Of a DNA stretch of 64,000 nt, positions 1 to 64,000 are shown piece after piece; position 1 is the first letter of the stretch, and every line of letters begins with the position of its first letter. The position numbers were made by a program, and so were the translations under genes. The notes under the pieces were generated by a model. The model made no database searches and had not been told where the DNA came from. It saw nothing but the letters and a program-made list of their open reading frames with translations. Source of the stretch: Algoriphagus aquimarinus (GTDB taxonomy: Bacteria; Bacteroidota; Bacteroidia; Cytophagales; Cyclobacteriaceae); the NCBI RefSeq assembly GCF_900112005.1, contig NZ_FOKK01000004.1:124001-188000 (forward strand), written 5' to 3'.

Positions 1-413
1 ATGTTTCTGAAGAAGAACTATCAAAATTTGTTAGTGAATTCAATGACCTTGGTTTCGTACCAAGAAAATCTATGAAAGAGATTCAGGCTCAATTTAAAAC
101 AGCCGTTGATCTTTACTTAGAAAAATTGAGTCCAGATGGAGCCGGAAGAGAAGACTTCCTTTTCAGATTAAATCTGAATAGACTACAGTCGGATCCGAAC
201 GCAGTGAAAACTCTTAATAAGAAAGAGCATGGTATTCGCAAGCAAATTTCTGAATTGGAGAATAACATCACCTTGTGGAAAAACAATTTGGAATTCTTTG
301 CTGCTTCTAGAACTGCAGATAAATTGAAAGATCAGTTTGATCTAAAGATCCAAAAAGCAGAAGAAGAGGTCGAAAAACTGAAAAGTAAGCTGTCAATTAT
401 AAGGGAGTTTTAA
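1..413 (+). CDS. DUF349 domain protein, 3' end (partial)
   Basis: The reading frame is open from base 3 and continues from outside the window; the first in-window ATG (72) is internal, because the residues before it (FNDLGFVPRKS) read on smoothly into the rest. The visible part (about 136 residues) is charged and helical: it has the DUF349-like pattern of short helical repeats with LGFVPRK and a Glu/Lys-rich coiled-coil tail. DUF349 proteins are large cytoplasmic helical proteins of unclear function. The family call rests only on the C-terminus, so it is moderate. It is followed after about 100 bases by a tRNA gene with its own promoter. Confidence 0.65.
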   Translation, partial: VSEEELSKFVSEFNDLGFVPRKSMKEIQAQFKTAVDLYLEKLSPDGAGREDFLFRLNLNRLQSDPNAVKTLNKKEHGIRKQISELENNITLWKNNLEFFAASRTADKLKDQFDLKIQKAEEEVEKLKSKLSIIREF

Positions 414-461
414 ATTTTTCTCACTCAGAATAAGGAAGATAGGATTTTTCTTTTCTGAGGG

Positions 462-493
462 TTTGGAGCGAATAAAGTGAACCTCTATATTTG
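462..493 (+). promoter_or_regulatory. Bacteroidota-type promoter of tRNA-Thr
   Basis: TTTG at 462-465 and TATATTTG at 486-493 are separated by 20 bases. This fits the Bacteroidota sigma-ABfr consensus TTTG-N19-21-TAnnTTTG. The expected transcription start falls about 10-15 bases before the tRNA. Confidence 0.7.
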
Positions 494-513
494 CATCACC
501 AATACGGAAAAAA

Positions 514-586
<73 letters not shown>

Positions 587-587
587 C

Positions 588-618
588 AAAAAGAGAAACA
601 GAAATGTTTCTCTTTTTT
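588..618. terminator. Bidirectional terminator after tRNA-Thr
   Basis: The stem AAAGAGAAACA / TGTTTCTCTTT has a GAAA loop, an A-run on the left and a T-run on the right. It can end the tRNA transcript on the plus strand and the small membrane protein gene on the minus strand. Confidence 0.85.
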
Positions 619-645
619 GGTTTTAGGGCATTTTTTATTCCAGTT

Positions 646-903
646 CTAAATCTGAATTTCCTTATCGATTGTGGCTTCGGATATTTCAGCAACCATCATA
701 AGGAATATGGAGATGCCTAGGCAACTGAAAAAAGTAATAAAGAATGAGTTGATAGTCGCGTCCTTATATATCCTCATAATGAAGGGCGTTAGGAAAACAA
801 TTAAGGCAACTAGTTTTAAAACTTTAGCGCCTATGGATATTGCAGGATGATATTTTGGATTGATCCGCAAATTGGAAGGAAGGTAATTTCTTTTGCTTTT
901 CAT
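646..903 (-). CDS. Small two-helix membrane protein, unknown function
   Basis: This 85-residue protein is not recognised. It has two hydrophobic segments at about residues 25-44 and 52-72, a basic N-terminus (MKSKRNYLPSNLR) and a short acidic C-terminus. That suggests an inner-membrane hairpin with the N-terminus in the cytoplasm. It is an isolated gene lying between two terminators and reads toward the tRNA terminator. Codon use looks like that of its neighbours, so it is probably real. Confidence 0.6.
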   Translation of the reverse strand: MKSKRNYLPSNLRINPKYHPAISIGAKVLKLVALIVFLTPFIMRIYKDATINSFFITFFSCLGISIFLMMVAEISEATIDKEIQI

Positions 904-1054
904 GATTACTTTGGGTTTAACATATTAAGAAATCCGAGCTACTGACAGAAAACCATGTAGAATGATGAATTCCTTTGCTTAATAAGATAATGTTTATTCC
1001 TTAAATAATCTGTCTCGTGAAATATTATTTCGATATGCTACGGGTGCAAAAACT

Positions 1055-1091
1055 AAAAAGCTCCTTACATAGAAAAAGTAAGGAGCTTTTT
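1055..1091. terminator. Bidirectional terminator
   Basis: The stem AAAAAGCTCCTTAC / GTAAGGAGCTTTTT encloses a 9-base loop. It is placed to end the SGNH hydrolase gene on the minus strand. Confidence 0.9.
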
Positions 1092-1163
1092 AATGTGATC
1101 GAATGAAAGATGTGCTAATCTGCCTTTTTATTAACTTGTTTTAAGTGAAGCTATGCTTGCCAC

Positions 1164-1880
1164 TTATTTTGGCCAGGCTAGAAAAGCTACTTGAAGCTCT
1201 CCCAGTCTTTCGTAACCAGTCGCATTCATATGGATTGGGTCGGTGTAATAAAGATCTTTGTTATAAACGCTATAACCGCCTAATGTGAACTGATCCAAGT
1301 AAGGAAGACCATGAAGTTCACAGATTCGTTTTTGCATCGCCACATAGGCTTGCATTCCGTTTTCTGCGAAAGGATCATAGGCTCCTCTGTCATTAAATGC
1401 TTTACTGGAAGTGAAAAAGTAGATCTGTGCTTTTGGATTGAGCTCGTAGATCTTTTTGATACAATAGTTGATGCCACCTGCCTGCGTGATAAGCTTGCTT
1501 TCGTCAAAACCATCGAATTCAGTATAGTCGGTATAGCTACCCACATCCCGCTTATTGGTGTAGTCATTGGTTGAAGCCCAAAGAATGTAGATATCAAAGA
1601 CTCCAGCTTCATCTACCTGCTGCTGAAGAGATTTTCCTTGAAGTGAAGAAAAACCTGCCCCGCCCACACCGTAATTGGTAATACGCATTCCTAGTTGTTC
1701 CTTCCACATTACCTTGGCAATGTCACTAGCGGGAATTACAGACACCGATCCTCCAAAAACAGCCACTGACTTACCGTAATTAGACGAAGCTTTCAATGCT
1801 ATTCCCTCTAGGTTTTGAGCAAAAGCCTGAGTACACAGAAAGGCAAATAGAATAATTAGATAGTTCTTGATTCCACTCAT
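1164..1880 (-). CDS. Secreted SGNH/GDSL-family hydrolase
   Basis: The 238-residue protein starts with a signal peptide (cleavage likely after AFA, residue 21). The SGNH blocks can be followed: block I is FGGSVS (42-47), so the nucleophile is Ser45 in a GGS rather than GDS context. Block II is GVGG (71-74), block III is WASTND (101-106, Asn105), and block V is DPIH (214-217), giving the Asp/His pair. The family hydrolyses esters, often acetyl groups on carbohydrates, but the substrate cannot be told. It is a single gene between a terminator and a divergent small secreted protein gene. The Ser-Gly-Asn-His assignment is good; the specific activity is not. Confidence 0.82.
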   Translation of the reverse strand: MSGIKNYLIILFAFLCTQAFAQNLEGIALKASSNYGKSVAVFGGSVSVIPASDIAKVMWKEQLGMRITNYGVGGAGFSSLQGKSLQQQVDEAGVFDIYILWASTNDYTNKRDVGSYTDYTEFDGFDESKLITQAGGINYCIKKIYELNPKAQIYFFTSSKAFNDRGAYDPFAENGMQAYVAMQKRICELHGLPYLDQFTLGGYSVYNKDLYYTDPIHMNATGYERLGELQVAFLAWPK

Positions 1881-2122
1881 CGTTTGTTGCTGTTTAATAG
1901 GTTGAAGTAAAATGAATTAATTTGATAATAATACACCAGTATGGTTTAGTGATAAATTATAGATTCCAATCAAATTTAAGGCTAGGAGCTCTTGAAAGCT
2001 ATTAAGGCTGATTACTAGTCGTAGAAGACAACTTAGTTTATCGAAAATATCTAATCACATAATTTGAGTATTCAGGTATTTTCTCCTTATTGTATCAATA
2101 TAATACATTAACCCAAATACCC

Positions 2123-2497
2123 ATGAAAAGAAAAATTACAATCTTAGGCAGCTTAGTGTTACTAGTGACAATGAGCTTTGCATTTGCCCTTACTAGCCCT
2201 GATGAAAAATATTTCGAAGGTAAATGGTCTGTACTTATCAAAGGAACTCCTAATGGAGATGCTACCATCCCAATGAGATTTGAAACCGTAGATGGCAAAA
2301 CTACTGGCTACTTCACTGAAGAAGGTGCTGCTGAAGAGAAAAAAATGAGCACTGCTACTATTAAAGACGATGTAATCAATACTTCATTTAACATCTCTGG
2401 TTATGATGTGACTTTGTCATTAAAGAAAGTGGATGCTGATAATGCCAAAGGTGACCTTATGGGCATGTTTGACGCAGAAGGTAAAAGAGTTAAATAA
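2123..2497 (+). CDS. Small secreted beta-rich protein, unknown function
   Basis: The chosen ATG at 2123 gives 124 residues and places a signal peptide at the very N-terminus (MKRKITILGSLVLLV...FAFA); an in-frame ATG at 2090 would put eleven unrelated residues before it. The mature part has alternating polar and hydrophobic strands (GKWSVLIKG, MRFETVDGKTTGYF, YDVTLSLKKV) and looks like a small beta-sandwich or lipocalin-like fold exported to the periplasm. No catalytic motif is seen. It is followed directly by a strong terminator, so it is monocistronic. Confidence 0.7.
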   Translation: MKRKITILGSLVLLVTMSFAFALTSPDEKYFEGKWSVLIKGTPNGDATIPMRFETVDGKTTGYFTEEGAAEEKKMSTATIKDDVINTSFNISGYDVTLSLKKVDADNAKGDLMGMFDAEGKRVK

Positions 2498-2551
2498 TTT
2501 ACCTTTGCACATCTAAAAAAGTGTGAATAACCCAATCTATCTATATATATG

Positions 2552-2586
2552 AAAAAAGGTGGCAGAACGTTCTGCCACCTTTTTTA
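2552..2586. terminator. Strong bidirectional terminator
   Basis: A perfect 22-base palindrome built on GGTGGCAGAA / TTCTGCCACC is flanked by six A on the left and six T on the right. It serves the small secreted protein gene and, in the other direction, the oxidoreductase ending at 2690. Confidence 0.92.
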
Positions 2587-2689
2587 GTCTTGTAACCCAA
2601 TCTAATCCAGTATTCAGTTTACTAGAAGCAGCTAACTGCTCTTCGATCACATCCCACTGATTATTGTTTTTTGTCCTAGGACATCATTT

Positions 2690-3802
2690 TTATTTTAAGG
2701 TAAAGGCCGGTAACTGAATGATTTTTCCGCCATCCATTGCTGACTCATGAGCCAAAATCCCGACACAGGTAATATTTGCTGATTCCTGAGCATCTGGGTA
2801 AGGTGCTCTGTCATCTGATAGTGCATTTAAGAACTCATTGACCAAGTGTGGATGTGATCCACCGTGGCCAGATCCTTGAATAAAAGATAAATGCTGATTA
2901 TCATCGCCGTCATATACACCAGCGGTAGTGAATGGAGCAATTTCTGCCGGCAGCAAATGTCCATAATCAGGAATTTTAACTTTCTCAGGGCTTTCACCCG
3001 TATGAATCACGGAGTCCTCGTGCTCAATCAAAGTCCACTCAAAGGACTTTTTAGAGCCATACACATCAAAACTCTCTCTGTACTGTCTAGCAGTATTGAA
3101 AAGCGACCTCGTCACCTCAGCAGACAAGTCTGAATCTTTAAATTTGATATGGCAAGTTTCTATGGCGAAAGGAGAACCATACTTAGGAATCAAATCCTCA
3201 TCTATACGCCCTGAACCGAAACAGGACACATATTCAGCCTGTGCCTTTGGCAAAGCCAAAACGGGTCCCACGCAATGCGTAGCGTAATGCATAGGAGGGA
3301 GGCCTTCCCAGTAACCTGGCCAGCCTGCCATTTCCTGCTGATGAGACGCTCTTAGAAACTGAATTTTTCCCAATTCACCCTTCTCATACATTTCCTTCAC
3401 AAAAAGGAATTCACGGCTATAAATCACCGTTTCCATCATCATATAAGTCAAGCCCGTTCTTTGAACTTCTTCCACGATTTTCTTACAGTCTTCTACAGAA
3501 GTAGCCATAGGAACAGTACAAGCCACGTGCTTGCCAGCTCTAAGCGCTTTTAGGGATTGCTCCGCATGATTTTGAATGGGAGTATTGATATGAACTGCAT
3601 CGATATCCGGATCTTTCAGCAACTCATCGTAATCCGTATATACTTTCTCGATTCCGAATGCTTTGGCAATTTCCTCGGCCTTTTCCTTATTTCTTTGGCA
3701 GATGGCATACATGTTTGCCAGGGTATGCTTTTGATAGATCGGAATAAACTCGGCTCCAAATCCAAGGCCTATAATTGCGATATTGAATTGTTTCTTACTC
3801 AT
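2690..3802 (-). CDS. Gfo/Idh/MocA-family NAD(P)-dependent oxidoreductase, CTVPMA subfamily
   Basis: This 370-residue cytoplasmic protein has an N-terminal Rossmann domain with the dinucleotide-binding turn GLGFGA (12-17) and a C-terminal alpha/beta substrate domain typical of Gfo/Idh/MocA enzymes, which oxidise or reduce sugars and cyclitols. The usual EKP motif, whose lysine assists catalysis, is replaced by CTVPMA (95-100), so the lysine is absent; the Rossmann turn remains intact. It lies about 165 bases downstream of a sugar isomerase gene on the same strand. Together with the large sugar-dehydrogenase-like lipoprotein, that suggests a shared carbohydrate pathway. The substrate is unknown. 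Confidence 0.88.
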   Translation of the reverse strand: MSKKQFNIAIIGLGFGAEFIPIYQKHTLANMYAICQRNKEKAEEIAKAFGIEKVYTDYDELLKDPDIDAVHINTPIQNHAEQSLKALRAGKHVACTVPMATSVEDCKKIVEEVQRTGLTYMMMETVIYSREFLFVKEMYEKGELGKIQFLRASHQQEMAGWPGYWEGLPPMHYATHCVGPVLALPKAQAEYVSCFGSGRIDEDLIPKYGSPFAIETCHIKFKDSDLSAEVTRSLFNTARQYRESFDVYGSKKSFEWTLIEHEDSVIHTGESPEKVKIPDYGHLLPAEIAPFTTAGVYDGDDNQHLSFIQGSGHGGSHPHLVNEFLNALSDDRAPYPDAQESANITCVGILAHESAMDGGKIIQLPAFTLK

Positions 3803-3967
3803 GATGTTCTTATTCTATTGGTTAAAAAAGGTCTTGTTCGTTGTTTGTTATTGGTTGTGAGTTGTGGGTTTTTTGTTTCTGGAATACTGATGCAAATGTC
3901 AGAATTACAAATCTCACCTAGGTAATCTTCCAAATACGGAATGAGCTCGTAATTCTTAAATCGTAAT

Positions 3968-4828
3968 TCATTCGGAGGCCCATTTTCTCAAAAACTCTAG
4001 TCCTTCTTTGGCGAAGCCATCCTGAGATGGTACCAAAGGTTTCCAGATACACACTGCTCCTGCGAGCTCTTTGACGTCTGGAGTGAAGCTTTCTATAGAA
4101 ACTACACCTTGGTAATTGATCGCCTCTAAACCTCGCTTATAAGCTGCCCAAGGAGCTGTACCAGTCCCTGGAGTTCCACGGTAATTCTCAGACACCTGAA
4201 AATGAATCAATTTATCTCCAGCAAGTTTGATGGCAGCTTCAGGATTTGGCTCCTCGATATTCATGTGAAAGCCATCCAAAATCACCTTAGCTTCCGGCTC
4301 GTTGATATCCTCAATCAATCGCATCAACTCCTCACAGGTATTGATTAGATCAGTTTCGAAGCGATTCAATGTTTCCAAAGCAATGTCCAAACCGAACTTA
4401 CGGGCAGTTTGACAAACGATTCGAAGGTTGGTCACTGCTCTATTCCACTCTACTTTTTTCTGTTCAGGAGAAACCAATCTGGCTTTGCCCACAGCTGAGT
4501 ACATAGGTCCAGCTACGAATTTGGCATCCAAGCCCGCAGCTATCTCAAAACACTGATCCAAATACTCAAAGCTGGTTTTATGAAAGGAAGCATCTTCATT
4601 GGTGAAGTCTCTGCTTGTACCAAAAGCCCCGCAGATAACGGCCTCAAGGCCATTATCGTGAAGCGCTTGCCTTACTACAGGAATATCTATCAAGGCTGGA
4701 TCTTCGACAGGAATCTCCACCACATCATAGCCATACTCCTTTATTTTAGGCAAAAGAGAAAGTGTACTTGTATTGAAAGGGGAAGTCCATAACCAGGTAC
4801 TTACCCCGAATTTCACGTCTAAAGCCAT
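3968..4828 (-). CDS. Sugar isomerase/epimerase, D-tagatose 3-epimerase-like TIM barrel
   Basis: The start at 4828 is preferred: it lies two bases after the stop of the upstream gene (TAAGGATG), which points to translational coupling, while a longer frame to 4885 would overlap that gene. The 286-residue TIM barrel keeps the ligands of the tagatose/psicose 3-epimerase family in order: Glu152 (ALETLNRFETD), Asp185 and His188 (ILDGFHMN), His209 and Glu214-Arg217 (HFQVSENYR), and Glu246 (SIESF). This family binds a divalent metal and moves a proton between C2 and C3 of keto sugars, and some members handle oxidised sugars. Substrate here is unknown. Confidence 0.87.
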   Translation of the reverse strand: MALDVKFGVSTWLWTSPFNTSTLSLLPKIKEYGYDVVEIPVEDPALIDIPVVRQALHDNGLEAVICGAFGTSRDFTNEDASFHKTSFEYLDQCFEIAAGLDAKFVAGPMYSAVGKARLVSPEQKKVEWNRAVTNLRIVCQTARKFGLDIALETLNRFETDLINTCEELMRLIEDINEPEAKVILDGFHMNIEEPNPEAAIKLAGDKLIHFQVSENYRGTPGTGTAPWAAYKRGLEAINYQGVVSIESFTPDVKELAGAVCIWKPLVPSQDGFAKEGLEFLRKWASE

Positions 4829-4830
4829 CC

Positions 4831-7800
4831 TTATTCTACTATTATGATTCCGTTCATCAGTCTCCAGTGACCTGGAACTGTACAAACAAATGGGTATTCT
4901 CCAGGCTCATTTGGCACTGTGAATACTAGGGATTCTTTTCCGTTTGGATCCACTAATCTAGAAGCAACAATCACTTCTGGGATTTTAGGAACGAAATTCT
5001 GCTCGGCGCCTTTTGGATCACGTGCAAGTTCATCTGCGGCTTTACCTATAGCTTCCAAAGAGCCTTTTTTACCGATCACCATATTATGTTGCATGAAGTC
5101 AGGGTTTTCGAAATCAATCGTCACCTGAGTTCCAGCCTTCACTTTGATGGATGTCTTATTGAACTTCATCTCGTGTGGAACTACAGCGATTTTGATCACC
5201 GTGCCACCAGCAGGAGTGGTAGTTGGTTTAGCCTCAGCAGTAGCAGTTTGCTGTGCGACTCCAACACCTGGCTTACGTAAAGCCAAACTGGATTTGTTGC
5301 TCAAGCGACCGTTGAACCACCAATCTCCTTCGTATTTACCAATTCTATTTCTACTGTCATCTTGACCCACTCGTACCCGAGTAGGAGTAAGGGACTCTGT
5401 AAACAATCCTTTGGTTTTGCCTTTTGCTACTTCTTCACCGTCAATTTTCAAACTCATACGTCCATCTTCTTTCAGTGAAGCATCGATGGTAAATTGCTCT
5501 TCCGGCATATTTTTGCGGGAACTGATGATCTCTACTTTTCCATCCTGAGCTACAGCAAAATGAACAGCATTCTTAAAGATGTACAGCTCGTAACCATTTG
5601 TAGCATTACCTTGAGCAGCAAGAATTCCTCTCATCTCATCATCACCTTTGGAAACAATAATCTTGATATCAATCTCTTTTCCCACTGGATCTGGAGGGAA
5701 AAGAATCGTGTTTCTCTGATCCAAATTGTATTGCTCTGCAACTAAGCTTCTGGAGATTCTATCTGCAAGGCTCAATTCCTGACCTTTGACATCCTGCATA
5801 GCGCTAGCACTTTCTCTCTCTGCAAAAGCAGTTGGATGTGAAAGCACAGCCGCGAAAATAGCCTGGGGTAAATAAGCGTCTTTCTGATTGTCCTCGTCAT
5901 TGGTAGCTTCCAAAAGCTTTTTGGCTACATCTACAGAGAATGGCATCTCAGAAGCTGCAAGGAATGCATACTTTCTAGTGTGGAGATCCTGATCTTGAAG
6001 CAGATTACCAGCTAAAATAGCTGACATGGCTGAAGGATTTTTAGGAAGTACACGAAGTGCATTCTTACGAACTGCAGCAGATGGATGGCTTAACGCTTTC
6101 TCCACTACCTGCTGTGCAGCAGCATTATTTCCGTCCAAAACACCTAGACCATGAAGCGCCCAAAGTGCATTGACAGCAGGTCCATTGATACCGATGGCAT
6201 CTACTTTTTGATTGTTGATGAGATCATACAAGCCTTCTACTACGTCCAAGTCCTTGGATTCTACGATCAATCGCTGAGCAGTTAATCTCCAGAACATGTT
6301 CTCACTTTGAATCGCAGCCAAAAGCTCATCTGATTCAGCATCTTTCAAATTGAAGATTTTGGATGGCTCACCACCTTTATACGTAACGCGGTAGATTCTA
6401 CCATGCTCTCTGTCACGCAAAGGATTGATATAAGCATTCCCTTCTCCATTTTCACGGCCTCTAGGCGTAGGATTATGTTGGATGATAAAGTTGTACCAAT
6501 CAGCCACCCAAAGCGATCCGTCAGGACCAACTTCTGCATGCACAGGGGAGAACCATTCGTCAGAACTCGCCAAAATGTTGAAATTATTTTTCTCAGTATA
6601 GCCAGAGCCTTTAGGAAGGATTTTAGCATTGTGAAGCACACGTCCCGTAGGTTCTGCTACGAACGCAATAGAGTTCCAGTATTTCTCAGGAAAGCTTCTT
6701 GCAGTATAGAAGTTATGCCCAGCAGCAGCTGTATAGCTTCCATGCCAATCCACTTGTCTTAAGAAAGGTGTAATGTGAGGCATGTCATAGTGCGTGTCAA
6801 TACCGTGTACAGTATTCGCAGATCCCTGATAGATTGGTCTCTTCAGGAAGTTGTTCGCCATAGAGAAATACACCGAGTGCTGTCCGTTGGCAGTAGAGAT
6901 GAAAGTTTCAAAATCCTCTGTGAAACCCAGTCCCCAAGTATTATTACTAGTATGTCCCAAATATTCCAGGTTAGTACCGTCTGGACTGAATCGGTAAACT
7001 CCCTGAGAGAAGGAGTGAGATACCCCACTTACTTCACCTTTGAAGCCTGAGTAACCCAATACTCCCCATACCTTATTATCAAAACCGTATTTCAGGTTTG
7101 ATGGGCCAGCGTGAGTATCGCTTTTGCCCCAGCCTGTGATCAAAACTTCTCTTACATCAGCGACATCATCGCCGTCAGTATCTTTTAGGAAAATAAAATC
7201 TGGTGCCATGGAGATTAAAACTCCACCATTAATCATGGTCATACTGGTTGGGATATTTAGGCCTTCGGCAAAAACAGTCACCTTATCAGCTTTACCATCT
7301 CCATCTGTATCTTCCAGAATCTTGATTTTATCATCACCGCCTTCTTTGCGGATTTCGTTAGGGTAATCAGTCGTTTCGAAAACAAACAATCTACCACGCT
7401 CATCCCAAGCCATTGCCATAGGATTGATGATCATAGGTTCAGAGGCAAAAAGCTCCAATTCAAAGCCTACTGGCACCTGAATCAGTTTCATTGATTCCTC
7501 AGGAGAAAGTGGCAACTGGTAACGAGGTGCCGGATCTCTTTTCTCATAATTAGGAATATCCGCATCCTCAAACTGTGGAGTAGGAATATTGTATTCAGTT
7601 AAAAGCTTATTCACTTTATCACCTACAGCCCAAAGGATACCGTTTGCTATTAGATTTTGGAATTCTTTTTTCTCCCAAGTCTTCTCATTGTGACCATACG
7701 CTGTATAGAATACACGGCCTTTTCCCTGCTCACGAACCCAAGTATAAGGTTCTTTCTTATCGCCTTCTACACGCTCCATGAGCACATGCATATCAGGATT

Positions 7801-8355
7801 CACCTGGCTGTGTACATATGTTTCATCCCAAGTTTCAAACTCAGAAATGCCTTGCATCACTGGATGAGCTGCATCTACGATGGCTGCGGTGAAATCACCG
7901 GTACCATGTGTGCTGAACTGTCCACCAACTGCATCTATAAACCAAGGAGAATTTTGGAAACAAAAAGAAGCGCTGTGAATAGGAATCAACGCTTTACCGC
8001 CTTCAATATAAGACTTCAGGGCAGCTTCCTGCTCTGGCGTAATTTGCTCATGATTGGCATAGATCATCAAGCCATCATAATTATTTAGCGTCGTTTCATT
8101 CAGATCATTTACATCGGTAGTGTACGTGAGGTTAATTCCTTTTTGGAAAAGAGGAGTTTCTAAGTACATCATCAATTTCTCTGAATTGTGATGCTCACTT
8201 TCATGCCCTAGAACTAGAATTTCTACACGCCTAGGGTCAGTGGAAGAGAGAAAGTTTTTGTTGCTATTGCCACCGCATCCAGCGAGAAATGCAAGCATTA
8301 AGATCACCATTCCTACGAAGGGTGACTTAGGTAATTTTGGGGTTTTCAAATTCAT
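4831..8355 (-). CDS. Mosaic lipoprotein: ThuA-like, membrane-bound-dehydrogenase-like, HEAT, lectin-like and cupredoxin regions
   Basis: This 1174-residue protein has a lipobox LAGC (Cys27). Residues about 45-250 resemble ThuA (trehalose-utilisation, glutamine-amidotransferase-like fold). About 290-660 match the six-bladed propeller of sorbosone/glucose-dehydrogenase-like proteins (putative membrane-bound dehydrogenase type), with DTDGDGKAD calcium-type loops. About 665-850 are HEAT-like helical repeats, and about 860-1030 form a beta-sandwich resembling a lectin or DUF1080 fold. Residues 1053-1174 are an azurin/plastocyanin domain with type-1 copper ligands His1090, Cys1158, His1163 and Met1167. 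No CxxCH haem site was seen, unlike many relatives. It probably works on the cell surface or in the periplasm, passing electrons from a sugar to copper. It is first in a minus-strand operon, opposite an AraC regulator. Confidence 0.85.
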   Translation of the reverse strand: MNLKTPKLPKSPFVGMVILMLAFLAGCGGNSNKNFLSSTDPRRVEILVLGHESEHHNSEKLMMYLETPLFQKGINLTYTTDVNDLNETTLNNYDGLMIYANHEQITPEQEAALKSYIEGGKALIPIHSASFCFQNSPWFIDAVGGQFSTHGTGDFTAAIVDAAHPVMQGISEFETWDETYVHSQVNPDMHVLMERVEGDKKEPYTWVREQGKGRVFYTAYGHNEKTWEKKEFQNLIANGILWAVGDKVNKLLTEYNIPTPQFEDADIPNYEKRDPAPRYQLPLSPEESMKLIQVPVGFELELFASEPMIINPMAMAWDERGRLFVFETTDYPNEIRKEGGDDKIKILEDTDGDGKADKVTVFAEGLNIPTSMTMINGGVLISMAPDFIFLKDTDGDDVADVREVLITGWGKSDTHAGPSNLKYGFDNKVWGVLGYSGFKGEVSGVSHSFSQGVYRFSPDGTNLEYLGHTSNNTWGLGFTEDFETFISTANGQHSVYFSMANNFLKRPIYQGSANTVHGIDTHYDMPHITPFLRQVDWHGSYTAAAGHNFYTARSFPEKYWNSIAFVAEPTGRVLHNAKILPKGSGYTEKNNFNILASSDEWFSPVHAEVGPDGSLWVADWYNFIIQHNPTPRGRENGEGNAYINPLRDREHGRIYRVTYKGGEPSKIFNLKDAESDELLAAIQSENMFWRLTAQRLIVESKDLDVVEGLYDLINNQKVDAIGINGPAVNALWALHGLGVLDGNNAAAQQVVEKALSHPSAAVRKNALRVLPKNPSAMSAILAGNLLQDQDLHTRKYAFLAASEMPFSVDVAKKLLEATNDEDNQKDAYLPQAIFAAVLSHPTAFAERESASAMQDVKGQELSLADRISRSLVAEQYNLDQRNTILFPPDPVGKEIDIKIIVSKGDDEMRGILAAQGNATNGYELYIFKNAVHFAVAQDGKVEIISSRKNMPEEQFTIDASLKEDGRMSLKIDGEEVAKGKTKGLFTESLTPTRVRVGQDDSRNRIGKYEGDWWFNGRLSNKSSLALRKPGVGVAQQTATAEAKPTTTPAGGTVIKIAVVPHEMKFNKTSIKVKAGTQVTIDFENPDFMQHNMVIGKKGSLEAIGKAADELARDPKGAEQNFVPKIPEVIVASRLVDPNGKESLVFTVPNEPGEYPFVCTVPGHWRLMNGIIIVE

Positions 8356-8497
8356 ATTAAGATTAGGGTATTTTTTAGATGACTAAATTCCTGTATTAAT
8401 CCCATGATTTCTCCCTGTTTAAGCTTGAAAAATGACTGAATTATGATTAATTACAGCTTTAATCGACTGGAATAGTAGAATAAATCAGATATAATCC

Positions 8498-9370
8498 ATG
8501 AAGAAACCATTGCAAAAATCAAAAATCCCCAGTAATAAGGTTTTTGTTATCAAGGAATTACGGGAGTCTTACTTAGATAAATACTGGCATTCTCATGAAG
8601 AATATCAATTGAACGTAATTCTAAAGGGTAGGGGAACCCGTTATATCGGAGATCACATGAAACCTTTCAAGGAAGGTGACTTGGTACTCACCGGTCCAAA
8701 TCTTCCCCATGTCTGGCGAAGTGACAATGCTTACTTTGTTCCTGAAAATGGGTTGGACACGCATGACATTGTTATCTATTTTCCTGAAAGTTTTCTGGGT
8801 AAAGATGCTTTGGAAAAAGAAGAGTTTGAGGAAATTGGGAAACTGCTGGCAAAAGCTGATAGAGGATTGGAAATAACCGGTCACACTAATCGTACCGTGA
8901 CCAAAATGATGAAGGAGCTTGTTCATCGTAAAGGAGGAGCGAGTATTATTGGCCTCTTGGAGATTTTGGAAGTGCTGGCTCATTCCACAGAACTTGCACC
9001 GATTACCCATATAGATTACAAGAGTAATTACACCGCACATGAGAAAGATAAAATCTCCGAAATACTGGAATATGTGCTGAAGAACTTCAAGGAAAAAATT
9101 ACCCTAAAGGATGTAGCATCCCTAGCGAACATGTCTGAAAGTGCTTTTAGCAGGTATTTTAAAACTCGCGTGAATAAATCCTTCTCTGATTTTCTAGGCG
9201 ATGTACGAATCAGTAATGCCCGAAAACTCCTGCATGATGAAGATCTGAACATTAGTCAGGTATGTTACGAAAGTGGATTTCCCACGCTGTCTAATTTCAA
9301 TAAGCAGTTTAAAGACCGCATTGGTAAAACTCCTCTAAACTATAAGAAGGAGTACATGGAGCCATTTTGA
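8498..9370 (+). CDS. AraC-family transcriptional regulator with cupin sensor domain
   Basis: The 290-residue protein has an N-terminal cupin-like ligand domain (HSHEEYQL...GEGDLVLTGPNLPHVW pattern, about residues 28-80) and a C-terminal pair of helix-turn-helix motifs (about 185-290: ITLKDVASLANMSESAFSRYFK, then the second HTH with ISQVCYESGFPTLSNFNKQFK and the closing GKTPLNYK). This is the classic AraC/XylS layout for carbohydrate regulators. It is divergent from the mosaic lipoprotein gene with about 140 bases between them, so it likely controls that sugar operon and itself. The ligand is unknown. Confidence 0.93.
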   Translation: MKKPLQKSKIPSNKVFVIKELRESYLDKYWHSHEEYQLNVILKGRGTRYIGDHMKPFKEGDLVLTGPNLPHVWRSDNAYFVPENGLDTHDIVIYFPESFLGKDALEKEEFEEIGKLLAKADRGLEITGHTNRTVTKMMKELVHRKGGASIIGLLEILEVLAHSTELAPITHIDYKSNYTAHEKDKISEILEYVLKNFKEKITLKDVASLANMSESAFSRYFKTRVNKSFSDFLGDVRISNARKLLHDEDLNISQVCYESGFPTLSNFNKQFKDRIGKTPLNYKKEYMEPF

Positions 9371-9390
9371 GAAATTATTCTTTCAGGATT

Positions 9391-9502
9391 TTTCCCGCAG
9401 ATCATCACGGATAAGACAGGCAGATAGCCGCTGATTTTGGATTTCAATGGATTATTATTTGCGGAAATCCGCAATAGTTATTCCCGCTAATCTGCGGGGA
9501 AA
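9391..9502. repeat. Long-spaced inverted repeat between convergent genes
   Basis: TTTCCCGCAGAT (9391-9402) and ATCTGCGGGGAAA (9490-9502) are inverted arms about 90 bases apart; an inner palindrome TTGCGGAAATCCGCAA lies between them. It sits between the convergent AraC and response-regulator genes and may act as a terminator. The CCCGCAGAT word also resembles dispersed intergenic palindromes common in Bacteroidota. Confidence 0.5.
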
Positions 9503-9506
9503 CCTC

Positions 9507-10187
9507 TCAATTATTCCCAAACTTCTCCATTACATGCTCCAAATAAGTACTACTCACAGGGAATGAATTAATTCCTATCAGGAGCTGATGCCGCTCAGCC
9601 TTATCGACCAACTTCATGTTAACGATATAAGATCGATGGGTTCGGAGGAAAAAGGAGGGAAGTAACTTCTCTATTTCAGCCAGCGTCAAGCGACTCATCA
9701 ATCGCTCATTTCTAAGATGAAAAGTCACATAATTCCCAGTGGCTTCGCAGCACATCAGCTCATCAAATCGTACTTTAAACTGTCCCTCATTGGTTTTCAC
9801 GTAGATAAACTGCGGGTCATTACTTGGCTGTAGTTCTAGCCATTCCTGTGCTTTTTGACAGCCTTTTAAAAATCTCACCAGGCTAAAAGGCTTCAATAAA
9901 TAGTCTATAGCATCGAGCTCAAAACCTTGCACGGCATAGTCTGAATAAGCTGTAGTGAAGATCACCATGGTTTCCTTAGGCAAAAGTGCGGCTAGTTCCA
10001 CTCCGGAAATATCCGGCATATTGATATCGAGAAAAACCAGGTCAACCGGGTTGGACTTGATGTACTCCAAACCATCCACACCATCTGTAAACACTGCTTC
10101 TAATTCTAAAAAAGGGACTTTGGAAGCATGTGCTTTGATCACTTCCAAAGCCATGTTTTCATCGTCTATAGCTATCGCTTGAATCAT
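9507..10187 (-). CDS. LytTR-family response regulator
   Basis: The 226-residue protein has a receiver domain (1-120) with the acidic pocket Asp8-Asp9, phosphoacceptor Asp54 (LVFLDINMP) and the conserved TTAYSDYA and LLKPF segments. A LytTR DNA-binding domain (about 130-226) follows, with the motif LPSFFLRTHRSYIVN. It is the cognate partner of the sensor kinase just upstream, whose stop is one base from this start (TAATATG). LytTR regulators usually control only one or a few target genes; none can be assigned here. Confidence 0.93.
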   Translation of the reverse strand: MIQAIAIDDENMALEVIKAHASKVPFLELEAVFTDGVDGLEYIKSNPVDLVFLDINMPDISGVELAALLPKETMVIFTTAYSDYAVQGFELDAIDYLLKPFSLVRFLKGCQKAQEWLELQPSNDPQFIYVKTNEGQFKVRFDELMCCEATGNYVTFHLRNERLMSRLTLAEIEKLLPSFFLRTHRSYIVNMKLVDKAERHQLLIGINSFPVSSTYLEHVMEKFGNN

Positions 10188-10188
10188 A

Positions 10189-11592
10189 TTAGGTTAATTG
10201 GACTGACAAATGAACAAAATGTTCAGTGTCATTTGCAACGATGGTTAGGTTATGTTTTTGTGGGTAGGAATGTGCCAGTCTGTTTTTTACATTTTCCAAT
10301 CCAATCCCAGATTCATCTCGTGGATCTTCGGTTTGTTTTTTGGGATGAATACTATTCACCACATCCAGGTGAACCGATCCCTTCAGGCAGCGAAGATTGA
10401 TTCTGATCCAAGATTTGTTCTTAGTACTGATTCCATGTTTAAAGGCATTTTCCACAAAAGGAATCAACAGCATGGGAGCGATATTACCCTCACAAGTATC
10501 TTCGGAGATCTGCACACTCACCTCAAGATTTGCTTCATTTTTGAATCGCAACATCTGCAAATCCAGGTAGTTCCTAAGGTAAGTAATCTCTCTAGAAAGT
10601 GGGATTCTATCCATCTGGTTTTCATGAAGCATAAAGCGCATCATATCTCCCAGTTTCTGAATACCATCAGAAGTCTTCTCCGCATTTTCCATCAGCGCAG
10701 CTCCATAGAGTGTATTTAGGGCATTGAAAAGAAAGTGTGGATTGATCTGCGAGCGAAGGAAACTCAGATTGGCTGAGCTTTGATTTACTTGTACGGAAAG
10801 CGTATCTATTTTCCCGATGAAGGTATCGTACTTTACAAATACTAAATTAGATAGCGGGAAAATTACAAATATCAACAAGGCAATCATGCCAAATCCTAAG
10901 AACATGATCTCTGGAACATTGTTTTCAGCAGCGATGACGAAAAATACAATCATTATAATGCTCATCAATCCCCAAAGGTACCAGCGATAGGCTTTGATAT
11001 TTCCTGCCAATTTACTTCTATAAAGCAGGTAGTAATTGTATAAAACCAATCCAAGTATAGCAGGAATGACTCCTAATAATATGACCAATACTACCTCACT
11101 TACAAATAGTTGTGCGATAACAAGGAAAATCGTAATGAACAGAAATATCATAAATAATCGAACTCCATTGTAGAGTTGAAAATCCTGAAAATTCGGTGGT
11201 GTTAACATCTTGCCCAGCAGCATCACTGTGATTAGATATCCCGGATAAAGTGCCAAGACACTGAAGTAGAATCTAAAGAACGTATGCATGGATCCACCAA
11301 TACCTGCGGCCCAAAGAGCTGAAAAGACTCCGGTTAGGACGGCTGTTAGAATGCTAAAAAGTATGAGATGTAGGACATTTTTATCCCTTAAGTATTTCGG
11401 AAGAATGACCAGATGAATCAGGTAAAACCCTACATATAGTACTATTGGCATAAAAATATAACCAAAGAACCTCATCATTTCGGCGTAGGAGGAACCGAAC
11501 CCATGAAGTATGTTTACAATGATGATGGTTAAAAATACAAAGGTGACTACCCACCATTCTATATCTTTAAATACAAGACTTTTTGATTTCAT
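10189..11592 (-). CDS. LytS-like sensor histidine kinase (His_kinase family)
   Basis: The 467-residue protein has about seven to eight predicted membrane helices in residues 10-255, then the His_kinase dimerisation motif SQINPHFLFN with phospho-acceptor His286, and an ATPase domain with Asn box (VENAFKHGI) and the GIGLENVKNRL glycine box. It carries no separate sensor domain, so sensing is likely through the membrane part. It forms a two-gene module with the LytTR regulator directly downstream. A short membrane-protein gene lies just upstream. Confidence 0.92.
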   Translation of the reverse strand: MKSKSLVFKDIEWWVVTFVFLTIIIVNILHGFGSSYAEMMRFFGYIFMPIVLYVGFYLIHLVILPKYLRDKNVLHLILFSILTAVLTGVFSALWAAGIGGSMHTFFRFYFSVLALYPGYLITVMLLGKMLTPPNFQDFQLYNGVRLFMIFLFITIFLVIAQLFVSEVVLVILLGVIPAILGLVLYNYYLLYRSKLAGNIKAYRWYLWGLMSIIMIVFFVIAAENNVPEIMFLGFGMIALLIFVIFPLSNLVFVKYDTFIGKIDTLSVQVNQSSANLSFLRSQINPHFLFNALNTLYGAALMENAEKTSDGIQKLGDMMRFMLHENQMDRIPLSREITYLRNYLDLQMLRFKNEANLEVSVQISEDTCEGNIAPMLLIPFVENAFKHGISTKNKSWIRINLRCLKGSVHLDVVNSIHPKKQTEDPRDESGIGLENVKNRLAHSYPQKHNLTIVANDTEHFVHLSVQLT

Positions 11593-11618
11593 AACTTGCT
11601 ATAAATAAATATGTTGTA

Positions 11619-11762
11619 CTACCTTGATTCAATTAAATTGGTCTTGATGTTTAGGGTAGTCTTATCCGCTTCTCTGGGCTCTTCTTCATGCGTATACATT
11701 AGCATGAGATTGTAAATAACCGCCAAAAGGATCAGCAAATAAAAGACTTTCTTCGTGTTCAT
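11619..11762 (-). CDS. Possible 47-residue membrane peptide upstream of the kinase
   Basis: From the ATG at 11762 the product is MNTKKVFYLLILLAVIYNLMLMYTHEE followed by a polar tail. This gives one transmembrane helix (about residues 5-23) with a charged exterior tail. It ends about 26 bases before the sensor kinase start on the same strand. It could be a small partner of the kinase, or chance. No family is recognised. Confidence 0.45.
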   Translation of the reverse strand: MNTKKVFYLLILLAVIYNLMLMYTHEEEPREADKTTLNIKTNLIESR

Positions 11763-12207
11763 CAGTTCTATACCTAATTGATAGTTCAAGATTAGCGGTA
11801 CGAGCAAGTCTTTACAAAAGTATGGGACGAAATGAGGAGTTTTTGGGATGAATAAGGAATTGGGATTTACGTAGACTCTGATGAGTTGAGCTTGTTTTAT
11901 AAAAATGACTACGAAGTAGTCAAACCATTAATAACCGCGGGTGCAACCCGTGGAAAGCATAATGACTTTGTGATTATCTCCCGCTCACATACATCTAGTG
12001 GAAAAGAATGTTGGTGCGGGAGGATGGAAATGATTTAATGTAGAATGATGAATTGCGATTGATGAACAATGAAGTCAGGAAAACCCACAAGGGCAGAGGT
12101 ACAAATTGACCCACCTAGCTTCGAGAAGCTCGTAAATCGTCATTCGTAAATCGTAAATAATAATGAATGATGAACTCTGAATATCGAATGATGATGTAAA
12201 GAAGGTA
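11763..12207. other. Non-coding 445-base stretch with REP-like palindromes and AT-rich repeats
   Basis: No convincing gene is seen. It holds three small palindromes: GACTACGAAGTAGTC (11907-11921), CCGCGGGTGCAACCCGTGG (11935-11953), and inverted TCCCGC / GCGGGA arms around 11978-12022. Text-like AT-rich words follow (AATGATGAATT near 12045, and CGTAAATCG near 12130-12155) that recur at other intergenic sites of the window. Confidence 0.6.
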
Positions 12208-13674
12208 CTAGAAAGGATTGCTCAACAAATCAATCCCCCACATCCAAGGCAGCACAAAATACACCATCAATGTAACCAGGAATATAGAAATCACATTAAG
12301 CCAAAAGCCGGCTTTTACCATATCCTTCATTGCTAGGTAACCCGAACCAAAAACAATCGCATTTGGAGGTGTAGCAACGGGTAGCATAAAGGCGCAACTG
12401 GCAGCCAAAGTAGCTCCAACCATCAATCCAAAAGGATGTAAATCGAGTTTCACAGCCACTGAAGCAAGTATTGGAAGTAGCATGGAAGCCGTAGCTACAT
12501 TGGAAGTGACCTCGGTTAGGAAGTTGACCGAAGCGATAATAATCATCAATAGTAGGAAGAAAGAGATACCTTCAATCAAAGTGAATCTAGTTCCGATCCA
12601 CTCGGCCAAACCAGTTTCCTTAAAACCTCCAGCCAAAGCTAATCCACCACCAAAGAGGATTAAAATGCCCCAGGGAATCTTTTCTGCTGTTTTCCAGTCC
12701 AAAATTCGCTCCCCCTTTTTGGAAGCTGGGATAATGAATAAGGCCACCACACCAACTAGTACGATGATCGTATCGTCCAGTTCAGGTAGAAATTGCTGCA
12801 AAAGAAATGACCTGGTGATCCAAGAAAAACATACCAATCCAAATACCAGCATAACCATTTTTTCCTCATAACTCATTCTATCCAAGTTTGTTAACTGGGT
12901 CTTTATAATGCTTTTTCCATCACTCAAACTAAATCGAGCGGGTAGGGGATTAGCATAATTGACTAAGTAGTACCAGCAGATAAAAAGCATCACAATTGAA
13001 AGTGGCAAACCAAACATCATCCACTCATTGAAGCCTATGGTGTAGCCATACAAGTCAGAAACTACAGCAGCGAGAATGGTATTTGTAGGCGTTCCGATCA
13101 AGGTTGCCACGCCGCCGATGGAAGCGCTATAGGCAATTCCAAGCATGATGGATTTGCCCAGACTTTCAGATATCGCCAGTTTGGAGGAACCCAATTGATC
13201 TTTAAACTGATTCACTACAGCCAAACCAATTGGTAGCATCATCAAAGAAGTAGCTGAATTTGATATCCACATGGAAAGAACTCCAGTGGCTAGTATAAAT
13301 CCCAAAACGATCTTGCGGAGATCTGTGCCGACTAAATTTATTATGTTAAGTGCGATTCTCCGGTGGAGATTCCATTTTTCTATTCCTGTGGCCAGCAAGA
13401 AGCCACCCATATACAACATTACCGTGGGATGCATATAATTTGAGGAAACATCCGCGATAGGCAGAATTCCCAACAACGGCATAAAAATCAAGGGAAGAAA
13501 TGCTGTAGCTGCAATGGGGATCGCTTCAGTGATCCACCAAAGTGCCATCCAAGCGGCAAGTGCAAGCATTGCTAAAGCTTGAGGATTCAATCCTGGAGAA
13601 CTCACAAAAAAATAAATCAGCAGGAAGGCTACAGGCCCTAGAAAAAGTCCCAGTCGGGGAAGGTGTTTGAGCAT
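12208..13674 (-). CDS. DASS/SLC13-family anion:sodium symporter
   Basis: The 488-residue protein has about 12-14 hydrophobic helices. It carries family hallmarks: the WWITEAIPIAATA segment near residue 46, the SNSATSLMMLP helix-hairpin signature, a second TSNVATASMLLPI hairpin, and SCAFMLPVATPPNAIVFGSG near the C-terminus. DASS carriers import di- or tricarboxylates or sulfate with sodium ions across the inner membrane. The substrate cannot be read from sequence alone. It is a single gene, divergent from a TauE-family transporter. Confidence 0.92.
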   Translation of the reverse strand: MLKHLPRLGLFLGPVAFLLIYFFVSSPGLNPQALAMLALAAWMALWWITEAIPIAATAFLPLIFMPLLGILPIADVSSNYMHPTVMLYMGGFLLATGIEKWNLHRRIALNIINLVGTDLRKIVLGFILATGVLSMWISNSATSLMMLPIGLAVVNQFKDQLGSSKLAISESLGKSIMLGIAYSASIGGVATLIGTPTNTILAAVVSDLYGYTIGFNEWMMFGLPLSIVMLFICWYYLVNYANPLPARFSLSDGKSIIKTQLTNLDRMSYEEKMVMLVFGLVCFSWITRSFLLQQFLPELDDTIIVLVGVVALFIIPASKKGERILDWKTAEKIPWGILILFGGGLALAGGFKETGLAEWIGTRFTLIEGISFFLLLMIIIASVNFLTEVTSNVATASMLLPILASVAVKLDLHPFGLMVGATLAASCAFMLPVATPPNAIVFGSGYLAMKDMVKAGFWLNVISIFLVTLMVYFVLPWMWGIDLLSNPF

Positions 13675-13759
13675 AAAACAGTGATATCAGGGTAGGTTTG
13701 ATTCCAAGGCTTTAAGGTAATAATTTATTGGAAAAGGCGGTTATCATAATTTGTATTTA

Positions 13760-13777
13760 ACATAATATAAATTATGT
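13760..13777. promoter_or_regulatory. Dyad between divergent transporter genes
   Basis: ACATAAT-ATAA-ATTATGT is a perfect 7-base inverted repeat, about 85 bases upstream of the DASS gene and 190 upstream of the TauE gene. It could be an operator; there is no other support. A TAAGTTTG (13916-13923) resembling a -7 box lies 42 bases before the TauE start, without a clear -33 element. Confidence 0.3.
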
Positions 13778-13965
13778 AACAAAGTGTGTTGATTCCTGTA
13801 ATACGCAGCTTGCGGAGTATTTAGCATAAAACCAGTTATCGGACTTTTTCAGACCACATGGACCTTACGCCTTAATTCTAACCCTCAATCCTAAAATCCC
13901 TAAATTTGATTTTTCTAAGTTTGGGAAGTAGAAATATTTCCGCCTTTTACTTTTGACCTCGACCT

Positions 13966-14721
13966 ATGTTTTTAACTATTCTCTCAGAGATCAGTACCAC
14001 TTCATGGATTCTTAGTTTTTTAGCCGCTTTTGTGATCGGATTGTCCAAAGCCGGAATTAAAGGAATAGCAATAATCAATGTGACTTTTATGGCTATAGCC
14101 TTCGAAGCCAAGCAATCCACTGGTATAGTATTACCACTTTTGGTGATTGCAGATGTGTTTGCAGTGATCTATTACAATAGGCATACTCAATGGAAATATG
14201 TGGCCAAATTCCTTCCTTGGATGATCTTGGGAATTGTTCTGGGAAGTTGGATCGGTATGGATCTTCCTGAGAAAACCTTCAAAATCGGGATGGCTATTAT
14301 CATCTTCCTAGTCTTGGCTATCATTGTCTGGTGGGATCAAAAAAAGGTGAATAAGGTGCCAACTCACTGGGCATTTGCTAGTGGAGTTGGGACGTTGGCT
14401 GGCTTCACGACCATGGTTGGTAACTTAGCCGGCCCTATATCCAATATTTATTTTTTAGCTATGCGTCTGCCCAAAAATCAATTTATCGGTACCGCTGCAT
14501 GGCTTTTCCTGATTATCAATGTTTTTAAATTACCTTTTCATTTTTTCCTGTGGAACACCATTTCAGCAGAAACTCTCCTACTCGATCTAAAATTAGTTCC
14601 GGGTATTATCCTAGGATTCGTACTGGGAATAAAACTAGTAAAGATGATCGATGAAGCATTTTTTAGAAAAATGATATTGGTATTGACTGCTTTGGGAGCT
14701 ATCATTATTCTTATTAAATAA
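13966..14721 (+). CDS. TauE/SafE-family permease
   Basis: The 251-residue protein has eight predicted membrane helices, with the TauE signature LSFLAAFVIGLSKAGIKG near the N-terminus and the internal repeat half with GFTTMVGNLAGPI (about residues 146-158). The family (sulfite/organosulfonate export) transports small anions across the inner membrane, but most members are uncharacterised. It has its own terminator and is divergent from the DASS symporter gene. Confidence 0.9.
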   Translation: MFLTILSEISTTSWILSFLAAFVIGLSKAGIKGIAIINVTFMAIAFEAKQSTGIVLPLLVIADVFAVIYYNRHTQWKYVAKFLPWMILGIVLGSWIGMDLPEKTFKIGMAIIIFLVLAIIVWWDQKKVNKVPTHWAFASGVGTLAGFTTMVGNLAGPISNIYFLAMRLPKNQFIGTAAWLFLIINVFKLPFHFFLWNTISAETLLLDLKLVPGIILGFVLGIKLVKMIDEAFFRKMILVLTALGAIIILIK

Positions 14722-14744
14722 AGCACCTTATTACAATAATCGCA

Positions 14745-14780
14745 TAAAAAAACTACCGACTGAGATCAGCCGGTAGTTTT
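14745..14780. terminator. Bidirectional terminator
   Basis: Stem AAAACTACCGAC / GCCGGTAGTTTT (one mismatch) with flanking A- and T-runs lies between the convergent TauE and prohibitin-like genes. A second hairpin, AAGGTAAACCTC / GAGGTTATTTACCTT, follows at 14785-14814 next to the prohibitin stop. Confidence 0.85.
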
Positions 14781-14821
14781 AAAAAGGTAAACCTCTTGGA
14801 GGTTATTTACCTTTCACCTTC

Positions 14822-15667
14822 TTAATTCTTCCCTACTTCACCTACTCCAATAAATGGAATAGCGCCGGCACCAGTTACCTCTGGCAAAATACCGTTCCAT
14901 TTTTCGATGGCCTTTAGGTTGGCTTCGATCTTTCTAAGCTCAATCAAATCTGGCGAAATATTCATCTTCTGTAATCTTAACGCCTCAGCTTCTGCAGTAG
15001 CCGCAGCGATGGTTTGTTCAGCTTCTACTTTGATTCTATCCAAATCTCTCTTTGCTTTCAATGCATTTTGCTCGGCAGTTTGCTTGGCTTCAATCGCATC
15101 TGTAAAGGTCTGAGAAAAGCTGAAATCCATAATAGAAAAGGCATCCACAGCGATGTTCGACTCCAGTAACCTGGCTTTTAGAGCATCCTTCATCTCAGAA
15201 CTTACCGCAGGTCTTTTGGTAATCAATTCCTCAGCTGTATATCTAGCAGAAACTGCTTTCATCACTTCTTGGATGGCTGGATCGATGATTCGCTCTTTAA
15301 ACTGTAATCCAATGGTTTGGTACACCAAATTTGCTGCATCAGGTATCACATGGTAGTTAAGTGCTACTGACATATCCACATCCTGAAGATCTGAAGAGGA
15401 AGAAGCAGCATCTGTCAAAACTTTCTGGATTTTCACGTCCATTAGAATTACAGTTTGCACCACAGGCATTTTGAAGTGAATTCCCTCACTCAAAACCTTG
15501 TCCTGCACAGCTCCGAAGTTCTGCACAATACCTCGTTGTCCTGCTCCCACTTGTACCCATGGTTTGAAGAAGAAAAGTACGATCACGACTATACCGAAAA
15601 TGAACAGATATTTCATCGGTCCTTTGTCTAATACTTTCTTAAAATCACTCATATTTTGATCATTCAT
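14822..15667 (-). CDS. Prohibitin-like SPFH-domain membrane protein
   Basis: This 281-residue protein has one membrane helix (about 20-37), then an SPFH/Band-7 domain (about 40-215) including GQRGIVQNFG and the typical TNAAS-like VLTDAASSSSDLQDVDMSVALNYHV stretch, followed by an Ala/Glu-rich coiled coil (about 205-255). Prohibitins and relatives form membrane scaffold rings that protect or regulate membrane proteins and proteases. The family members in bacteria are often inner-membrane proteins. It is a single gene. Function beyond membrane-scaffolding is not shown. Confidence 0.88.
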   Translation of the reverse strand: MNDQNMSDFKKVLDKGPMKYLFIFGIVVIVLFFFKPWVQVGAGQRGIVQNFGAVQDKVLSEGIHFKMPVVQTVILMDVKIQKVLTDAASSSSDLQDVDMSVALNYHVIPDAANLVYQTIGLQFKERIIDPAIQEVMKAVSARYTAEELITKRPAVSSEMKDALKARLLESNIAVDAFSIMDFSFSQTFTDAIEAKQTAEQNALKAKRDLDRIKVEAEQTIAAATAEAEALRLQKMNISPDLIELRKIEANLKAIEKWNGILPEVTGAGAIPFIGVGEVGKN

Positions 15668-16005
15668 AGTTAGTTGTTTTTGCCACAGTAGTGGGCTTTC
15701 TCGTAGTTCGTTGGCTTACCTCGTTTGGCTCCATTCCCACATATTTTGCAGGTAATAGGTTAGAGGTATAAGACATGAGTTGGATTTCAAGTGATGCCCG
15801 GCAATTCGGATTTCGAAGGCGTCATCCCAAGGAATTTCTAGTTCCGAATACTATTTTCCTCGGCCTTTCGCTAAGATAACTATCGAGGGCGGTTAAAAAA
15901 ACTTACCCAGATATGTGGAAATTTTCAATCTCCAATCTATAACTCTCTATTCCCCTTTCTCCACATCTCCCAATGCTGGTATGTTCTTTGTCTCTTTCTA
16001 GCGCA
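15668..16005. other. Intergenic 338-base stretch, no feature recognised
   Basis: It lies between the divergent prohibitin-like and metalloprotease genes. Apart from a text-like AT-rich patch near 15925-15970 (TTTCAATCTCCAATC and similar words), I see no gene, RNA or clear promoter. The plus frame from 15973 only adds 11 unlikely residues to the next protein. Confidence 0.4.
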
Positions 16006-16671
16006 ATGCGACATAAATACAAAATTATTTCGGGGGTATTGGCTCTTACCATTCTAGTGATTCTTTCCTTCAAGTCGGATGATACAGCTTCTGCACCTTC
16101 CAACTCACCAGCCTTTTCTGAGGGAATCAATACTAATATCAGAAAGGCATTTTTGGAGGTATGGCAGCAGTACAAGTCTTTGCATAAATACGGCTTTGAA
16201 GTAGTACAAAAACAATTGAGTGCCTCAACTATGCAAGCTCAGCCGGTGATTGATCTTCAGCATGTATTTGGGCGTAAGCGAGGGTATAGATTGAGCCTCT
16301 CTGAAAAGGTATTAGACTCTGGAGATTTAATAGTGGGAGATTTGCCTGAGGAAGTTTTGAAAGGATGGTTTGCCCATGAATTAGGGCATATGGTTGACTA
16401 CGAAAACCATTCAAATGCAGGAATGATCCTTTACGGAATTCGCTACTCTCTCTTTGATCAGTACAAACGGGAGCGCGAACATGAAGCGGATAGCATTGCT
16501 ATAAGACATGGCTTCAGGGCTGAAATTATAGTGGCCAAAAAATATCTATTGGAAAACGACTTTATTTCCCCTGCTTATCAAAGTCAAATCAGTAAGTATT
16601 ACATGTCTATTCGTGGCGCTGAACTCTGCCCAGATGGAATAGCTCCTGTACTTCCTAAGGTTGAGATATAA
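16006..16671 (+). CDS. Membrane-anchored or secreted zinc metalloprotease (M48-like)
   Basis: Starting at 16006 gives 221 residues with a hydrophobic segment at 7-21 (a signal anchor or signal peptide). The zinc site is HELGH (124-128), and the downstream EREHEADSIA (Glu160 and Asp162) has the third-ligand motif of gluzincin/M48-type peptidases. The earlier ATG at 15973 would put unrelated residues before the hydrophobic segment. Its substrate is unknown. It overlaps the 3' end of the convergent GH3 gene by 17 bases. Confidence 0.78.
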   Translation: MRHKYKIISGVLALTILVILSFKSDDTASAPSNSPAFSEGINTNIRKAFLEVWQQYKSLHKYGFEVVQKQLSASTMQAQPVIDLQHVFGRKRGYRLSLSEKVLDSGDLIVGDLPEEVLKGWFAHELGHMVDYENHSNAGMILYGIRYSLFDQYKREREHEADSIAIRHGFRAEIIVAKKYLLENDFISPAYQSQISKYYMSIRGAELCPDGIAPVLPKVEI

Positions 16672-18175
16672 ATTCAAGAAGCATTTTCATTTTTTCATCC
16701 TTCATCACTTTGGGCGTTTTGGTCTGTCCTCCTTTTTTATTTGTATGAGCCAGAAAAGCTGTGTACAAGTCCTTAGAGATCACTTTTACTGAAATACCCT
16801 TTAGTGCTTTGGACCTTGCCACCGCATAATTCTTATTCGCTGATTTAAGTAAATCATCCAGTTTTTCAGCCAATCCATCAGATTTCACATCAGATACTAG
16901 CACCCATTGATGAATGTAATCGCCATGTTCATTTTTCACCGCAGCCACCATATATTCATTAATCGTGGTTTTGAAATGCTCAGCTAACTCCAGGATAGCT
17001 TTATCCATTTTCTCCTCCGAAAGTTGAGAACCAACCACATTTAGGAAGAATTTGGTTCGTCCGGTAATCTTTATCTGAGGAGGATCCAGGGATTCAAACC
17101 GGATCACATCACCGATAGCGTAGCGCCAAGCTCCTGCACATGAACTCAGTAAAAGCACATACTCCTGCCCTACTTCCACCTCATTTATACCCAATATGAG
17201 TGGCTCGCTGAGCAGGTCTCCGGACTCATTAATCCCACGCTCATCGAAGGGAATAAACTCGAAAAAGTAACCGTGGTTCAAAGCCAGTTTCATAGCCATA
17301 GTTTCAGGTTTACTGCTGTATGCTATAAAACCTTCTGAAGCCAGGTAGGTATCCAAAATGGTGATGGGTGTTTTGCAAAGTGCTTCGAAATCTTCACGGT
17401 AGGTTTCGAAGGTTACTCCTCCTGAAGCAAAGACCTGAAAGTTTGGCCAGATTTCATGAATATCGTTCAATTGATGTCGCTTAATAATCCGCTGAAGCAT
17501 GAGAAGTACCCAAGAAGGGATTCCGGCTATGGCCCCTATATTCCATTCTGGTGCCTGTTCGGCTATGGCTTCCACCCGCTCGTCCCAGTCTCTGATGGCT
17601 GCTATTTCCTTTCCCGGTCTGTAGAAGATGTCGTACCAATCGGGGAAATTACTCACATTGATTCCTGATATCTCTCCTTCTTGAAAGCCTTGCTCGTTTT
17701 GATCCAAACTGGAGGAACTGCTTAGCATTAATACCTCTGATTCAAAAAGTGTTTCAGGAAAATTGAACTCATGAAGGGAATTAATCATGGATGTACCCAC
17801 CGATTGCATGGTTGCCATAAACTCCTTGGTAATTGGAATTCTCTTGCTGCTTTTGCCTGTGGTTCCGCTGCTTCTGGCAAAGAAATGAGGTTTCCCAGGC
17901 CACGTAATGTCCTCAAATCTCTCCTGCCTTGACCACCACTGCTCATGCATTTGCTCGTAATTGAAAATAGGAACCTCATTTCTATAGGATGCGATCAGGT
18001 CATCAGATTTCAGAATCTCTTCAAAACCATGGTACTTCCCGAAAGCCGTGTTTTTGGCTTGGTTTAAAAGTTCTCTAAGCTGGTTTTCCTGAGAGATTTG
18101 TGGGTTATCTTCTACAGATTGAAATTTCGCTGTGATGTCTATACCGGCTTTTACAAGCTTTCCTATAAGGGCCAT
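16655..18175 (-). CDS. GH3-family adenylate-forming protein
   Basis: The 506-residue protein belongs to the GH3 family named after plant auxin-responsive acyl-acid-amido synthetases. ATP-binding motifs are present: ARSSGTTGKSSKRIPIT (about residue 105, P-loop-like), LASEGFIAY (acyl-adenylate contact) and YRYAIGDVIRF-type region (WRYAIGDVIRF). These enzymes adenylate a carboxylic acid and couple it to an amino acid or other amine. In bacteria they are mostly uncharacterised. It is cytoplasmic and a single gene, convergent with the metalloprotease gene. Confidence 0.87.
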   Translation of the reverse strand: MALIGKLVKAGIDITAKFQSVEDNPQISQENQLRELLNQAKNTAFGKYHGFEEILKSDDLIASYRNEVPIFNYEQMHEQWWSRQERFEDITWPGKPHFFARSSGTTGKSSKRIPITKEFMATMQSVGTSMINSLHEFNFPETLFESEVLMLSSSSSLDQNEQGFQEGEISGINVSNFPDWYDIFYRPGKEIAAIRDWDERVEAIAEQAPEWNIGAIAGIPSWVLLMLQRIIKRHQLNDIHEIWPNFQVFASGGVTFETYREDFEALCKTPITILDTYLASEGFIAYSSKPETMAMKLALNHGYFFEFIPFDERGINESGDLLSEPLILGINEVEVGQEYVLLLSSCAGAWRYAIGDVIRFESLDPPQIKITGRTKFFLNVVGSQLSEEKMDKAILELAEHFKTTINEYMVAAVKNEHGDYIHQWVLVSDVKSDGLAEKLDDLLKSANKNYAVARSKALKGISVKVISKDLYTAFLAHTNKKGGQTKTPKVMKDEKMKMLLEFISQP

Positions 18176-18393
18176 ATTTTTTCTTTTTGGCTTCTAGTAG
18201 ACAAAGCCTATGCCTTACGGAGACGTGAGAGTCGTATTTGTATTTCATTTGAGATTTACGAAGCACGATTTACGGCATTTTTGATATGGGATGCCTTGTT
18301 CAAATCATCATGGATTCAATATACTTCGTAGTTCAATGTTCGACATGCAACATTCTCTTAATCTCCCAATCTCTATTCTCTTATTCTCCTTAC

Positions 18394-19395
18394 TTATTTT
18401 TCCAATCCTACTGCAACAGCCACTCCTCCCCTTCTTTTGCTTTCATCGGCAGCTTCCATAAAGGCATAGATTTCTAAAGTCTCCGCCGGATCCACGGGTG
18501 ATACGCCAGATTTAAAGAATTCAGCAATTTTTTCGGCCAAGGGTTCATAGCCCTCATAATTTCCCAAAACCAAGTTTCCTTCAGAGCCAAAAGCAGTTCC
18601 TCCATATTCGTGTTTACCCGTTCTGGTACCTCTAAAAGTGCCTATTCTCCCATCTTTCCACTTCCCTGTTACTACATCAGTATCCGCTGTATGTGTACGG
18701 CTCACTGACTCGCATCCAGGTCCCATCACCGTAAAAAGGATTTCTACTCCATGGATTCCGTACCAAAATAAATCTGGGTGTCCCGCTTCTATTTTGGCAG
18801 GACTGAAAGCATCACAACCGAGAACCTTTCCTATTTTTCCCTCATGGCGTACGGCTTGAGCATTGCTCATGTATCTCAGCGAGGAAGCGGAGAAAATAGG
18901 TACTTGATTACTTTCAGCTTCCTGATAGATCAATTGGATGTCTGCAAAACTCGATGCCACAGGCTTGTCAATGAAAAATGGCTTTTTTGCCTGAATTACC
19001 TTTCTAGCCTGAGCTAGTCTTGGCTTTCCATCATTGGTTTCCAAAAGTACCACATCAACTTTTTCGAGTAAAGCTTCGATAGAATCTGTGATCTCTACGC
19101 CCAATTCTTGGACTTGCTTGATGTAATCCGGAATCCTATCTGCTGAGGATTTAATGTCCCTACTACCATAAGGATAAGCCGCCGTTACTTTGAAGCCAGC
19201 CAATTCCGGCTTTGGGTTTTCTGCATTGAAAAGCTTTGCAAATGCCGGGGAATGCGAAGTATCCAGGCCTATAATTCCAATTCTTATTGAATCTGCTGCA
19301 GAATTTGCAAAAAGAGAAAAGGGCAAAGTACTGAGACCTGCGGCTGTTGCCAATTTGCTAGATTTTTTGATAAAAGATCTTCTGCTATTTTTCAT
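18394..19395 (-). CDS. Tat-exported Gfo/Idh/MocA-family oxidoreductase
   Basis: The 333-residue protein has a twin-arginine signal (SRRSFIKKS, then a hydrophobic stretch to ASAA-like processing) and a Rossmann fold from residue about 37 (IRIGIIGLDTSH). The lysine of the usual EKP motif is present as IDKPVASS (about 140). Export with Tat fits folded, cofactor-bearing enzymes, so it probably acts in the periplasm with NAD(P) bound. It is last in the minus-strand run that includes nagA and nagB, 75 bases after the acyltransferase. A role in amino-sugar metabolism is inferred from position only. Confidence 0.85.
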   Translation of the reverse strand: MKNSRRSFIKKSSKLATAAGLSTLPFSLFANSAADSIRIGIIGLDTSHSPAFAKLFNAENPKPELAGFKVTAAYPYGSRDIKSSADRIPDYIKQVQELGVEITDSIEALLEKVDVVLLETNDGKPRLAQARKVIQAKKPFFIDKPVASSFADIQLIYQEAESNQVPIFSASSLRYMSNAQAVRHEGKIGKVLGCDAFSPAKIEAGHPDLFWYGIHGVEILFTVMGPGCESVSRTHTADTDVVTGKWKDGRIGTFRGTRTGKHEYGGTAFGSEGNLVLGNYEGYEPLAEKIAEFFKSGVSPVDPAETLEIYAFMEAADESKRRGGVAVAVGLEK

Positions 19396-19470
19396 AAAAC
19401 TCTTTGAATTGTGATGTTTAAACTGGTTTTGGACTCAAACTAGCATCGGAACTGAAAACCGATAAGCTGG

Positions 19471-20589
19471 CTACACCTTAAAGAAAATTTTCTTGCGATA
19501 AAGGAAATACAGAAACAGCCAAACCAAGAGCAATGAACCGAGGCTTTCCATAACTGGTTGCCAGTTTTCGCCTAAGGGTTTATAAAGCCCTTCAAAAAGT
19601 AGTCTGGAGGTATATCTGAAATTGACAAAACGGTAAATCAAGTAGATCGTCAAACTATTCATCCCTATAACCACAAAGAAGAAAGACCATTTTTGGAATT
19701 TGAGGATATCGATGATCCAGTAGAATATGCCGAGGAAAAGAAAGGACATTCCTGAAGTCAAGAGTATAAATGAACTGGTCCACAAGCGCTTGAAAATCGG
19801 AAAATGTAGGCTCCATACCAACGCAATGACCATACAAATCAAACTGGTAAGCAGGATTTGTTTGAGTTTTTGGTATTGAGAAAGGCTATCCTTTTTCAGA
19901 ATCTCCCCTCCAAAAGCTCCCAAAATCGTGAGACAGATTGCTGGAAAAGTAGTCAGGATTCCCAATTCATCGTATTGTCCTTGAAGTAACCTACCAGGAA
20001 GGAAAGATCTATCAAACCATCCAACAAAATTCCCTTCAAAACTCAGGTCTCCAGCTCCGAAACCTGGAACAGGAATCAAGAAAACTGCCGCATAATAGAG
20101 CAGCAAAATGCCTCCTACGACGACTAGACGTTTTTTCGAGTCAAAATTGAGGCAAAGCAGCGTAGTGATAAATCCTGCTATTCCTATTCTTCCAAGTACA
20201 GATCCCAGCCGTATTTGTTCCCAGTCAAAGAAGGGAAACGGTGCATTTTTTACTAGCAAACCAAAACCTATCAAAATGAGCATTCTGATAAAGGATTTTC
20301 TATAAATCTCTTTTTTAGAAATATGAAGCTCCTGTGCTTTGCTTAATGAAAAAGGAATAGATACTCCCGAAATAAAAAGAAAGAGCGGAAAGATAAAGTC
20401 GTAAAAGGTAAAGCCAACCCACTCCGGATGTTCAAATTGCAGAGCCAGTCCATTCAACCAACCCCATGTTGTCTTTCCTTCAAGGCTGCTAAAAAAAGCA
20501 TCTGCTCCACATATCATTAACATGTCAAAACCTCTCAATGCATCAATAGATACTAGTCGTTTAGAGTTAGTGGTTAGAGTCAAAGCCAT
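19471..20589 (-). CDS. HGSNAT-like multi-pass acyltransferase (DUF5009 / DUF1624-like)
   Basis: The 372-residue protein has about 10 membrane helices and starts with the family signature SIDALRGFDM (about residues 14-23), followed by FYDFIFPLFLFISGVSIPFS. This is the signature of heparan-alpha-glucosaminide N-acetyltransferase-like membrane proteins, which in animals acetylate terminal glucosamine using cytosolic acetyl-CoA. Bacterial relatives occur in polysaccharide-utilisation loci. It sits in the N-acetylglucosamine cluster, five bases after the Gfo/Idh/MocA gene, which fits acetylation of an amino sugar. Its true substrate is inferred. Confidence 0.82.
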   Translation of the reverse strand: MALTLTTNSKRLVSIDALRGFDMLMICGADAFFSSLEGKTTWGWLNGLALQFEHPEWVGFTFYDFIFPLFLFISGVSIPFSLSKAQELHISKKEIYRKSFIRMLILIGFGLLVKNAPFPFFDWEQIRLGSVLGRIGIAGFITTLLCLNFDSKKRLVVVGGILLLYYAAVFLIPVPGFGAGDLSFEGNFVGWFDRSFLPGRLLQGQYDELGILTTFPAICLTILGAFGGEILKKDSLSQYQKLKQILLTSLICMVIALVWSLHFPIFKRLWTSSFILLTSGMSFLFLGIFYWIIDILKFQKWSFFFVVIGMNSLTIYLIYRFVNFRYTSRLLFEGLYKPLGENWQPVMESLGSLLLVWLFLYFLYRKKIFFKV

Positions 20590-20594
20590 TAGGA

Positions 20595-21932
20595 TTATAG
20601 TTTAGGTTCCCAACTTTTTTCATATTCTCTTCCCCAGAGCTTCATCGCTTTTTTATCATTTAAGATCCTTCCTGAACTTTGGTCAATCTCCAATGCTCTT
20701 CCTGTTCTGTACGAAATATTACCCAAGTGGCACAGCATGACACTTTTTACAATTTCCTGATACGGAGAGATTTGTTTCTCTCCTTTGCTAATGGCATTGG
20801 TGAAATTCGTGAAATGCGCAATATCCATATCAAATCCAGCACCCCTCTGATCCACCACTGTATTGCTTGTGGGCTCAGCGCTTTTTATGAGTTTGTTTGC
20901 GTTATCGTAGATTTTATAGGAATTATCCAGTAATTCCAGTGTACCATTTTCCCCATGAAAGGAAACGCCTGAACCCATATCGTTGATTCCTCTGCGGTTG
21001 CAACTTCTTCCTTCCCAAAGAATGCTTTTGTTGTCTTCGAAATCAAAAGAAGCAATCTGCGTATCTGGAGTCTGCCAATCGTCCTTGAAGTGATAGCGAC
21101 CACCGCTTGAATAGGCCTTTTTTGCATAGTTTACATTCAATCCCCAGCGAGCCAAATCGAGAAAGTGAACCCCATTATTGACGATTTCTCCTGTGCCCCA
21201 GTTCCAGAACCAGTGCCAGTTGTAATGTATCAGATTGTCTTTGTAAGCTGCTCTCGGAGCTGGGCCCTGCCAAAGCTCGAAGTCCAACCATTCAGGAATA
21301 GGTACTTCATTACCATAACCAATTGTTTGACGGGAATTGGTGTACCAGGCACGGGCATAATATGCATTGCCGATTACTCCACCATGAAGCTCAGCGATGG
21401 CTTCCTGCACTCTAGGCCAGGATCTTCGCTGATTGCCCATTTGGACAATTTTTCCATATTCAGAAGTTGCCTTTGAAAGCAACTCCCCCTCTGCCGGATT
21501 ATGACTTCCCGGCTTTTCCACATACACATGTTTCCCGGCTTGCAAAGCCATCAAGGCCATAGGAGTATGCCAGTGATCTGGCAAAGCGATAGATACTGCA
21601 TCTACATTTTTATCATCCAGCGCCCTTCGGAAATCAGAAATTCCCTGAGGCTTGTTCTTTACGCCAGATTTTTCAGCCAATGCCAAACCATTGGTAACCG
21701 CTCTGGAATCTACATCACATAGGTAGGAGATTTCTGCATTTGGAACCTTGGCAAAAGCCTGCAGATGCTGGGAACCTCGTCCATTCACACCCATAATTGC
21801 TACGCGAACCTTGTCCTGAACGGGATATTGGGACAAAATATTGAATGAGTGCGCCGAACTCATCACTCCCAAACCTAGACTTCCAGTAGCTACGGTTTTG
21901 AGGAAATTTCTTCGTTTTAGAGTCTTTTGCAT
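20595..21932 (-). CDS. Tat-exported Gfo/Idh/MocA-family oxidoreductase
   Basis: The 445-residue protein carries a Tat-like signal (KRRNFLKTVATGSLGLGV) and a Rossmann domain with AIMGVNGRGSQH. The EKP-type motif is VEKPGSHN (about residue 128). It has the extended C-terminal substrate domain of the larger Gfo/Idh/MocA subtype. It may act on an oligosaccharide or amino sugar; the GH109 glycosidase subgroup was considered but is not supported. It lies 36 bases downstream of nagA and five bases upstream of the acyltransferase gene, in one transcription unit. Confidence 0.85.
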   Translation of the reverse strand: MQKTLKRRNFLKTVATGSLGLGVMSSAHSFNILSQYPVQDKVRVAIMGVNGRGSQHLQAFAKVPNAEISYLCDVDSRAVTNGLALAEKSGVKNKPQGISDFRRALDDKNVDAVSIALPDHWHTPMALMALQAGKHVYVEKPGSHNPAEGELLSKATSEYGKIVQMGNQRRSWPRVQEAIAELHGGVIGNAYYARAWYTNSRQTIGYGNEVPIPEWLDFELWQGPAPRAAYKDNLIHYNWHWFWNWGTGEIVNNGVHFLDLARWGLNVNYAKKAYSSGGRYHFKDDWQTPDTQIASFDFEDNKSILWEGRSCNRRGINDMGSGVSFHGENGTLELLDNSYKIYDNANKLIKSAEPTSNTVVDQRGAGFDMDIAHFTNFTNAISKGEKQISPYQEIVKSVMLCHLGNISYRTGRALEIDQSSGRILNDKKAMKLWGREYEKSWEPKL

Positions 21933-21968
21933 AGGTTTTGGTTTTTTGGGCTAATGATTTGGGCTTAA

Positions 21969-23114
21969 TCAGGAGGAAAATACTTCTCGCCCATGTTTGA
22001 TTGTTTTGAGAACTTCGAGCTTACCCTCTTCATGCTTTCTACACAAGATCAAATCGGCAATAGCTCCTTCTTTGAATAGGATATGACCAGGGTTGACTAG
22101 TTTTTCGGGACGGACAGAAGCCATTTCCCAAGCTTCTGCTAGGGATGCAAGCTTATTTTTGATCAGGAAAGAAACACCGCTACGGATATTGGAAGCCGAA
22201 CCGGCGAGGATGGAAGGATTGGATTTGAGGTGCAGTTTGCCTTCTGCAGTCAACGTGACTTCTCCACCGATATGCAGTTTATAATCCCCTGCAGGCATTC
22301 CTGACAGTGAAACGGAGTCACTAACTAGTAAGAGATTTTCTTTTTTCACTTTATGAAAAACCTGAATGACTTCCGCCGGAAGGTGAAATCCATCAGCTAT
22401 AATGGATGCACTCAGATCATCCTGAGACAATTGTGACCAGAGGTAATTGGGATGGCGGGCTATGTTTGTGTGCATTCCATTTCCAAGATGGGTTGATAGC
22501 CTAGAACCTGCGTTGACAGCATCCAAGATTTGCTGGTGTGTCGCATTGGTATGACCGATAGAAACGAGAATCCCATGATCCACACACCTTTCGATAAAGG
22601 AAACGGCATTTTCCCATTCTGCTGAAAGAGTGATCATTTTAATCAACCCTTTGGCTTCAAGCTGCCATTTTTGAACCATGCTCCAGTCCGGTGCAATGAT
22701 AAATTCCTTGGGATGCGCACCTCTTGGACCATCCATCGGAGAAATAAAGGGTCCTTCAATATGTAAGCCTTCTATACTCATTCTGGACAATTCATCGGAT
22801 TTCCGAAGGGAAACTATCTGAAGTATCAGCCGACTGATCTGATCAGGATCGTTGGTAATGATTGTGGGAAAATGTGTGGTTACTCCCTCCTGATATAAAA
22901 GTCTGGAAATGCCAGCAAGATTCATAGGATCTGATTGAATCTCATTGTAATCGATTCCTCCATACCCATTGACTTGAATATCAGTAAAGCCTGGTCCTAG
23001 TATCAGGTTTTCATCTAAAGGTGTCTGAGTTTCTGAGATACTGTCAATGATTCCTTCGGAAAAAGAAATATCGATAGCTGAGCCATCTCGGTATGAGTTG
23101 CCTTGAATGTTCAT
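21969..23114 (-). CDS. nagA: N-acetylglucosamine-6-phosphate deacetylase
   Basis: The 381-residue cytoplasmic amidohydrolase converts N-acetylglucosamine-6-phosphate to glucosamine-6-phosphate and acetate. Motifs appear in family order: PGFTDIQVNGYGG (41-53, with Gln-Val-Asn in place of the HxH of other amidohydrolases, as known for NagA), HIEGPF (118-123), GHTNA (187-191), THLGNGM (208-214), ADGFHL (240-245) and the catalytic Asp266 in SDS. It is in the same orientation as nagB and the sugar transporter upstream, so the whole set likely makes one nag operon. Length is the usual one. Confidence 0.94.
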   Translation of the reverse strand: MNIQGNSYRDGSAIDISFSEGIIDSISETQTPLDENLILGPGFTDIQVNGYGGIDYNEIQSDPMNLAGISRLLYQEGVTTHFPTIITNDPDQISRLILQIVSLRKSDELSRMSIEGLHIEGPFISPMDGPRGAHPKEFIIAPDWSMVQKWQLEAKGLIKMITLSAEWENAVSFIERCVDHGILVSIGHTNATHQQILDAVNAGSRLSTHLGNGMHTNIARHPNYLWSQLSQDDLSASIIADGFHLPAEVIQVFHKVKKENLLLVSDSVSLSGMPAGDYKLHIGGEVTLTAEGKLHLKSNPSILAGSASNIRSGVSFLIKNKLASLAEAWEMASVRPEKLVNPGHILFKEGAIADLILCRKHEEGKLEVLKTIKHGREVFSS

Positions 23115-23214
23115 TTGATAATAATTGTTTTAGCAGCCAACTCGATGTTAATTAGTTGAAATCTCTCTTGGAGAATAATTTGGAGGAGGTGATTAGCTTG
23201 ATTCATGCATGAAT

Positions 23215-24543
23215 TTATTTTGCGAAAGCCCATTTTCTGACCTTATGTCCATATACCGCATAATAAACCAAGTAGAGGTAACAAGGGAAAAGAACCCAAT
23301 AGGCGAAGCGTACATCGTACAAATCAGCTAGATATCCATAGATCAAAGGCATAATTGCATTGCCACAAAGTCCCATGATCATGATGGACGCTCCGAGTTT
23401 GGTGAAGCGACCAAGACCATCCAGCGCCAATGGCCAGATTCCTGCCCAAACCAGCGAATTCGCCAAGCCAAGCAGCACTACAAACCAGATGGAAACATCT
23501 GTAGTAATACCAAAAAGCGTAACATCGCCCGAAGTGAATAAGATCAAGAGTGTGAAAGTCGTACCTAAAAGCGTGCATATTCTAAGGATATTAACCTGAG
23601 TAATCACTTTTGGAATCAGAGAAATTCCGATCAGGTATCCGATAATAGTGAACGCAAGGGTAAAAGATGGAAAGACTTTGGCTTCCATTAATCCGATTCC
23701 ATAAGAGTTGGCATAGCCAATCACTGTGTCGATTGCAATCACCTGAGTGCCTACATGAAGGAAAATAGCCAGAGCGCCTAAAATCAAATGAGGGAATTGT
23801 AAGATGGAGGTTTTGCTGGAATTGGCTTCGGCAAGCTCTGCACTCTCATGCTCTGTATCGATCTCAGGAAGTGGTGAAAAACGCACCAGAATCCCCAACC
23901 CTACCAACACTGTTCCCACAACAGCATATGGAATAATTACGCGTTGGATCAACTCATCCAAAACGGCATTTTTTTCGAGTTCGCCCATGGTTTCCAACTG
24001 TTGGAAAAGCTCGGTATCCCCTACTCTGAGAACCACCGCGGCAAAGATGATGGGAGCCAGAATTCCAGCCCCTTTATTGAATATCCCCATGATACTGATC
24101 CTCTGAACAGCTTTATCTTTGGGTCCCAAAATTGTTACGTATGGATTTGCGGCAGTTTGAAGCACAGCTAGACCTGTACCTAATGTGAAAAGCCCCAGCA
24201 AAAACACTTCGTAGGTTCTTCCCATAGCCGCCGGAATAAAGATGTAGGCGCCTACAGCCATGATGAAAAAGCCAAACATCATCCCCTTTTTAAACCCAAC
24301 TGCTTTGAGTAGGTAGGAAGATGGAATGGACATCACCAAATAAGAAATGTAAAATGCGAAAGCAACGAGGTATGAATCAAAATTGCTGAGTGTGAAAGCT
24401 ATTTTGAAGTAGGGAATCAGGATGGCATTGATCCAGGATACGAAGCCAAAGACAAAAAAAAGGACTCCGATGATTGCTATGGAGATCCAAGTATCTTTTT
24501 GACTTAATGATTCCGCTTTTACTGCCATTTTTTTTGAAGGCAT
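23215..24543 (-). CDS. nagP: FucP/NagP-type sugar MFS transporter
   Basis: This 442-residue protein has 12 predicted membrane helices and resembles the fucose permease family, with FALGF-like FVFGFVSWINAILIPYF and the GLAVLQTAANPYVT signature. It imports a sugar with protons. The symbol rests on context, since it is flanked by nagB and nagA; NagP transporters of N-acetylglucosamine are common in such clusters in Bacteroidota and gammaproteobacteria. The start at 24543 (MPSKKMAV) could be a few codons later. Confidence 0.85.
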   Translation of the reverse strand: MPSKKMAVKAESLSQKDTWISIAIIGVLFFVFGFVSWINAILIPYFKIAFTLSNFDSYLVAFAFYISYLVMSIPSSYLLKAVGFKKGMMFGFFIMAVGAYIFIPAAMGRTYEVFLLGLFTLGTGLAVLQTAANPYVTILGPKDKAVQRISIMGIFNKGAGILAPIIFAAVVLRVGDTELFQQLETMGELEKNAVLDELIQRVIIPYAVVGTVLVGLGILVRFSPLPEIDTEHESAELAEANSSKTSILQFPHLILGALAIFLHVGTQVIAIDTVIGYANSYGIGLMEAKVFPSFTLAFTIIGYLIGISLIPKVITQVNILRICTLLGTTFTLLILFTSGDVTLFGITTDVSIWFVVLLGLANSLVWAGIWPLALDGLGRFTKLGASIMIMGLCGNAIMPLIYGYLADLYDVRFAYWVLFPCYLYLVYYAVYGHKVRKWAFAK

Positions 24544-24643
24544 AGCATTTTGGGCTGTTTATAAAGAATGGTGAACTCAAAATGTTCAATTGAGTATCTC
24601 TATAAATACAAAATATTTCCTCAGTAATACAAGGCTTTTCCGA

Positions 24644-25384
24644 TCAATGAACGGAAAGTAGTGACGAGGAACCTTCATCTAAAAACAAATGGTATGCTGG
24701 ATGACTTTGGAGGATGGAAGCTGGATGATTTGCGTTGATTGCACCCTCTATGCAATTTTTAATTGCCAATGCTTTTCGACTATCGGGAACGGAGCAAATA
24801 ATGGCTTTTGATTTCATAATCTGTCGAATAGACATGCTGATAGCCTGTTGCGGAACAGCCTCTAAATTGGGAAACCAGCCTTCTCCAAATTGCTGCATCC
24901 TACAAGCATGATCTAGATCCACCACTATATAGGGTTGTTCAATTTCAAAATCTGCAGGAGGATCATTGAATGCTAGGTGTCCATTTTCACCAATTCCCAC
25001 AAAAGCCACATCGATGGGATGTTTGCTTATCAATTCACCTAGGCGTGCACATTCTTCAGCTGGATCGACTTCCCCATTGATTAAAAAGTAACTTTTCAAT
25101 TGAGGTAAATGTGTAAAGAAACGTTCCAGTAAATATTTTCTAAAGCTTGCTGGATGAGTAATCGGTAAGCCTAGATATTCATCCAAATGGAATACAGTCA
25201 CTTTGGACCAGTCGATGTCTTTTTCAGCAAGAAGCTGCTGTAAGGTTTCAAATTGGCTGGTGCCAGTTGCTAAGATTATATTGGCAAAGCCTTGTTTTTG
25301 GATCGCCTCCCGGATTAAGGTAGCTCCTGCGTTGGAGGCTTGTTCTCCTAATTCCACGGTATTATGGCAAATCGTTAAGTTCAT
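24644..25384 (-). CDS. nagB: Glucosamine-6-phosphate deaminase/isomerase
   Basis: The start at 25384 is favoured because the alternative adds 12 unlikely residues ([12 protein letters not shown]). The product has 246 residues. It turns glucosamine-6-phosphate into fructose-6-phosphate and ammonia. The LDEY loop (67-70) and [14 protein letters not shown] (130-143) keep the catalytic Asp and His136. The Asp at the E. coli position 141 is Asn134, as in many relatives. It heads the nag cluster, upstream of the transporter and nagA. Confidence 0.92.
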
Positions 25385-25625
25385 AGAATTAGGGTTTTTA
25401 GCTAAGGTTTTGTTTAGCACTCAAATTATGTAAATAAGTTTAAAAATAGGTACGCAGTCATGTTCGCCAATTCTTATTTTCTCTAATCGGAACCTCAGTT
25501 TTCAACTTGCTGTGCTTTGAGGCGTTCGTCACTGCGAGGGAAAGCCTATGACCAAAGGGAATCGATTTTCTAATCTTCCAATTTTCCAATCTTGCAATCC
25601 CTACCCAACCAATTTCCCTTTTCAG

Positions 25626-25655
25626 TTGCAAATACATCCATTTGCCTTAATTTTG
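25626..25655 (+). promoter_or_regulatory. Bacteroidota-type promoter of glnS
   Basis: TTG at 25626-25628 and TAATTTTG at 25648-25655 are separated by 19 bases, matching the TTTG-N19-21-TAnnTTTG consensus. The ATG is 17 bases beyond the -7 box, so a short leader is expected. Confidence 0.6.
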
Positions 25656-25672
25656 ATTTTCAATTTTGATCT

Positions 25673-27718
25673 ATGACTGAAGAATCCGCATCACTTAATT
25701 TTATTGAACAAATCATTGCAGACGATTTGGCCGCAGGGTTTGACCCGAATAAACTTCGGTTCAGATTTCCACCAGAGCCAAATGGTTATTTACATATTGG
25801 CCATGCCGCTTCTATTTGCCTGAATTTTGGCTTAGGCGAGCAGCATAACGCTCCTGTCAATCTTCGATTTGATGATACCAATCCTAGCAAGGAAGAGCAG
25901 GAATACGTGGATGCCATCAAGCATGATATACAATGGCTGGGCTTTCAATGGGCTACGGAATGTTATTCTTCTGACTATTTCCAGCAGCTATATGACTGGG
26001 CCGTTCAACTGATCAAAGAAGACAAAGCTTATGTAGATAATCAATCTGCGGAGGCTATGGCTACACAAAAAGGTACTCCTTCAACTCCTGGAGTTGCTGG
26101 CCCGAACCGTGATCGCTCAGTAGAAGAAAATCTAGAATTGTTTGAGCGGATGAAAGCTGGAGAATTTGAGCAGGGAAGCTATGTGCTTCGTGCCAAGATC
26201 GATATGGCTTCGCCAAATATGTTGATGCGTGATCCTATTTTATATAGAATAGTGAAAAAGGCTCACCACCGAACCGGAAACGACTGGTGTATCTACCCTA
26301 TGTATGACTGGACTCATGGAGAGTCTGATTACCTAGAGCAGATTTCCCACTCGCTGTGTACGTTGGAGTTCAAAATGCACCGGGAATTATACGATTGGTT
26401 CCTAGATCAAATCTATGATCCAGCTAAACTTAGACCTAAGCAGCGGGAGTTTGCACGTAGAAATCTCTCGTACACCGTAATGAGTAAGCGAAAGCTTCTT
26501 GAACTGGTGCAGAATAATACCGTAACAGGTTGGGATGATCCACGAATGCCTACGATTTCAGGCTTGAGAAGAAGAGGCTATACGCCAGATTCTATCCGTA
26601 AATTCTCGGATCTCTCCGGGATCTCCAAGCGTGATTCAGTGACGGACGTTTCCCTATTGGAATATTGTATCCGTGAGGATTTGAATAAAACAGCTACCCG
26701 TGTAATGGCGGTGCTGGATCCAGTGAAATTGGTGATTACCAACTACCCTACTGGTAAATCTGAAATACTTTCTGCTGAGAATAATCCTGAGGATCCGAAT
26801 TCGGGGACTCATGATTTGCCATTTTCTGGAGAACTATATATTGAAAGAGAAGACTTCAAAGAGGAGGCTGGAAACAAGTTTTTCAGATTGACTTTAGGAA
26901 ATGAGGTTCGATTGAAAAGTGCCTATATCATCAAAGGAGAATCTGTGGTGAAGGATGCTCATGGAAATATTACGGAGATTCACTGTACTGCTGACTTGGA
27001 CTCAAGGTCTGGTAGTGGAACAGAAGCCAGCACGAGAAAAGTAAAAGGAACACTTCATTGGGTTTCCATTCAGCATGCGATCAAAGCGGAAGTTCGGGAG
27101 TATGACAGACTTTTCTTGGACGAAGCGCCAGACAGTCATGAGGACAAAAACTTCATGGAATTTGTGAATCCTGATTCACTTAAAGTCATCAAGGAAGCCT
27201 TTTTGGAGCCTTACCTTAAAAAGGCTACGATGGATGATAAATTCCAGTTTCAGCGTTTGGGTTACTTCACTTTGGATACCGATTCCTCCGCTGATAAGCT
27301 TGTCTTTAATAAGACGGTAGGTTTGCGTGATTCTTGGGCCAAGCAGCAACCTGCTCCTGCTGCACAAAACTCTCAGCCGGCTAAGCAGTCAAATCAAGGC
27401 GGTGGACAACCACAGGGACAGCGTTCGGCACTAAATGAAATTCAGAAGATCGCTAAGAAATACACCAACCTATCCGGTGATAAATTGGCAGCCGCAAGAG
27501 CAGAAATCGCAAAATTAGCTGAAGAGGTAAGCTATGAGGAAATAGCGCCTTTATTTAATACTGCCGCTAAGAAAGTAGGGACTCGAATTGGTGTGATGAT
27601 CGCTTTAGGAGTATTGCTGAACAATGGTCAGGAGAGAAATTCTGATATTGATTCCTTTATTGAAGCTGGATTGACGGATGAAAATGAGGAGTTGGCTGGA
27701 GAAGCTAAGAAAATTTAA
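25673..27718 (+). CDS. glnS: Glutaminyl-tRNA synthetase with C-terminal extension
   Basis: The 681-residue enzyme charges tRNA-Gln with glutamine. It has the class-I signatures HIGH (41-44) and the KMSKS counterpart VMSKR (269-273), the FRFPPEPNGYLHIGH start, and a two-barrel anticodon-binding region to about residue 555. Usual length is about 550 residues; here a Gln/Ala/Pro-rich linker (about 558-585) leads to a helical extension of about 95 residues with SALNEIQKIAKKY and AALGVLL-type helices. The tail could help tRNA binding, in the way YqeY-like tails do in some GlnRS, but it is not clearly YqeY. It has its own promoter and terminator. Confidence 0.95.
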   Translation: MTEESASLNFIEQIIADDLAAGFDPNKLRFRFPPEPNGYLHIGHAASICLNFGLGEQHNAPVNLRFDDTNPSKEEQEYVDAIKHDIQWLGFQWATECYSSDYFQQLYDWAVQLIKEDKAYVDNQSAEAMATQKGTPSTPGVAGPNRDRSVEENLELFERMKAGEFEQGSYVLRAKIDMASPNMLMRDPILYRIVKKAHHRTGNDWCIYPMYDWTHGESDYLEQISHSLCTLEFKMHRELYDWFLDQIYDPAKLRPKQREFARRNLSYTVMSKRKLLELVQNNTVTGWDDPRMPTISGLRRRGYTPDSIRKFSDLSGISKRDSVTDVSLLEYCIREDLNKTATRVMAVLDPVKLVITNYPTGKSEILSAENNPEDPNSGTHDLPFSGELYIEREDFKEEAGNKFFRLTLGNEVRLKSAYIIKGESVVKDAHGNITEIHCTADLDSRSGSGTEASTRKVKGTLHWVSIQHAIKAEVREYDRLFLDEAPDSHEDKNFMEFVNPDSLKVIKEAFLEPYLKKATMDDKFQFQRLGYFTLDTDSSADKLVFNKTVGLRDSWAKQQPAPAAQNSQPAKQSNQGGGQPQGQRSALNEIQKIAKKYTNLSGDKLAAARAEIAKLAEEVSYEEIAPLFNTAAKKVGTRIGVMIALGVLLNNGQERNSDIDSFIEAGLTDENEELAGEAKKI

Positions 27719-27798
27719 AACTTGAAGTTTAAAATTTGAAATTATTGAACCACGATTTCTGGTTCAGCCTTTGGCACAATTTCTTATTTGGTTTTTAT

Positions 27799-27836
27799 AA
27801 ATCGCTCGTTGGACTGTTCAACGGGCGATTTTTTTT
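27799..27836 (+). terminator. glnS terminator
   Basis: Stem AATCGCTCGTTG / CAACGGGCGATT has a 7-base loop and a run of T. It resembles the terminator at 28598-28635 in stem sequence, and its right half is copied in each unit of the repeat array. Confidence 0.9.
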
Positions 27837-27923
27837 GTTTTCAGAAAGAAGGTAGTCAAGAACAGGTAAAGGAATTTTTCTCCTTTCTGAGATGAATTAG
27901 TATTTGCGCTATTCAAATTTTTA

Positions 27924-28500
27924 CTGCTCGTGCCGTTGGCACTCTGGGGTGTTTATTTTTAAGCAACCCTGAATTTCGCTTCGCTGTATTCAGGGTTAGT
28001 ATTGGTTGTGCCTTTGGCACATTTATCCTATAAAATTCTAGAGTTCCTTGCCAAGAGCAAGGCCTGTAATGACCCATAGTAGAATTCTGGGTTGTTCAAT
28101 GGGCGATTTTTTTTTGATTTCAAAGGCCTCGTTAGTACAAACAGCGGATAAGAATTTGATCGTCTTTAAACTGTTCGTGCTGTTGGCACTCAGATACATT
28201 CATATTTAGGTAACCCTGAATTTCGCTTCGCTGTATTCAGGGTTAGTATTGGTTGTGCCTTTGGCACAATTATCCTATAGAATTCTAGAGTTTCTTGCCA
28301 AGAGCAAGGCCTGTAATGACCCATAGTAGAATTCTGGGTTGTTCAATGGGCGTTTTTTTTTTTGATTTCTAAGGCCTCGTTAGTATAAACAGCGGATACG
28401 AATTTGATCGTCTTTAAATTGTTCGTGCTGTTGGCACTCAGGTACATTTATATCTAGGTAACCCTGAATTTCGCTTCGATTTATTCAGGGTTAATACATG
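27924..28500. repeat. Tandem array of about 247 bp non-coding units (2.3 copies plus a degenerate one)
   Basis: Copy A runs 27924-28170 (247 bases) and copy B 28171-28418 (248), which match almost base for base. Copy C starts at 28419 and stops near 28495. Each full unit carries a GTGCCGTTGGCAC-type palindrome, a hairpin with arms AACCCTGAAT / ATTCAGGGTT, a second palindrome GTGCCTTTGGCAC, the AGAATTCTA ... TAGAATTCT arms enclosing CCTTGC / GCAAGG, and finally TTCAATGGGCG with a T-run. The last resembles the 3' half of the glnS terminator. No start, stop or ORF is shared, so it is DNA or RNA structure, not coding. Confidence 0.9.
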
Positions 28501-28597
28501 GAACTGATCACTTTTGAGTGCCAACGGCACGATCAGTATTTTATCTACTGCCAATAACTATCTAGGGATTCTCAACTTTACTTCAAAAAAAATAGCA

Positions 28598-28635
28598 CAA
28601 AAAAATCGCTCGTCGGGTTGATCAACGAGCGATTT
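28598..28635 (-). terminator. Terminator of the M16 peptidase gene
   Basis: Stem AAATCGCTCGT / ACGAGCGATTT, with an A-run on the left that becomes a T-run on the minus strand. It ends the minus-strand gene at 28696. Confidence 0.85.
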
Positions 28636-28695
28636 CTAGTACTAAATAAAGTAAACATATGGCTATCTGAACGAGATGAAACCAACAAGCAATGC

Positions 28696-31539
28696 CTACC
28701 GATCTACCTCCATTGAGATTTTCTCTTGATTGACAAGAATTGGTTTTCCAAATCCGAGTTTTTCGAGTCCTTTCATCTGGGTTTTAGCGTCACCTACTAC
28801 TAACCAAATCATCGTATTTGGATCCAAATAAGCACCTGCTAATTCTTGAATACGCTCTACGGTCATCTCATTCACAATTTTCTCTCTACCCTTGACATAA
28901 TCAGCCTCCCAGCCATATTCACTGATGTTTTCTAGCATTTTGAGCTTGGCGCTAGCTGTTTCGAAAGCCCGTGCATTGCTTTTGATCATAAAGCTCTGAG
29001 TAGTTTTCAGATCTTCCGCAGTGTAGGTTGAGGCGTAGTCAATTAGAATATCCTTAACCAGCTGAGCAGATTCATAGGTGACATTACTTCGAACGCCACT
29101 GCTGATGCTAAATGGGCCTGCTACTTTTCCACCAGAAAAAGATGATCTAATTCCATAAGTATATCCCTTGCCTTCACGTAGCTCCTGAGTAAGTCGAGAA
29201 GCAAAGCCTCCTCCTCCCAGTATGTAATTCATCACTTCTGCTGAATAAAAGTCAGGATCGGTAGAAGCGAGTGCAGGATATCCAAATTGCAGCATAGACT
29301 GCTTAGAATCTGGGATATCGTAAAAGTAAACCTGAGCTGTTTCTGGTCTTGACGGAGCGTCGAAAGCAGGAATATTCACTTCCTTACTTTCCCAGGCAGT
29401 GGTCAGATTCTGCAAAGAGGCAAGAATATTTATTTTCCCTAAATCACCGACTACATGCATACGAGTAACTGATGGGGAAATGAATTTTTCATAATAAGTT
29501 CTCAGATCATCTATAGAAATAGCTTCCACAGCCTTAATATTTCCCAAGATGTTCTGAGATCGGATATTTCCTTCTCCGTAGATCAGCTTGTTGAACTCAT
29601 TTTGTGCGACCATGTTAGGACTGGCTGCCAATTGACGAATTCGGCTAATAGTAGATTGCTTCGCTAATTCAAACTCAGCTGTGTCCCAGCGTGGTTCTAG
29701 GATGATTTCTTTTACCAGAGTCATTACTTCATCGTAATTTCTGCTCAAGGTATTTACAGAAATGGTAGTGCTCTCCGTAGTGGCATATACATTCACAGAA
29801 GCTCCCAGTTGCTCAATTGCATCTTCCAGTTCAGCAGTAGTTTTACTTTTTGTGCCTTTGGTCATGAGCTGCGCCAAAAGATTGGCAACACCTACTTTTT
29901 TGGGATCATCCAGAAGCTGGCCACCATCAATCACCAAGTTGAATTGAACGAGAGGCACTTCATGATTTTCAATCCCATAAACTTTCAACCCATTAGCAAG
30001 TGACTCCTCCCATACTGCTGGTATTTTTACTTCAGGAGCTTTTCCATATGGAGGTTCCACCGAACGGTCAAAGCTTGAAGGAGCTTTTTCATAACTGGCC
30101 TGTATTGAAGCATCAAAACTTTCTTCAGCGCCTTGAATGATTTTCTCTTCCACGACTTCCGCTTTTTCTGATCCTTCCAAAGCAGCAATCAGGTTTTCCT
30201 TAGGTACAAAACTCGTTGCTATGTAATTCTTGCCCTTGATGTATTGGTTATAGACACGCATTACATCCTCTGTGCTGACAGCCAAAACATTTTGTATATC
30301 CTCGTTGATAAAGCCGGGATTGTTGGCGAAGATGTTATACTGAGTTAGCTGCACTCCTTTTCCTAACACACTGGAAAGTGCATTGTAAAAATTGGTCTCT
30401 TGACCTGCCTTAATACGAGCCAGGTCTTTTTCGGAAATTCCTTCTTTCTCAAATTTAGCAAATGCCTCTTCGAGTGCTACAGCTACCTCATCAAGGTCTT
30501 TATCTGCAAAAGCACGGATGGATAATTGCGCTTGACCTGCCAATTCAGAGGTTCTGTTATACATTCTCACATTTGAAGTGAGCTTTTTGTTATCAACCAA
30601 GACAACGTTTAACGGAGCTTGCTTTCCGCTGGAAAGATATTCGCTAAGCACATCCAGTGCATAGGAATCAGGGTGATACTGCTCCACTGTAGGCCAGGTC
30701 ATTGTCAGTTCGGGAAGCCTCGCGAAATTATCTTCGAAATATAGCTTCTTACTTGTTTCAATTTTACCAGGTCTAGGAGTGACGGATTCTATAGGTTCTC
30801 CTTTAGGTATTTCATCAAAATACTTTTTCACCCATTCCTTAGCTTGTTTTGGATCGAAGTCACCAACAAGGGTGAGGGTAACATTATTTGGCACATACCA
30901 ACGTCTGAAAAACTCCTTGACATCAGCAAGGGTGGCATTTTGAAGATCCTCCAGAGAACCTATTACTTGCCAATTGTAAGGATGGTCAGCAGGATAAAGG
31001 TTTTTATCAATCACATAAGAAGTATGTCCATAGGGCTGATTGTCGACACCTTGACGTTTTTCATTTTTCACTACCTGCTTTTCCTTGGCCAAAACAGGAT
31101 CAGTTACCGTATTGATAAACCAACCTAGCTTGTCAGCTTCGGCCCAGATCATTTTCTCCAAAGCATCATTTGGTACAGTTTGCAGGTAATTCGTTCTATC
31201 ACGACTAGTTGAACCATTGGCACCAGAACCACCGATTCGGGCTGTCATTTTATCCAAACCACCCTTACCGAGGTTTTCAGACTCAAGGAATAATAAGTGT
31301 TCGAAAAGATGTGCGAAGCCAGTTCTTCCCTCTTTTTCTCTTGCCGATCCTACATGTGCAGTTAGGGAAACTGCAACGACTGGATCAGAAGGATCAATAT
31401 GGAAGATTACTTCGAGTCCATTGTCGAGAACAAACTTTTCATATTCTACATTAAACTCCTTTTTAGAAGTTTCGGGGTTTTGGGCGCAACCCACCGCAAA
31501 CAGCGCCAGGATGACAAATGAGAAGATTTTATTAAACAT
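28696..31539 (-). CDS. M16-family zinc metallopeptidase (insulinase-like), lipoprotein
   Basis: The 947-residue protein has a lipobox-like signal (FAVGC, Cys18). Two homologous M16 halves follow. The first half carries the inverted zinc motif HLFEH (77-81) and an Arg-Tyr-containing substrate region; the second half (from about residue 510, starting NGLKVYGIENHEVPL) is the non-catalytic partner. The pair forms the clamshell typical of pitrilysin-like proteases and works outside the inner membrane to digest peptides. Family length fits two-domain forms (about 930). It is followed by a terminator and is transcribed toward the repeat array. Confidence 0.93.
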   Translation of the reverse strand: MFNKIFSFVILALFAVGCAQNPETSKKEFNVEYEKFVLDNGLEVIFHIDPSDPVVAVSLTAHVGSAREKEGRTGFAHLFEHLLFLESENLGKGGLDKMTARIGGSGANGSTSRDRTNYLQTVPNDALEKMIWAEADKLGWFINTVTDPVLAKEKQVVKNEKRQGVDNQPYGHTSYVIDKNLYPADHPYNWQVIGSLEDLQNATLADVKEFFRRWYVPNNVTLTLVGDFDPKQAKEWVKKYFDEIPKGEPIESVTPRPGKIETSKKLYFEDNFARLPELTMTWPTVEQYHPDSYALDVLSEYLSSGKQAPLNVVLVDNKKLTSNVRMYNRTSELAGQAQLSIRAFADKDLDEVAVALEEAFAKFEKEGISEKDLARIKAGQETNFYNALSSVLGKGVQLTQYNIFANNPGFINEDIQNVLAVSTEDVMRVYNQYIKGKNYIATSFVPKENLIAALEGSEKAEVVEEKIIQGAEESFDASIQASYEKAPSSFDRSVEPPYGKAPEVKIPAVWEESLANGLKVYGIENHEVPLVQFNLVIDGGQLLDDPKKVGVANLLAQLMTKGTKSKTTAELEDAIEQLGASVNVYATTESTTISVNTLSRNYDEVMTLVKEIILEPRWDTAEFELAKQSTISRIRQLAASPNMVAQNEFNKLIYGEGNIRSQNILGNIKAVEAISIDDLRTYYEKFISPSVTRMHVVGDLGKINILASLQNLTTAWESKEVNIPAFDAPSRPETAQVYFYDIPDSKQSMLQFGYPALASTDPDFYSAEVMNYILGGGGFASRLTQELREGKGYTYGIRSSFSGGKVAGPFSISSGVRSNVTYESAQLVKDILIDYASTYTAEDLKTTQSFMIKSNARAFETASAKLKMLENISEYGWEADYVKGREKIVNEMTVERIQELAGAYLDPNTMIWLVVGDAKTQMKGLEKLGFGKPILVNQEKISMEVDR

Positions 31540-31647
31540 TGGGGTTTATATTTTCAGTAATTTCAATTAGCAATAATGGTTGGGTAGTAGTTGAATTAAC
31601 GCATAAAGTTGGGTCAATTTGACTAGAAATAAAGCCGTCACAGCTCT

Positions 31648-31908
31648 TTACACTCCTATGCTAACTCTAGACTCCGAATATAAATCATACACAGCAATAA
31701 GCGCTTCAGAGCCTTTGGCATTAGGGTAAAGTTCATAATTCCCTATCTCCTCGCGCGTTTCCACATAGACAGGATTGTACTTCTCGTCATATACATTCCA
31801 GACTATCAGTAAAAAATGATAGCTGATTTTACTCGCTCTACCTTCTTCTAACCAAGATTCAAAAAGATCTTCAGTAATAGAATTAGGGTAATCAGGTCCG
31901 TCAAACAT
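31648..31908 (-). CDS. Possible 86-residue hypothetical protein
   Basis: From an ATG at 31908 the frame reads MFDGPDYPNSITEDLFESWLEEGRASK... and ends ...LYSESRVSIGV, a plausible acidic cytoplasmic protein of 86 residues. The frame stays open upstream to 32112, but that part overlaps the M13 peptidase gene and runs through simple, GAAGACAGAAGACAG-like intergenic repeat DNA (about 31949-31985), so it is doubtful. It may be the C-terminal part of a larger decayed gene. No family is recognised. Confidence 0.4.
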   Translation of the reverse strand: MFDGPDYPNSITEDLFESWLEEGRASKISYHFLLIVWNVYDEKYNPVYVETREEIGNYELYPNAKGSEALIAVYDLYSESRVSIGV

Positions 31909-32029
31909 GTGGAAGTTAAGATTGTTGGTTAATTCAAAGATATAGAATAGATGGAAGACAGAAGACAGAAGACCGAGGACTGGAGGAAATTGGAATCTTC
32001 CTTCTTTGGTCTTTTGTGTCCCAACAGTT

Positions 32030-34054
32030 TTACCAAATTTTAATTCTTTCCTCTTCAGACTTGTAATTGATGTCTCCAGGCTGAATGTTGAAAGCGGTAT
32101 AAAAAGGATCAAAATTCATCAGCGGCCCATTCACTCTCCATACTGCAGGAGAATGTGAATTGGTGTTTACGTAGGTGCGTAGAAACTCATCACGGGTTTT
32201 CACTCTCCAGATTCGTGCGATTGACAAGCAGAATCGCTGGTCAGGCGTAAACCCATCAATTTTGGTCGTGTCCTGTCCTTGTTCTGTTAATTTAAATGCC
32301 TCATAGGCAATATATAAAGCTCCGTTATCAGCAGTGTTTTCTCCAATGGTCATTGCTCCTTTTACATGCACTGAATCCAACACAGTGAAACTGTCGTAAC
32401 GGTCAATCAACTGCTGGGTTTTCCCTTTAAATTTCTCATAATCTTCATCCGTCCACCAGTTTTTTACATTACCATCCTTGTCGTATTGTGCACCTTGGTC
32501 GTCGAATGCATGGGTTAACTCATGACCGATTACCATTCCTATTCCACCGTAATTGATTGCGTCATCAGCATACAAATCAAAGTAAGGATACTGAAGTATT
32601 CCAGCTGGAAACACAATTTCATTCAAAGATGGATTGTAATAGGCCGTCACAGTAGAAGGCGTAGTCCCCCACTCTAGTTTGTTAGGTGCCTTGCCGAATT
32701 TATCTAATTCATAGCGGCTTTGATCTTGGCGCAGTGCCAATACATTTTCGAAATACTTATTTCGATTTATAGTAACATTGTATTCTCTCCATTCGTCAGG
32801 ATAACCTATTTTCTTGGTGATAGCATACAGCTTTTCTTTCGCCTGAGTTTTGGTACTGTCACTCATCCAATCCAGCTTATTAATTCTGCTTTCGAAAGCC
32901 TTCTGAAGGTTGTTTACCAGATCTAATACCCTTTTTTTAGCATCCTCATTGAAGTATCGCTTTACATATAATTGTCCTAAAGCAAAGCCCAACTGCCGAT
33001 CTACTTTCTGTGCCATCTGCTGCTGCCGAGTCAACTGTGTAGACTGACCAGAAATGACCTTCTCATAGGCAAAGGATGCATCTTCAAAGGGCTTGCTCAG
33101 CACATCGGCAAATGAGGATAGTGTATGTGCTTTCACGTAAGTCTTCCATTCAGAAATGGGAACGGATTTCAACAGTTTATTTAGCGTAGAATAATAGGCT
33201 GGTTGGCGTACATCTACTGAATCTGCTTTCAATCCCAATTGGCTAAGGGTCTTAGACCACGCGATATTTGGTTCTTTCTGATCCAGTTCGGAAACAGCCA
33301 TTTTATGGTAATTTTCCTTTACTATTCTTCGTTCTATGCGTGTCTTGTGCGATTCGGCTAGCTTTTTTTCAATAGCATACACAGCTGCTGCATCTTTCTT
33401 GGCTGTCTCAGGCTCAGTGCCAGTCAGTTGGAATAGTGTAGCGAGGTAATCCAAGTAGGCTTTCTGAATTCCTATAGTGGAGGAATCAGTTTTGAAGTAA
33501 TAATCCCGATCAGGCAAACCCAACCCAGTTTGGCTAAAGTGTGCAATGTTGATACTACTGTTTTCTGCATCTGGAGAGATTCCCAACCCTAGAATTGATT
33601 GGTTATTTGACTTGATTTCTTCAGTGACAAAACTCATTAGGGAATGCACGTCAGTAATCTCCTCGATCTTAGCCAAAATTGGTTTGATAGGTTCAAATCC
33701 ACGCTCGTTGATCGCCTCTGTGTCCATTCCAGAAGCATAGAAATCACCCACTTTTTGGTCTATACTCCCTGAAGCATGCTCACCAGCGGATACTTCCTCT
33801 AATATGTCTTGCAAAAGCATTTTTTGAGGAATGTTCAAAAATGAATAAGAACCCACGCCTGATTGATCATCTGCGATCCTGGCGGTATCATACCAAATGC
33901 CATTTACGTACATAAAGAAATTGTCGCCGGGCTTGATGGAAGTGTCTATTTGTGATACTTCTACAAAATTCCGTTCAGCTTTTAACTTATCCGGGTCATT
34001 TTGTTGGCTACAGGAGATCAAAAGAGCAAGTGAAGCGTAAAGAAGGTTTTTCAT
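32030..34054 (-). CDS. M13-family zinc metallopeptidase (neprilysin-like), lipoprotein
   Basis: The 674-residue protein has a lipoprotein signal (ALLISC, Cys about 15). Its zinc site is HELTH (511-515), with the downstream ENTAD motif (GENTADNG, about 60 residues later) giving the third ligand and the Asp. Bacterial M13 members are about 650-700 residues and digest oligopeptides outside the inner membrane. The C-terminal VWRVNGPLMNFDPFYTAF and final KIW are family hallmarks. It is near an M16 peptidase with the same orientation; the two may share peptide-scavenging work. Confidence 0.93.
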   Translation of the reverse strand: MKNLLYASLALLISCSQQNDPDKLKAERNFVEVSQIDTSIKPGDNFFMYVNGIWYDTARIADDQSGVGSYSFLNIPQKMLLQDILEEVSAGEHASGSIDQKVGDFYASGMDTEAINERGFEPIKPILAKIEEITDVHSLMSFVTEEIKSNNQSILGLGISPDAENSSINIAHFSQTGLGLPDRDYYFKTDSSTIGIQKAYLDYLATLFQLTGTEPETAKKDAAAVYAIEKKLAESHKTRIERRIVKENYHKMAVSELDQKEPNIAWSKTLSQLGLKADSVDVRQPAYYSTLNKLLKSVPISEWKTYVKAHTLSSFADVLSKPFEDASFAYEKVISGQSTQLTRQQQMAQKVDRQLGFALGQLYVKRYFNEDAKKRVLDLVNNLQKAFESRINKLDWMSDSTKTQAKEKLYAITKKIGYPDEWREYNVTINRNKYFENVLALRQDQSRYELDKFGKAPNKLEWGTTPSTVTAYYNPSLNEIVFPAGILQYPYFDLYADDAINYGGIGMVIGHELTHAFDDQGAQYDKDGNVKNWWTDEDYEKFKGKTQQLIDRYDSFTVLDSVHVKGAMTIGENTADNGALYIAYEAFKLTEQGQDTTKIDGFTPDQRFCLSIARIWRVKTRDEFLRTYVNTNSHSPAVWRVNGPLMNFDPFYTAFNIQPGDINYKSEEERIKIW

Positions 34055-34215
34055 AGTCAGTGGATATTTTGCAAAAAGGTAATTGAAATTCTAATGTTCT
34101 CAAATACCATTTATATAAGCGCAATTCATCATTAATTGGCTACTGACTAATTTTTAAGTATGATTTCTGTAAATTGCTTTCATCTATTTTTACAATTCTA
34201 ACGTTGATGATTTTT

Positions 34216-35127
34216 ATGATAAATTTTTCAATTGAAACTGCTCCTTCTCAAAAAGGAAAAATTGCGATTGTGACTGGAGCAAACTCTGGTTTAGGATACG
34301 AAACTGCTCTAGCTCTCGCAAGAAAAGAAGCAACTGTTATTCTTGCTTCCAGAGATCTAAATAAGGCTAAGGATGCATTGAATAAGATCCTTATTGAAGT
34401 CCCTAAGGCAGATCTGGAAATAATCTTGATAGATCTAAATAGTTTACAATCAGTGGAAGAGTTTGCAGCTGAGTTTTCGAAGAAATATGATCGTTTGGAT
34501 CTGTTGATTGAAAATGCCGGCATTATGATGCCACCCCTTACCACCACCAAAGATGGATTTGAAAGTCAATTTGGAGTGAATTATTTGGCACATTTTCATC
34601 TTACAAATCTACTTTTCCCACTTCTAAAGATTACTCCGAATGCTAGGGTCGTCACGCTGAGCAGTCTGGCTCATAAAACCGGGAAGATTTCTTTCGATAA
34701 TTTAAATGCGGAAAAAGGCTACGATAAGTGGTCGGTGTATGCGCAGAGTAAATTGGCCTGTATGATGTTTGCGTACGAGCTTCAAAGACGTCTGGATTCT
34801 GCAGGCATCAATGCTATGGCACTTTCTGCTCATCCTGGCTTTTCAGCCACAAATCTGGGCGCCTTCTTACCATCCATTGCTAGCAGCTTGTTTTCTCCAT
34901 TGGCTTCACTCATAGGACAGGATTCTAAGCATGGCGCACTTCCTACATTGAGAGCTGCGCTGGATCCTGCAGCAAAAGGCGGAGAATATTATGGTCCTTC
35001 CGGATTCAGAGAAGTGAAAGGTGCTCCAGTAAAAGTAAGGTCAAGCAGCAAATCTCATGACTTGGGTGTAGCTACTAAACTTTGGTCAGTTTCTGAAGAA
35101 TTGACGGGTAAGAAGTTTGAGGTTTAA
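34216..35127 (+). CDS. Short-chain dehydrogenase/reductase
   Basis: The start at 34216 (MINFSIETAPSQKGK) puts the Rossmann motif TGANSGLG at residues 20-27; starts further upstream add hydrophobic residues that look like leader sequence but do not fit the family. The catalytic YAQSK (about residue 172-176), the NAG motif ENAGIMMP and a serine before it (LSSLAH) complete the SDR tetrad. The size (303 residues) is that of the retinol-dehydrogenase-like group. The substrate is unknown. It is a single gene divergent from the M13 peptidase gene. Confidence 0.9.
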   Translation: MINFSIETAPSQKGKIAIVTGANSGLGYETALALARKEATVILASRDLNKAKDALNKILIEVPKADLEIILIDLNSLQSVEEFAAEFSKKYDRLDLLIENAGIMMPPLTTTKDGFESQFGVNYLAHFHLTNLLFPLLKITPNARVVTLSSLAHKTGKISFDNLNAEKGYDKWSVYAQSKLACMMFAYELQRRLDSAGINAMALSAHPGFSATNLGAFLPSIASSLFSPLASLIGQDSKHGALPTLRAALDPAAKGGEYYGPSGFREVKGAPVKVRSSSKSHDLGVATKLWSVSEELTGKKFEV

Positions 35128-35492
35128 CGTATATGGCTGTTGAGTACAATCAAAACATCTATTTTTAGAGAGTCCCTAAATAAGAAATCTCAATTTTCTA
35201 ATCTCTCCTACTTCTTCAAACTCTTTAAATACGCAATACTCTTAGGAACCTGCTGGTAGTAGATAGGGCTTTCATCTTCATTGTAGAAATGCTTCACTCC
35301 AGCGTTTTTCGCAGCTCTTTCATGTTCATGAGTTTGAAGCGATCTCCGTATATAGTTAGCAAAGTAGCAGGATTAACCACAGGGAAGAATGTGATCAAAG
35401 CTCACGCACGCAGGGTTCGTTTCCTGAATGATCAGCTCGAAAAGTGTTCAATCACCATGTGGTAATGTCACAAACGGATCAGCATAACAAAA
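35128..35492. other. Intergenic 365-base stretch with a decayed gene
   Basis: The stretch between the SDR and the SH3-YdjC gene has no intact gene; a sugar-isomerase remnant occupies most of it (35208-35490). The part 35187-35206 carries a text-like TCTCAATTTTCTAATCTCTC repeat word. Confidence 0.6.
35208..35490 (-). pseudogene. Remnant of a sugar phosphate isomerase/epimerase, 3' end
   Basis: Translating the minus strand in three frames gives pieces that fit the C-terminus of a TIM-barrel sugar isomerase. First comes ADPFVTLPHG..TLFELIIQETNPACVSF (with a stop in frame), then NPATLLTIYGDRFKLMNMKELRK, and last HERAAKNAGVKHFYNEDESPIYYQ...IAYLKSLKK ending with the TAG at 35208-35210. The order matches the family's W-x-x-DVFW, HLKDM and AGVKxxFIEDESP segments. 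Two frame shifts and at least one stop separate them, so the gene is dead. It is a trace of a lost copy. Confidence 0.7.
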
Positions 35493-36740
35493 TTATTCTG
35501 CAGAGAATGATTGACTTTCGTCAGACTTCATAAATGGTCTGAAATAAGCTGGAGAAAGATCTAGTGCAGGATGAGTTGTCCATGGTCGTTTTTCATTGAG
35601 AGAAAGATACTCTGCAGCCCGCCCATCGAAGTATTTGATTTCTATCCCTGGATAGGATGATCGAAGTGGATCATAGAATTTGACATAGTCACGCTGATTA
35701 CGCAAATCAGACTTGATCAGATGAATCACTATTTCCCTGCTGGTGTCAGTACTTACTAGAAAATCACTTATCCACTTGATGAGTTTGCCTTGCTTCTTTC
35801 TTTTGGCGCTTTCGTAGCAAGTAACTCCAAAGGGTGGAATTGGACCATAATGCTCTACTACGGTATGTTCAGGACTTTCGAAGTCTGTAGCGCCATAGCT
35901 AGTTTCCCAGGAATTCATGGTGTTTATTGATGGCAAATTCACATTGGTAAGTGCTAAGGTATCGTACCAAAATCGTTTGGAGGAAGGTAAAAACCTATGG
36001 TTTCTCAAAGGAATTCCCCTTTCCCTAGACCAGGTGTGCATGAAGCTGAAAAGTGGATTGTTAAATGTAAGCACATCATGATGGGAAGTGAGATGATCAG
36101 GTTCCTTGCCAAATACACGTATGAATTTTTCGTACTGAGCCAAAAACTCCCCTTTTATCTGGTTGACATAATCTGCCTTTTCAAAATTTTTGTTGAATTT
36201 CCTAAAATCCAGAAACTTGCCGTCGTTGTCAACTAAAAGTCGAACTGCAGTATAGTTGGAAACAGGTTGCCCAGAAGTAATCGTAAAGTGTAGACCAATG
36301 TGTGTCGTTTCAAATAGACTTTTAGAGCAGCCATTTCTGCTATGATTCTTAAGTGTTTCCCCAAATCGCTTTAAATACTCATCGTTAGGGTCATTTGGAC
36401 GATTTACCAGTACAGCGAGAGAATTAATCCATCCTTCTTTCAGGGCTATTTGCGCACCGACATCTATCTGGTCTACAATTCCTATATCATCAGCCGTGAC
36501 AATGATTTTCTTGTCGAGAAGTGGGATCTCTGAACTGGCATAAACGGCCTTACTCCATACAAAACAGTGATTTGTCAATACATACCAAATATCAGAATCT
36601 AGGTATGGCTCCCCTACTATAGCATGCGATATCTCTACTTCCGTATTTGGCTTAAGCACTTTTGAAACCTTGGCATTGACGGAGGGCCAATTCTGTCGGA
36701 GATTCACATGAAGATTTACTATTCCCTTGAAAGTTTCCAT
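35493..36740 (-). CDS. SH3-domain plus YdjC/ChbG-type polysaccharide deacetylase fusion
   Basis: The 415-residue protein has an N-terminal bacterial-SH3-like domain (about 5-68: VNLHVNLRQNW...KVLKPNTEVEI...WYVLTN). A YdjC/ChbG-like catalytic domain follows (about 78-400) with the metal motif TADDIG (82-87; Asp84-Asp85), HIGLHF (147-152, His151) and HLTSHHDV (216-223, His220-His221). YdjC/ChbG proteins remove acetyl groups from chito-oligosaccharides. There is no signal peptide. Its ATG overlaps the stop of the upstream membrane-protein gene (TGATG), so the two are translationally coupled and probably work together. Confidence 0.82.
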   Translation of the reverse strand: METFKGIVNLHVNLRQNWPSVNAKVSKVLKPNTEVEISHAIVGEPYLDSDIWYVLTNHCFVWSKAVYASSEIPLLDKKIIVTADDIGIVDQIDVGAQIALKEGWINSLAVLVNRPNDPNDEYLKRFGETLKNHSRNGCSKSLFETTHIGLHFTITSGQPVSNYTAVRLLVDNDGKFLDFRKFNKNFEKADYVNQIKGEFLAQYEKFIRVFGKEPDHLTSHHDVLTFNNPLFSFMHTWSRERGIPLRNHRFLPSSKRFWYDTLALTNVNLPSINTMNSWETSYGATDFESPEHTVVEHYGPIPPFGVTCYESAKRKKQGKLIKWISDFLVSTDTSREIVIHLIKSDLRNQRDYVKFYDPLRSSYPGIEIKYFDGRAAEYLSLNEKRPWTTHPALDLSPAYFRPFMKSDESQSFSAE

Positions 36741-37894
36741 CAGCCTACTACGTTTGTGTTGGTGCTTTCTGTAGATGCGGATGCTGATGCCGTATTTACG
36801 GGAATTTGAACTGAGTTACGGACTTTCATAAGCTTGTTCAACAGATCAAACCAAAATGGAGCTCCAAGGGAAATGGCAAAAGCAGTTATGAGCCAACCTA
36901 GAAAAGTCCAGAACGTGTAATCTTCCGCCTTACTGGCTCCCAAGACATCATTGTAACTACTCAGTGTAATATTCAATGAGTCTAAATACTTTCGCTGCGC
37001 ATCAAAAGAACTCGTAGTTCCACCTTCTGGATTTTCAGCTAAATGAGTCTTGGCACTTTCCACAAGCAGTGTTCTCATATCCTCATTTTTACTGAGATCT
37101 GTGGTAAGTCTAATGGTATCGACATTAAATGTGCAAGCAATCGCTAGACCTATGATAAAGGTCAAAAATGTCAGTTTACGCTTATACCATCCAGCGACCC
37201 TATCCATTTGATCTTCATACCAGTTTTCCATCAAGGCCCGGAATTTAGCCTTGTCATTTGCGGCATTTTTCCAGAGCAATTTTAATTGGTATTTCGTTTC
37301 CTCCCCAAGAGAAAATCCTTCGATTTCCCATGGATGATCTTTGTTATTTCGCTCGAAATGCTCCTTTTTCAGAAACGCAAGCTCTTCCTTCAACGATTCC
37401 ATAGTCAGCTTATCTGGTTCAGCAGATTGCTCTAGCGCTTTCAAATCCTCTTCTGTGCTTTTGATTCGCGAAACCAATTCACTAGAGTCGTACTCTTGAA
37501 TCATACCAAGAGTAGCAGAGATGTTATCTACTTCGTCCAGGTAACTCCCTTGTTTTAGCAGGTCAAATAAAGTTCCTGCAAAGCGCTCCTTGGCGATATA
37601 AGATGGCTTAGAGTTAATTCCTTTGTGCCCAAGATATTTGATAGAAGGATGTTTGTAAAATGCCTTGGTTAGCGGGTTGTCAGTTTTGACCCAGAAGAGG
37701 TTCAAAACTGTATGATTGATTCGATTTGACTGCTGATCATCCGCAAGTAATCGGTCAATTCCTGTGATTAGATTTTTGGCTCTTGAGCTAAAAGCTGAGG
37801 TGATTGTCTCTATAATAGTCATCGCAAAGAGACTGTAGAGGAGAAAAATAAACACCAAACTGATAAAAACATCCAGTACTACAAGTCCTGTCAT
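36740..37894 (-). CDS. Membrane protein with coiled coil, unknown function
   Basis: The 384-residue protein has a hydrophobic segment at about residues 5-28, a long acidic soluble part with coiled coil (about 120-175), a second membrane segment at about 243-262 after VAGWYKRK, and a third at about 328-350 (TFWTFLGWLITAFAISL), followed by GAPFWFDLLNKLMKVRNS and a Ser/Thr/Ala-rich tail. The stop overlaps the start of the SH3-YdjC gene (TGATG), which suggests a joint complex at the membrane. I cannot assign a family. Confidence 0.6.
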   Translation of the reverse strand: MTGLVVLDVFISLVFIFLLYSLFAMTIIETITSAFSSRAKNLITGIDRLLADDQQSNRINHTVLNLFWVKTDNPLTKAFYKHPSIKYLGHKGINSKPSYIAKERFAGTLFDLLKQGSYLDEVDNISATLGMIQEYDSSELVSRIKSTEEDLKALEQSAEPDKLTMESLKEELAFLKKEHFERNNKDHPWEIEGFSLGEETKYQLKLLWKNAANDKAKFRALMENWYEDQMDRVAGWYKRKLTFLTFIIGLAIACTFNVDTIRLTTDLSKNEDMRTLLVESAKTHLAENPEGGTTSSFDAQRKYLDSLNITLSSYNDVLGASKAEDYTFWTFLGWLITAFAISLGAPFWFDLLNKLMKVRNSVQIPVNTASASASTESTNTNVVG

Positions 37895-38033
37895 GGCTAA
37901 TAATTAGAGTTGAAAAATTGTACAAAAAGGAATTTACTAAAAATCATTAAATGTCTGATATACTATTCATTATGATTTGTGATTCTTTCTAGCTACCAAC
38001 TAACTTCCGCAATTCTATCAACAGTCTTAAATC

Positions 38034-38075
38034 AAAAAAGTCCTACACTTGATTTAGCCAAGTGCAGGACTTTTG
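38034..38075. terminator. Bidirectional terminator
   Basis: Stem AAAGTCCTACACTTG / CAAGTGCAGGACTTT (one mismatch) with A- and T-runs and a short loop. It ends the esterase gene on the minus strand. Confidence 0.85.
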
Positions 38076-38101
38076 TTCTGTTTCTCGTACTTCAGAAATT
38101 T

Positions 38102-39634
38102 TTACTTCTCAACTTCCAAAACGCGATTAGCCCAGGGAATAAAATGCTGCATATTCGGGCCATCAGTATGACCTCCATCATGTTGCCTCCAAGCTAAATC
38201 TCCATTCAGCAAATCGGTATTATAAGGGGGAATTTCCTCTTTTATATAGTCATTTGACACACCAAGATCAGTTGCACCTAGAAGTTTGTAAGTTACTCCA
38301 GCAGCGATCACAGCCATGTAACTCCCCTTTTGATCCAGCCATCTAGAATCGCCTTTTTCAGGGATACCATAACTCACAAAAACAGGTCTTGGCGCACATA
38401 GCGCAAGCATATCATGAGAATCAACTGTCAGATCACATCCATCCATTCTACCGAAGTCTGATTCTTCTGCACCGTATTTCATGTAGTTTCCCGCCATCCA
38501 GTAATTTTCTCCGCCAGTAAGGCTTTCTACGGCTTCGCCAAAAACTCTTCTATGAAGAGTAGTTCCGCCCTTTCCTGAAGAACCAATCAGTGCTGTTGCA
38601 AAGCGAGGTTCAAAGGCCATGGTAACCAAAGCGGCTTTTCCATACCGGGAAACTCCTTCGATTCCTACTTTTTTTGCATCAACCAAGGGGTCTGTTTCTA
38701 GGTAATCCAAACCTCTGGCAGCACCCCAAGCCCAAGCTCGAAGTGCACCCCAATCTTCCGGTGAACGCGGCTGCCCTTTGTTTACCAACCCAATGATTCC
38801 TCGAGTGATTCCAGCATGATTGTCAGCCTGAATACTTGCCGGCTCAATAGTCGCATATCCCCAGCCAGCCGCCAGTAGCTGCTCAGTTGAGGGAGATTCT
38901 CCAGTTGGAGCTGGAGCAAAAAAACTAGTGCCGGGCAATCTTGTTACAGGGTTATAAGCTGGATATTTATCAAAAAGCGTTTGTAGAGAAGGGTCGTTTT
39001 TGATCATCATTTCTTTGAAGGAGGAATTTAAAATCTCCATATCCTCATTATTTGGCTGTGCTGGAGCAGGAAAAGACGGACGACCAAACATCATCAAAAC
39101 CGGAACGGGTCCCTTTGCATTTGCAGGCACTACGAGCATCATATTGATATCCACATTGATTAGCGGATAGGCACTATTGTCCACATGTCCGATGAGTTGC
39201 TTCGCAATCACTGGGGTTCTGGCGACAAATTCCCGATCAGTGATTTTTACTTCCCAAGTGACATTCGGGATGTTTTCAGGAAGCTTCCCATAGACTTCTG
39301 TTTCCAATGCATTCAGCAATTCTGGTCTGCGGGTTTTCCACCACATATCTTCAGTAGAGACTTTTTGTCCATTATTGGTAGTAAGAATATCAGGAAGTTC
39401 AGGGCATGGATTGGCCTTGGACTCATCGTAATTCGCTGCATTTGGAGCAGATTCGTTGCCACTTGGGCCAGGTCTAAGCACTTTTATGCCGAGCTGCTGC
39501 TGCATATTTGCATGATCCTGCTCATTGGTAAATGTGACTGGAGCGGGATATTTACTGAGATCAACTTTGGAAGTTTGCGCACTGGCTAAGCTTCCAATTC
39601 CCAGAAATAGGGAAAATAGGATTGTCTTTTTCAT
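38102..39634 (-). CDS. Secreted CE15-type glucuronoyl esterase
   Basis: The 510-residue protein has a signal peptide (ASAQ, cleavage near 19-20). It has the CE15 nucleophile motif GVSRYGKAA with Ser329 and the catalytic His in DGGHTDG (His489). CE15 enzymes cut the ester between lignin and 4-O-methyl-glucuronic acid in xylan; the bacterial ones are secreted or periplasmic. The enzyme may help in plant polysaccharide use, although no other xylan gene is seen in this window. Catalytic residues fit, so the family call is firm; the natural substrate is inferred. Confidence 0.87.
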   Translation of the reverse strand: MKKTILFSLFLGIGSLASAQTSKVDLSKYPAPVTFTNEQDHANMQQQLGIKVLRPGPSGNESAPNAANYDESKANPCPELPDILTTNNGQKVSTEDMWWKTRRPELLNALETEVYGKLPENIPNVTWEVKITDREFVARTPVIAKQLIGHVDNSAYPLINVDINMMLVVPANAKGPVPVLMMFGRPSFPAPAQPNNEDMEILNSSFKEMMIKNDPSLQTLFDKYPAYNPVTRLPGTSFFAPAPTGESPSTEQLLAAGWGYATIEPASIQADNHAGITRGIIGLVNKGQPRSPEDWGALRAWAWGAARGLDYLETDPLVDAKKVGIEGVSRYGKAALVTMAFEPRFATALIGSSGKGGTTLHRRVFGEAVESLTGGENYWMAGNYMKYGAEESDFGRMDGCDLTVDSHDMLALCAPRPVFVSYGIPEKGDSRWLDQKGSYMAVIAAGVTYKLLGATDLGVSNDYIKEEIPPYNTDLLNGDLAWRQHDGGHTDGPNMQHFIPWANRVLEVEK

Positions 39635-39806
39635 ACTAGGTTTTAGGTTGGGTTTATTGATTTTAAACTTTAGTCAAGTCTATACCTAATTGAATAACAA
39701 TTAGATGGATATATATCAAGCTTAAAATCAATCCAGATACAAAGTATCTTTTGCTTTGGTTGCAAGCAAACCGACCAACACTTTTCCAGAAGTATAAAGG
39801 TGGAAA

Positions 39807-40283
39807 TTAACCCGTCAAATCATCGATTCTCCCCTCATAGTCAAACTGCAAATCTTCGTGCAAGCCAGAAATAAGTTTAACCGCCTTTCCCAATTGCATT
39901 TGGTAGATATTATCCAATACCTGATTTCTGTGCCTGAGAAAGCCATATTCCTTCAGCTTTTCGCAGAAAAATAAAAGCACTTCGATCTGATCTGTTTTTA
40001 CCTTACTCAGTTTGAGCAGCTTGTTCATTTTGCGACGTAGCTTCTGTGCAGACTTTTTAGCATAGTAGGAATGATCACCTCTAGCAGTTTGAAAATCCAG
40101 CTCCAGCTCTTCCTGCACCATTTCTAAATACAGTGTAGGATTGTCTTTCTCGTTTAGCTTAAAAAATAAATAAGACTTGTTGTCTCTGCTGAATTTGCTC
40201 AGATCTGTGACCAGATCGATCAATTCCTTCTCATTGAGATAGCTGAGTTCTTTCTTGAGTTGAGCGAGACTTGGGATTTTCAT
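39807..40283 (-). CDS. Helical cytoplasmic protein, unknown function
   Basis: The start at 40283 (MKIPSLAQLKKELSYLNEKELIDLV) gives 158 residues; the ATG at 40307 adds eight residues without sense. The protein is rich in Lys and Leu, all-helical, with a DLSKFSRDNKSYLFFKL segment and LLFFCEKLKEYG. No signal or membrane segment is present. I do not recognise a named family; it looks like a small conserved Bacteroidota protein. It lies head-to-head with xdhC. Confidence 0.6.
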   Translation of the reverse strand: MKIPSLAQLKKELSYLNEKELIDLVTDLSKFSRDNKSYLFFKLNEKDNPTLYLEMVQEELELDFQTARGDHSYYAKKSAQKLRRKMNKLLKLSKVKTDQIEVLLFFCEKLKEYGFLRHRNQVLDNIYQMQLGKAVKLISGLHEDLQFDYEGRIDDLTG

Positions 40284-40390
40284 ACTGCAAGTTAAAGCAT
40301 GCCTCATATTTTTGCTAGAATCCTTACCATCGAAATGAATCTTCTTGAAAATGTTGGAGAAGTTCTACTAATTAGGTCTTCTCTATTTCT

Positions 40391-41497
40391 ATGAAAGAAA
40401 TCCAAACCATCATCCAAGCGTATGAAACCTTCCAAACAGAAGGTAAAAAAGTGGCTTTAGCCACAGTAGTGCAGGTAGATGGATCCGCTTATCGAAGACC
40501 TGGCGCCAGAATGTTAGTTTCTGAAGACGGTCAATTGACTGGAGCGATTTCTGGCGGATGCTTGGAAGGTGATGCGCTGCGCAAAGCTCAAACGGTGATC
40601 TTCCAGCAGAAATCCATGCTTGTCACCTACGATACTACAGACGAGGATGATCAGAAATTCGGTGTTGGATTAGGATGTAATGGAATTATACATGTTCTCA
40701 TAGAACCTATTGATTATCAAAACACTATCAATCCAATAGAGTTGCTGAAATTAGCAATTCAAGACCGTATTTCCTGTAGTTTGATCACTGTGTTTTCTGT
40801 TAAATATTCCAAGCAAGAGCAAATAGGAACCAAAGTTCTTTTGAAAGAAGCTCAAGACTTTGGAGATACGGCAAGTCTGAATAATTCACTGTGGACTCAG
40901 ATTAATGATGTTGTAAAAGCAAGTGATCCTAACCAACACATCTTCCTTAGATTTGAGGAGCATGATAATATTCAGGTTTTTATAGAGTCTATCAAGCCAA
41001 CAATAAGAATACTTCTTTTTGGAGCTGGAAATGACACCATACCTTTAGCTAAAATTGCTGAGATTTTGGGATTGGAAGTCATAGTCATAGACGGCAGAAA
41101 GAATCTAGCTACCGCCCAGCGTTTCCCAACTGCTAATCAACTAGTGACTGGGGCAGGTGATGAAGTGGTGAAGGAATTGAATACTGACACTCATACAGTC
41201 GCTTTGTTGATGACGCACAACTTTGACTATGAGGCTTTGGTGTTGGAAGATTTGCTTCCGCTGGAACTGCCGTACGTTGGGATTTTGGGACCAAAGAAAA
41301 AGTCTGAAAAACTAATTGATCGACTGGAGAAGAAAGGACTGGCTGTCAATCAAGCTGCTATCTACTCCCCAATGGGTTTGGATATAGGCGCCGAGGGTTC
41401 GGAAGAGATTGCTTTGTCCATTTTGGCAGAGGTGAAAGCGGTTTTAGCAAAAAAACAAGGTACCTTTCTGCGAAATAAGACAGGCCCCATACACTAA
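40391..41497 (+). CDS. XdhC-family molybdenum-hydroxylase accessory protein
   Basis: The 368-residue protein has the XdhC/CoxI N-terminal domain (ALATVVQVDGSAYRRPGARMLV and ISGGCLEGD, about residues 22-60) and a C-terminal Rossmann domain (LLFGAGNDTIPL, about 215). XdhC binds the molybdenum cofactor, helps its sulfuration and inserts it into xanthine-dehydrogenase-type enzymes. The partner oxidoreductase subunits are encoded 3-6 kb away (44712-47338). The next gene is a MocA-like nucleotidyltransferase, a common companion. Confidence 0.9.
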   Translation: MKEIQTIIQAYETFQTEGKKVALATVVQVDGSAYRRPGARMLVSEDGQLTGAISGGCLEGDALRKAQTVIFQQKSMLVTYDTTDEDDQKFGVGLGCNGIIHVLIEPIDYQNTINPIELLKLAIQDRISCSLITVFSVKYSKQEQIGTKVLLKEAQDFGDTASLNNSLWTQINDVVKASDPNQHIFLRFEEHDNIQVFIESIKPTIRILLFGAGNDTIPLAKIAEILGLEVIVIDGRKNLATAQRFPTANQLVTGAGDEVVKELNTDTHTVALLMTHNFDYEALVLEDLLPLELPYVGILGPKKKSEKLIDRLEKKGLAVNQAAIYSPMGLDIGAEGSEEIALSILAEVKAVLAKKQGTFLRNKTGPIH

Positions 41498-41591
41498 GAA
41501 TGAATGAAATCGAGCATGACTAGAATCTCACCCAGAGAAATTGGTCAATCATGCGAGATTCCATATGGCCATTAAAAATTATTATAATCAT

Positions 41592-42173
41592 ATGAAAACC
41601 GGAATCATCATACTTGCAGCAGGAGAATCAACCAGACTTGGCTATCCAAAACAAATAGCGAAATACAAAGAAAATACCCTGCTTCAACTGGCAATTAATG
41701 CCGCAAATGATTCCAATGCAGACAAAAGAGTACTTGTCTTGGGAGCCAATCGTGATGAGATCAAGAAGACTTTTCCGGGAGCTAGTATCCCGAATATTCC
41801 CAATCCTTACTTCGAAACAGGCATGTCTTCCAGCATCAAAGTTGGATTGGAGTACATGCTGAAATTCGACAAGCCGGATCAGGTGATTATCATGCTTTGT
41901 GATCAGCCTTTTGTGGATGCAAAGATTCTAAATAAGCTTATTGCCACTCAAGAGAAGGAATCAAAAGGCATCGTTGCATGTAAGTATGCTAAAGTTGTTG
42001 GAGTTCCTATACTTTTCGGATCTGCTTATTTCAAAGAATTGATGGCACTTACAGGTGACGAAGGAGCCAAAAGCATTTTACTTGCTCATGAGGATGATCT
42101 AGTCACTATAGCCTTCCCAAAAGGTAAAGTGGATATTGATACTGAAGAGGATTTGAGGGATTTGAATTTGTAA
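41592..42173 (+). CDS. MocA-like molybdopterin nucleotidyltransferase
   Basis: The start at 41592 gives 193 residues with the nucleotide-binding start LAAGESTRLGYPK (8-20), as in MobA/MocA (molybdopterin cytidylyltransferase-like) proteins. The later ICDQPFVD-type segment (MLCDQPFVDAKIL) carries the metal-binding Asp. These enzymes attach CMP or GMP to molybdopterin; xanthine-dehydrogenase-family hydroxylases mostly use plain or cytosine-type cofactor, so MocA is plausible. It is downstream of xdhC by 94 bases. Confidence 0.85.
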   Translation: MKTGIIILAAGESTRLGYPKQIAKYKENTLLQLAINAANDSNADKRVLVLGANRDEIKKTFPGASIPNIPNPYFETGMSSSIKVGLEYMLKFDKPDQVIIMLCDQPFVDAKILNKLIATQEKESKGIVACKYAKVVGVPILFGSAYFKELMALTGDEGAKSILLAHEDDLVTIAFPKGKVDIDTEEDLRDLNL

Positions 42174-42180
42174 TGTAGTA

Positions 42181-42208
42181 TCCCGCCAAGGCGCAAGGGC
42201 GCAGCGAA
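42181..42208. repeat. Left arm of an inverted repeat around a small gene
   Basis: The segment starts TCCCGCCAAGGCGC and carries the GCGCAAGGGCGC word. Its inverted partner is at 42881-42907. The arms flank the 42287-42823 gene. They resemble dispersed GCGCCTTTGCGCC-type intergenic repeats, so they may be repeats by chance rather than ends of a mobile unit. Confidence 0.55.
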
Positions 42209-42286
42209 TTTTATGGAGAATCTCCTGTGAAGGCTTTAATGCGCTGTTTTATTTGAATTAGAAAGTAATTCGCTAATAATAGACAA

Positions 42287-42823
42287 TTGGAAAGTAGTTC
42301 ATTCACTAATAAGCTGGAAATCGAATCTAAAACTAGATCATACTTTGATTTCAAATATCCAATTTTATACTATTTACAATTTGTTTCATACCCTGTTTTC
42401 ACTATTATTTGGCTTTTTGGAATTTTTTTAGGGTTACATTTAATTGTAGAAGAAAGCAATTTCCTTACAGTATTTTGGCTTACAGGATGGCTGTTAGCTG
42501 GATTGATTAACTATTACTTGATTTGGTATTATGCGGGAAAACAAATAATATGTGCAGATAGTGAAGGCATTAGAGTCACCAAAAAATTTATGCTTTATCG
42601 CCGTTCCAAAGTCGTTAAAACGAAAAGAATCTTAACGATAGATTTTATAGAGCTTAAACCTTACAATATTTTTACTGGGAGGGATATTGAAATTAAAGAA
42701 AGATTAGGCTGGCTAGTAATTAATGGCGATTCTAATTATAGAAGCAATTCTTATTTATATCCAATTGAAGATTTAGAAGAACTGATCAAACTTTACTTAT
42801 CAGTTTGTAAAACAGCTAATTAG
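42287..42823 (+). CDS. Membrane protein with PH-like C-terminus, unknown function
   Basis: This 178-residue frame starts with TTG at 42287; no ATG of comparable length exists, so the start is uncertain. Two membrane segments (about 30-50 and 59-82) are followed by a soluble part with SEGIRVTKKFMLYRRSKVV and beta-strands like a PH-type domain. It is very AT-rich compared with neighbours and is flanked by inverted repeats (42181-42208 and 42881-42907), so it may be an insert. Function is unknown. Confidence 0.55.
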   Translation: MESSSFTNKLEIESKTRSYFDFKYPILYYLQFVSYPVFTIIWLFGIFLGLHLIVEESNFLTVFWLTGWLLAGLINYYLIWYYAGKQIICADSEGIRVTKKFMLYRRSKVVKTKRILTIDFIELKPYNIFTGRDIEIKERLGWLVINGDSNYRSNSYLYPIEDLEELIKLYLSVCKTAN

Positions 42824-42880
42824 GTCTGTGTATAATATTACCAGGTTGGTTGTTTCTTTTTTGTTTTGACCAAATTATAA

Positions 42881-42907
42881 ACTTCGCGCCTTTGCGCCAT
42901 TGCGGGA
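42881..42907. repeat. Right arm of an inverted repeat around a small gene
   Basis: The segment includes GCGCCTTTGCGCCATTGCGGG and is the inverted partner of 42181-42208, with a few mismatches and one small gap. Confidence 0.55.
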
Positions 42908-42947
42908 GATATTCTAATATTAATCGCCGTTGCACCGCCGCTAGAGA

Positions 42948-44090
42948 TTATTTCCCTCTCAACTCCAACACCACTTTCTCCACCCAGTCCACAGCATCCA
43001 TCACTTCCTGCTCAGTGGTATTCTTACCCAAACTAAATCGTATCGAAGCTCTTCCTAGATCGGAATCCAAACCCATCGCTTGAAGCACATGTGAAGGTTT
43101 TGGAGAAATGCTGGTGCAGGCAGAACCTGAACTCACAGCCACTTTCTGGCATACATTGCGAAGTAAATCCACTCCTTCTACTCCGCCAAAAGCAATGTTT
43201 GTGATATGAGTAAGCCTATTCTGACTTCCATTCAGAAAAGTATCTGGAAAAGATAAAAGTTTGTTTTCCAGCAAATCACGCAGCTTTTCCACACGGTCTG
43301 ATTCGGTTACCATTTCAGACCTTCTCAGTTCAGCAACTTTACCGAAACCTACGATTGCCGGAACATTCAGCGTACCACTTCGGAAACCTTTCTCATGTCC
43401 ACCTCCGTGAATTTGGGCAAGTGGCTTGGGCAGTGAATGATTATGTCGGATGTACAGGACTCCAATGCCTTTTGGTCCATACAGCTTGTGTGCAGAAATA
43501 GCCATTAAATGAATCCCTTTTACAGAAATTGGAATCTTACCTGCTGCCTGTACCGCATCGGTGAAAAAGATAATGTCATTTTTTTCAGCTAATTCTGCAA
43601 TCTCAGCTATAGGATAGATTACGCCCGTTTCATTATTTGCCCACATCAGGCAGATCATTTTGGTATGTGGAAGGATACTTGATTTCAATAAGTTTAAATC
43701 AATATCTCCTTTATTGTCAACTGGCAAATAAGTCACCTCTGCCCCATTTTCTTCTATGGCTTTGATGCTATCCAAAACGGCTTTATGCTCAGTTTGGCAA
43801 GTGATGTAATGTTGCTTTTCTCCTTTGTAAAGATCAAAAGTCCCTTTAATAGCTAGATTAATTGCTTCAGTAGCTCCAGATGTAAAAATGATTTCCTTGG
43901 CTTGAGCACCTATCAAGTTTGCAATTTGCTCTCTTGCTTCCTCTACTGCATTTTCAGATACCCAACCATACGCATGTGATTTGCTCGCTGCATTCCCGAA
44001 GTGCTCTCCAAACCATGGAATCATCGCTTCAATCACTTCTGGAGCGCAGGGCGTGGTAGCATTGTAATCAAGATAAATAGGGTAATTCAT
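42948..44090 (-). CDS. Cysteine desulfurase, NifS/IscS-like
   Basis: The 380-residue pyridoxal-phosphate enzyme takes sulfur from cysteine to make a persulfide for iron-sulfur clusters, tRNA or cofactors. Key residues: Lys202 (SAHKLYGPKG, Schiff base), His102, Asp178, Gln181, and the persulfide Cys325 in the flexible loop SSGSACTSISPKPSHVL. The loop is long, as in the NifS/IscS class. No scaffold gene lies next to it. It sits between the xdhC/MocA pair and the molybdenum hydroxylase subunits, where a NifS-like protein could sulfurate the molybdenum cofactor, as known for NifS4 with XdhC in Rhodobacter. Confidence 0.92.
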   Translation of the reverse strand: MNYPIYLDYNATTPCAPEVIEAMIPWFGEHFGNAASKSHAYGWVSENAVEEAREQIANLIGAQAKEIIFTSGATEAINLAIKGTFDLYKGEKQHYITCQTEHKAVLDSIKAIEENGAEVTYLPVDNKGDIDLNLLKSSILPHTKMICLMWANNETGVIYPIAEIAELAEKNDIIFFTDAVQAAGKIPISVKGIHLMAISAHKLYGPKGIGVLYIRHNHSLPKPLAQIHGGGHEKGFRSGTLNVPAIVGFGKVAELRRSEMVTESDRVEKLRDLLENKLLSFPDTFLNGSQNRLTHITNIAFGGVEGVDLLRNVCQKVAVSSGSACTSISPKPSHVLQAMGLDSDLGRASIRFSLGKNTTEQEVMDAVDWVEKVVLELRGK

Positions 44091-44149
44091 TATTGAAATT
44101 GTAAGACGATCCTATTTTATAATTGAACGCCATTAGAAAATTTGACAAT

Positions 44150-44184
44150 TCCCCCTTTACAAAGGAGGCAAGGTGGATTTTTAC
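44150..44184. repeat. Dispersed palindrome-like repeat
   Basis: CCCCCTTTACAAAGGAGG is an imperfect palindrome of the CCCCCTTT...AAAGGGGG type that is common in Bacteroidota intergenic DNA. A short frame reading through it (44123-44317) is therefore not thought to be a gene. Confidence 0.45.
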
Positions 44185-44279
44185 TAAGTTAGTAAGAAGA
44201 TATATGGCTGTAGATAATTTAAATTCAAAAATTGAAAAGTTTACAGTTGAAAAAGTACTTAAAATTATCAACTTCAACC

Positions 44280-44624
44280 ATGCAAGAAACCTGGACATTA
44301 ACACTCCCGTCAACTGAAAAGCCAACTTCCCAAGAACTCAAACAAGTTTTGACCGAAAATGAAAAGGACTTAGGGATATTCCTCTCCTACTACTTCAAGA
44401 AGGAAGGTGCGCTCGCCGAGAAAGTGAATCTGGGTTCTGAGATTAATTTCAAAGATGAAAGCTCAGGGGATTTTGAATTAGAATTTGATTTGGTTCACTA
44501 CAATGCTTGTCTGGCTATTCATGACCAAAAGCGGGATCAGATGAAAATCACCTTTGAGATAGAAAATGACAAACTGAATCTCAAAGGCCCCTACTGGCCG
44601 GAGAGAGAGATGGATGAGATATAA
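44280..44624 (+). CDS. Hypothetical acidic protein
   Basis: The start at 44280 (MQETWTLTLPSTEKPTSQELKQVLTE) gives 114 residues. It is acidic, without signal or membrane segments, with central beta-rich part (FELEFDLVHYNACLAIHD...MKITFEIEND). No family is recognised. It is followed by two GC-rich palindromes and is convergent with the molybdenum hydroxylase gene. Frame quality is good. Confidence 0.6.
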   Translation: MQETWTLTLPSTEKPTSQELKQVLTENEKDLGIFLSYYFKKEGALAEKVNLGSEINFKDESSGDFELEFDLVHYNACLAIHDQKRDQMKITFEIENDKLNLKGPYWPEREMDEI

Positions 44625-44629
44625 TAAAG

Positions 44630-44700
44630 TAGGGGCGAAAAATCTTTCGCCCCTATCCTTGCTGAATCATTGGTTTTGGGCGAATATTGATTCGCCCCTA
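44630..44700. repeat. Pair of GGGCGAA-type palindromes between convergent genes
   Basis: TAGGGGCGAAA-AATC-TTTCGCCCCTA (44630-44655) and GGGCGAAT-ATTG-ATTCGCCC (44678-44697) are near-perfect inverted repeats without T-runs. They resemble REP-like sequences and may act as a terminator between the convergent genes. Confidence 0.6.
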
Positions 44701-44711
44701 CAGCATTTTAT

Positions 44712-46877
44712 TTACGCTCTTTTTATCCCCAAATTCAGATCCTGAAACTCTTTCTGATCAATAAAAGGCTGGCTTCTTAATCTTCTTTCTGTTGCGCTGA
44801 AAATTGCATTGGCAATAGCTCCGCCAGTTGGTGGAAGGCAAGGTTCACCCAAACCTGTCGGATCAAAACCGCTATCTACATAGTAGGTATCTACAGCTGG
44901 CACCTCTTTCATACGTATCAAGCGATACTTATCGAAGTTAGTTTGAGTAGGAAGTCCACCTTCGAAAGTCAGGTTTCCATACATAGCATGTCCCATCCCA
45001 TCGACCACTCCGCCGCGAACTTGGTGATCTGCGCCTGTTGGATTTACAACCATTCCACAGTCAGTAATGACATGAATCTTCTTTAGAGATGGAGTTCCAT
45101 TTTCCATCTCAATATCAGCTACTTGTGCTACGTATGTTCTATGAGAGAAATACACAGAAAATCCCTGCTTCACATTTGGATTTTTACCCCAATTGGATTT
45201 CTCAGCAGCCATTTTAGTTACTCCAATCATACGATCAGCATCATAGCCAAGTTCCCCTCCGATCGGATTTGCTTTCGCTTTTTCAAATAGCTCTAATCTA
45301 AAATCAACAGGATCTTTTTTGGCAGCAAAAGCAACTTCATCTAGAAAGGACTGTTCGGCATAAGCCAAGAAATTGGTAATTGGTGCACGCCAGGCATTGG
45401 TAGTAATCGAAGAATCGTAATTAACATTTTCGATCAATACATTGTCCACAGCTCCAGCAGGAAAATTGTTTTCTCTAGTGCTGTTTCCGGCATTCATGCC
45501 TACACCTCGAAGTTTGTAGCCAGTCATATTACCTTCCGCATCCAAAGCCGCTTCAAATCTATACCGCACAGCTGGTCTGTAAGCTCCACCTGTCAGATCA
45601 TCTTCTCTACTCCAGGTTAATTTCACAGGAGCATTCATCATTTTGGAAACATGAACTGCTTCAGACACATAATCTGCTCGAAGTCTTCTACCAAAACCTC
45701 CTCCCAAGCGGGTGATTTCTACAGTGATATTCTCAGGAGCAATTCCTGATACCTCAGCAGCTGCTCTTCTCGCGCTTTCCGGAGTCTGAGTCGGGCCAAC
45801 TAATTCAACTGAATCTGCCTTGACATGAGCAAAGAAATTCATTGGCTCCATAGGAGAATGCGACAGGAATGGGCATTGGTATTCGGCAGTTACAACCTGT
45901 GCAGCGTTTTTAAAAGCTGTATTTACATTGCCATCTTCCCTTTTTACTTCTGCTTTTCCGTTTGCGAGTAAATCCTTAAAAAGCTGATCGTGATCAGCAG
46001 AGCTCTCTACTTTTCCGTCAGCTTCGTATTCTACTTTCAGAAGCTTCTTGGCTTTCATCAATGGCCAGGTAGATGTTCCAACCACTGCCACGCTATTTTC
46101 AAAAGTTACCACATCTTTAACCCCAGCTACATTTCTAGCAGCGGTGTCGTCTATAGACTTGATTTTCATTCCAAAAGGCGCTCGCTGTATCATCGCATGA
46201 AGCATTCCTTCCCGGTAAAAGTCCAACCCAAATAGTGGCTTTCCGGTAAAAATTGATCCGTTTTCTACATTCTTAACAGGCGTACCGATGATCTTAAAAT
46301 CCTTTTTATCCTTTAAAGTAATTTCCTCAGGAGCGGTCAGAAGTGCTGCATCATTGGCTACTTCTCCGTAACCTATTTTCTTCCCACTGGCTTTGTGGTA
46401 AATAATACTTTCCGAAGTGCTTAACTCATCGGCAGACACTTCCCACTTCTTTGCGGCAGCTGCAACCAAAAGATACTTTGCAGTAGCTCCAGCTTTGCGA
46501 AGCCTTTCCCAAGAGTGAGGCATGGCACCTGAGCCACCGGTTAATTGACGCTCAAATTTATCTGAGTCCAAGTTTGCTTGAAGCACGCGCACTTTACTCC
46601 AATCCGCATCCAGTTCTTCGGCTACGACCATTGGAAAGGACGTTTTGATATTTTGTCCCAATTCAGGATTAGGTGAATAAATCACAATATCCCCAGAAGG
46701 TGCGATGCTCAAAAAGGCATTGAAATTCTTGGCATTTGCCAGCACCTCTTCTGTGCTGATCACTTGCATTTTTGGTGAGTCGCAACTCATCCAATTGAAG
46801 CCAATGAATAAGCCTCCTGCTGTAGTTCCTGCTATTTTCAGGAAGTCTCTTCGGTTAGTTTTTGTCAGTGTAGCCAT
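44712..46877 (-). CDS. Molybdenum hydroxylase large subunit (IorB-like, xanthine dehydrogenase family), Tat signal
   Basis: The 721-residue protein starts with a Tat signal (TNRRDFLKIAGTTAGG), so it is exported folded with its cofactor. The body is the aldehyde oxidase / isoquinoline 1-oxidoreductase beta-subunit type. The molybdopterin-binding pieces LGGGFGRRL (about 393-401) and GLGEPCLPP with the catalytic Glu near the C-terminus are visible. The protein forms a complex with the 2Fe-2S subunit encoded two bases upstream. It hydroxylates an aldehyde or N-heterocycle; the actual substrate is unknown. It needs XdhC and sulfurated cofactor. Confidence 0.92.
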   Translation of the reverse strand: MATLTKTNRRDFLKIAGTTAGGLFIGFNWMSCDSPKMQVISTEEVLANAKNFNAFLSIAPSGDIVIYSPNPELGQNIKTSFPMVVAEELDADWSKVRVLQANLDSDKFERQLTGGSGAMPHSWERLRKAGATAKYLLVAAAAKKWEVSADELSTSESIIYHKASGKKIGYGEVANDAALLTAPEEITLKDKKDFKIIGTPVKNVENGSIFTGKPLFGLDFYREGMLHAMIQRAPFGMKIKSIDDTAARNVAGVKDVVTFENSVAVVGTSTWPLMKAKKLLKVEYEADGKVESSADHDQLFKDLLANGKAEVKREDGNVNTAFKNAAQVVTAEYQCPFLSHSPMEPMNFFAHVKADSVELVGPTQTPESARRAAAEVSGIAPENITVEITRLGGGFGRRLRADYVSEAVHVSKMMNAPVKLTWSREDDLTGGAYRPAVRYRFEAALDAEGNMTGYKLRGVGMNAGNSTRENNFPAGAVDNVLIENVNYDSSITTNAWRAPITNFLAYAEQSFLDEVAFAAKKDPVDFRLELFEKAKANPIGGELGYDADRMIGVTKMAAEKSNWGKNPNVKQGFSVYFSHRTYVAQVADIEMENGTPSLKKIHVITDCGMVVNPTGADHQVRGGVVDGMGHAMYGNLTFEGGLPTQTNFDKYRLIRMKEVPAVDTYYVDSGFDPTGLGEPCLPPTGGAIANAIFSATERRLRSQPFIDQKEFQDLNLGIKRA

Positions 46878-46879
46878 GA

Positions 46880-47338
46880 TTATTTGGAATTAGCAGCCAT
46901 TGCAACGGCCTCTCTGATCTTATGATAAGTGCCACATCTACAGATATTTCTATTCATCGCTTCATCTATCTCTTCCATTGATGGCGCAGGATTCTTTTTG
47001 AGGAACGCTGAAGCATTCATAATCTGACCAGCTTGGCAATAGCCGCACTGGGCCACGTCTACTTCTTCCCATGCTTTTTGCACCGGATGATCACCGTCTT
47101 TGGAAAGTCCTTCTATAGTAGTGATCTCATCTTCTGTAAGACTAGCGGCTGGAGTGATGCATGAAAATATAGCCTCGCCATTTCTGTGTACTGTGCAAGC
47201 TCCGCATTGGGCAATGCCACAGGAGTATTTTGTGCCAACTAATCCGAGATGATCTCGAAGCACCCACAGTAGTGGAGTATCTTCTTCTACATCAACCGAA
47301 GTAGCCTTTCCGTTGATTTTAAGGTTTATTAGTGCCAT
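46880..47338 (-). CDS. Molybdenum hydroxylase 2Fe-2S subunit (IorA-like)
   Basis: The 152-residue protein has the two 2Fe-2S sites of the small subunits: plant-ferredoxin type Cys40, Cys45, Cys48, Cys60 (YSCGIAQCGACTVH) and the helical Cys98, Cys101, Cys133, Cys135 (QCGYCQAGQ and CRCGTYHKI). It passes electrons from the molybdenum centre to an acceptor. It has no signal of its own, which suggests co-export with the Tat-signal large subunit, as usual. The two genes overlap nearly (two bases between stop and start), first in this two-gene operon. Confidence 0.95.
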   Translation of the reverse strand: MALINLKINGKATSVDVEEDTPLLWVLRDHLGLVGTKYSCGIAQCGACTVHRNGEAIFSCITPAASLTEDEITTIEGLSKDGDHPVQKAWEEVDVAQCGYCQAGQIMNASAFLKKNPAPSMEEIDEAMNRNICRCGTYHKIREAVAMAANSK

Positions 47339-47638
47339 GGTTTATTGATTAATTTTATCCGTTTAATGTAAAGAAAATCAGATAAGTATAGAAACCGATT
47401 ATAAAAATTCTGAGTGATTCTGCTTAGTTTGATTCTTAGAACTATCCTAATGGAAACTATACTAGGCGAAGGAATTCAGCTCCAATTCTTTATTGCATAT
47501 GTATTTCTTCCACTTTGAGCTGATATCTTTTGACTCTCTCCCTCTTACAAAATCTTATAACTTTTACTCAAAATTCCATAACACTTCCCTTGTGGAGTCT
47601 TTCTAAGTTTGTAATGTCAACCAACGACTAATCAGCTC
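47339..47638. other. Divergent intergenic stretch, 300 bases
   Basis: It separates the molybdenum-hydroxylase genes from copA. A TAAGTTTG at 47604-47611 could be a -7 box for copA but no -33 box at the right spacing is seen. No other feature is recognised. Confidence 0.35.
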
Positions 47639-49867
47639 ATGGCAAATTCAACTCAAATAATACATAAGGAAACTTTCCCTATAACAGGCATGACCTGCGC
47701 GGCATGTGCCTCTAGTGTGGAAACTATTCTTTCATATACTGACGGGGTCAAATCCGCTCAAGTGAACTTCGCAAGTAGTACAGTTTTAGTAGAATATACA
47801 GATGAAATCAATCCAGAAGGCTTAAATGCGGCACTTACTGCTATTGGTTATGGACTTATCACTGATACTGAAGATGTAGAAGAAAAGGTCTCCAGTAAGC
47901 AAAAAGAGCATTATCAAGAGCTGAAAAAGGATACTATTGGAGCAGGGATTCTTACTCTTCCAATATTTATCATTGGGATGTTTTTTATGCATTGGCATCC
48001 AGGTGCATGGGTTTCCCTAATCTTAGCAATCCCAGTTCTGACTGTTTTTGGAAAGAGGTTCTTTGTAAGCGCATGGAAGCAAGCAAAAAATAAAACGGTC
48101 AATATGGATACGCTGGTAGCTTTGAGTACTGGTATCGCATTCATTTTCAGTCTATTCAATACCCTATTCCCTGAGTTTTGGATTAGCCGTGGATTTGAAC
48201 CACATGTTTACTATGAAGCGGCTACGGTGATTATTACTTTCATTCTTTTCGGAAAAATGCTGGAGGAAAGTGCGAAAGCTAAAACTTCCTCTGCTCTTAA
48301 GAATCTTATGGGACTTCAGCCCAAAACATTGAAAGCAATTGTTGATGGGGTGGAGCAAGAAATACCTATTTCTGAAGTTCAAAAAGGATATGAAATCATC
48401 GTTCGCCCAGGGGAGAAAATCCCTGTGGATGGGAAAGTGATCTCGGGAAATTCTTTTGTGGATGAAAGTATGATCAGTGGTGAACCTATCGCTGTGGAGA
48501 AAACTGAAAGTGATGATGTTTTCGCCGGTACCATAAATCAAAAAGGAAGTTTTCACTTTACAGCCGAAAAGGTCGGTAGTGAAACAGTTCTTTCGCAGAT
48601 TATCAAACGAGTGCAAGAGGCTCAGGGAAGTAAAGCTCCGGTTCAGAAACTGGTGGATAAGATCGCTTCAATCTTTGTCCCTACGGTTATCGGAATTTCG
48701 ATTCTGACTTTCGCAATTTGGATGCTTATAGGCGGAGAAGACGCATTGTCACATGCGATATTAAACGCTGTTGCAGTGCTGGTAATCGCCTGTCCTTGTG
48801 CTTTGGGACTGGCTACTCCTACCGCAATCATGGTCGGAATTGGTAAAGGAGCTGAAAACCATATTTTGATTAAAGACGCAGAAAGCTTGGAAATCGCACA
48901 TAAAGTAAACGCGATTATATTGGATAAAACAGGAACTATCACCGCTGGTAAACCTACCGTATCAAACATCAACTGGGAAAGCGAAGAGCTGAAAGTTGAG
49001 TTTGCTTCTATACTCCTTGCCATTGAATCCAAGTCAGAGCATCCTTTGGCAGATGCTGTAAGCAAAAAACTTAAGGAGGAAGGATTCACCGCTGAATCAA
49101 TCACTGAGTTCCAGAGTTTGACTGGCAAAGGTGTGGAAGCTAAAAATCAGGCAGGTCAAAAATTCGTGGTGGGAAATACACGACTGATTGAGGCGAATGG
49201 AATTTCGGTTAATTCAGAGCTAAAAAACTTAGCTAAAACATGGAGCAACGATGCCAAGACAGTAGTTTTCTTTGCTAATGAAGTATCAGTTCTAGCTGTA
49301 ATAGCCATTACCGATGAGATCAAACCAAGCTCAAAATCAGCCATCGAACAGCTCAAAGAAAAAGGGATTGACGTGTACATGTTAACCGGTGACAATCAGC
49401 AAACTGCTGCGGCAGTGGCTAAGCAAGTCGGTGTGACAGATTTCAAAGCGGAGGTGATGCCTTCAGACAAATCAGAATTTGTCAAAGAGCTCCAAGCTAA
49501 AGGTAAGATCGTAGCAATGGTGGGTGATGGAATCAATGATTCTGAAGCTTTGGCGCAAGCTGATGTAAGTATCGCTATGGGTCACGGATCAGATATTGCG
49601 ATGGATGTGGCGAAAATGACCATCATTTCTTCTGACTTAAGCGTCATCCCGAAAGCCCTAAATTTATCCTCTCAGACTGTTCGTGGCATCAAGGAAAATC
49701 TATTCTGGGCCTTTATTTACAACCTCATTGGTATCCCAATTGCAGCAGGAGTACTTTATCCTATCAATGGATTCTTACTGGATCCTATGATTGCGGGAGC
49801 AGCAATGGCGTTTAGCTCGGTTTCTGTGGTATTAAATAGCCTTAGGCTAAAAGGAAAGCGTATTTAA
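47639..49867 (+). CDS. copA: Copper-exporting P1B-type ATPase (CPC type)
   Basis: The 742-residue protein has an N-terminal heavy-metal-associated domain with GMTCAAC (17-23), two-plus-six membrane helices, the membrane ion site CPC (385-387), the phosphorylation site DKTGT (Asp429) and the hinge GDGIND (629-634). The CPC site marks the copper(I)/silver(I) exporting P1B-1 class. It uses ATP to pump Cu(I) from the cytoplasm. It heads the copper region and is divergent from the molybdenum hydroxylase genes; a small HMA protein follows about 235 bases later. Confidence 0.96.
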
Positions 49868-50013
49868 ACTTCAATATTCATCATTGATCATTCAGCATTC
49901 GATATTTCAAAAGAGTAAAAAGTATCTAGTATCAAGTAATAACTCATTAAACTCAATTATATAAGTCCGAGCGTCACTAATAGCTATAGGATATATAAAC
50001 CACAAAGTTGATA

Positions 50014-50038
50014 AGGCTTCGACTTCGCTCAGCCTGAC
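50014..50038. repeat. Dispersed CGACTTCGCTCAGCCTGAC repeat
   Basis: The word TTCGACTTCGCTCAGCCTGA is a widely seen intergenic repeat in Bacteroidota genomes; only one copy is noted here. It lies between copA and the HMA protein gene. Confidence 0.4.
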
Positions 50039-50102
50039 AAACCAAGCCATAAAACCAACAATTTTCCAATATTTCAATTTTACAATATTAAAATTCCTTC
50101 AA

Positions 50103-50312
50103 ATGAAAACTCAAAAATTCAAAACCAATATCGCATGTGGCAATTGCCTTGCAAAGGTCACTCCTCTTCTAGATGCTGAGCCAAAAATTAATTCCTGGTC
50201 AGTGGACTTACAAAGTGAGGACAGAATTCTCACCGTAGAATCTGAAGAAATCACTGCTGATGAAGTGTTCAAAACTGTGTTGAAGGCTGGTTTTATCGCA
50301 AAACCAGCGTAA
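50103..50312 (+). CDS. HMA-domain metal-binding protein
   Basis: The 69-residue protein is a free-standing HMA domain: KTNIACGNC (residues about 7-15, Cys12 and Cys15), then typical beta-alpha-beta order with SVDLQSEDRILTVESEE. The usual GMTCxxC is replaced by IACGNC, so the Cys pair remains. It probably passes Cu(I) to the CopA ATPase upstream. The separate position in an intergenic setting with many repeats suggests its own promoter. Confidence 0.85.
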   Translation: MKTQKFKTNIACGNCLAKVTPLLDAEPKINSWSVDLQSEDRILTVESEEITADEVFKTVLKAGFIAKPA

Positions 50313-50709
50313 TGCTACGGAATCCCTATAACTAGCTGAATGCAATCTAGATCCTACAATCACCGAATTTGAATAAAATGTCTCCGAAGCTTCAGTAAAT
50401 TAAAACTTTATGGACTTTATTTCTTTGAGATGAAAAATGAGTTTACCACAAAAGTGATATCGCCAACAAAGTTAGGTTGTCTGGGCACGGGCAGATCAAT
50501 TTTCATTTCTTAACTATGAGAACTATGAGCTTATGTGGTGGAATAATTCACCACCTAGGCACATAGAAAACATAGAAAGCAACTTAAAAATCTGCTGTTC
50601 CGAGTTACTATCATCGAAATTCAAATTCGAATAAACGACACGCCGTCTGGATTGTAATTGCAAATGATGAATGATGAATTGCGAATAATCAATTGAATTT
50701 AAATTTATA
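50313..50709. other. Non-coding 397-base stretch with a long imperfect hairpin
   Basis: It holds a long imperfect inverted repeat at about 50506-50585 (left arm CTATGAGAACTATGAGC..TGTGGTG, loop GAATAATT, right arm CACCACCTAGG..CATAGAAAG) and AT-rich text-like words AATGATGAATGATGAATT near 50664-50680. No gene is recognised. Confidence 0.6.
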
Positions 50710-51495
50710 ATGTACTACCTGCACCAAGTCCTTCTACCCAAAAGCCGAAGTGATCAATTTCCATATTCGATTAATTCGCTTGCGAAACTTGACACCATGA
50801 CTTTCGAAAATCCGGTGACGATTTTCGTAGGAGAAAATGGTTCTGGGAAATCAACTTTACTGAAAGCCTTGGCGATTAAATTGAATTTGCCGGCTATTGG
50901 CAGCACAGATTTGGAACAAGATGACACGCTGGATGGAGTCAAATCCTATGGAGAAAGCATCATCACCAGATGGAAAGACAAAGCTTACAGAGGCTTTTTC
51001 TTTCGGGCAGAAGATTACTTCGGATTTGTGAAGCGACTTCGGAATTTGGACGACGAACTCAAAGGAGACATTGTTGATTTCGAAAAGAGACTCAGTGGAA
51101 CTGGGTTGAAACTGGCCGTGGGAGCCGTACAAGGGCAGAAAGAAGCTCTTCAAAAAAAATATGGAAATCTAACTGAGGTTTCTCACGGAGAAGGTTTTCT
51201 AAAAGTATTGGAAGGCAGATTGCAGGCAGAAGGCATCTATCTAATAGATGAACCTGAAGCTGCCCTTTCTCCACAACGGCAATTGGCGCTTTTCTCCCTG
51301 ATCAAAAATCTCGCTGAGAATCACAGTTGCCAGTTTATCATTGCTACCCACTCACCCATCTTAATGACTCTCCCAAACGCTACGATATTCCAGTTTGGCG
51401 ATCAAATCCAGAAAGTAACATATGAGGAAACAGAGCATTTTACCATCTTAAAAAACTTCCTCAATAATCCGGAAGCGTTCTTAAGATATTTATAG
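50710..51495 (+). CDS. ABC/SMC-like AAA ATPase
   Basis: The 261-residue protein has the Walker A GENGSGKST (41-49), an ABC signature-like SHGEG (158-162), Walker B with Asp180-Glu181 (YLIDEPEAALS) and the H-loop IIATHSP. It matches the stand-alone AAA_21-like ATPases related to RecF/SMC heads. It lacks a membrane part. Such proteins often work with nucleases, transporters or DNA-repair partners, but no partner is seen: the neighbour downstream (DUF2254) is convergent. Function is unknown. Confidence 0.86.
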   Translation: MYYLHQVLLPKSRSDQFPYSINSLAKLDTMTFENPVTIFVGENGSGKSTLLKALAIKLNLPAIGSTDLEQDDTLDGVKSYGESIITRWKDKAYRGFFFRAEDYFGFVKRLRNLDDELKGDIVDFEKRLSGTGLKLAVGAVQGQKEALQKKYGNLTEVSHGEGFLKVLEGRLQAEGIYLIDEPEAALSPQRQLALFSLIKNLAENHSCQFIIATHSPILMTLPNATIFQFGDQIQKVTYEETEHFTILKNFLNNPEAFLRYL

Positions 51496-51503
51496 ATCAA
51501 AAG

Positions 51504-52721
51504 TTAAACCTTTTCCTCCCCAATTCTTTTCTTGACTTGCTTGTAAAGCACGTTGGCAGAATCAGAATTGGCTACCAAAGCTAGTTGGCTCAACAATAGA
51601 CTAAATTCCTGTCTAAGCATTCTATCCTCTTTTCCATAATCCCAAATCGGATAAATAGTCTGTTCAAACAAAATGTCAAAACTCAATTCATTTCGATGAA
51701 CCAAAAAAGGGGAACCTGCAATAGAAAAAGATGATGGAGGAAAATGCAAAGCTCTAAAGCCAAATAAATCAATCAAAGCTCTTAAGCTCAAAATAGCTGT
51801 GCCAGGATCATTGATTCCAGGACTTAAAGCTTTTAAAGCAATCTCGGAGAGCTGTCTATAGCCATATTCATAGTTTCGCTCTATAGATTCTTGCTCACTA
51901 ATTATAATTCCGAGCAAAGCTTCTTCCATGTGCGAGTCGTCAAGGTTTCTGCTGCAATTCATCACTGGCTGCCCCCTCAGTACATAGGTCCCCATAGGAT
52001 AAATAGATTGCATGCTACACTTATTTTCACATAGGAAATCCTTCATCTCTTTGAAATCGAATCCCTCGTATACACCAGATCTATTGGCTCTAATTATAGA
52101 TTTTGAAGCAAAATCTGGTTGCTCTATTACTTCCACATTTGCCATGCAGAAATCTTTCATTCCATCGTAAGTGGATGATTTAATTCGATCTATTATGACA
52201 TTGTACTTTACAGACTGAGTAATGTAATGAAGGAAATAAATGAAGATGAAAATGTCCAAAACGGTAATGATGGTCAGTAAAAAAATACTTAGGGAAGGGA
52301 TTTGAAAAGATTCTTCTTGTTCTCTAATGGTACTAAACAGGAAGAAAGTGTAAATGATAGTTCCTATATAAATCCCAAGAACAATTTGCTGAAATCGATT
52401 ACCTATTAATTTGTCAAGAACCCGATTACTCATCTGTGAAGCAGCCTGACTTAGCACTATCATCACCATAGAAAAACTGAATACGGTAAGCGAGATGATG
52501 CCTCCGGCTATAGCTCCCAAGATGCTTCGGGCAGTAGATGGATCTTTGATACTGAGCCAAGGAATGTCAGACTTTACTTGCTGGCCAGTTTCTGTGAGGT
52601 CAAATGAAAATATTAGCGCGGCCAATATTAAAAATCCCAAACTTATCAATCCAGGTATAAATGCAATGCTAGTCACGATAATTTGATAGCGACTAATCAG
52701 CCAAATCCTTATTTTATCCAT
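51504..52721 (-). CDS. DUF2254 membrane protein
   Basis: The 405-residue protein has four hydrophobic helices in the first 190 residues and a soluble C-terminal part. The diagnostic stretches GAIAGGIISLTVFSFSMVMIVLSQAASQMSNRVL and RFQQIVLGIYIGTIIYTFFLF fit the DUF2254 family, whose function is unknown. It is a single gene ending eight bases from the convergent ATPase. The middle TLASRAL-like PGINDPGTA segment is also conserved in the family. Confidence 0.9.
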   Translation of the reverse strand: MDKIRIWLISRYQIIVTSIAFIPGLISLGFLILAALIFSFDLTETGQQVKSDIPWLSIKDPSTARSILGAIAGGIISLTVFSFSMVMIVLSQAASQMSNRVLDKLIGNRFQQIVLGIYIGTIIYTFFLFSTIREQEESFQIPSLSIFLLTIITVLDIFIFIYFLHYITQSVKYNVIIDRIKSSTYDGMKDFCMANVEVIEQPDFASKSIIRANRSGVYEGFDFKEMKDFLCENKCSMQSIYPMGTYVLRGQPVMNCSRNLDDSHMEEALLGIIISEQESIERNYEYGYRQLSEIALKALSPGINDPGTAILSLRALIDLFGFRALHFPPSSFSIAGSPFLVHRNELSFDILFEQTIYPIWDYGKEDRMLRQEFSLLLSQLALVANSDSANVLYKQVKKRIGEEKV

Positions 52722-52885
52722 CTAAGTAAAATTTAATTTTCCACTCAATCAAGAACTCTATTAGTACCCAGATAGTTAAGTGACGGTGTGATTTAAGCAT
52801 TAATTGAGCCTAAATTTCCTGAAATTTGCAATCTGAATGTATAACTTTCCGCATTCAAAGTGCATTTCTAGACTATAAAAAATTA

Positions 52886-53305
52886 ATGAAATCCCTCCTA
52901 CTAGCCATATTAATCTTCTTTACTGGCCAAGCTATTGCTCAGCAAGCACCACTTTTACCCATCGTGAAATCAAACATCAAAGGAGTGAATATCTATGGCC
53001 AAACTGTAGACAATCAAACTCGCTGTCAGCATTGGCATTCGGATCTGGATGTGATCGCGATCAAATTCAAATGCTGTGAGAAGTATTACCCATGTTTCTC
53101 CTGCCATGAGGAAGAAGCGGATCACAAGCCTCAAGTTTGGCCAAAAGCTGAGTTTGATACCAAGGCGATTTTATGTGGAGTCTGTGGGTCAGAGTTGACA
53201 ATCGCAGAATACCAGGCTAGTGGAAACGCCTGTCCAAAATGTACGGCTGCTTTCAATCCTGGCTGCAGTAAGCATTATCATTTGTATTTTGAAACTGAGG
53301 ATTGA
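52886..53305 (+). CDS. CHY zinc-finger protein with N-terminal signal peptide
   Basis: From the ATG at 52886 the 139-residue protein starts with a hydrophobic signal-like leader (MKSLLLAILIFFTGQAIAQ, cleavage after residue 18). A complete CHY-type zinc finger follows (about 31-135): CQHWHSDLDVIAIKFKCC...YYPCFSCHEEEADH...CGVC...CPKC...CSKHYH, with Cys47, Cys63, Cys64, Cys70, Cys73, Cys97, Cys100, Cys116, Cys119 and Cys127 plus His residues. Such proteins are normally short and cytoplasmic, so export here would be unusual. A short cytoplasmic form starting at a GTG near 52964 is also possible. The gene precedes the metal-efflux operon. Confidence 0.72.
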   Translation: MKSLLLAILIFFTGQAIAQQAPLLPIVKSNIKGVNIYGQTVDNQTRCQHWHSDLDVIAIKFKCCEKYYPCFSCHEEEADHKPQVWPKAEFDTKAILCGVCGSELTIAEYQASGNACPKCTAAFNPGCSKHYHLYFETED

Positions 53306-53477
53306 GGAATGGCAAAGTTGCTAATGATTTATACAGTATAACTTATTCAAAATGAAGCTTATAAAAATTATAACTAACTCACAAAATGAATTAAAGTAAA
53401 GCAGTTGTTGTATTACTTTTCTATATTACTCGAGATAAAAACAAACCCTTTCCCAACAATTCCGTAATTTTAACCAA

Positions 53478-53894
53478 TTGAAAAAGCAAATTTCCATAGC
53501 GCTCGCACTTCTCTTGATGCTTTCCAGCATCGGAATGGCTAAGAGCACCCATATCTGTATGGGTTCGGAAATGATGGCAGAATTTGGTCTTGCAACCAAG
53601 CATTTGGATTGCGGAATGCAGATGCAACACAAAGATCGTTCTTCCGACACACATCATAGCATAGATCCTATTGAATGCTGTCAAAATCAATTCGAGTTGG
53701 TTCAAAATGACAGTGACCAAAATCTTAAAGTCGTACAAATCGATGCTGCTCAGCTTATTTTTATTGCAGCATTTACACAAGTATTTGTTTTCGGCATTGC
53801 CCCTGACACTACTTCGGAGCAACCTACCCCCCACACTATTCCCCCCTCGATTGAAAAGGACTTAAGTATCCTCTTCCAATCATTCTTGATTTAA
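53478..53894 (+). CDS. HYC_CC_PP-like periplasmic copper-region protein
   Basis: The 138-residue protein begins with TTG (53478) and has a signal peptide (LSSIGMA, near residue 20). It carries the His-x-Cys (H25-I-C27), a lone Cys45, the CC pair (Cys67-Cys68) and Pro-Pro (122-123), the arrangement of Bacteroidota HYC_CC_PP family proteins found beside copper-resistance genes. It ends in a hydrophobic stretch. It is followed after 97 bases by the RND pump gene, so it may be the first gene of the copper operon; a copper-binding role is inferred. Confidence 0.65.
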   Translation: MKKQISIALALLLMLSSIGMAKSTHICMGSEMMAEFGLATKHLDCGMQMQHKDRSSDTHHSIDPIECCQNQFELVQNDSDQNLKVVQIDAAQLIFIAAFTQVFVFGIAPDTTSEQPTPHTIPPSIEKDLSILFQSFLI

Positions 53895-53991
53895 TACTTT
53901 CTGGTAATAGGTCTTTGGACCTCCTTTTAGCTAATGGTTATCAGCCATTCAGCCTAGTCTATTTAGTTTCTCCTTTTACCAGGATTAAATC

Positions 53992-56900
53992 ATGCTTAAT
54001 TCAATTATCAAGTATTTTCTTGAAAATAAACTCGTTACAGTCCTTCTACTGATCGCATTGATCGTAGGTGGAATAGTAACAGCTCCATTCGGATGGAAAG
54101 TCGGCGCCCTACCTTCTGACCCCGTTCCAGTGGATGCAATTCCTGATATTGGTGAAAACCAGCAGATTGTTTTCACTCAGTGGCCAGGAAGATCTCCTCA
54201 GGATATCGAGGATCAAATCTCCTACCCTCTTACTACCTATCTTTTAGGAATTCCTGGAGTGAAATCCATTCGTAGCTCCTCAATTTTCGGTTTTTCCAGT
54301 ATATACATCATTTTCAATGAAGACACAGAATTCTATTGGTCTAGATCAAGAATTCTCGAAAAACTCAATTCATTGCCTTCAGGATTGCTTCCAGAAGCAG
54401 TTCAGCCTGGGCTTGGGCCCGATGCCACAGCGCTTGGACAAGTTTATTGGTACACTTTAGAAGGAAGGGATGAACAAGGAAACCCGACCGGCGGTTGGGA
54501 TCTCCATGAGATCAGAACCGTTCAGGATTTCTTTGTGAAATACGGTTTAAATGCCGTGGAAGGTGTTTCTGAAGTGGCCTCAATCGGTGGTTTTGTACAG
54601 GAATACCAAGTCGATGTAAATCCCGACGCACTGAAAGCCTATAATATTCCCTTGATGAAAGTCATGGAAGCTGTAAAGCAATCCAATAGAGATGTAGGTG
54701 CCAAAACCATAGAAATCAATCAAGCAGAATATTTAGTGCGTGGCTTGGGCTACATCAAAAAGGTAGAGGACTTAGAAGAGGCCGTAGTTTCTGTTGAGCA
54801 AAATGTTCCTATCCGGATTAAAGACATTGGCGTAGTAAGTCTGGGCCCTGCCAACAGAAGAGGCCTTTTAGATAAAGACGGAGCTGAGGTAGTCGGCGGT
54901 GTAGTAGTCGCGCGCTACGGCTCTAATCCTCTTCAGGTTATCAACAATCTGAAAGAGAAAATTACAGAAATAGCTCCTGGCCTTCCTAAAAAGACCTTAG
55001 CGGATGGTCGTGTTAGCCAGTTGACCATCGTTCCATTTTACGATAGATCTACACTGATTCAGGAAACGTTGGGAACGTTGGAGGAAGCTCTTTCCTTAGA
55101 AATCCTGATCACTATTCTGGTAGTGATTGTAATGGTGTACAACCTTAGAGCATCAATTTTGATATCCAGCTTATTGCCTATAGCTATTCTCATGGTCTTT
55201 ATCGCCATGCGGTTTTTTGGTGTGGATGCGAATATAGTGGCACTATCAGGTATCGCCATCGCGATCGGTACCATGGTGGATTTGGGGATTATTCTCTCTG
55301 AAAACATCATTAAGCATATAGATGAGGCACCGCCAGAGCAGAAATTAGTCACAACCATATACAAGGGATCTTCCGAAGTAGGTACAGCGATTCTAACTGC
55401 TGTGTCCACCACTATTGTAAGTTTTATTCCAGTGTTCACCATGGAAGCAGCTGAAGGTAAATTATTTGGACCTCTAGCTTATACCAAGACCTTTGCGCTT
55501 ATCGCAGCGTTGATCGTTTCCTTGCTTATACTGCCAATGTTGGCTCATGTGTTCTTTGGTTTCAAAATCAAAAATCAGCGATATAAGCTTCTAGGAAATG
55601 GGTTGTTGTTAATTCTAGGAATTGCAGCATTGATTTACGGCTACACTTGGGCAGGGATAATGTTGGTATTATTTGGCCTTATTTCCTTCGCAAAATTCTA
55701 TGTAGAGAAAGAGTCCCTAAAAGTCCCAAAGCGCATCCTTCCGATTTATAACCAACTGGAAATTATTCTGGCAATAGTTGGTGTGGTTTGGTTATTAGCG
55801 ACGTATTGGTTACCCCTAGGGGCATCACATTCTCTTATTTCAAATGTGATTTTCGTGGCCATTTTGGTCAGTTTGATATTAGGTTCGTTCACCTTGCTGG
55901 AATACAATTACAAACGAGTATTAACCTGGTGTTTGGATCACAAAGCTATTTTCCTGACTATACCAGCAGTTTTGATTCTCTTTGGCGCTACGGTTTGGCT
56001 CGGGTTTAATACCACCTTTGGATTAATTCCCAAGACTACCAACATTGTTGGATGGGATATTCAGTCAAGCAAGCCTTGGTCTAGTCTAGCCCATACTTTT
56101 CCAGGTATGCAAAAGGAATTTATGCCTTCCTTGAATGAAGGGAGCTTCCTACTGATGCCAACTGCCATGCCTCACTCTGGCATCGCATACAACAGAAAGA
56201 TCATTGGCCAATTAGATATGCTATTGACCAATATTCCTGAGGTAGATCTGACTGTCGGCAAATTGGGGCGAGCTGAATCTGCTTTGGATCCTGCGCCGAT
56301 ATCTATGTATGAGAACATCATCAATTACAAGTCTGAATATCTTCTCAATAAAAAAGGACATAAGCAGCGATTTAAAATTGATAAGGAGGACAGATTCATT
56401 TTCTCTACTGGTGACACGCTATCCAATCAAGAGGCAATTGCTCAAAACATACCTACGAAAGGGTTGATACCTGACGAGGACGGAATGTATTTCCGAAACT
56501 GGCGCGACCATATCAAATCTCCAAATGACATCTGGAATGAAATCATCGCCGTTACCAAAATCCCGGGAATCACATCCGCACCTAAACTTCAACCTATAGA
56601 AACTCGACTAGTCATGCTTCAAACAGGCATGAGAGCACCCATGGGAATCAAGGTTTATGGCCCTGATTTACAGACTATCGAAAACTTCGGGATTCAGTTG
56701 GAAAACATTCTAAAGCAGGTGCCATCTGTAAAAGAGGAAGCCGTTTTCGCAGATAGAATCGTAGGCAAACCTTACCTACAACTGAATATCAACCGTGAGC
56801 AGATTGCAAGGTTTGGACTAACGATCGAAAATGTTCAACAAACCATAGAAACAGCAATTGGAGGAATGAACGTCACTACTACCGTAGAGGGGCGGCAGCG

Positions 56901-57810
56901 ATTCCCAGTTCGTGTTCGCTATCCTAGAGAATTGCGCGATGACCCGGAGAGCTTGGCTAAAATATCAGTCTCTACTCCTACTGGAGCTCAAATCCCTTTA
57001 GGTCAGCTCGTTGATTTTGAATATGTACGGGGACCGCAGGCTATCAAAAGCGAGGAGACTTTCTTGGTGGGATATGTATTGTTTGATAAACGAGATGGAA
57101 ATTCTGAAGTAACTGTCGTCGAGGATGCTAAGCAGTTAATTCAAAGTAAGATCGAATCTGGAGAGCTGGATGTTCCTGCTGGAATCACCTACAAGTTTTC
57201 TGGCAGCTATGAAAACCAAGTTCGTGCTGAGAAACGCTTAAGCATCATCGTGCCAGCGGTATTGGTCATCATCTTCTTGATCCTGTATTTTCAGTTCAAA
57301 TCCGTGACTACCACCTTCATGGTTTTCACCGGAATTGCAATGGCATTCTCTGGTGCATTTATCACACTTTGGTTTTATGGACAAGGTTGGTTTGCTGATT
57401 TTGATCTCTTTGGGACAAATATGAGAGACCTCTTCCAAGTCCATCAGATCAACCTAAGTGTGGCTGTTTGGGTAGGGTTTATCGCACTGTTTGGCATCGC
57501 CACTGATGACGGCGTGTTGATGGCTACCTACTTGGATCAAAGTTTCGAACGTAATAAAACGGATAACCTTAAGGGAATCCGAATGGCAATCGTGGAAGCT
57601 GGACAGCGCCGAATTAAGCCGGCAGTCATGACTTCTGCTACGACCATTATTGCGCTTCTTCCGATTCTCACTTCGTCAGGAAGAGGATCCGACATCATGA
57701 TTCCTATGGCTATTCCAGCTTTTGGGGGAATGATCGTCGCGGCCATCACCTATTTTATCGTACCCGTGCTGTATTCAATTCGGGAAGAAAGAAAACTTAA
57801 AAAAAGCTGA
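53992..57810 (+). CDS. Heavy-metal efflux RND permease, CusA/CzcA-like
   Basis: The 1272-residue inner-membrane pump exports metal ions using the proton gradient. The proton relay Asp430 (GIAIAIGTMVDLGI) is in TM4, and the methionines LLMPTAMP and VMLQTGM sit at positions like those of the CusA copper pathway. It is longer than the usual 1040: an insert of about 100 residues with extra hydrophobic segments follows the TM6 region (FGFKIKNQRYKLL...YNYKRVL), and another insert of about 60 residues (NKKGHKQRFKIDKEDRF...) is in the periplasmic part. The periplasmic adaptor gene is not present here. It is followed after two bases by a TolC-like gene. Confidence 0.94.
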   Translation: MLNSIIKYFLENKLVTVLLLIALIVGGIVTAPFGWKVGALPSDPVPVDAIPDIGENQQIVFTQWPGRSPQDIEDQISYPLTTYLLGIPGVKSIRSSSIFGFSSIYIIFNEDTEFYWSRSRILEKLNSLPSGLLPEAVQPGLGPDATALGQVYWYTLEGRDEQGNPTGGWDLHEIRTVQDFFVKYGLNAVEGVSEVASIGGFVQEYQVDVNPDALKAYNIPLMKVMEAVKQSNRDVGAKTIEINQAEYLVRGLGYIKKVEDLEEAVVSVEQNVPIRIKDIGVVSLGPANRRGLLDKDGAEVVGGVVVARYGSNPLQVINNLKEKITEIAPGLPKKTLADGRVSQLTIVPFYDRSTLIQETLGTLEEALSLEILITILVVIVMVYNLRASILISSLLPIAILMVFIAMRFFGVDANIVALSGIAIAIGTMVDLGIILSENIIKHIDEAPPEQKLVTTIYKGSSEVGTAILTAVSTTIVSFIPVFTMEAAEGKLFGPLAYTKTFALIAALIVSLLILPMLAHVFFGFKIKNQRYKLLGNGLLLILGIAALIYGYTWAGIMLVLFGLISFAKFYVEKESLKVPKRILPIYNQLEIILAIVGVVWLLATYWLPLGASHSLISNVIFVAILVSLILGSFTLLEYNYKRVLTWCLDHKAIFLTIPAVLILFGATVWLGFNTTFGLIPKTTNIVGWDIQSSKPWSSLAHTFPGMQKEFMPSLNEGSFLLMPTAMPHSGIAYNRKIIGQLDMLLTNIPEVDLTVGKLGRAESALDPAPISMYENIINYKSEYLLNKKGHKQRFKIDKEDRFIFSTGDTLSNQEAIAQNIPTKGLIPDEDGMYFRNWRDHIKSPNDIWNEIIAVTKIPGITSAPKLQPIETRLVMLQTGMRAPMGIKVYGPDLQTIENFGIQLENILKQVPSVKEEAVFADRIVGKPYLQLNINREQIARFGLTIENVQQTIETAIGGMNVTTTVEGRQRFPVRVRYPRELRDDPESLAKISVSTPTGAQIPLGQLVDFEYVRGPQAIKSEETFLVGYVLFDKRDGNSEVTVVEDAKQLIQSKIESGELDVPAGITYKFSGSYENQVRAEKRLSIIVPAVLVIIFLILYFQFKSVTTTFMVFTGIAMAFSGAFITLWFYGQGWFADFDLFGTNMRDLFQVHQINLSVAVWVGFIALFGIATDDGVLMATYLDQSFERNKTDNLKGIRMAIVEAGQRRIKPAVMTSATTIIALLPILTSSGRGSDIMIPMAIPAFGGMIVAAITYFIVPVLYSIREERKLKKS

Positions 57811-57812
57811 AC

Positions 57813-59042
57813 ATGAGAACTATCGCACTTTCCTTTCTTTTGCTTTTGGGGATTAGTTTCTCTGCTGCTTCGCAAAGCTTAGAAGACTATTTTCGTATAG
57901 GCGCCGAAAACAATCCTGGCCTTCAAGCCAAATACAAGGCATTCGAAGCTGCCATGGAAAAGATACCACAAGTTGGGTCATTACAAGATCCTAACCTGAC
58001 CTTTGGATATTTTGTATCACCTGTAGAAACCCGTGTAGGGCCTCAGAAAGCACGTTTTTCCTTAACTCAGATGTTTCCTTGGTTTGGCACTTTACGTGCA
58101 CAAGAAGACGTAGCGTCTTTAATGGCCGAAGCAAAATATCAGGAATTTCTGGATGCTAAAAACCAGCTTTACAATCAATTGGCGGCAGTTTACTATCCTC
58201 TGCTTGAGACCCACGAGTTGATAGCCATTGAGCAGGAAAATCTGAGAATATTGGAAACCTATTATTCTCTAGCTACCTCCAAATTTGAAAATGGAAAAGG
58301 TTCGCTAGCAGATGCGCTACGAGTTGATATCATGATTCAAGCATCCAAGACGAACATTGATGTGCTTAAGATGAAAATAAAAGGAAGTAATTCATGGTTC
58401 AATTCCCTTCTTTCCAGGTCTCATGATTCCCCTGTCGAGATCTCAGAAAAGCTCGAAATATCGGCTGCTGACCGAATGATTTTACCTGATTCTATCCAAA
58501 CAAATCCCTTGCTAGAGAGCGTGGAGCTTAAAATTCAAGCCAGTGAAGCCTCTGTGTTGGTTGCCCAGAAACAAGGGATGCCAAAGCTTGGAGCTGGTGT
58601 AGACTATGTCTTGGTTGGAGAGAGAAAAGATATGGACTTACCAGATAATGGGAAGAATGTCCTTATGCCTATGATTACGATGAGTCTTCCGATTTTTCGA
58701 GGGAAATACAAGGGAGCTCAAAAGGAAGCAGAACTCATGCAGGAGTCCTACCAAATGGAGAAGGCAGAGCTCAACAACAAACTCTATGGCTCTTATTACC
58801 GCTACTCTTCCGAAATCCAAATCCAAGAGAATTTAATCTCACTTTATGATAAGCAAGTTGTGACTTCAGAGCAAACGCTGGAGTTGCTTTACAATGGCTA
58901 TAGCAATTCCGGAAAAGACTTCGAAGAGGTATTAAGAGTGCAGCAGCAACTGTTGGAATTCCAAAAAATGAAACTCAAAGCCATGGTAGCCTACCAGACT
59001 TCCTTGGCTCAAATAAATTATGTAACCGCTAAAACCTACTAA
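57813..59042 (+). CDS. TolC-family outer-membrane efflux protein
   Basis: The 409-residue protein has a signal peptide (FSAAS, cleavage near residue 20) and helical repeats with family motifs of the outer-membrane efflux protein fold (YLRIGAENNPGL-like start EDYFRIGAENNPGLQA, and the coiled regions ending KAMVAYQTSLAQINYVT). Each protomer gives part of a trimeric channel. It starts two bases after the RND permease stop and works with it. The length is at the short end of the family. Confidence 0.92.
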   Translation: MRTIALSFLLLLGISFSAASQSLEDYFRIGAENNPGLQAKYKAFEAAMEKIPQVGSLQDPNLTFGYFVSPVETRVGPQKARFSLTQMFPWFGTLRAQEDVASLMAEAKYQEFLDAKNQLYNQLAAVYYPLLETHELIAIEQENLRILETYYSLATSKFENGKGSLADALRVDIMIQASKTNIDVLKMKIKGSNSWFNSLLSRSHDSPVEISEKLEISAADRMILPDSIQTNPLLESVELKIQASEASVLVAQKQGMPKLGAGVDYVLVGERKDMDLPDNGKNVLMPMITMSLPIFRGKYKGAQKEAELMQESYQMEKAELNNKLYGSYYRYSSEIQIQENLISLYDKQVVTSEQTLELLYNGYSNSGKDFEEVLRVQQQLLEFQKMKLKAMVAYQTSLAQINYVTAKTY

Positions 59043-59044
59043 TT

Positions 59045-59503
59045 ATGAAAAGCAAGAGCTATGTAAAATTCGCAGCAATGATGGCAGTTTCCTTTGTCAT
59101 TATGTACGCAGTTATGTTTCTGAATGCAGACTTATTCGAGCATGTCATGCTCAGTACTACCAGAACCTATATGACCATTTTGATGATTGCTCCTATGGCA
59201 ATCTCCATGATGCTTTTCATGTGGGGAATGTATGAAAACAAAAAGGCCAATTACATGATCTTAGCCTCTGCGGTTATCATTTTCATCGGCACATTGACCA
59301 TGCTAAGAAATCAGACCATGATCGCAGATGTACAGTGGATGAAAGCGATGATTCCGCATCATTCGTCAGCAATCATGGTAAGCCAAAAAGCGCATCTTCA
59401 AGATCCAGAGGCTCAGAAATTAGCACAGGATATCATAGAAGCTCAAAAAAAGGAAATCGCACAGATGAATGAAATGATCAAGAGACTTGAGGCAACTAGA
59501 TAA
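59045..59503 (+). CDS. DUF305-domain membrane protein
   Basis: The 152-residue protein has three membrane helices (about 8-26, 42-61 and 69-86) and a C-terminal DUF305 domain with WMKAMIPHHSSAIMVSQKA (His105-His106) and AQEIIEAQKKEIAQM-like end. DUF305 domains are often found beside metal-resistance genes and have ferritin-like helices; metal binding by the His pair is plausible. It follows the TolC gene by two bases and precedes the multicopper oxidase by six, so it is in the operon. Function is inferred. Confidence 0.88.
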   Translation: MKSKSYVKFAAMMAVSFVIMYAVMFLNADLFEHVMLSTTRTYMTILMIAPMAISMMLFMWGMYENKKANYMILASAVIIFIGTLTMLRNQTMIADVQWMKAMIPHHSSAIMVSQKAHLQDPEAQKLAQDIIEAQKKEIAQMNEMIKRLEATR

Positions 59504-59509
59504 ACTACT

Positions 59510-61906
59510 ATGACACTGAAATATCTTATTAAATCATTTGTATTGATACTATGGTTCTGCTCCATCACTGATAATGCATCAGCATACCAGATACCGACTG
59601 ACACTTCAACCTATACTTTGTCTATCAAAAAGGATATGGTCTCCAAGTCAGGAAAGCTAGTACCTGCCATGACAGTAAATGGTGGAATTCCTGGTCCTAC
59701 ACTGACTTTTCAGGAAGGGGACTACGCAGTTATCTATGTTAAAAATGAAATGGACGTAGAGACTTCCGTGCATTGGCACGGCATCCTATTGCCTAACTTC
59801 TTTGATGGTGTACCATATTTAACAACCCCTCCTATTCACCCAGGAGAAACTCAGAAATATGAGTTTCCATTGATCCAATCCGGCACTTATTGGTATCATT
59901 CTCATACCATGCTACAAGAGCAAAGTGGTGTTTATGGCTCTATCGTGATTGAACCGAAGGAAAAAACTTTGGAATACGATTCCGATTTGGTCATTTTACT
60001 TTCTGACTGGACCAATCAAAAGGCCATGAATGTCCTGCGCAATCTAAAGCGAGGAAATGAGTGGTACAATATTAAAAAGGGAACTGCAACGCCGCTGAAT
60101 CAAGTGATAGCACGGGGTGGATTCGGAGCTCAAATGAATTTCTGGAAGCAGAGAATGGAGGGAGCTGACATTGCAGATATCTACTACAACGCCTTTCTGA
60201 ATAATGGTCAAGTGACTACCCAATACCCTGATTTCAAACCTGGGGAGAAAGTGCGTGTCCGATTTATAAATGGCGCTGCTTCTTCACAGTTCTGGTTGAC
60301 TTTCGGAGGAAAAGACCCTGTGCTTGTATCTGCAGATGGATTGGACGTAGAGCCAGTCATTCACAATAAGACCTTTATCGCTATTGCCGAAACCTATGAT
60401 TTCATTGTCACCATTCCTGATTCTGGAAAGATAGAAATCAGAGCCACTGCACAAGATGGTTCGGGACAAACTTCTGCTTTCCTAGGAAAAGGAGATGTTC
60501 TGGCTGCTGCAGATGTTCCTCGTCCCGACAAAATTGGGATGATGATGAAAATGGCAAAGATGGATATGAAGATGGGTGCACCAGCCATGAAGTTTAAGCC
60601 CTCTGAAGAGGAACCTAAAGAAATGATGGATAAGTGGGGAATGCAGATGGATGATACAATGAATAGGAACGACATGGATCATTCGAAGATGGAGAAGTCT
60701 GACATGGAAATGGACCATTCCAAGATGAATATGGAGGAGAAAAGCACCAGTGATTCTTCTAAGAAAGCTGCTATGCAAGGCATGGATCATTCCAAAATGA
60801 ACCACAATGATCCTATGAATAAACCTATGGATATGAGTGGCAAAATGGACAAGGGAGCATCCATGGACAAAATGCCAGGTATGGATATGTTTGCCGAATA
60901 CAATTACGATTACCTAAAATCACCAGAAAAAACCAGCTTCCCTGCCGATGAACCAGTAAATGAAGTTCTGCTGAATCTTACAGGAAATATGTGGCGCTAC
61001 ATCTGGAGTATGAATGGCGTGCCACTAGCCGAAGCGGATAAGATCACGATCGAAGGAGGAAAAGTGACCCGAATTACCTTGAACAACCTCACGATGATGC
61101 ATCATCCCATGCACTTGCACGGGCATTTCTTCAGAGTAATCACCGATAAAGGAGAATATTCACCCCTCAAGCATACCGTGAATGTTCCGCCTATGCAGAA
61201 GATCACCATTGAATTTGAAGGAACAGAAGAAGGTGATTGGTTTTTCCACTGTCACGTGCTCTACCATATGATGGGTGGAATGGCACGTGTGTTCTCCTAC
61301 GATACTCCACGTGATCCAAGATTGAAGGAATTCCCACTCAAGAAACTCATCAAAGAAAGCGATGAGTATTTCAACTGGGGTTCTACAGAAATCGCTTCAC
61401 ACATGACGGAAGTCAATCTGATGTCTTCCAACATTCGCAATCAGTTTAATCTGAATGCAGAATATGGATACAACCAGAATTTTGAGGCAGAAGTAAGTTA
61501 CGAGCGATACCTCTATGATTATTTCAGAGTCTTTGCTGGGGTAAACATGGAAAATGAAATCGAAAAAAGCCTAGATGAAATCAGCACAACAGCTGTGATA
61601 GGTATTCGATTCCTCACCCCTTACCTATTCAATCTGGATGTAAGACTGGATAGCAAACTCCGACCAGAGTTTAGAATCAATCGAGAGATCATGATTTTCC
61701 CCCGTACCACCATTTTCGGAAGCTATGAGTACCAAATGGACTTTGGATTAACAAATACGCTTCCTGAATCTGGTGAAAACTCAAATTACAAAAGTGAAAC
61801 AACCTGGTCAGCAGGTGCCAGTTATATTTTCTCCAGAAACTTCTCCGTCATGGGAAGCTACGATAATCGCTTTGGCGCTGGTGGTGGATTGACAGTGAGA
61901 TTTTAA
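59510..61906 (+). CDS. Multicopper oxidase fused to a Met-rich segment and a C-terminal barrel
   Basis: The 798-residue protein has a signal peptide and three cupredoxin domains. Copper motifs are HWHG (88-91), WYHSH (128-132), HHPMHLHGH (531-539) and HCHVLYHMMGGM (580-591; type-1 Cys581, His586, Met591). Residues 344-461 form a Met-rich insert with MDHSKM-type repeats that can bind copper. From about residue 630 to the end it becomes amphipathic, with alternating strands and a terminal Phe, like an outer-membrane beta-barrel (PcoB/CopB-like). It would oxidise Cu(I) to Cu(II) in the periplasm and anchor itself to the outer membrane. The fusion is unusual. Confidence 0.9.
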   Translation: MTLKYLIKSFVLILWFCSITDNASAYQIPTDTSTYTLSIKKDMVSKSGKLVPAMTVNGGIPGPTLTFQEGDYAVIYVKNEMDVETSVHWHGILLPNFFDGVPYLTTPPIHPGETQKYEFPLIQSGTYWYHSHTMLQEQSGVYGSIVIEPKEKTLEYDSDLVILLSDWTNQKAMNVLRNLKRGNEWYNIKKGTATPLNQVIARGGFGAQMNFWKQRMEGADIADIYYNAFLNNGQVTTQYPDFKPGEKVRVRFINGAASSQFWLTFGGKDPVLVSADGLDVEPVIHNKTFIAIAETYDFIVTIPDSGKIEIRATAQDGSGQTSAFLGKGDVLAAADVPRPDKIGMMMKMAKMDMKMGAPAMKFKPSEEEPKEMMDKWGMQMDDTMNRNDMDHSKMEKSDMEMDHSKMNMEEKSTSDSSKKAAMQGMDHSKMNHNDPMNKPMDMSGKMDKGASMDKMPGMDMFAEYNYDYLKSPEKTSFPADEPVNEVLLNLTGNMWRYIWSMNGVPLAEADKITIEGGKVTRITLNNLTMMHHPMHLHGHFFRVITDKGEYSPLKHTVNVPPMQKITIEFEGTEEGDWFFHCHVLYHMMGGMARVFSYDTPRDPRLKEFPLKKLIKESDEYFNWGSTEIASHMTEVNLMSSNIRNQFNLNAEYGYNQNFEAEVSYERYLYDYFRVFAGVNMENEIEKSLDEISTTAVIGIRFLTPYLFNLDVRLDSKLRPEFRINREIMIFPRTTIFGSYEYQMDFGLTNTLPESGENSNYKSETTWSAGASYIFSRNFSVMGSYDNRFGAGGGLTVRF

Positions 61907-61939
61907 AATCTTTTAGATAGCTATTTAAACAAATAGAAA

Positions 61940-63979
61940 ATGGATCATTCAAAACACAGTCATCAACAACATGAATCTCATAAAAAGGGAAAGCATGAGA
62001 TGAAAGGTATGCAAGGCAATGACCACAGCATGCATCATATGCACATGATCGAGGATTTCAAAAAGCGATTCTGGATTTCTCTAGTGATCACCTTGCCGAT
62101 AGTCGTGCTGGCTCCAATGATCCAGGAGCTTGTTGGCTATGAATTTAGGTTCGAGGGTGACCGATACCTGCAATTTGCGCTCTCCTCTTTGGTTTTCTTT
62201 TACGGAGGTTGGCCTTTCTTAAAAGGCATGGTGGATGAACTGAAGAACAAGAAACCAGGAATGATGACCCTGATTGCCTTGGCCATTTCGGTAGCCTATT
62301 TCTATAGCTCCGCAGTGGTATTTGGCTTAGGAGGAAAAATATTCTTTTGGGAGCTCGTCAGTTTAATAGACATCATGCTGCTGGGTCACTGGATAGAAAT
62401 GAAATCCGTCATGGGTGCATCGAATGCCTTGCAGGAATTGGCCAAGATGATGCCCTCGGAAGCTAGGAGAATTAAGGAAAATGGAGAGTCAGAAGATGTT
62501 CCTATTTCGGAGTTGAAATCTGGAGACACTATTCTGGTGAGACCTGGCGAGAAAATCCCTGCTGACGGACAAGTACTTGAAGGAAGCAGTCATGTAAATG
62601 AATCCATGCTCACAGGTGAATCTAAGCCTGTATCCAAACAAAAAGACGATCAGGTAATTGGTGGTTCGGTGAACGACAACGGAGCCCTCAAAATCAAAGT
62701 CAAACATACCGGTGAAGATTCCTATTTATCCAAAGTAATTGGGTTAGTGACCGAGGCACAGAAAACCAAGTCAAAAACTCAGGATTTAGCTAATAAAGCT
62801 GCGGGATGGCTGTTTTACATCGCTTTGGCAGCAGGGATTATCACCTTGGTCGTTTGGTTGAGTTTGGGCAAAGACTTCAATTATGCGCTAGAGCGTATGG
62901 TCACGGTCATGATCATATCCTGTCCTCACGCATTAGGTTTGGCAGTGCCGCTAGTTGTCGCAATTTCCACCTCCGTATCGGCCAAGCATGGGTTATTGAT
63001 TCGTAACAGAACAGCTTTCGAAAATTCTAGAAAACTGACCACCATCATATTTGATAAGACTGGAACCTTGACTAAGGGGGAATTTGGAGTGACTCGATTT
63101 AAAAGCGTAGATGGGGAAATGGACGATCAGAAAATGCTTGCCATAGCAGCTTCACTTGAGAATAGTTCCGAACATCCTATCGCCGCCGGGATAGTTAGAA
63201 AGTCCAAAGAGTTAGATCTTAAACTTGAGGAGCCAGATAATTTCCAGAACATCACAGGAATGGGCATAACAGCTAATCTGGCAGGAAAGGAAATTAGCAT
63301 TTTGAGCCCAGGAGGATTAAAACAAAAAGGCATTGAGCAACCTGAAGGAGCTTTTAAAACAAAAGATGAAACAATAGTCTTTGTTCTTTCAGATGAAAAA
63401 CTAATAGGTTTCATCGCGTTGGCGGATGAGATCCGTGAGGAATCCAAAGAGGCAATAGAGACACTTAAAAAGCAGGGTATAAAAATACTTATGGCGACAG
63501 GAGACAATGAAATAGTCGCTAAAGCAGTAAGTGAAACACTCGGGCTAGACGGTTACTATGCTGAAGTAATGCCGGAAGACAAGCAGAAGATTATCAAAGA
63601 TTTGCAAGCAAAAGGTGAATTCGTGGCAATGACCGGAGATGGTGTTAACGATGCTCCAGCTTTGGCACAGGCAGATGTGGGAATTGCAGTGGGTTCAGGA
63701 ACAGACGTTGCCGCCGAAACTGCCGATATCATTTTGGTCAATAGCAATCCAAAAGATATTGCCAATCTGATTCTTTTCGGTGCGGCTACTTACAAGAAAA
63801 TGATGCAGAATATCTGGTGGGCAGCAGGCTACAATATCGTGGCCGTTCCACTGGCAGCGGGTGTATTAGCCGGCGCGGGAATCATCCTAAGTCCTGCCAT
63901 CGGTGCAGCTCTGATGAGCTTAAGTACAGTGATCGTGGCGTTAAACGCACAGTTATTAAAAAGACAAATTAAATCATAA
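61940..63979 (+). CDS. copB: Copper P1B-type ATPase of CPH type (CopB-like)
   Basis: The 679-residue protein has a His/Met-rich N-terminus (MDHSKHSHQQHESH... to about residue 40) instead of an HMA domain. The membrane ion site is CPH (328-330, SCPHALGLAVP), marking the P1B-3 class that exports Cu(II) or Ag(I). The phosphorylation site is Asp372 (DKTGT), with TGES and GDGVND motifs. It is in the operon, 33 bases after the multicopper oxidase, and its stop touches the next start. The first copper ATPase in this region (47639) is CPC-type, so the two have different specificities. Confidence 0.95.
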   Translation: MDHSKHSHQQHESHKKGKHEMKGMQGNDHSMHHMHMIEDFKKRFWISLVITLPIVVLAPMIQELVGYEFRFEGDRYLQFALSSLVFFYGGWPFLKGMVDELKNKKPGMMTLIALAISVAYFYSSAVVFGLGGKIFFWELVSLIDIMLLGHWIEMKSVMGASNALQELAKMMPSEARRIKENGESEDVPISELKSGDTILVRPGEKIPADGQVLEGSSHVNESMLTGESKPVSKQKDDQVIGGSVNDNGALKIKVKHTGEDSYLSKVIGLVTEAQKTKSKTQDLANKAAGWLFYIALAAGIITLVVWLSLGKDFNYALERMVTVMIISCPHALGLAVPLVVAISTSVSAKHGLLIRNRTAFENSRKLTTIIFDKTGTLTKGEFGVTRFKSVDGEMDDQKMLAIAASLENSSEHPIAAGIVRKSKELDLKLEEPDNFQNITGMGITANLAGKEISILSPGGLKQKGIEQPEGAFKTKDETIVFVLSDEKLIGFIALADEIREESKEAIETLKKQGIKILMATGDNEIVAKAVSETLGLDGYYAEVMPEDKQKIIKDLQAKGEFVAMTGDGVNDAPALAQADVGIAVGSGTDVAAETADIILVNSNPKDIANLILFGAATYKKMMQNIWWAAGYNIVAVPLAAGVLAGAGIILSPAIGAALMSLSTVIVALNAQLLKRQIKS

Positions 63980-64000
63980 ATGAAAAATTTACTCAATAAC
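63980..64000 (+). CDS. Start of the next gene (partial)
   Basis: ATG follows directly after the stop of the ATPase gene (TAAATG) and seven codons are visible (MKNLLNN). It is probably the next gene of the same operon. The missing RND periplasmic adaptor would fit here, but the visible residues cannot show it. Confidence 0.5.

Follow-up and report, generated by a model that had tools for sequence, protein, structure and literature searches.

A 64,000-nucleotide stretch of the Algoriphagus aquimarinus genome (the window) carries a repeat array (27921-28540) in the space between glnS and the gene for an M16 peptidase (gene names were taken from sequence reading), and the question addressed here is what this array is and how it arose. 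The initial annotation had described two nearly identical units of about 247 bp and a partial third, preceded by a degenerate copy, and had considered a REP/BIME-type element, a structured RNA and the duplication of a terminator-bearing segment. The units are present, spaced at 247 and 248 bp. Their identity is high, with 226 of 248 aligned columns identical between units 1 and 2 and 77 of 84 between the first part of unit 3 and unit 2, although "nearly identical" is a little strong; the degenerate copy came down to a 22-nt piece resembling small hairpin R2, beside which the glnS terminator stands intact. The right half of a glnS-like terminator (families D3 and D5) does close units 1 and 2, and the inverted palindrome copy reported at the end of the array was found as GTGCCAACGGCAC (28518-28530).

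The features of the array are collected in Table 1, with small hairpins denoted R and large hairpins B. Four terminator copies (T0 and T3 whole, T1 and T2 half) alternate with the element copies (E0 to E3), and T3, which the initial annotation does not mention, bounds the array on its right-hand side. Together the outer hairpins make up an inverted repeat of 23 nt (I3), with 96% complementarity. Folded as single-stranded DNA and compared with dinucleotide shuffles, unit 1 gave z-scores of -3.92 for the top and -4.60 for the bottom strand, with 0/200 shuffles as stable on either strand. The array was absent from the list returned by Tandem Repeats Finder, and Rfam 15 gave no match in it at the gathering score, the sole match in the window being a tRNA elsewhere. 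Judged from its sequence, the window copy of the element may be inactive and no longer moving, because the R1 tags of units 2 and 3 have decayed.

Table 1. Element copies (E) and terminators (T) of the glnS/M16 array, in window coordinates.
Feature	Position	Strand	Remarks
E0: R2-like hairpin, putative remnant, stem broken	27760..27781	+	family D4, 91% to R2 of unit 2
T0: intact glnS terminator	27799..27836	+	terminator-like site; same kind in 4 syntenic relatives
E1: TTAC tag (27921-27924) and small hairpin R1 (27930-27942)	27921..27942	+	
E1: large hairpin B1	27965..27997	+	
E1: small hairpin R2, tag decayed	28007..28021	+	
E1: small hairpin R3 (inverted arm, 28046-28062), GTAA tag 28066-28069	28046..28069	+	
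E1: worn B2 (28073-28091), apparently fused to terminator half T1 (28092-28116)	28073..28116	+	fusion suggested by comparison with full elements
E2: R1, one stem mismatch, tag decayed	28177..28189	+	
E2: B1	28212..28244	+	
E2: R2	28254..28268	+	
E2: R3, GTAA tag 28313-28316	28293..28316	+	
E2: worn B2, apparently fused to terminator half T2	28320..28364	+	
E3: R1, tag decayed	28425..28437	+	
E3: B1	28460..28492	+	
E3: small hairpin R4, inverted arm (28518-28530), GATCA, GTAT tag	28518..28539	+	inverted repeat I3 with R1 of unit 1
T3: complete terminator, M16 side	~28601..28638	.	family D3, 85% to T0; right flank like relative G028 (inspection)

The spacers after glnS were read in 20 relatives. 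M16 follows glnS directly in G028, G017, G075 and G063, and all four have one terminator and no element at this site, while G017, G028 and G075 carry the family elsewhere in their genomes. No R hairpin was present within 600 bp after glnS in any of 29 relatives. By inspection, T0 retains the left and T3 the right ancestral flank. In a further relative (G065, L112), M16 lies ~900 bp from glnS with other sequence between them. The array reads as four element-plus-terminator units derived from one element beside one terminator. In a plausible order of events, a copy of the element would first have inserted beside the glnS/M16 terminator; slippage or unequal recombination would then have multiplied element and terminator together into four tandem units; and deletions would have followed, which took away most of E0, left B2 of units 1 and 2 joined to half a terminator, and made unit 3 shorter.

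With the array as query, related sequence was found in its own genome on contigs C11, C17, C18 and C25 besides its own contig, and in 5 of 57 other genomes, all Algoriphagus. A covariance model (model R1) was then built from 15 aligned elements, with no row from the window; these were 15 of 25 distinct full elements, the remaining 10 coming from the same genomes. The model recovered the window units with E-values of 3.1e-37, 7.3e-34 and 1.5e-15, and matched in 28 of 60 Algoriphagus genomes (26 of the 40 of good quality), two of the matches being weak (G031, G067), and in 7 of 96 genomes from other genera of the same family (best E 7.3e-18, the rest 6e-11 or weaker). Members of the family measure roughly 200-270 bp between approximate ends. 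In the A. aquimarinus genome, the model placed elements at at least 15 places on 7 contigs; copy numbers are given as rough lower bounds, with both strands counted and no more than 36 candidates per genome scored in one scan, or 22 in the other. Inside another array of the family, on C17 (L021, ~7760-8200), a run of N marks an assembly gap or a masked stretch. The literature covered (preprints, most subscription papers and supplements lie outside it) holds no report of these Algoriphagus elements.

Sites were classified with crude ORF calls. Six A. aquimarinus sites away from the transposase gene described below are intergenic, four between convergent and two between codirectional genes, and the 20 sites in G021 comprised 8 convergent, 11 codirectional, 0 divergent and 1 unclear. 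None of the 25 classified sites in these two genomes thus lies between divergent genes, against a background of 10 divergent among 43 gene pairs in the window by the same kind of calls, and family sites tend to fall after genes. The neighbour genes of different sites are unrelated. In G021 (L169-L188), six-hairpin cassettes lie within a ~570 bp element with inverted ends GGATCAGTCT/AGRCTGATCC, of which both ends were recognised in 3/20 copies and one end in most others; by inspection, G019 looks similar, with many copies in a larger inverted-repeat element. The ~570 bp element may explain the spread of the copies in G021, which is one of the genomes that have elements but lack a close Y1 gene (see below).

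A full element consists of two inverted arms, each a series of small, large and small hairpins, giving six hairpins in all (four small, two large). Along its own direction, an arm runs from an R hairpin through 5 nt, GTA(A), a large hairpin B and a spacer to a second R hairpin, 5 nt and GTA(A). The R hairpins have a 5-bp core around GCC-NNN-GGC, the B hairpins take the forms CCC[T/C]GAAT...ATTC[A/G]GGG and CCCAGAAT-NNN-ATTCTGGG, and a small hairpin typically has its tag, [T/A]TAC or, read on the opposite strand, GTA, at a distance of exactly 5 nt from the stem. Over all fetched loci, with each hairpin counted on both strands (488 strand contexts), GTA stood exactly 5 nt after the R hairpin in 150 contexts and at each other offset from 0 to 8 in 1-8. 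In tag and tag distance the inner hairpins R2 and R3 match the outer ones, and 147 of the 159 hairpins with a tag at offsets 4-6 have the loop AAN on the tagged strand. Among 79 tagged hairpins with a GTGCC stem, read in the TTAC sense, TAC is preceded by T in 47 and by A in 24; it is followed by C or T in 62, with GATC as the next bases in 48. On the tagged strand, most B1 loops have the core GCGNAGC or GCAAAGC, and 13/15 aligned elements have GNA as their B2 loop; GNA loops form very stable DNA mini-hairpins.

In the structure of 39 pairs, 99.1% of cells pair, and sliding the partners lowers this to 23-44%, a comparison that favours it over the slid versions because it was read off one aligned row. 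Cells changed on both sides numbered 19, against a shuffle mean of 5.7 and with 0/500 shuffles as high. Counted by pairs, changes on both sides occurred in 4, which is unexceptional against the shuffles (95/500), because most pairs never vary.

The family is linked to a gene for a Y1 (IS200-like) transposase. Six Y1 matches, five above the cut-off, were obtained in the A. aquimarinus genome, and one of the genes lies among elements of the family (L020:9197-9643, 148 aa; Pfam Y1_Tnp, E 2.9e-20), with an R4 hairpin 33 bp before its start and an R1 hairpin 23 bp after its stop; no R hairpin was found in the fetched loci of the other five. Between the element copies beside this gene (C18, L020:8211-8873) lies a pair of genes for a PIN-domain protein and a DUF6364 protein, in a toxin-antitoxin-like arrangement. 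The Y1 protein has the motifs DHLH (HUH), WQ and YIQNQEEHH, and judged by motifs and length it fits TnpA_Y1 subclass 1.2 (Y---Q--HH, HUH, WQ, ~148 aa) as set out in the available part of the description of that subclass. The linked Y1 protein scored 55.3 bits with the NCBIfam model transpos_IS200 (cut-off 55) and E 4.8e-4 with phmmer to IS608 TnpA, and 22.6 with REP_Tyr_transpos, whose cut-off of 80 was not reached. For the homologue from A. ratkowskyi, a structure model (mean pLDDT 85.7, pTM 0.75) was searched against the PDB; ranks 1-29 were IS200/IS605-type transposases (IS608, ISDra2 and others), many with hairpin DNA, and rank 30 was 4er8, a REP-bound tyrosine transposase.

Across the genus, R hairpins lie within 200 bp of the gene in 14 of 15 fetched loci of homologues with at least 60% identity, the exception being L065; in A. 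ratkowskyi, the gene stands within an array of 55 hairpin calls over ~3.5 kb. More distant Y1 loci of the genus were flanked in 1 of 15 cases, with other stems. Small hairpins of other kinds were also seen near two homologues of 38% identity (L076 of G015, 2182-2960; L075 of G026, 2019-2083), and L076 has ATGCCGTAGGCAT four times at ~250-bp steps. Some Y1 relative occurs in 51 of 60 Algoriphagus genomes, and elements are present in 15/15 genomes with a close Y1 gene versus 13/45 without (Fisher 7e-7), or, in genomes of good quality, in 14/14 versus 12/26 (Fisher 5e-4), where the genomes are related and not independent. Five neighbour proteins of the A. aquimarinus Y1 locus were found at 0/21 other Y1 loci, represented mostly by flanks of 1.5-3 kb and including some species twice.

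Three other explanations were weighed against these data. A structured RNA, or a regulatory element of the 3' end, that acted on the transcripts of glnS or M16 would account for a conserved and thermodynamically strong structure beside terminators, for the 19 cells with compensatory changes, and for sites after genes with 0/25 between divergent ones. The two arms, however, carry the same strand-specific marks in opposite orientation, that is, on opposite strands, the hairpin is missing from the glnS 3' flanks of 29/29 relatives, the neighbour genes are unrelated from one site to the next and Rfam gives no match, and we regard the RNA proposed by the initial annotation as very improbable. A purely local duplication of a segment that bears a terminator, unconnected with any mobile family, fits the alternation of terminator copies with repeats and the lack of the array at the glnS/M16 site in the relatives examined. 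As the full explanation it is refuted by the family elsewhere in the same genome and in the genus, where the segment is a member of a family present in 28/60 genomes, and it retains next to no probability; it explains the tandem step, the last one (four terminator copies here, one in 4/4 relatives with the same gene pair), but not the whole story. A unit found in no relative and showing no covariation had been expected of a one-off duplication. The family is found in relatives and covaries, while at the glnS/M16 site itself the element is missing from the relatives examined.

A MITE that belongs to a transposase of the conventional DDE type, in which the enzyme would bind the 23-nt terminal inverted repeat and the hairpins would be passengers, appears unlikely. 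The 96% complementarity of repeat I3 speaks for such an element, as do the several G021 copies that sit inside the ~570 bp element with its inverted ends. Against it, the inner hairpins R2 and R3 are tagged at the same distance as the outer ones, the gene flanked in 14/15 close cases is of the Y1 and not the DDE type, and by inspection the outer ends seen in G021 are missing from the aligned A. aquimarinus elements.

The array is probably a copy, amplified in tandem and decayed in part, of a composite non-autonomous element that is REPIN/BIME-like and belongs to a family served by the Y1 transposase. The initial guess of a REP/BIME-type element pointed in the right direction: the repeats stand in inverted pairs, are dispersed and intergenic, and flank a Y1 transposase gene. 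We infer that the elements would be mobilised by the Y1 protein, with cutting beside TTAC, and that the array at glnS would have arisen by slippage. While single-stranded during replication, an element would fold into its hairpins; the Y1 protein, with the fold of the IS608 and ISDra2 transposases, would bind the R hairpins and cut beside TTAC; and the element would be moved as single-stranded DNA to another intergenic place. The 13 of 45 genomes that have elements but no close Y1 gene count against service by the Y1 protein, and in G019 and G021 the larger inverted-repeat element may move many copies instead.

Among known systems, the closest comparison is with the REP sequences, BIMEs/REPINs and REPtrons of TnpA_REP (RAYT) genes, described for E. 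coli, Stenotrophomonas and Marinomonas in the available parts of PMC6006769, PMC8266576 and PMC2817692. The Algoriphagus elements share with them short tagged palindromes in inverted pairs, intergenic positions and an arrangement around a low-copy Y1 HUH gene. As in a REPtron, the Y1 gene has repeats in inverted pairs on its flanks, both in A. aquimarinus and in 14/15 close homologues, and dispersal is likewise seen, although at least 15 places on 7 contigs, as lower bounds, stay below the >100 copies often quoted for REPs. The tag of canonical REPs is GTAG/GTGG, 0-2 nt 5' of the hairpin foot, and REPtron Mb of Marinomonas has a REP with a 5-bp stem 2 nt from the tag (PMC8266576, available part), whereas the Algoriphagus tag is [T/A]TAC/GTA, 5 nt from the core stem. 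Unlike in REP pairs, each half is a three-hairpin arm, and unlike the TnpA_REP class 2 proteins (Y---NP), the linked protein has Y---Q--HH, as in 51/52 loci. The system works like a REPIN/REPtron system, yet departs from canonical REPs in two criteria, the tag and the protein class. Tagged palindromic repeats with other tags also make up the GTAG and CGTC repeat superfamilies. In the available part of PMC3733652, CGTC repeats are reported without a link to a transposase and TIRYTs are Y1 genes with flanking inverted repeats; 20/26 TIRYT examples fall in subclass 2.1 in the accessible portion of PMC6006769.

The putative insertion site invites comparison with the IS200/IS605 family (IS608, ISDra2), which has the same transposase fold and hairpins near TTAC. 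IS608 inserts 3' of TTAC with C preferred at +1 (PMC5934647, part available), and C or T after TAC in 62/79 GTGCC-stem hairpins resembles this preference, a likeness that is suggestive by analogy. Unlike IS200/IS605 elements, those of Algoriphagus are gene-free, with symmetric ends, four small and two large hairpins, and TTAC only 5 nt off.

The linked protein resembles subclass 1.2 in its length of 148, HUH, WQ and Y---Q--HH motifs, low copy number and occurrence in Bacteroidota. For this subclass, Table 1 of the published survey enters REP as "no", and typical IS200 end structures are generally lacking (PMC6006769, available part); hairpin elements paired with a subclass 1.2 transposase are absent from that part of the survey, and the literature within the coverage given above has no report of REPs with subclass 1.2. 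Unlike this entry, recurring hairpins flank 26/52 loci of the Y---Q--HH type. These 52 Y1 loci were chosen by likeness to the query, 51 of them having Y---Q--HH, after exclusion of seven (five from species already counted, two fragments). Their flanks, taken to 300 bp at most on either side, contained 127 hairpins of 7 bp or more, against 4.0 expected from shuffles. Since single hairpins can be ordinary terminators, only recurring ones were counted, that is, two or more flanking hairpins of similar stem; the other 26 loci had none. By identity, they were present at 13/16 loci at or above 60%, 6/22 at 40-59% and 7/14 below 40%, and the controls gave 0/29 for glnS 3' flanks and 1/86 for end windows of Y1 loci.

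In another genus of the same family (L190), a Y1 gene of 57% identity is flanked by cassettes of the form GATC-GGCCT-TTC-AGGCC-TC, with the frame seen in Algoriphagus and a different stem. Outside the family, genome-wide spread was checked for two hairpins. In Desulfonema magnum (L102), CCCGGCAATTTATTGCCGGG lies beside the Y1 gene and has 131 forward and 95 reverse matches in the genome with up to 2 mismatches, many in arrays spaced at ~69 bp; it is a palindrome, so these places are partly counted twice. In the Flavobacteriales MAG MS006, all 7 hairpin matches lie in one 1.4-kb stretch of C29, the contig of the Y1 gene, a count that speaks against a general claim of high copy number. Tentatively, and with some doubt, Y---Q--HH Y1 transposases may keep REPs as a class, from Algoriphagus to Planctomycetota and Desulfonema, each clade with its own hairpin arrays, and the Algoriphagus element with its IS608-like TTAC/Y site could be a halfway form between IS200/IS605 ends and REPs.

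For the question of how REP systems arose from IS200/IS605 transposases, a class 1 enzyme that has REP-like arrays and what looks like a TTAC site offers a testable intermediate, with an accessible single protein and a defined hairpin substrate. It would add to the REP-linked enzymes a kind that is common in Algoriphagus, and the family explains recurrent intergenic repeats of Algoriphagus genomes.
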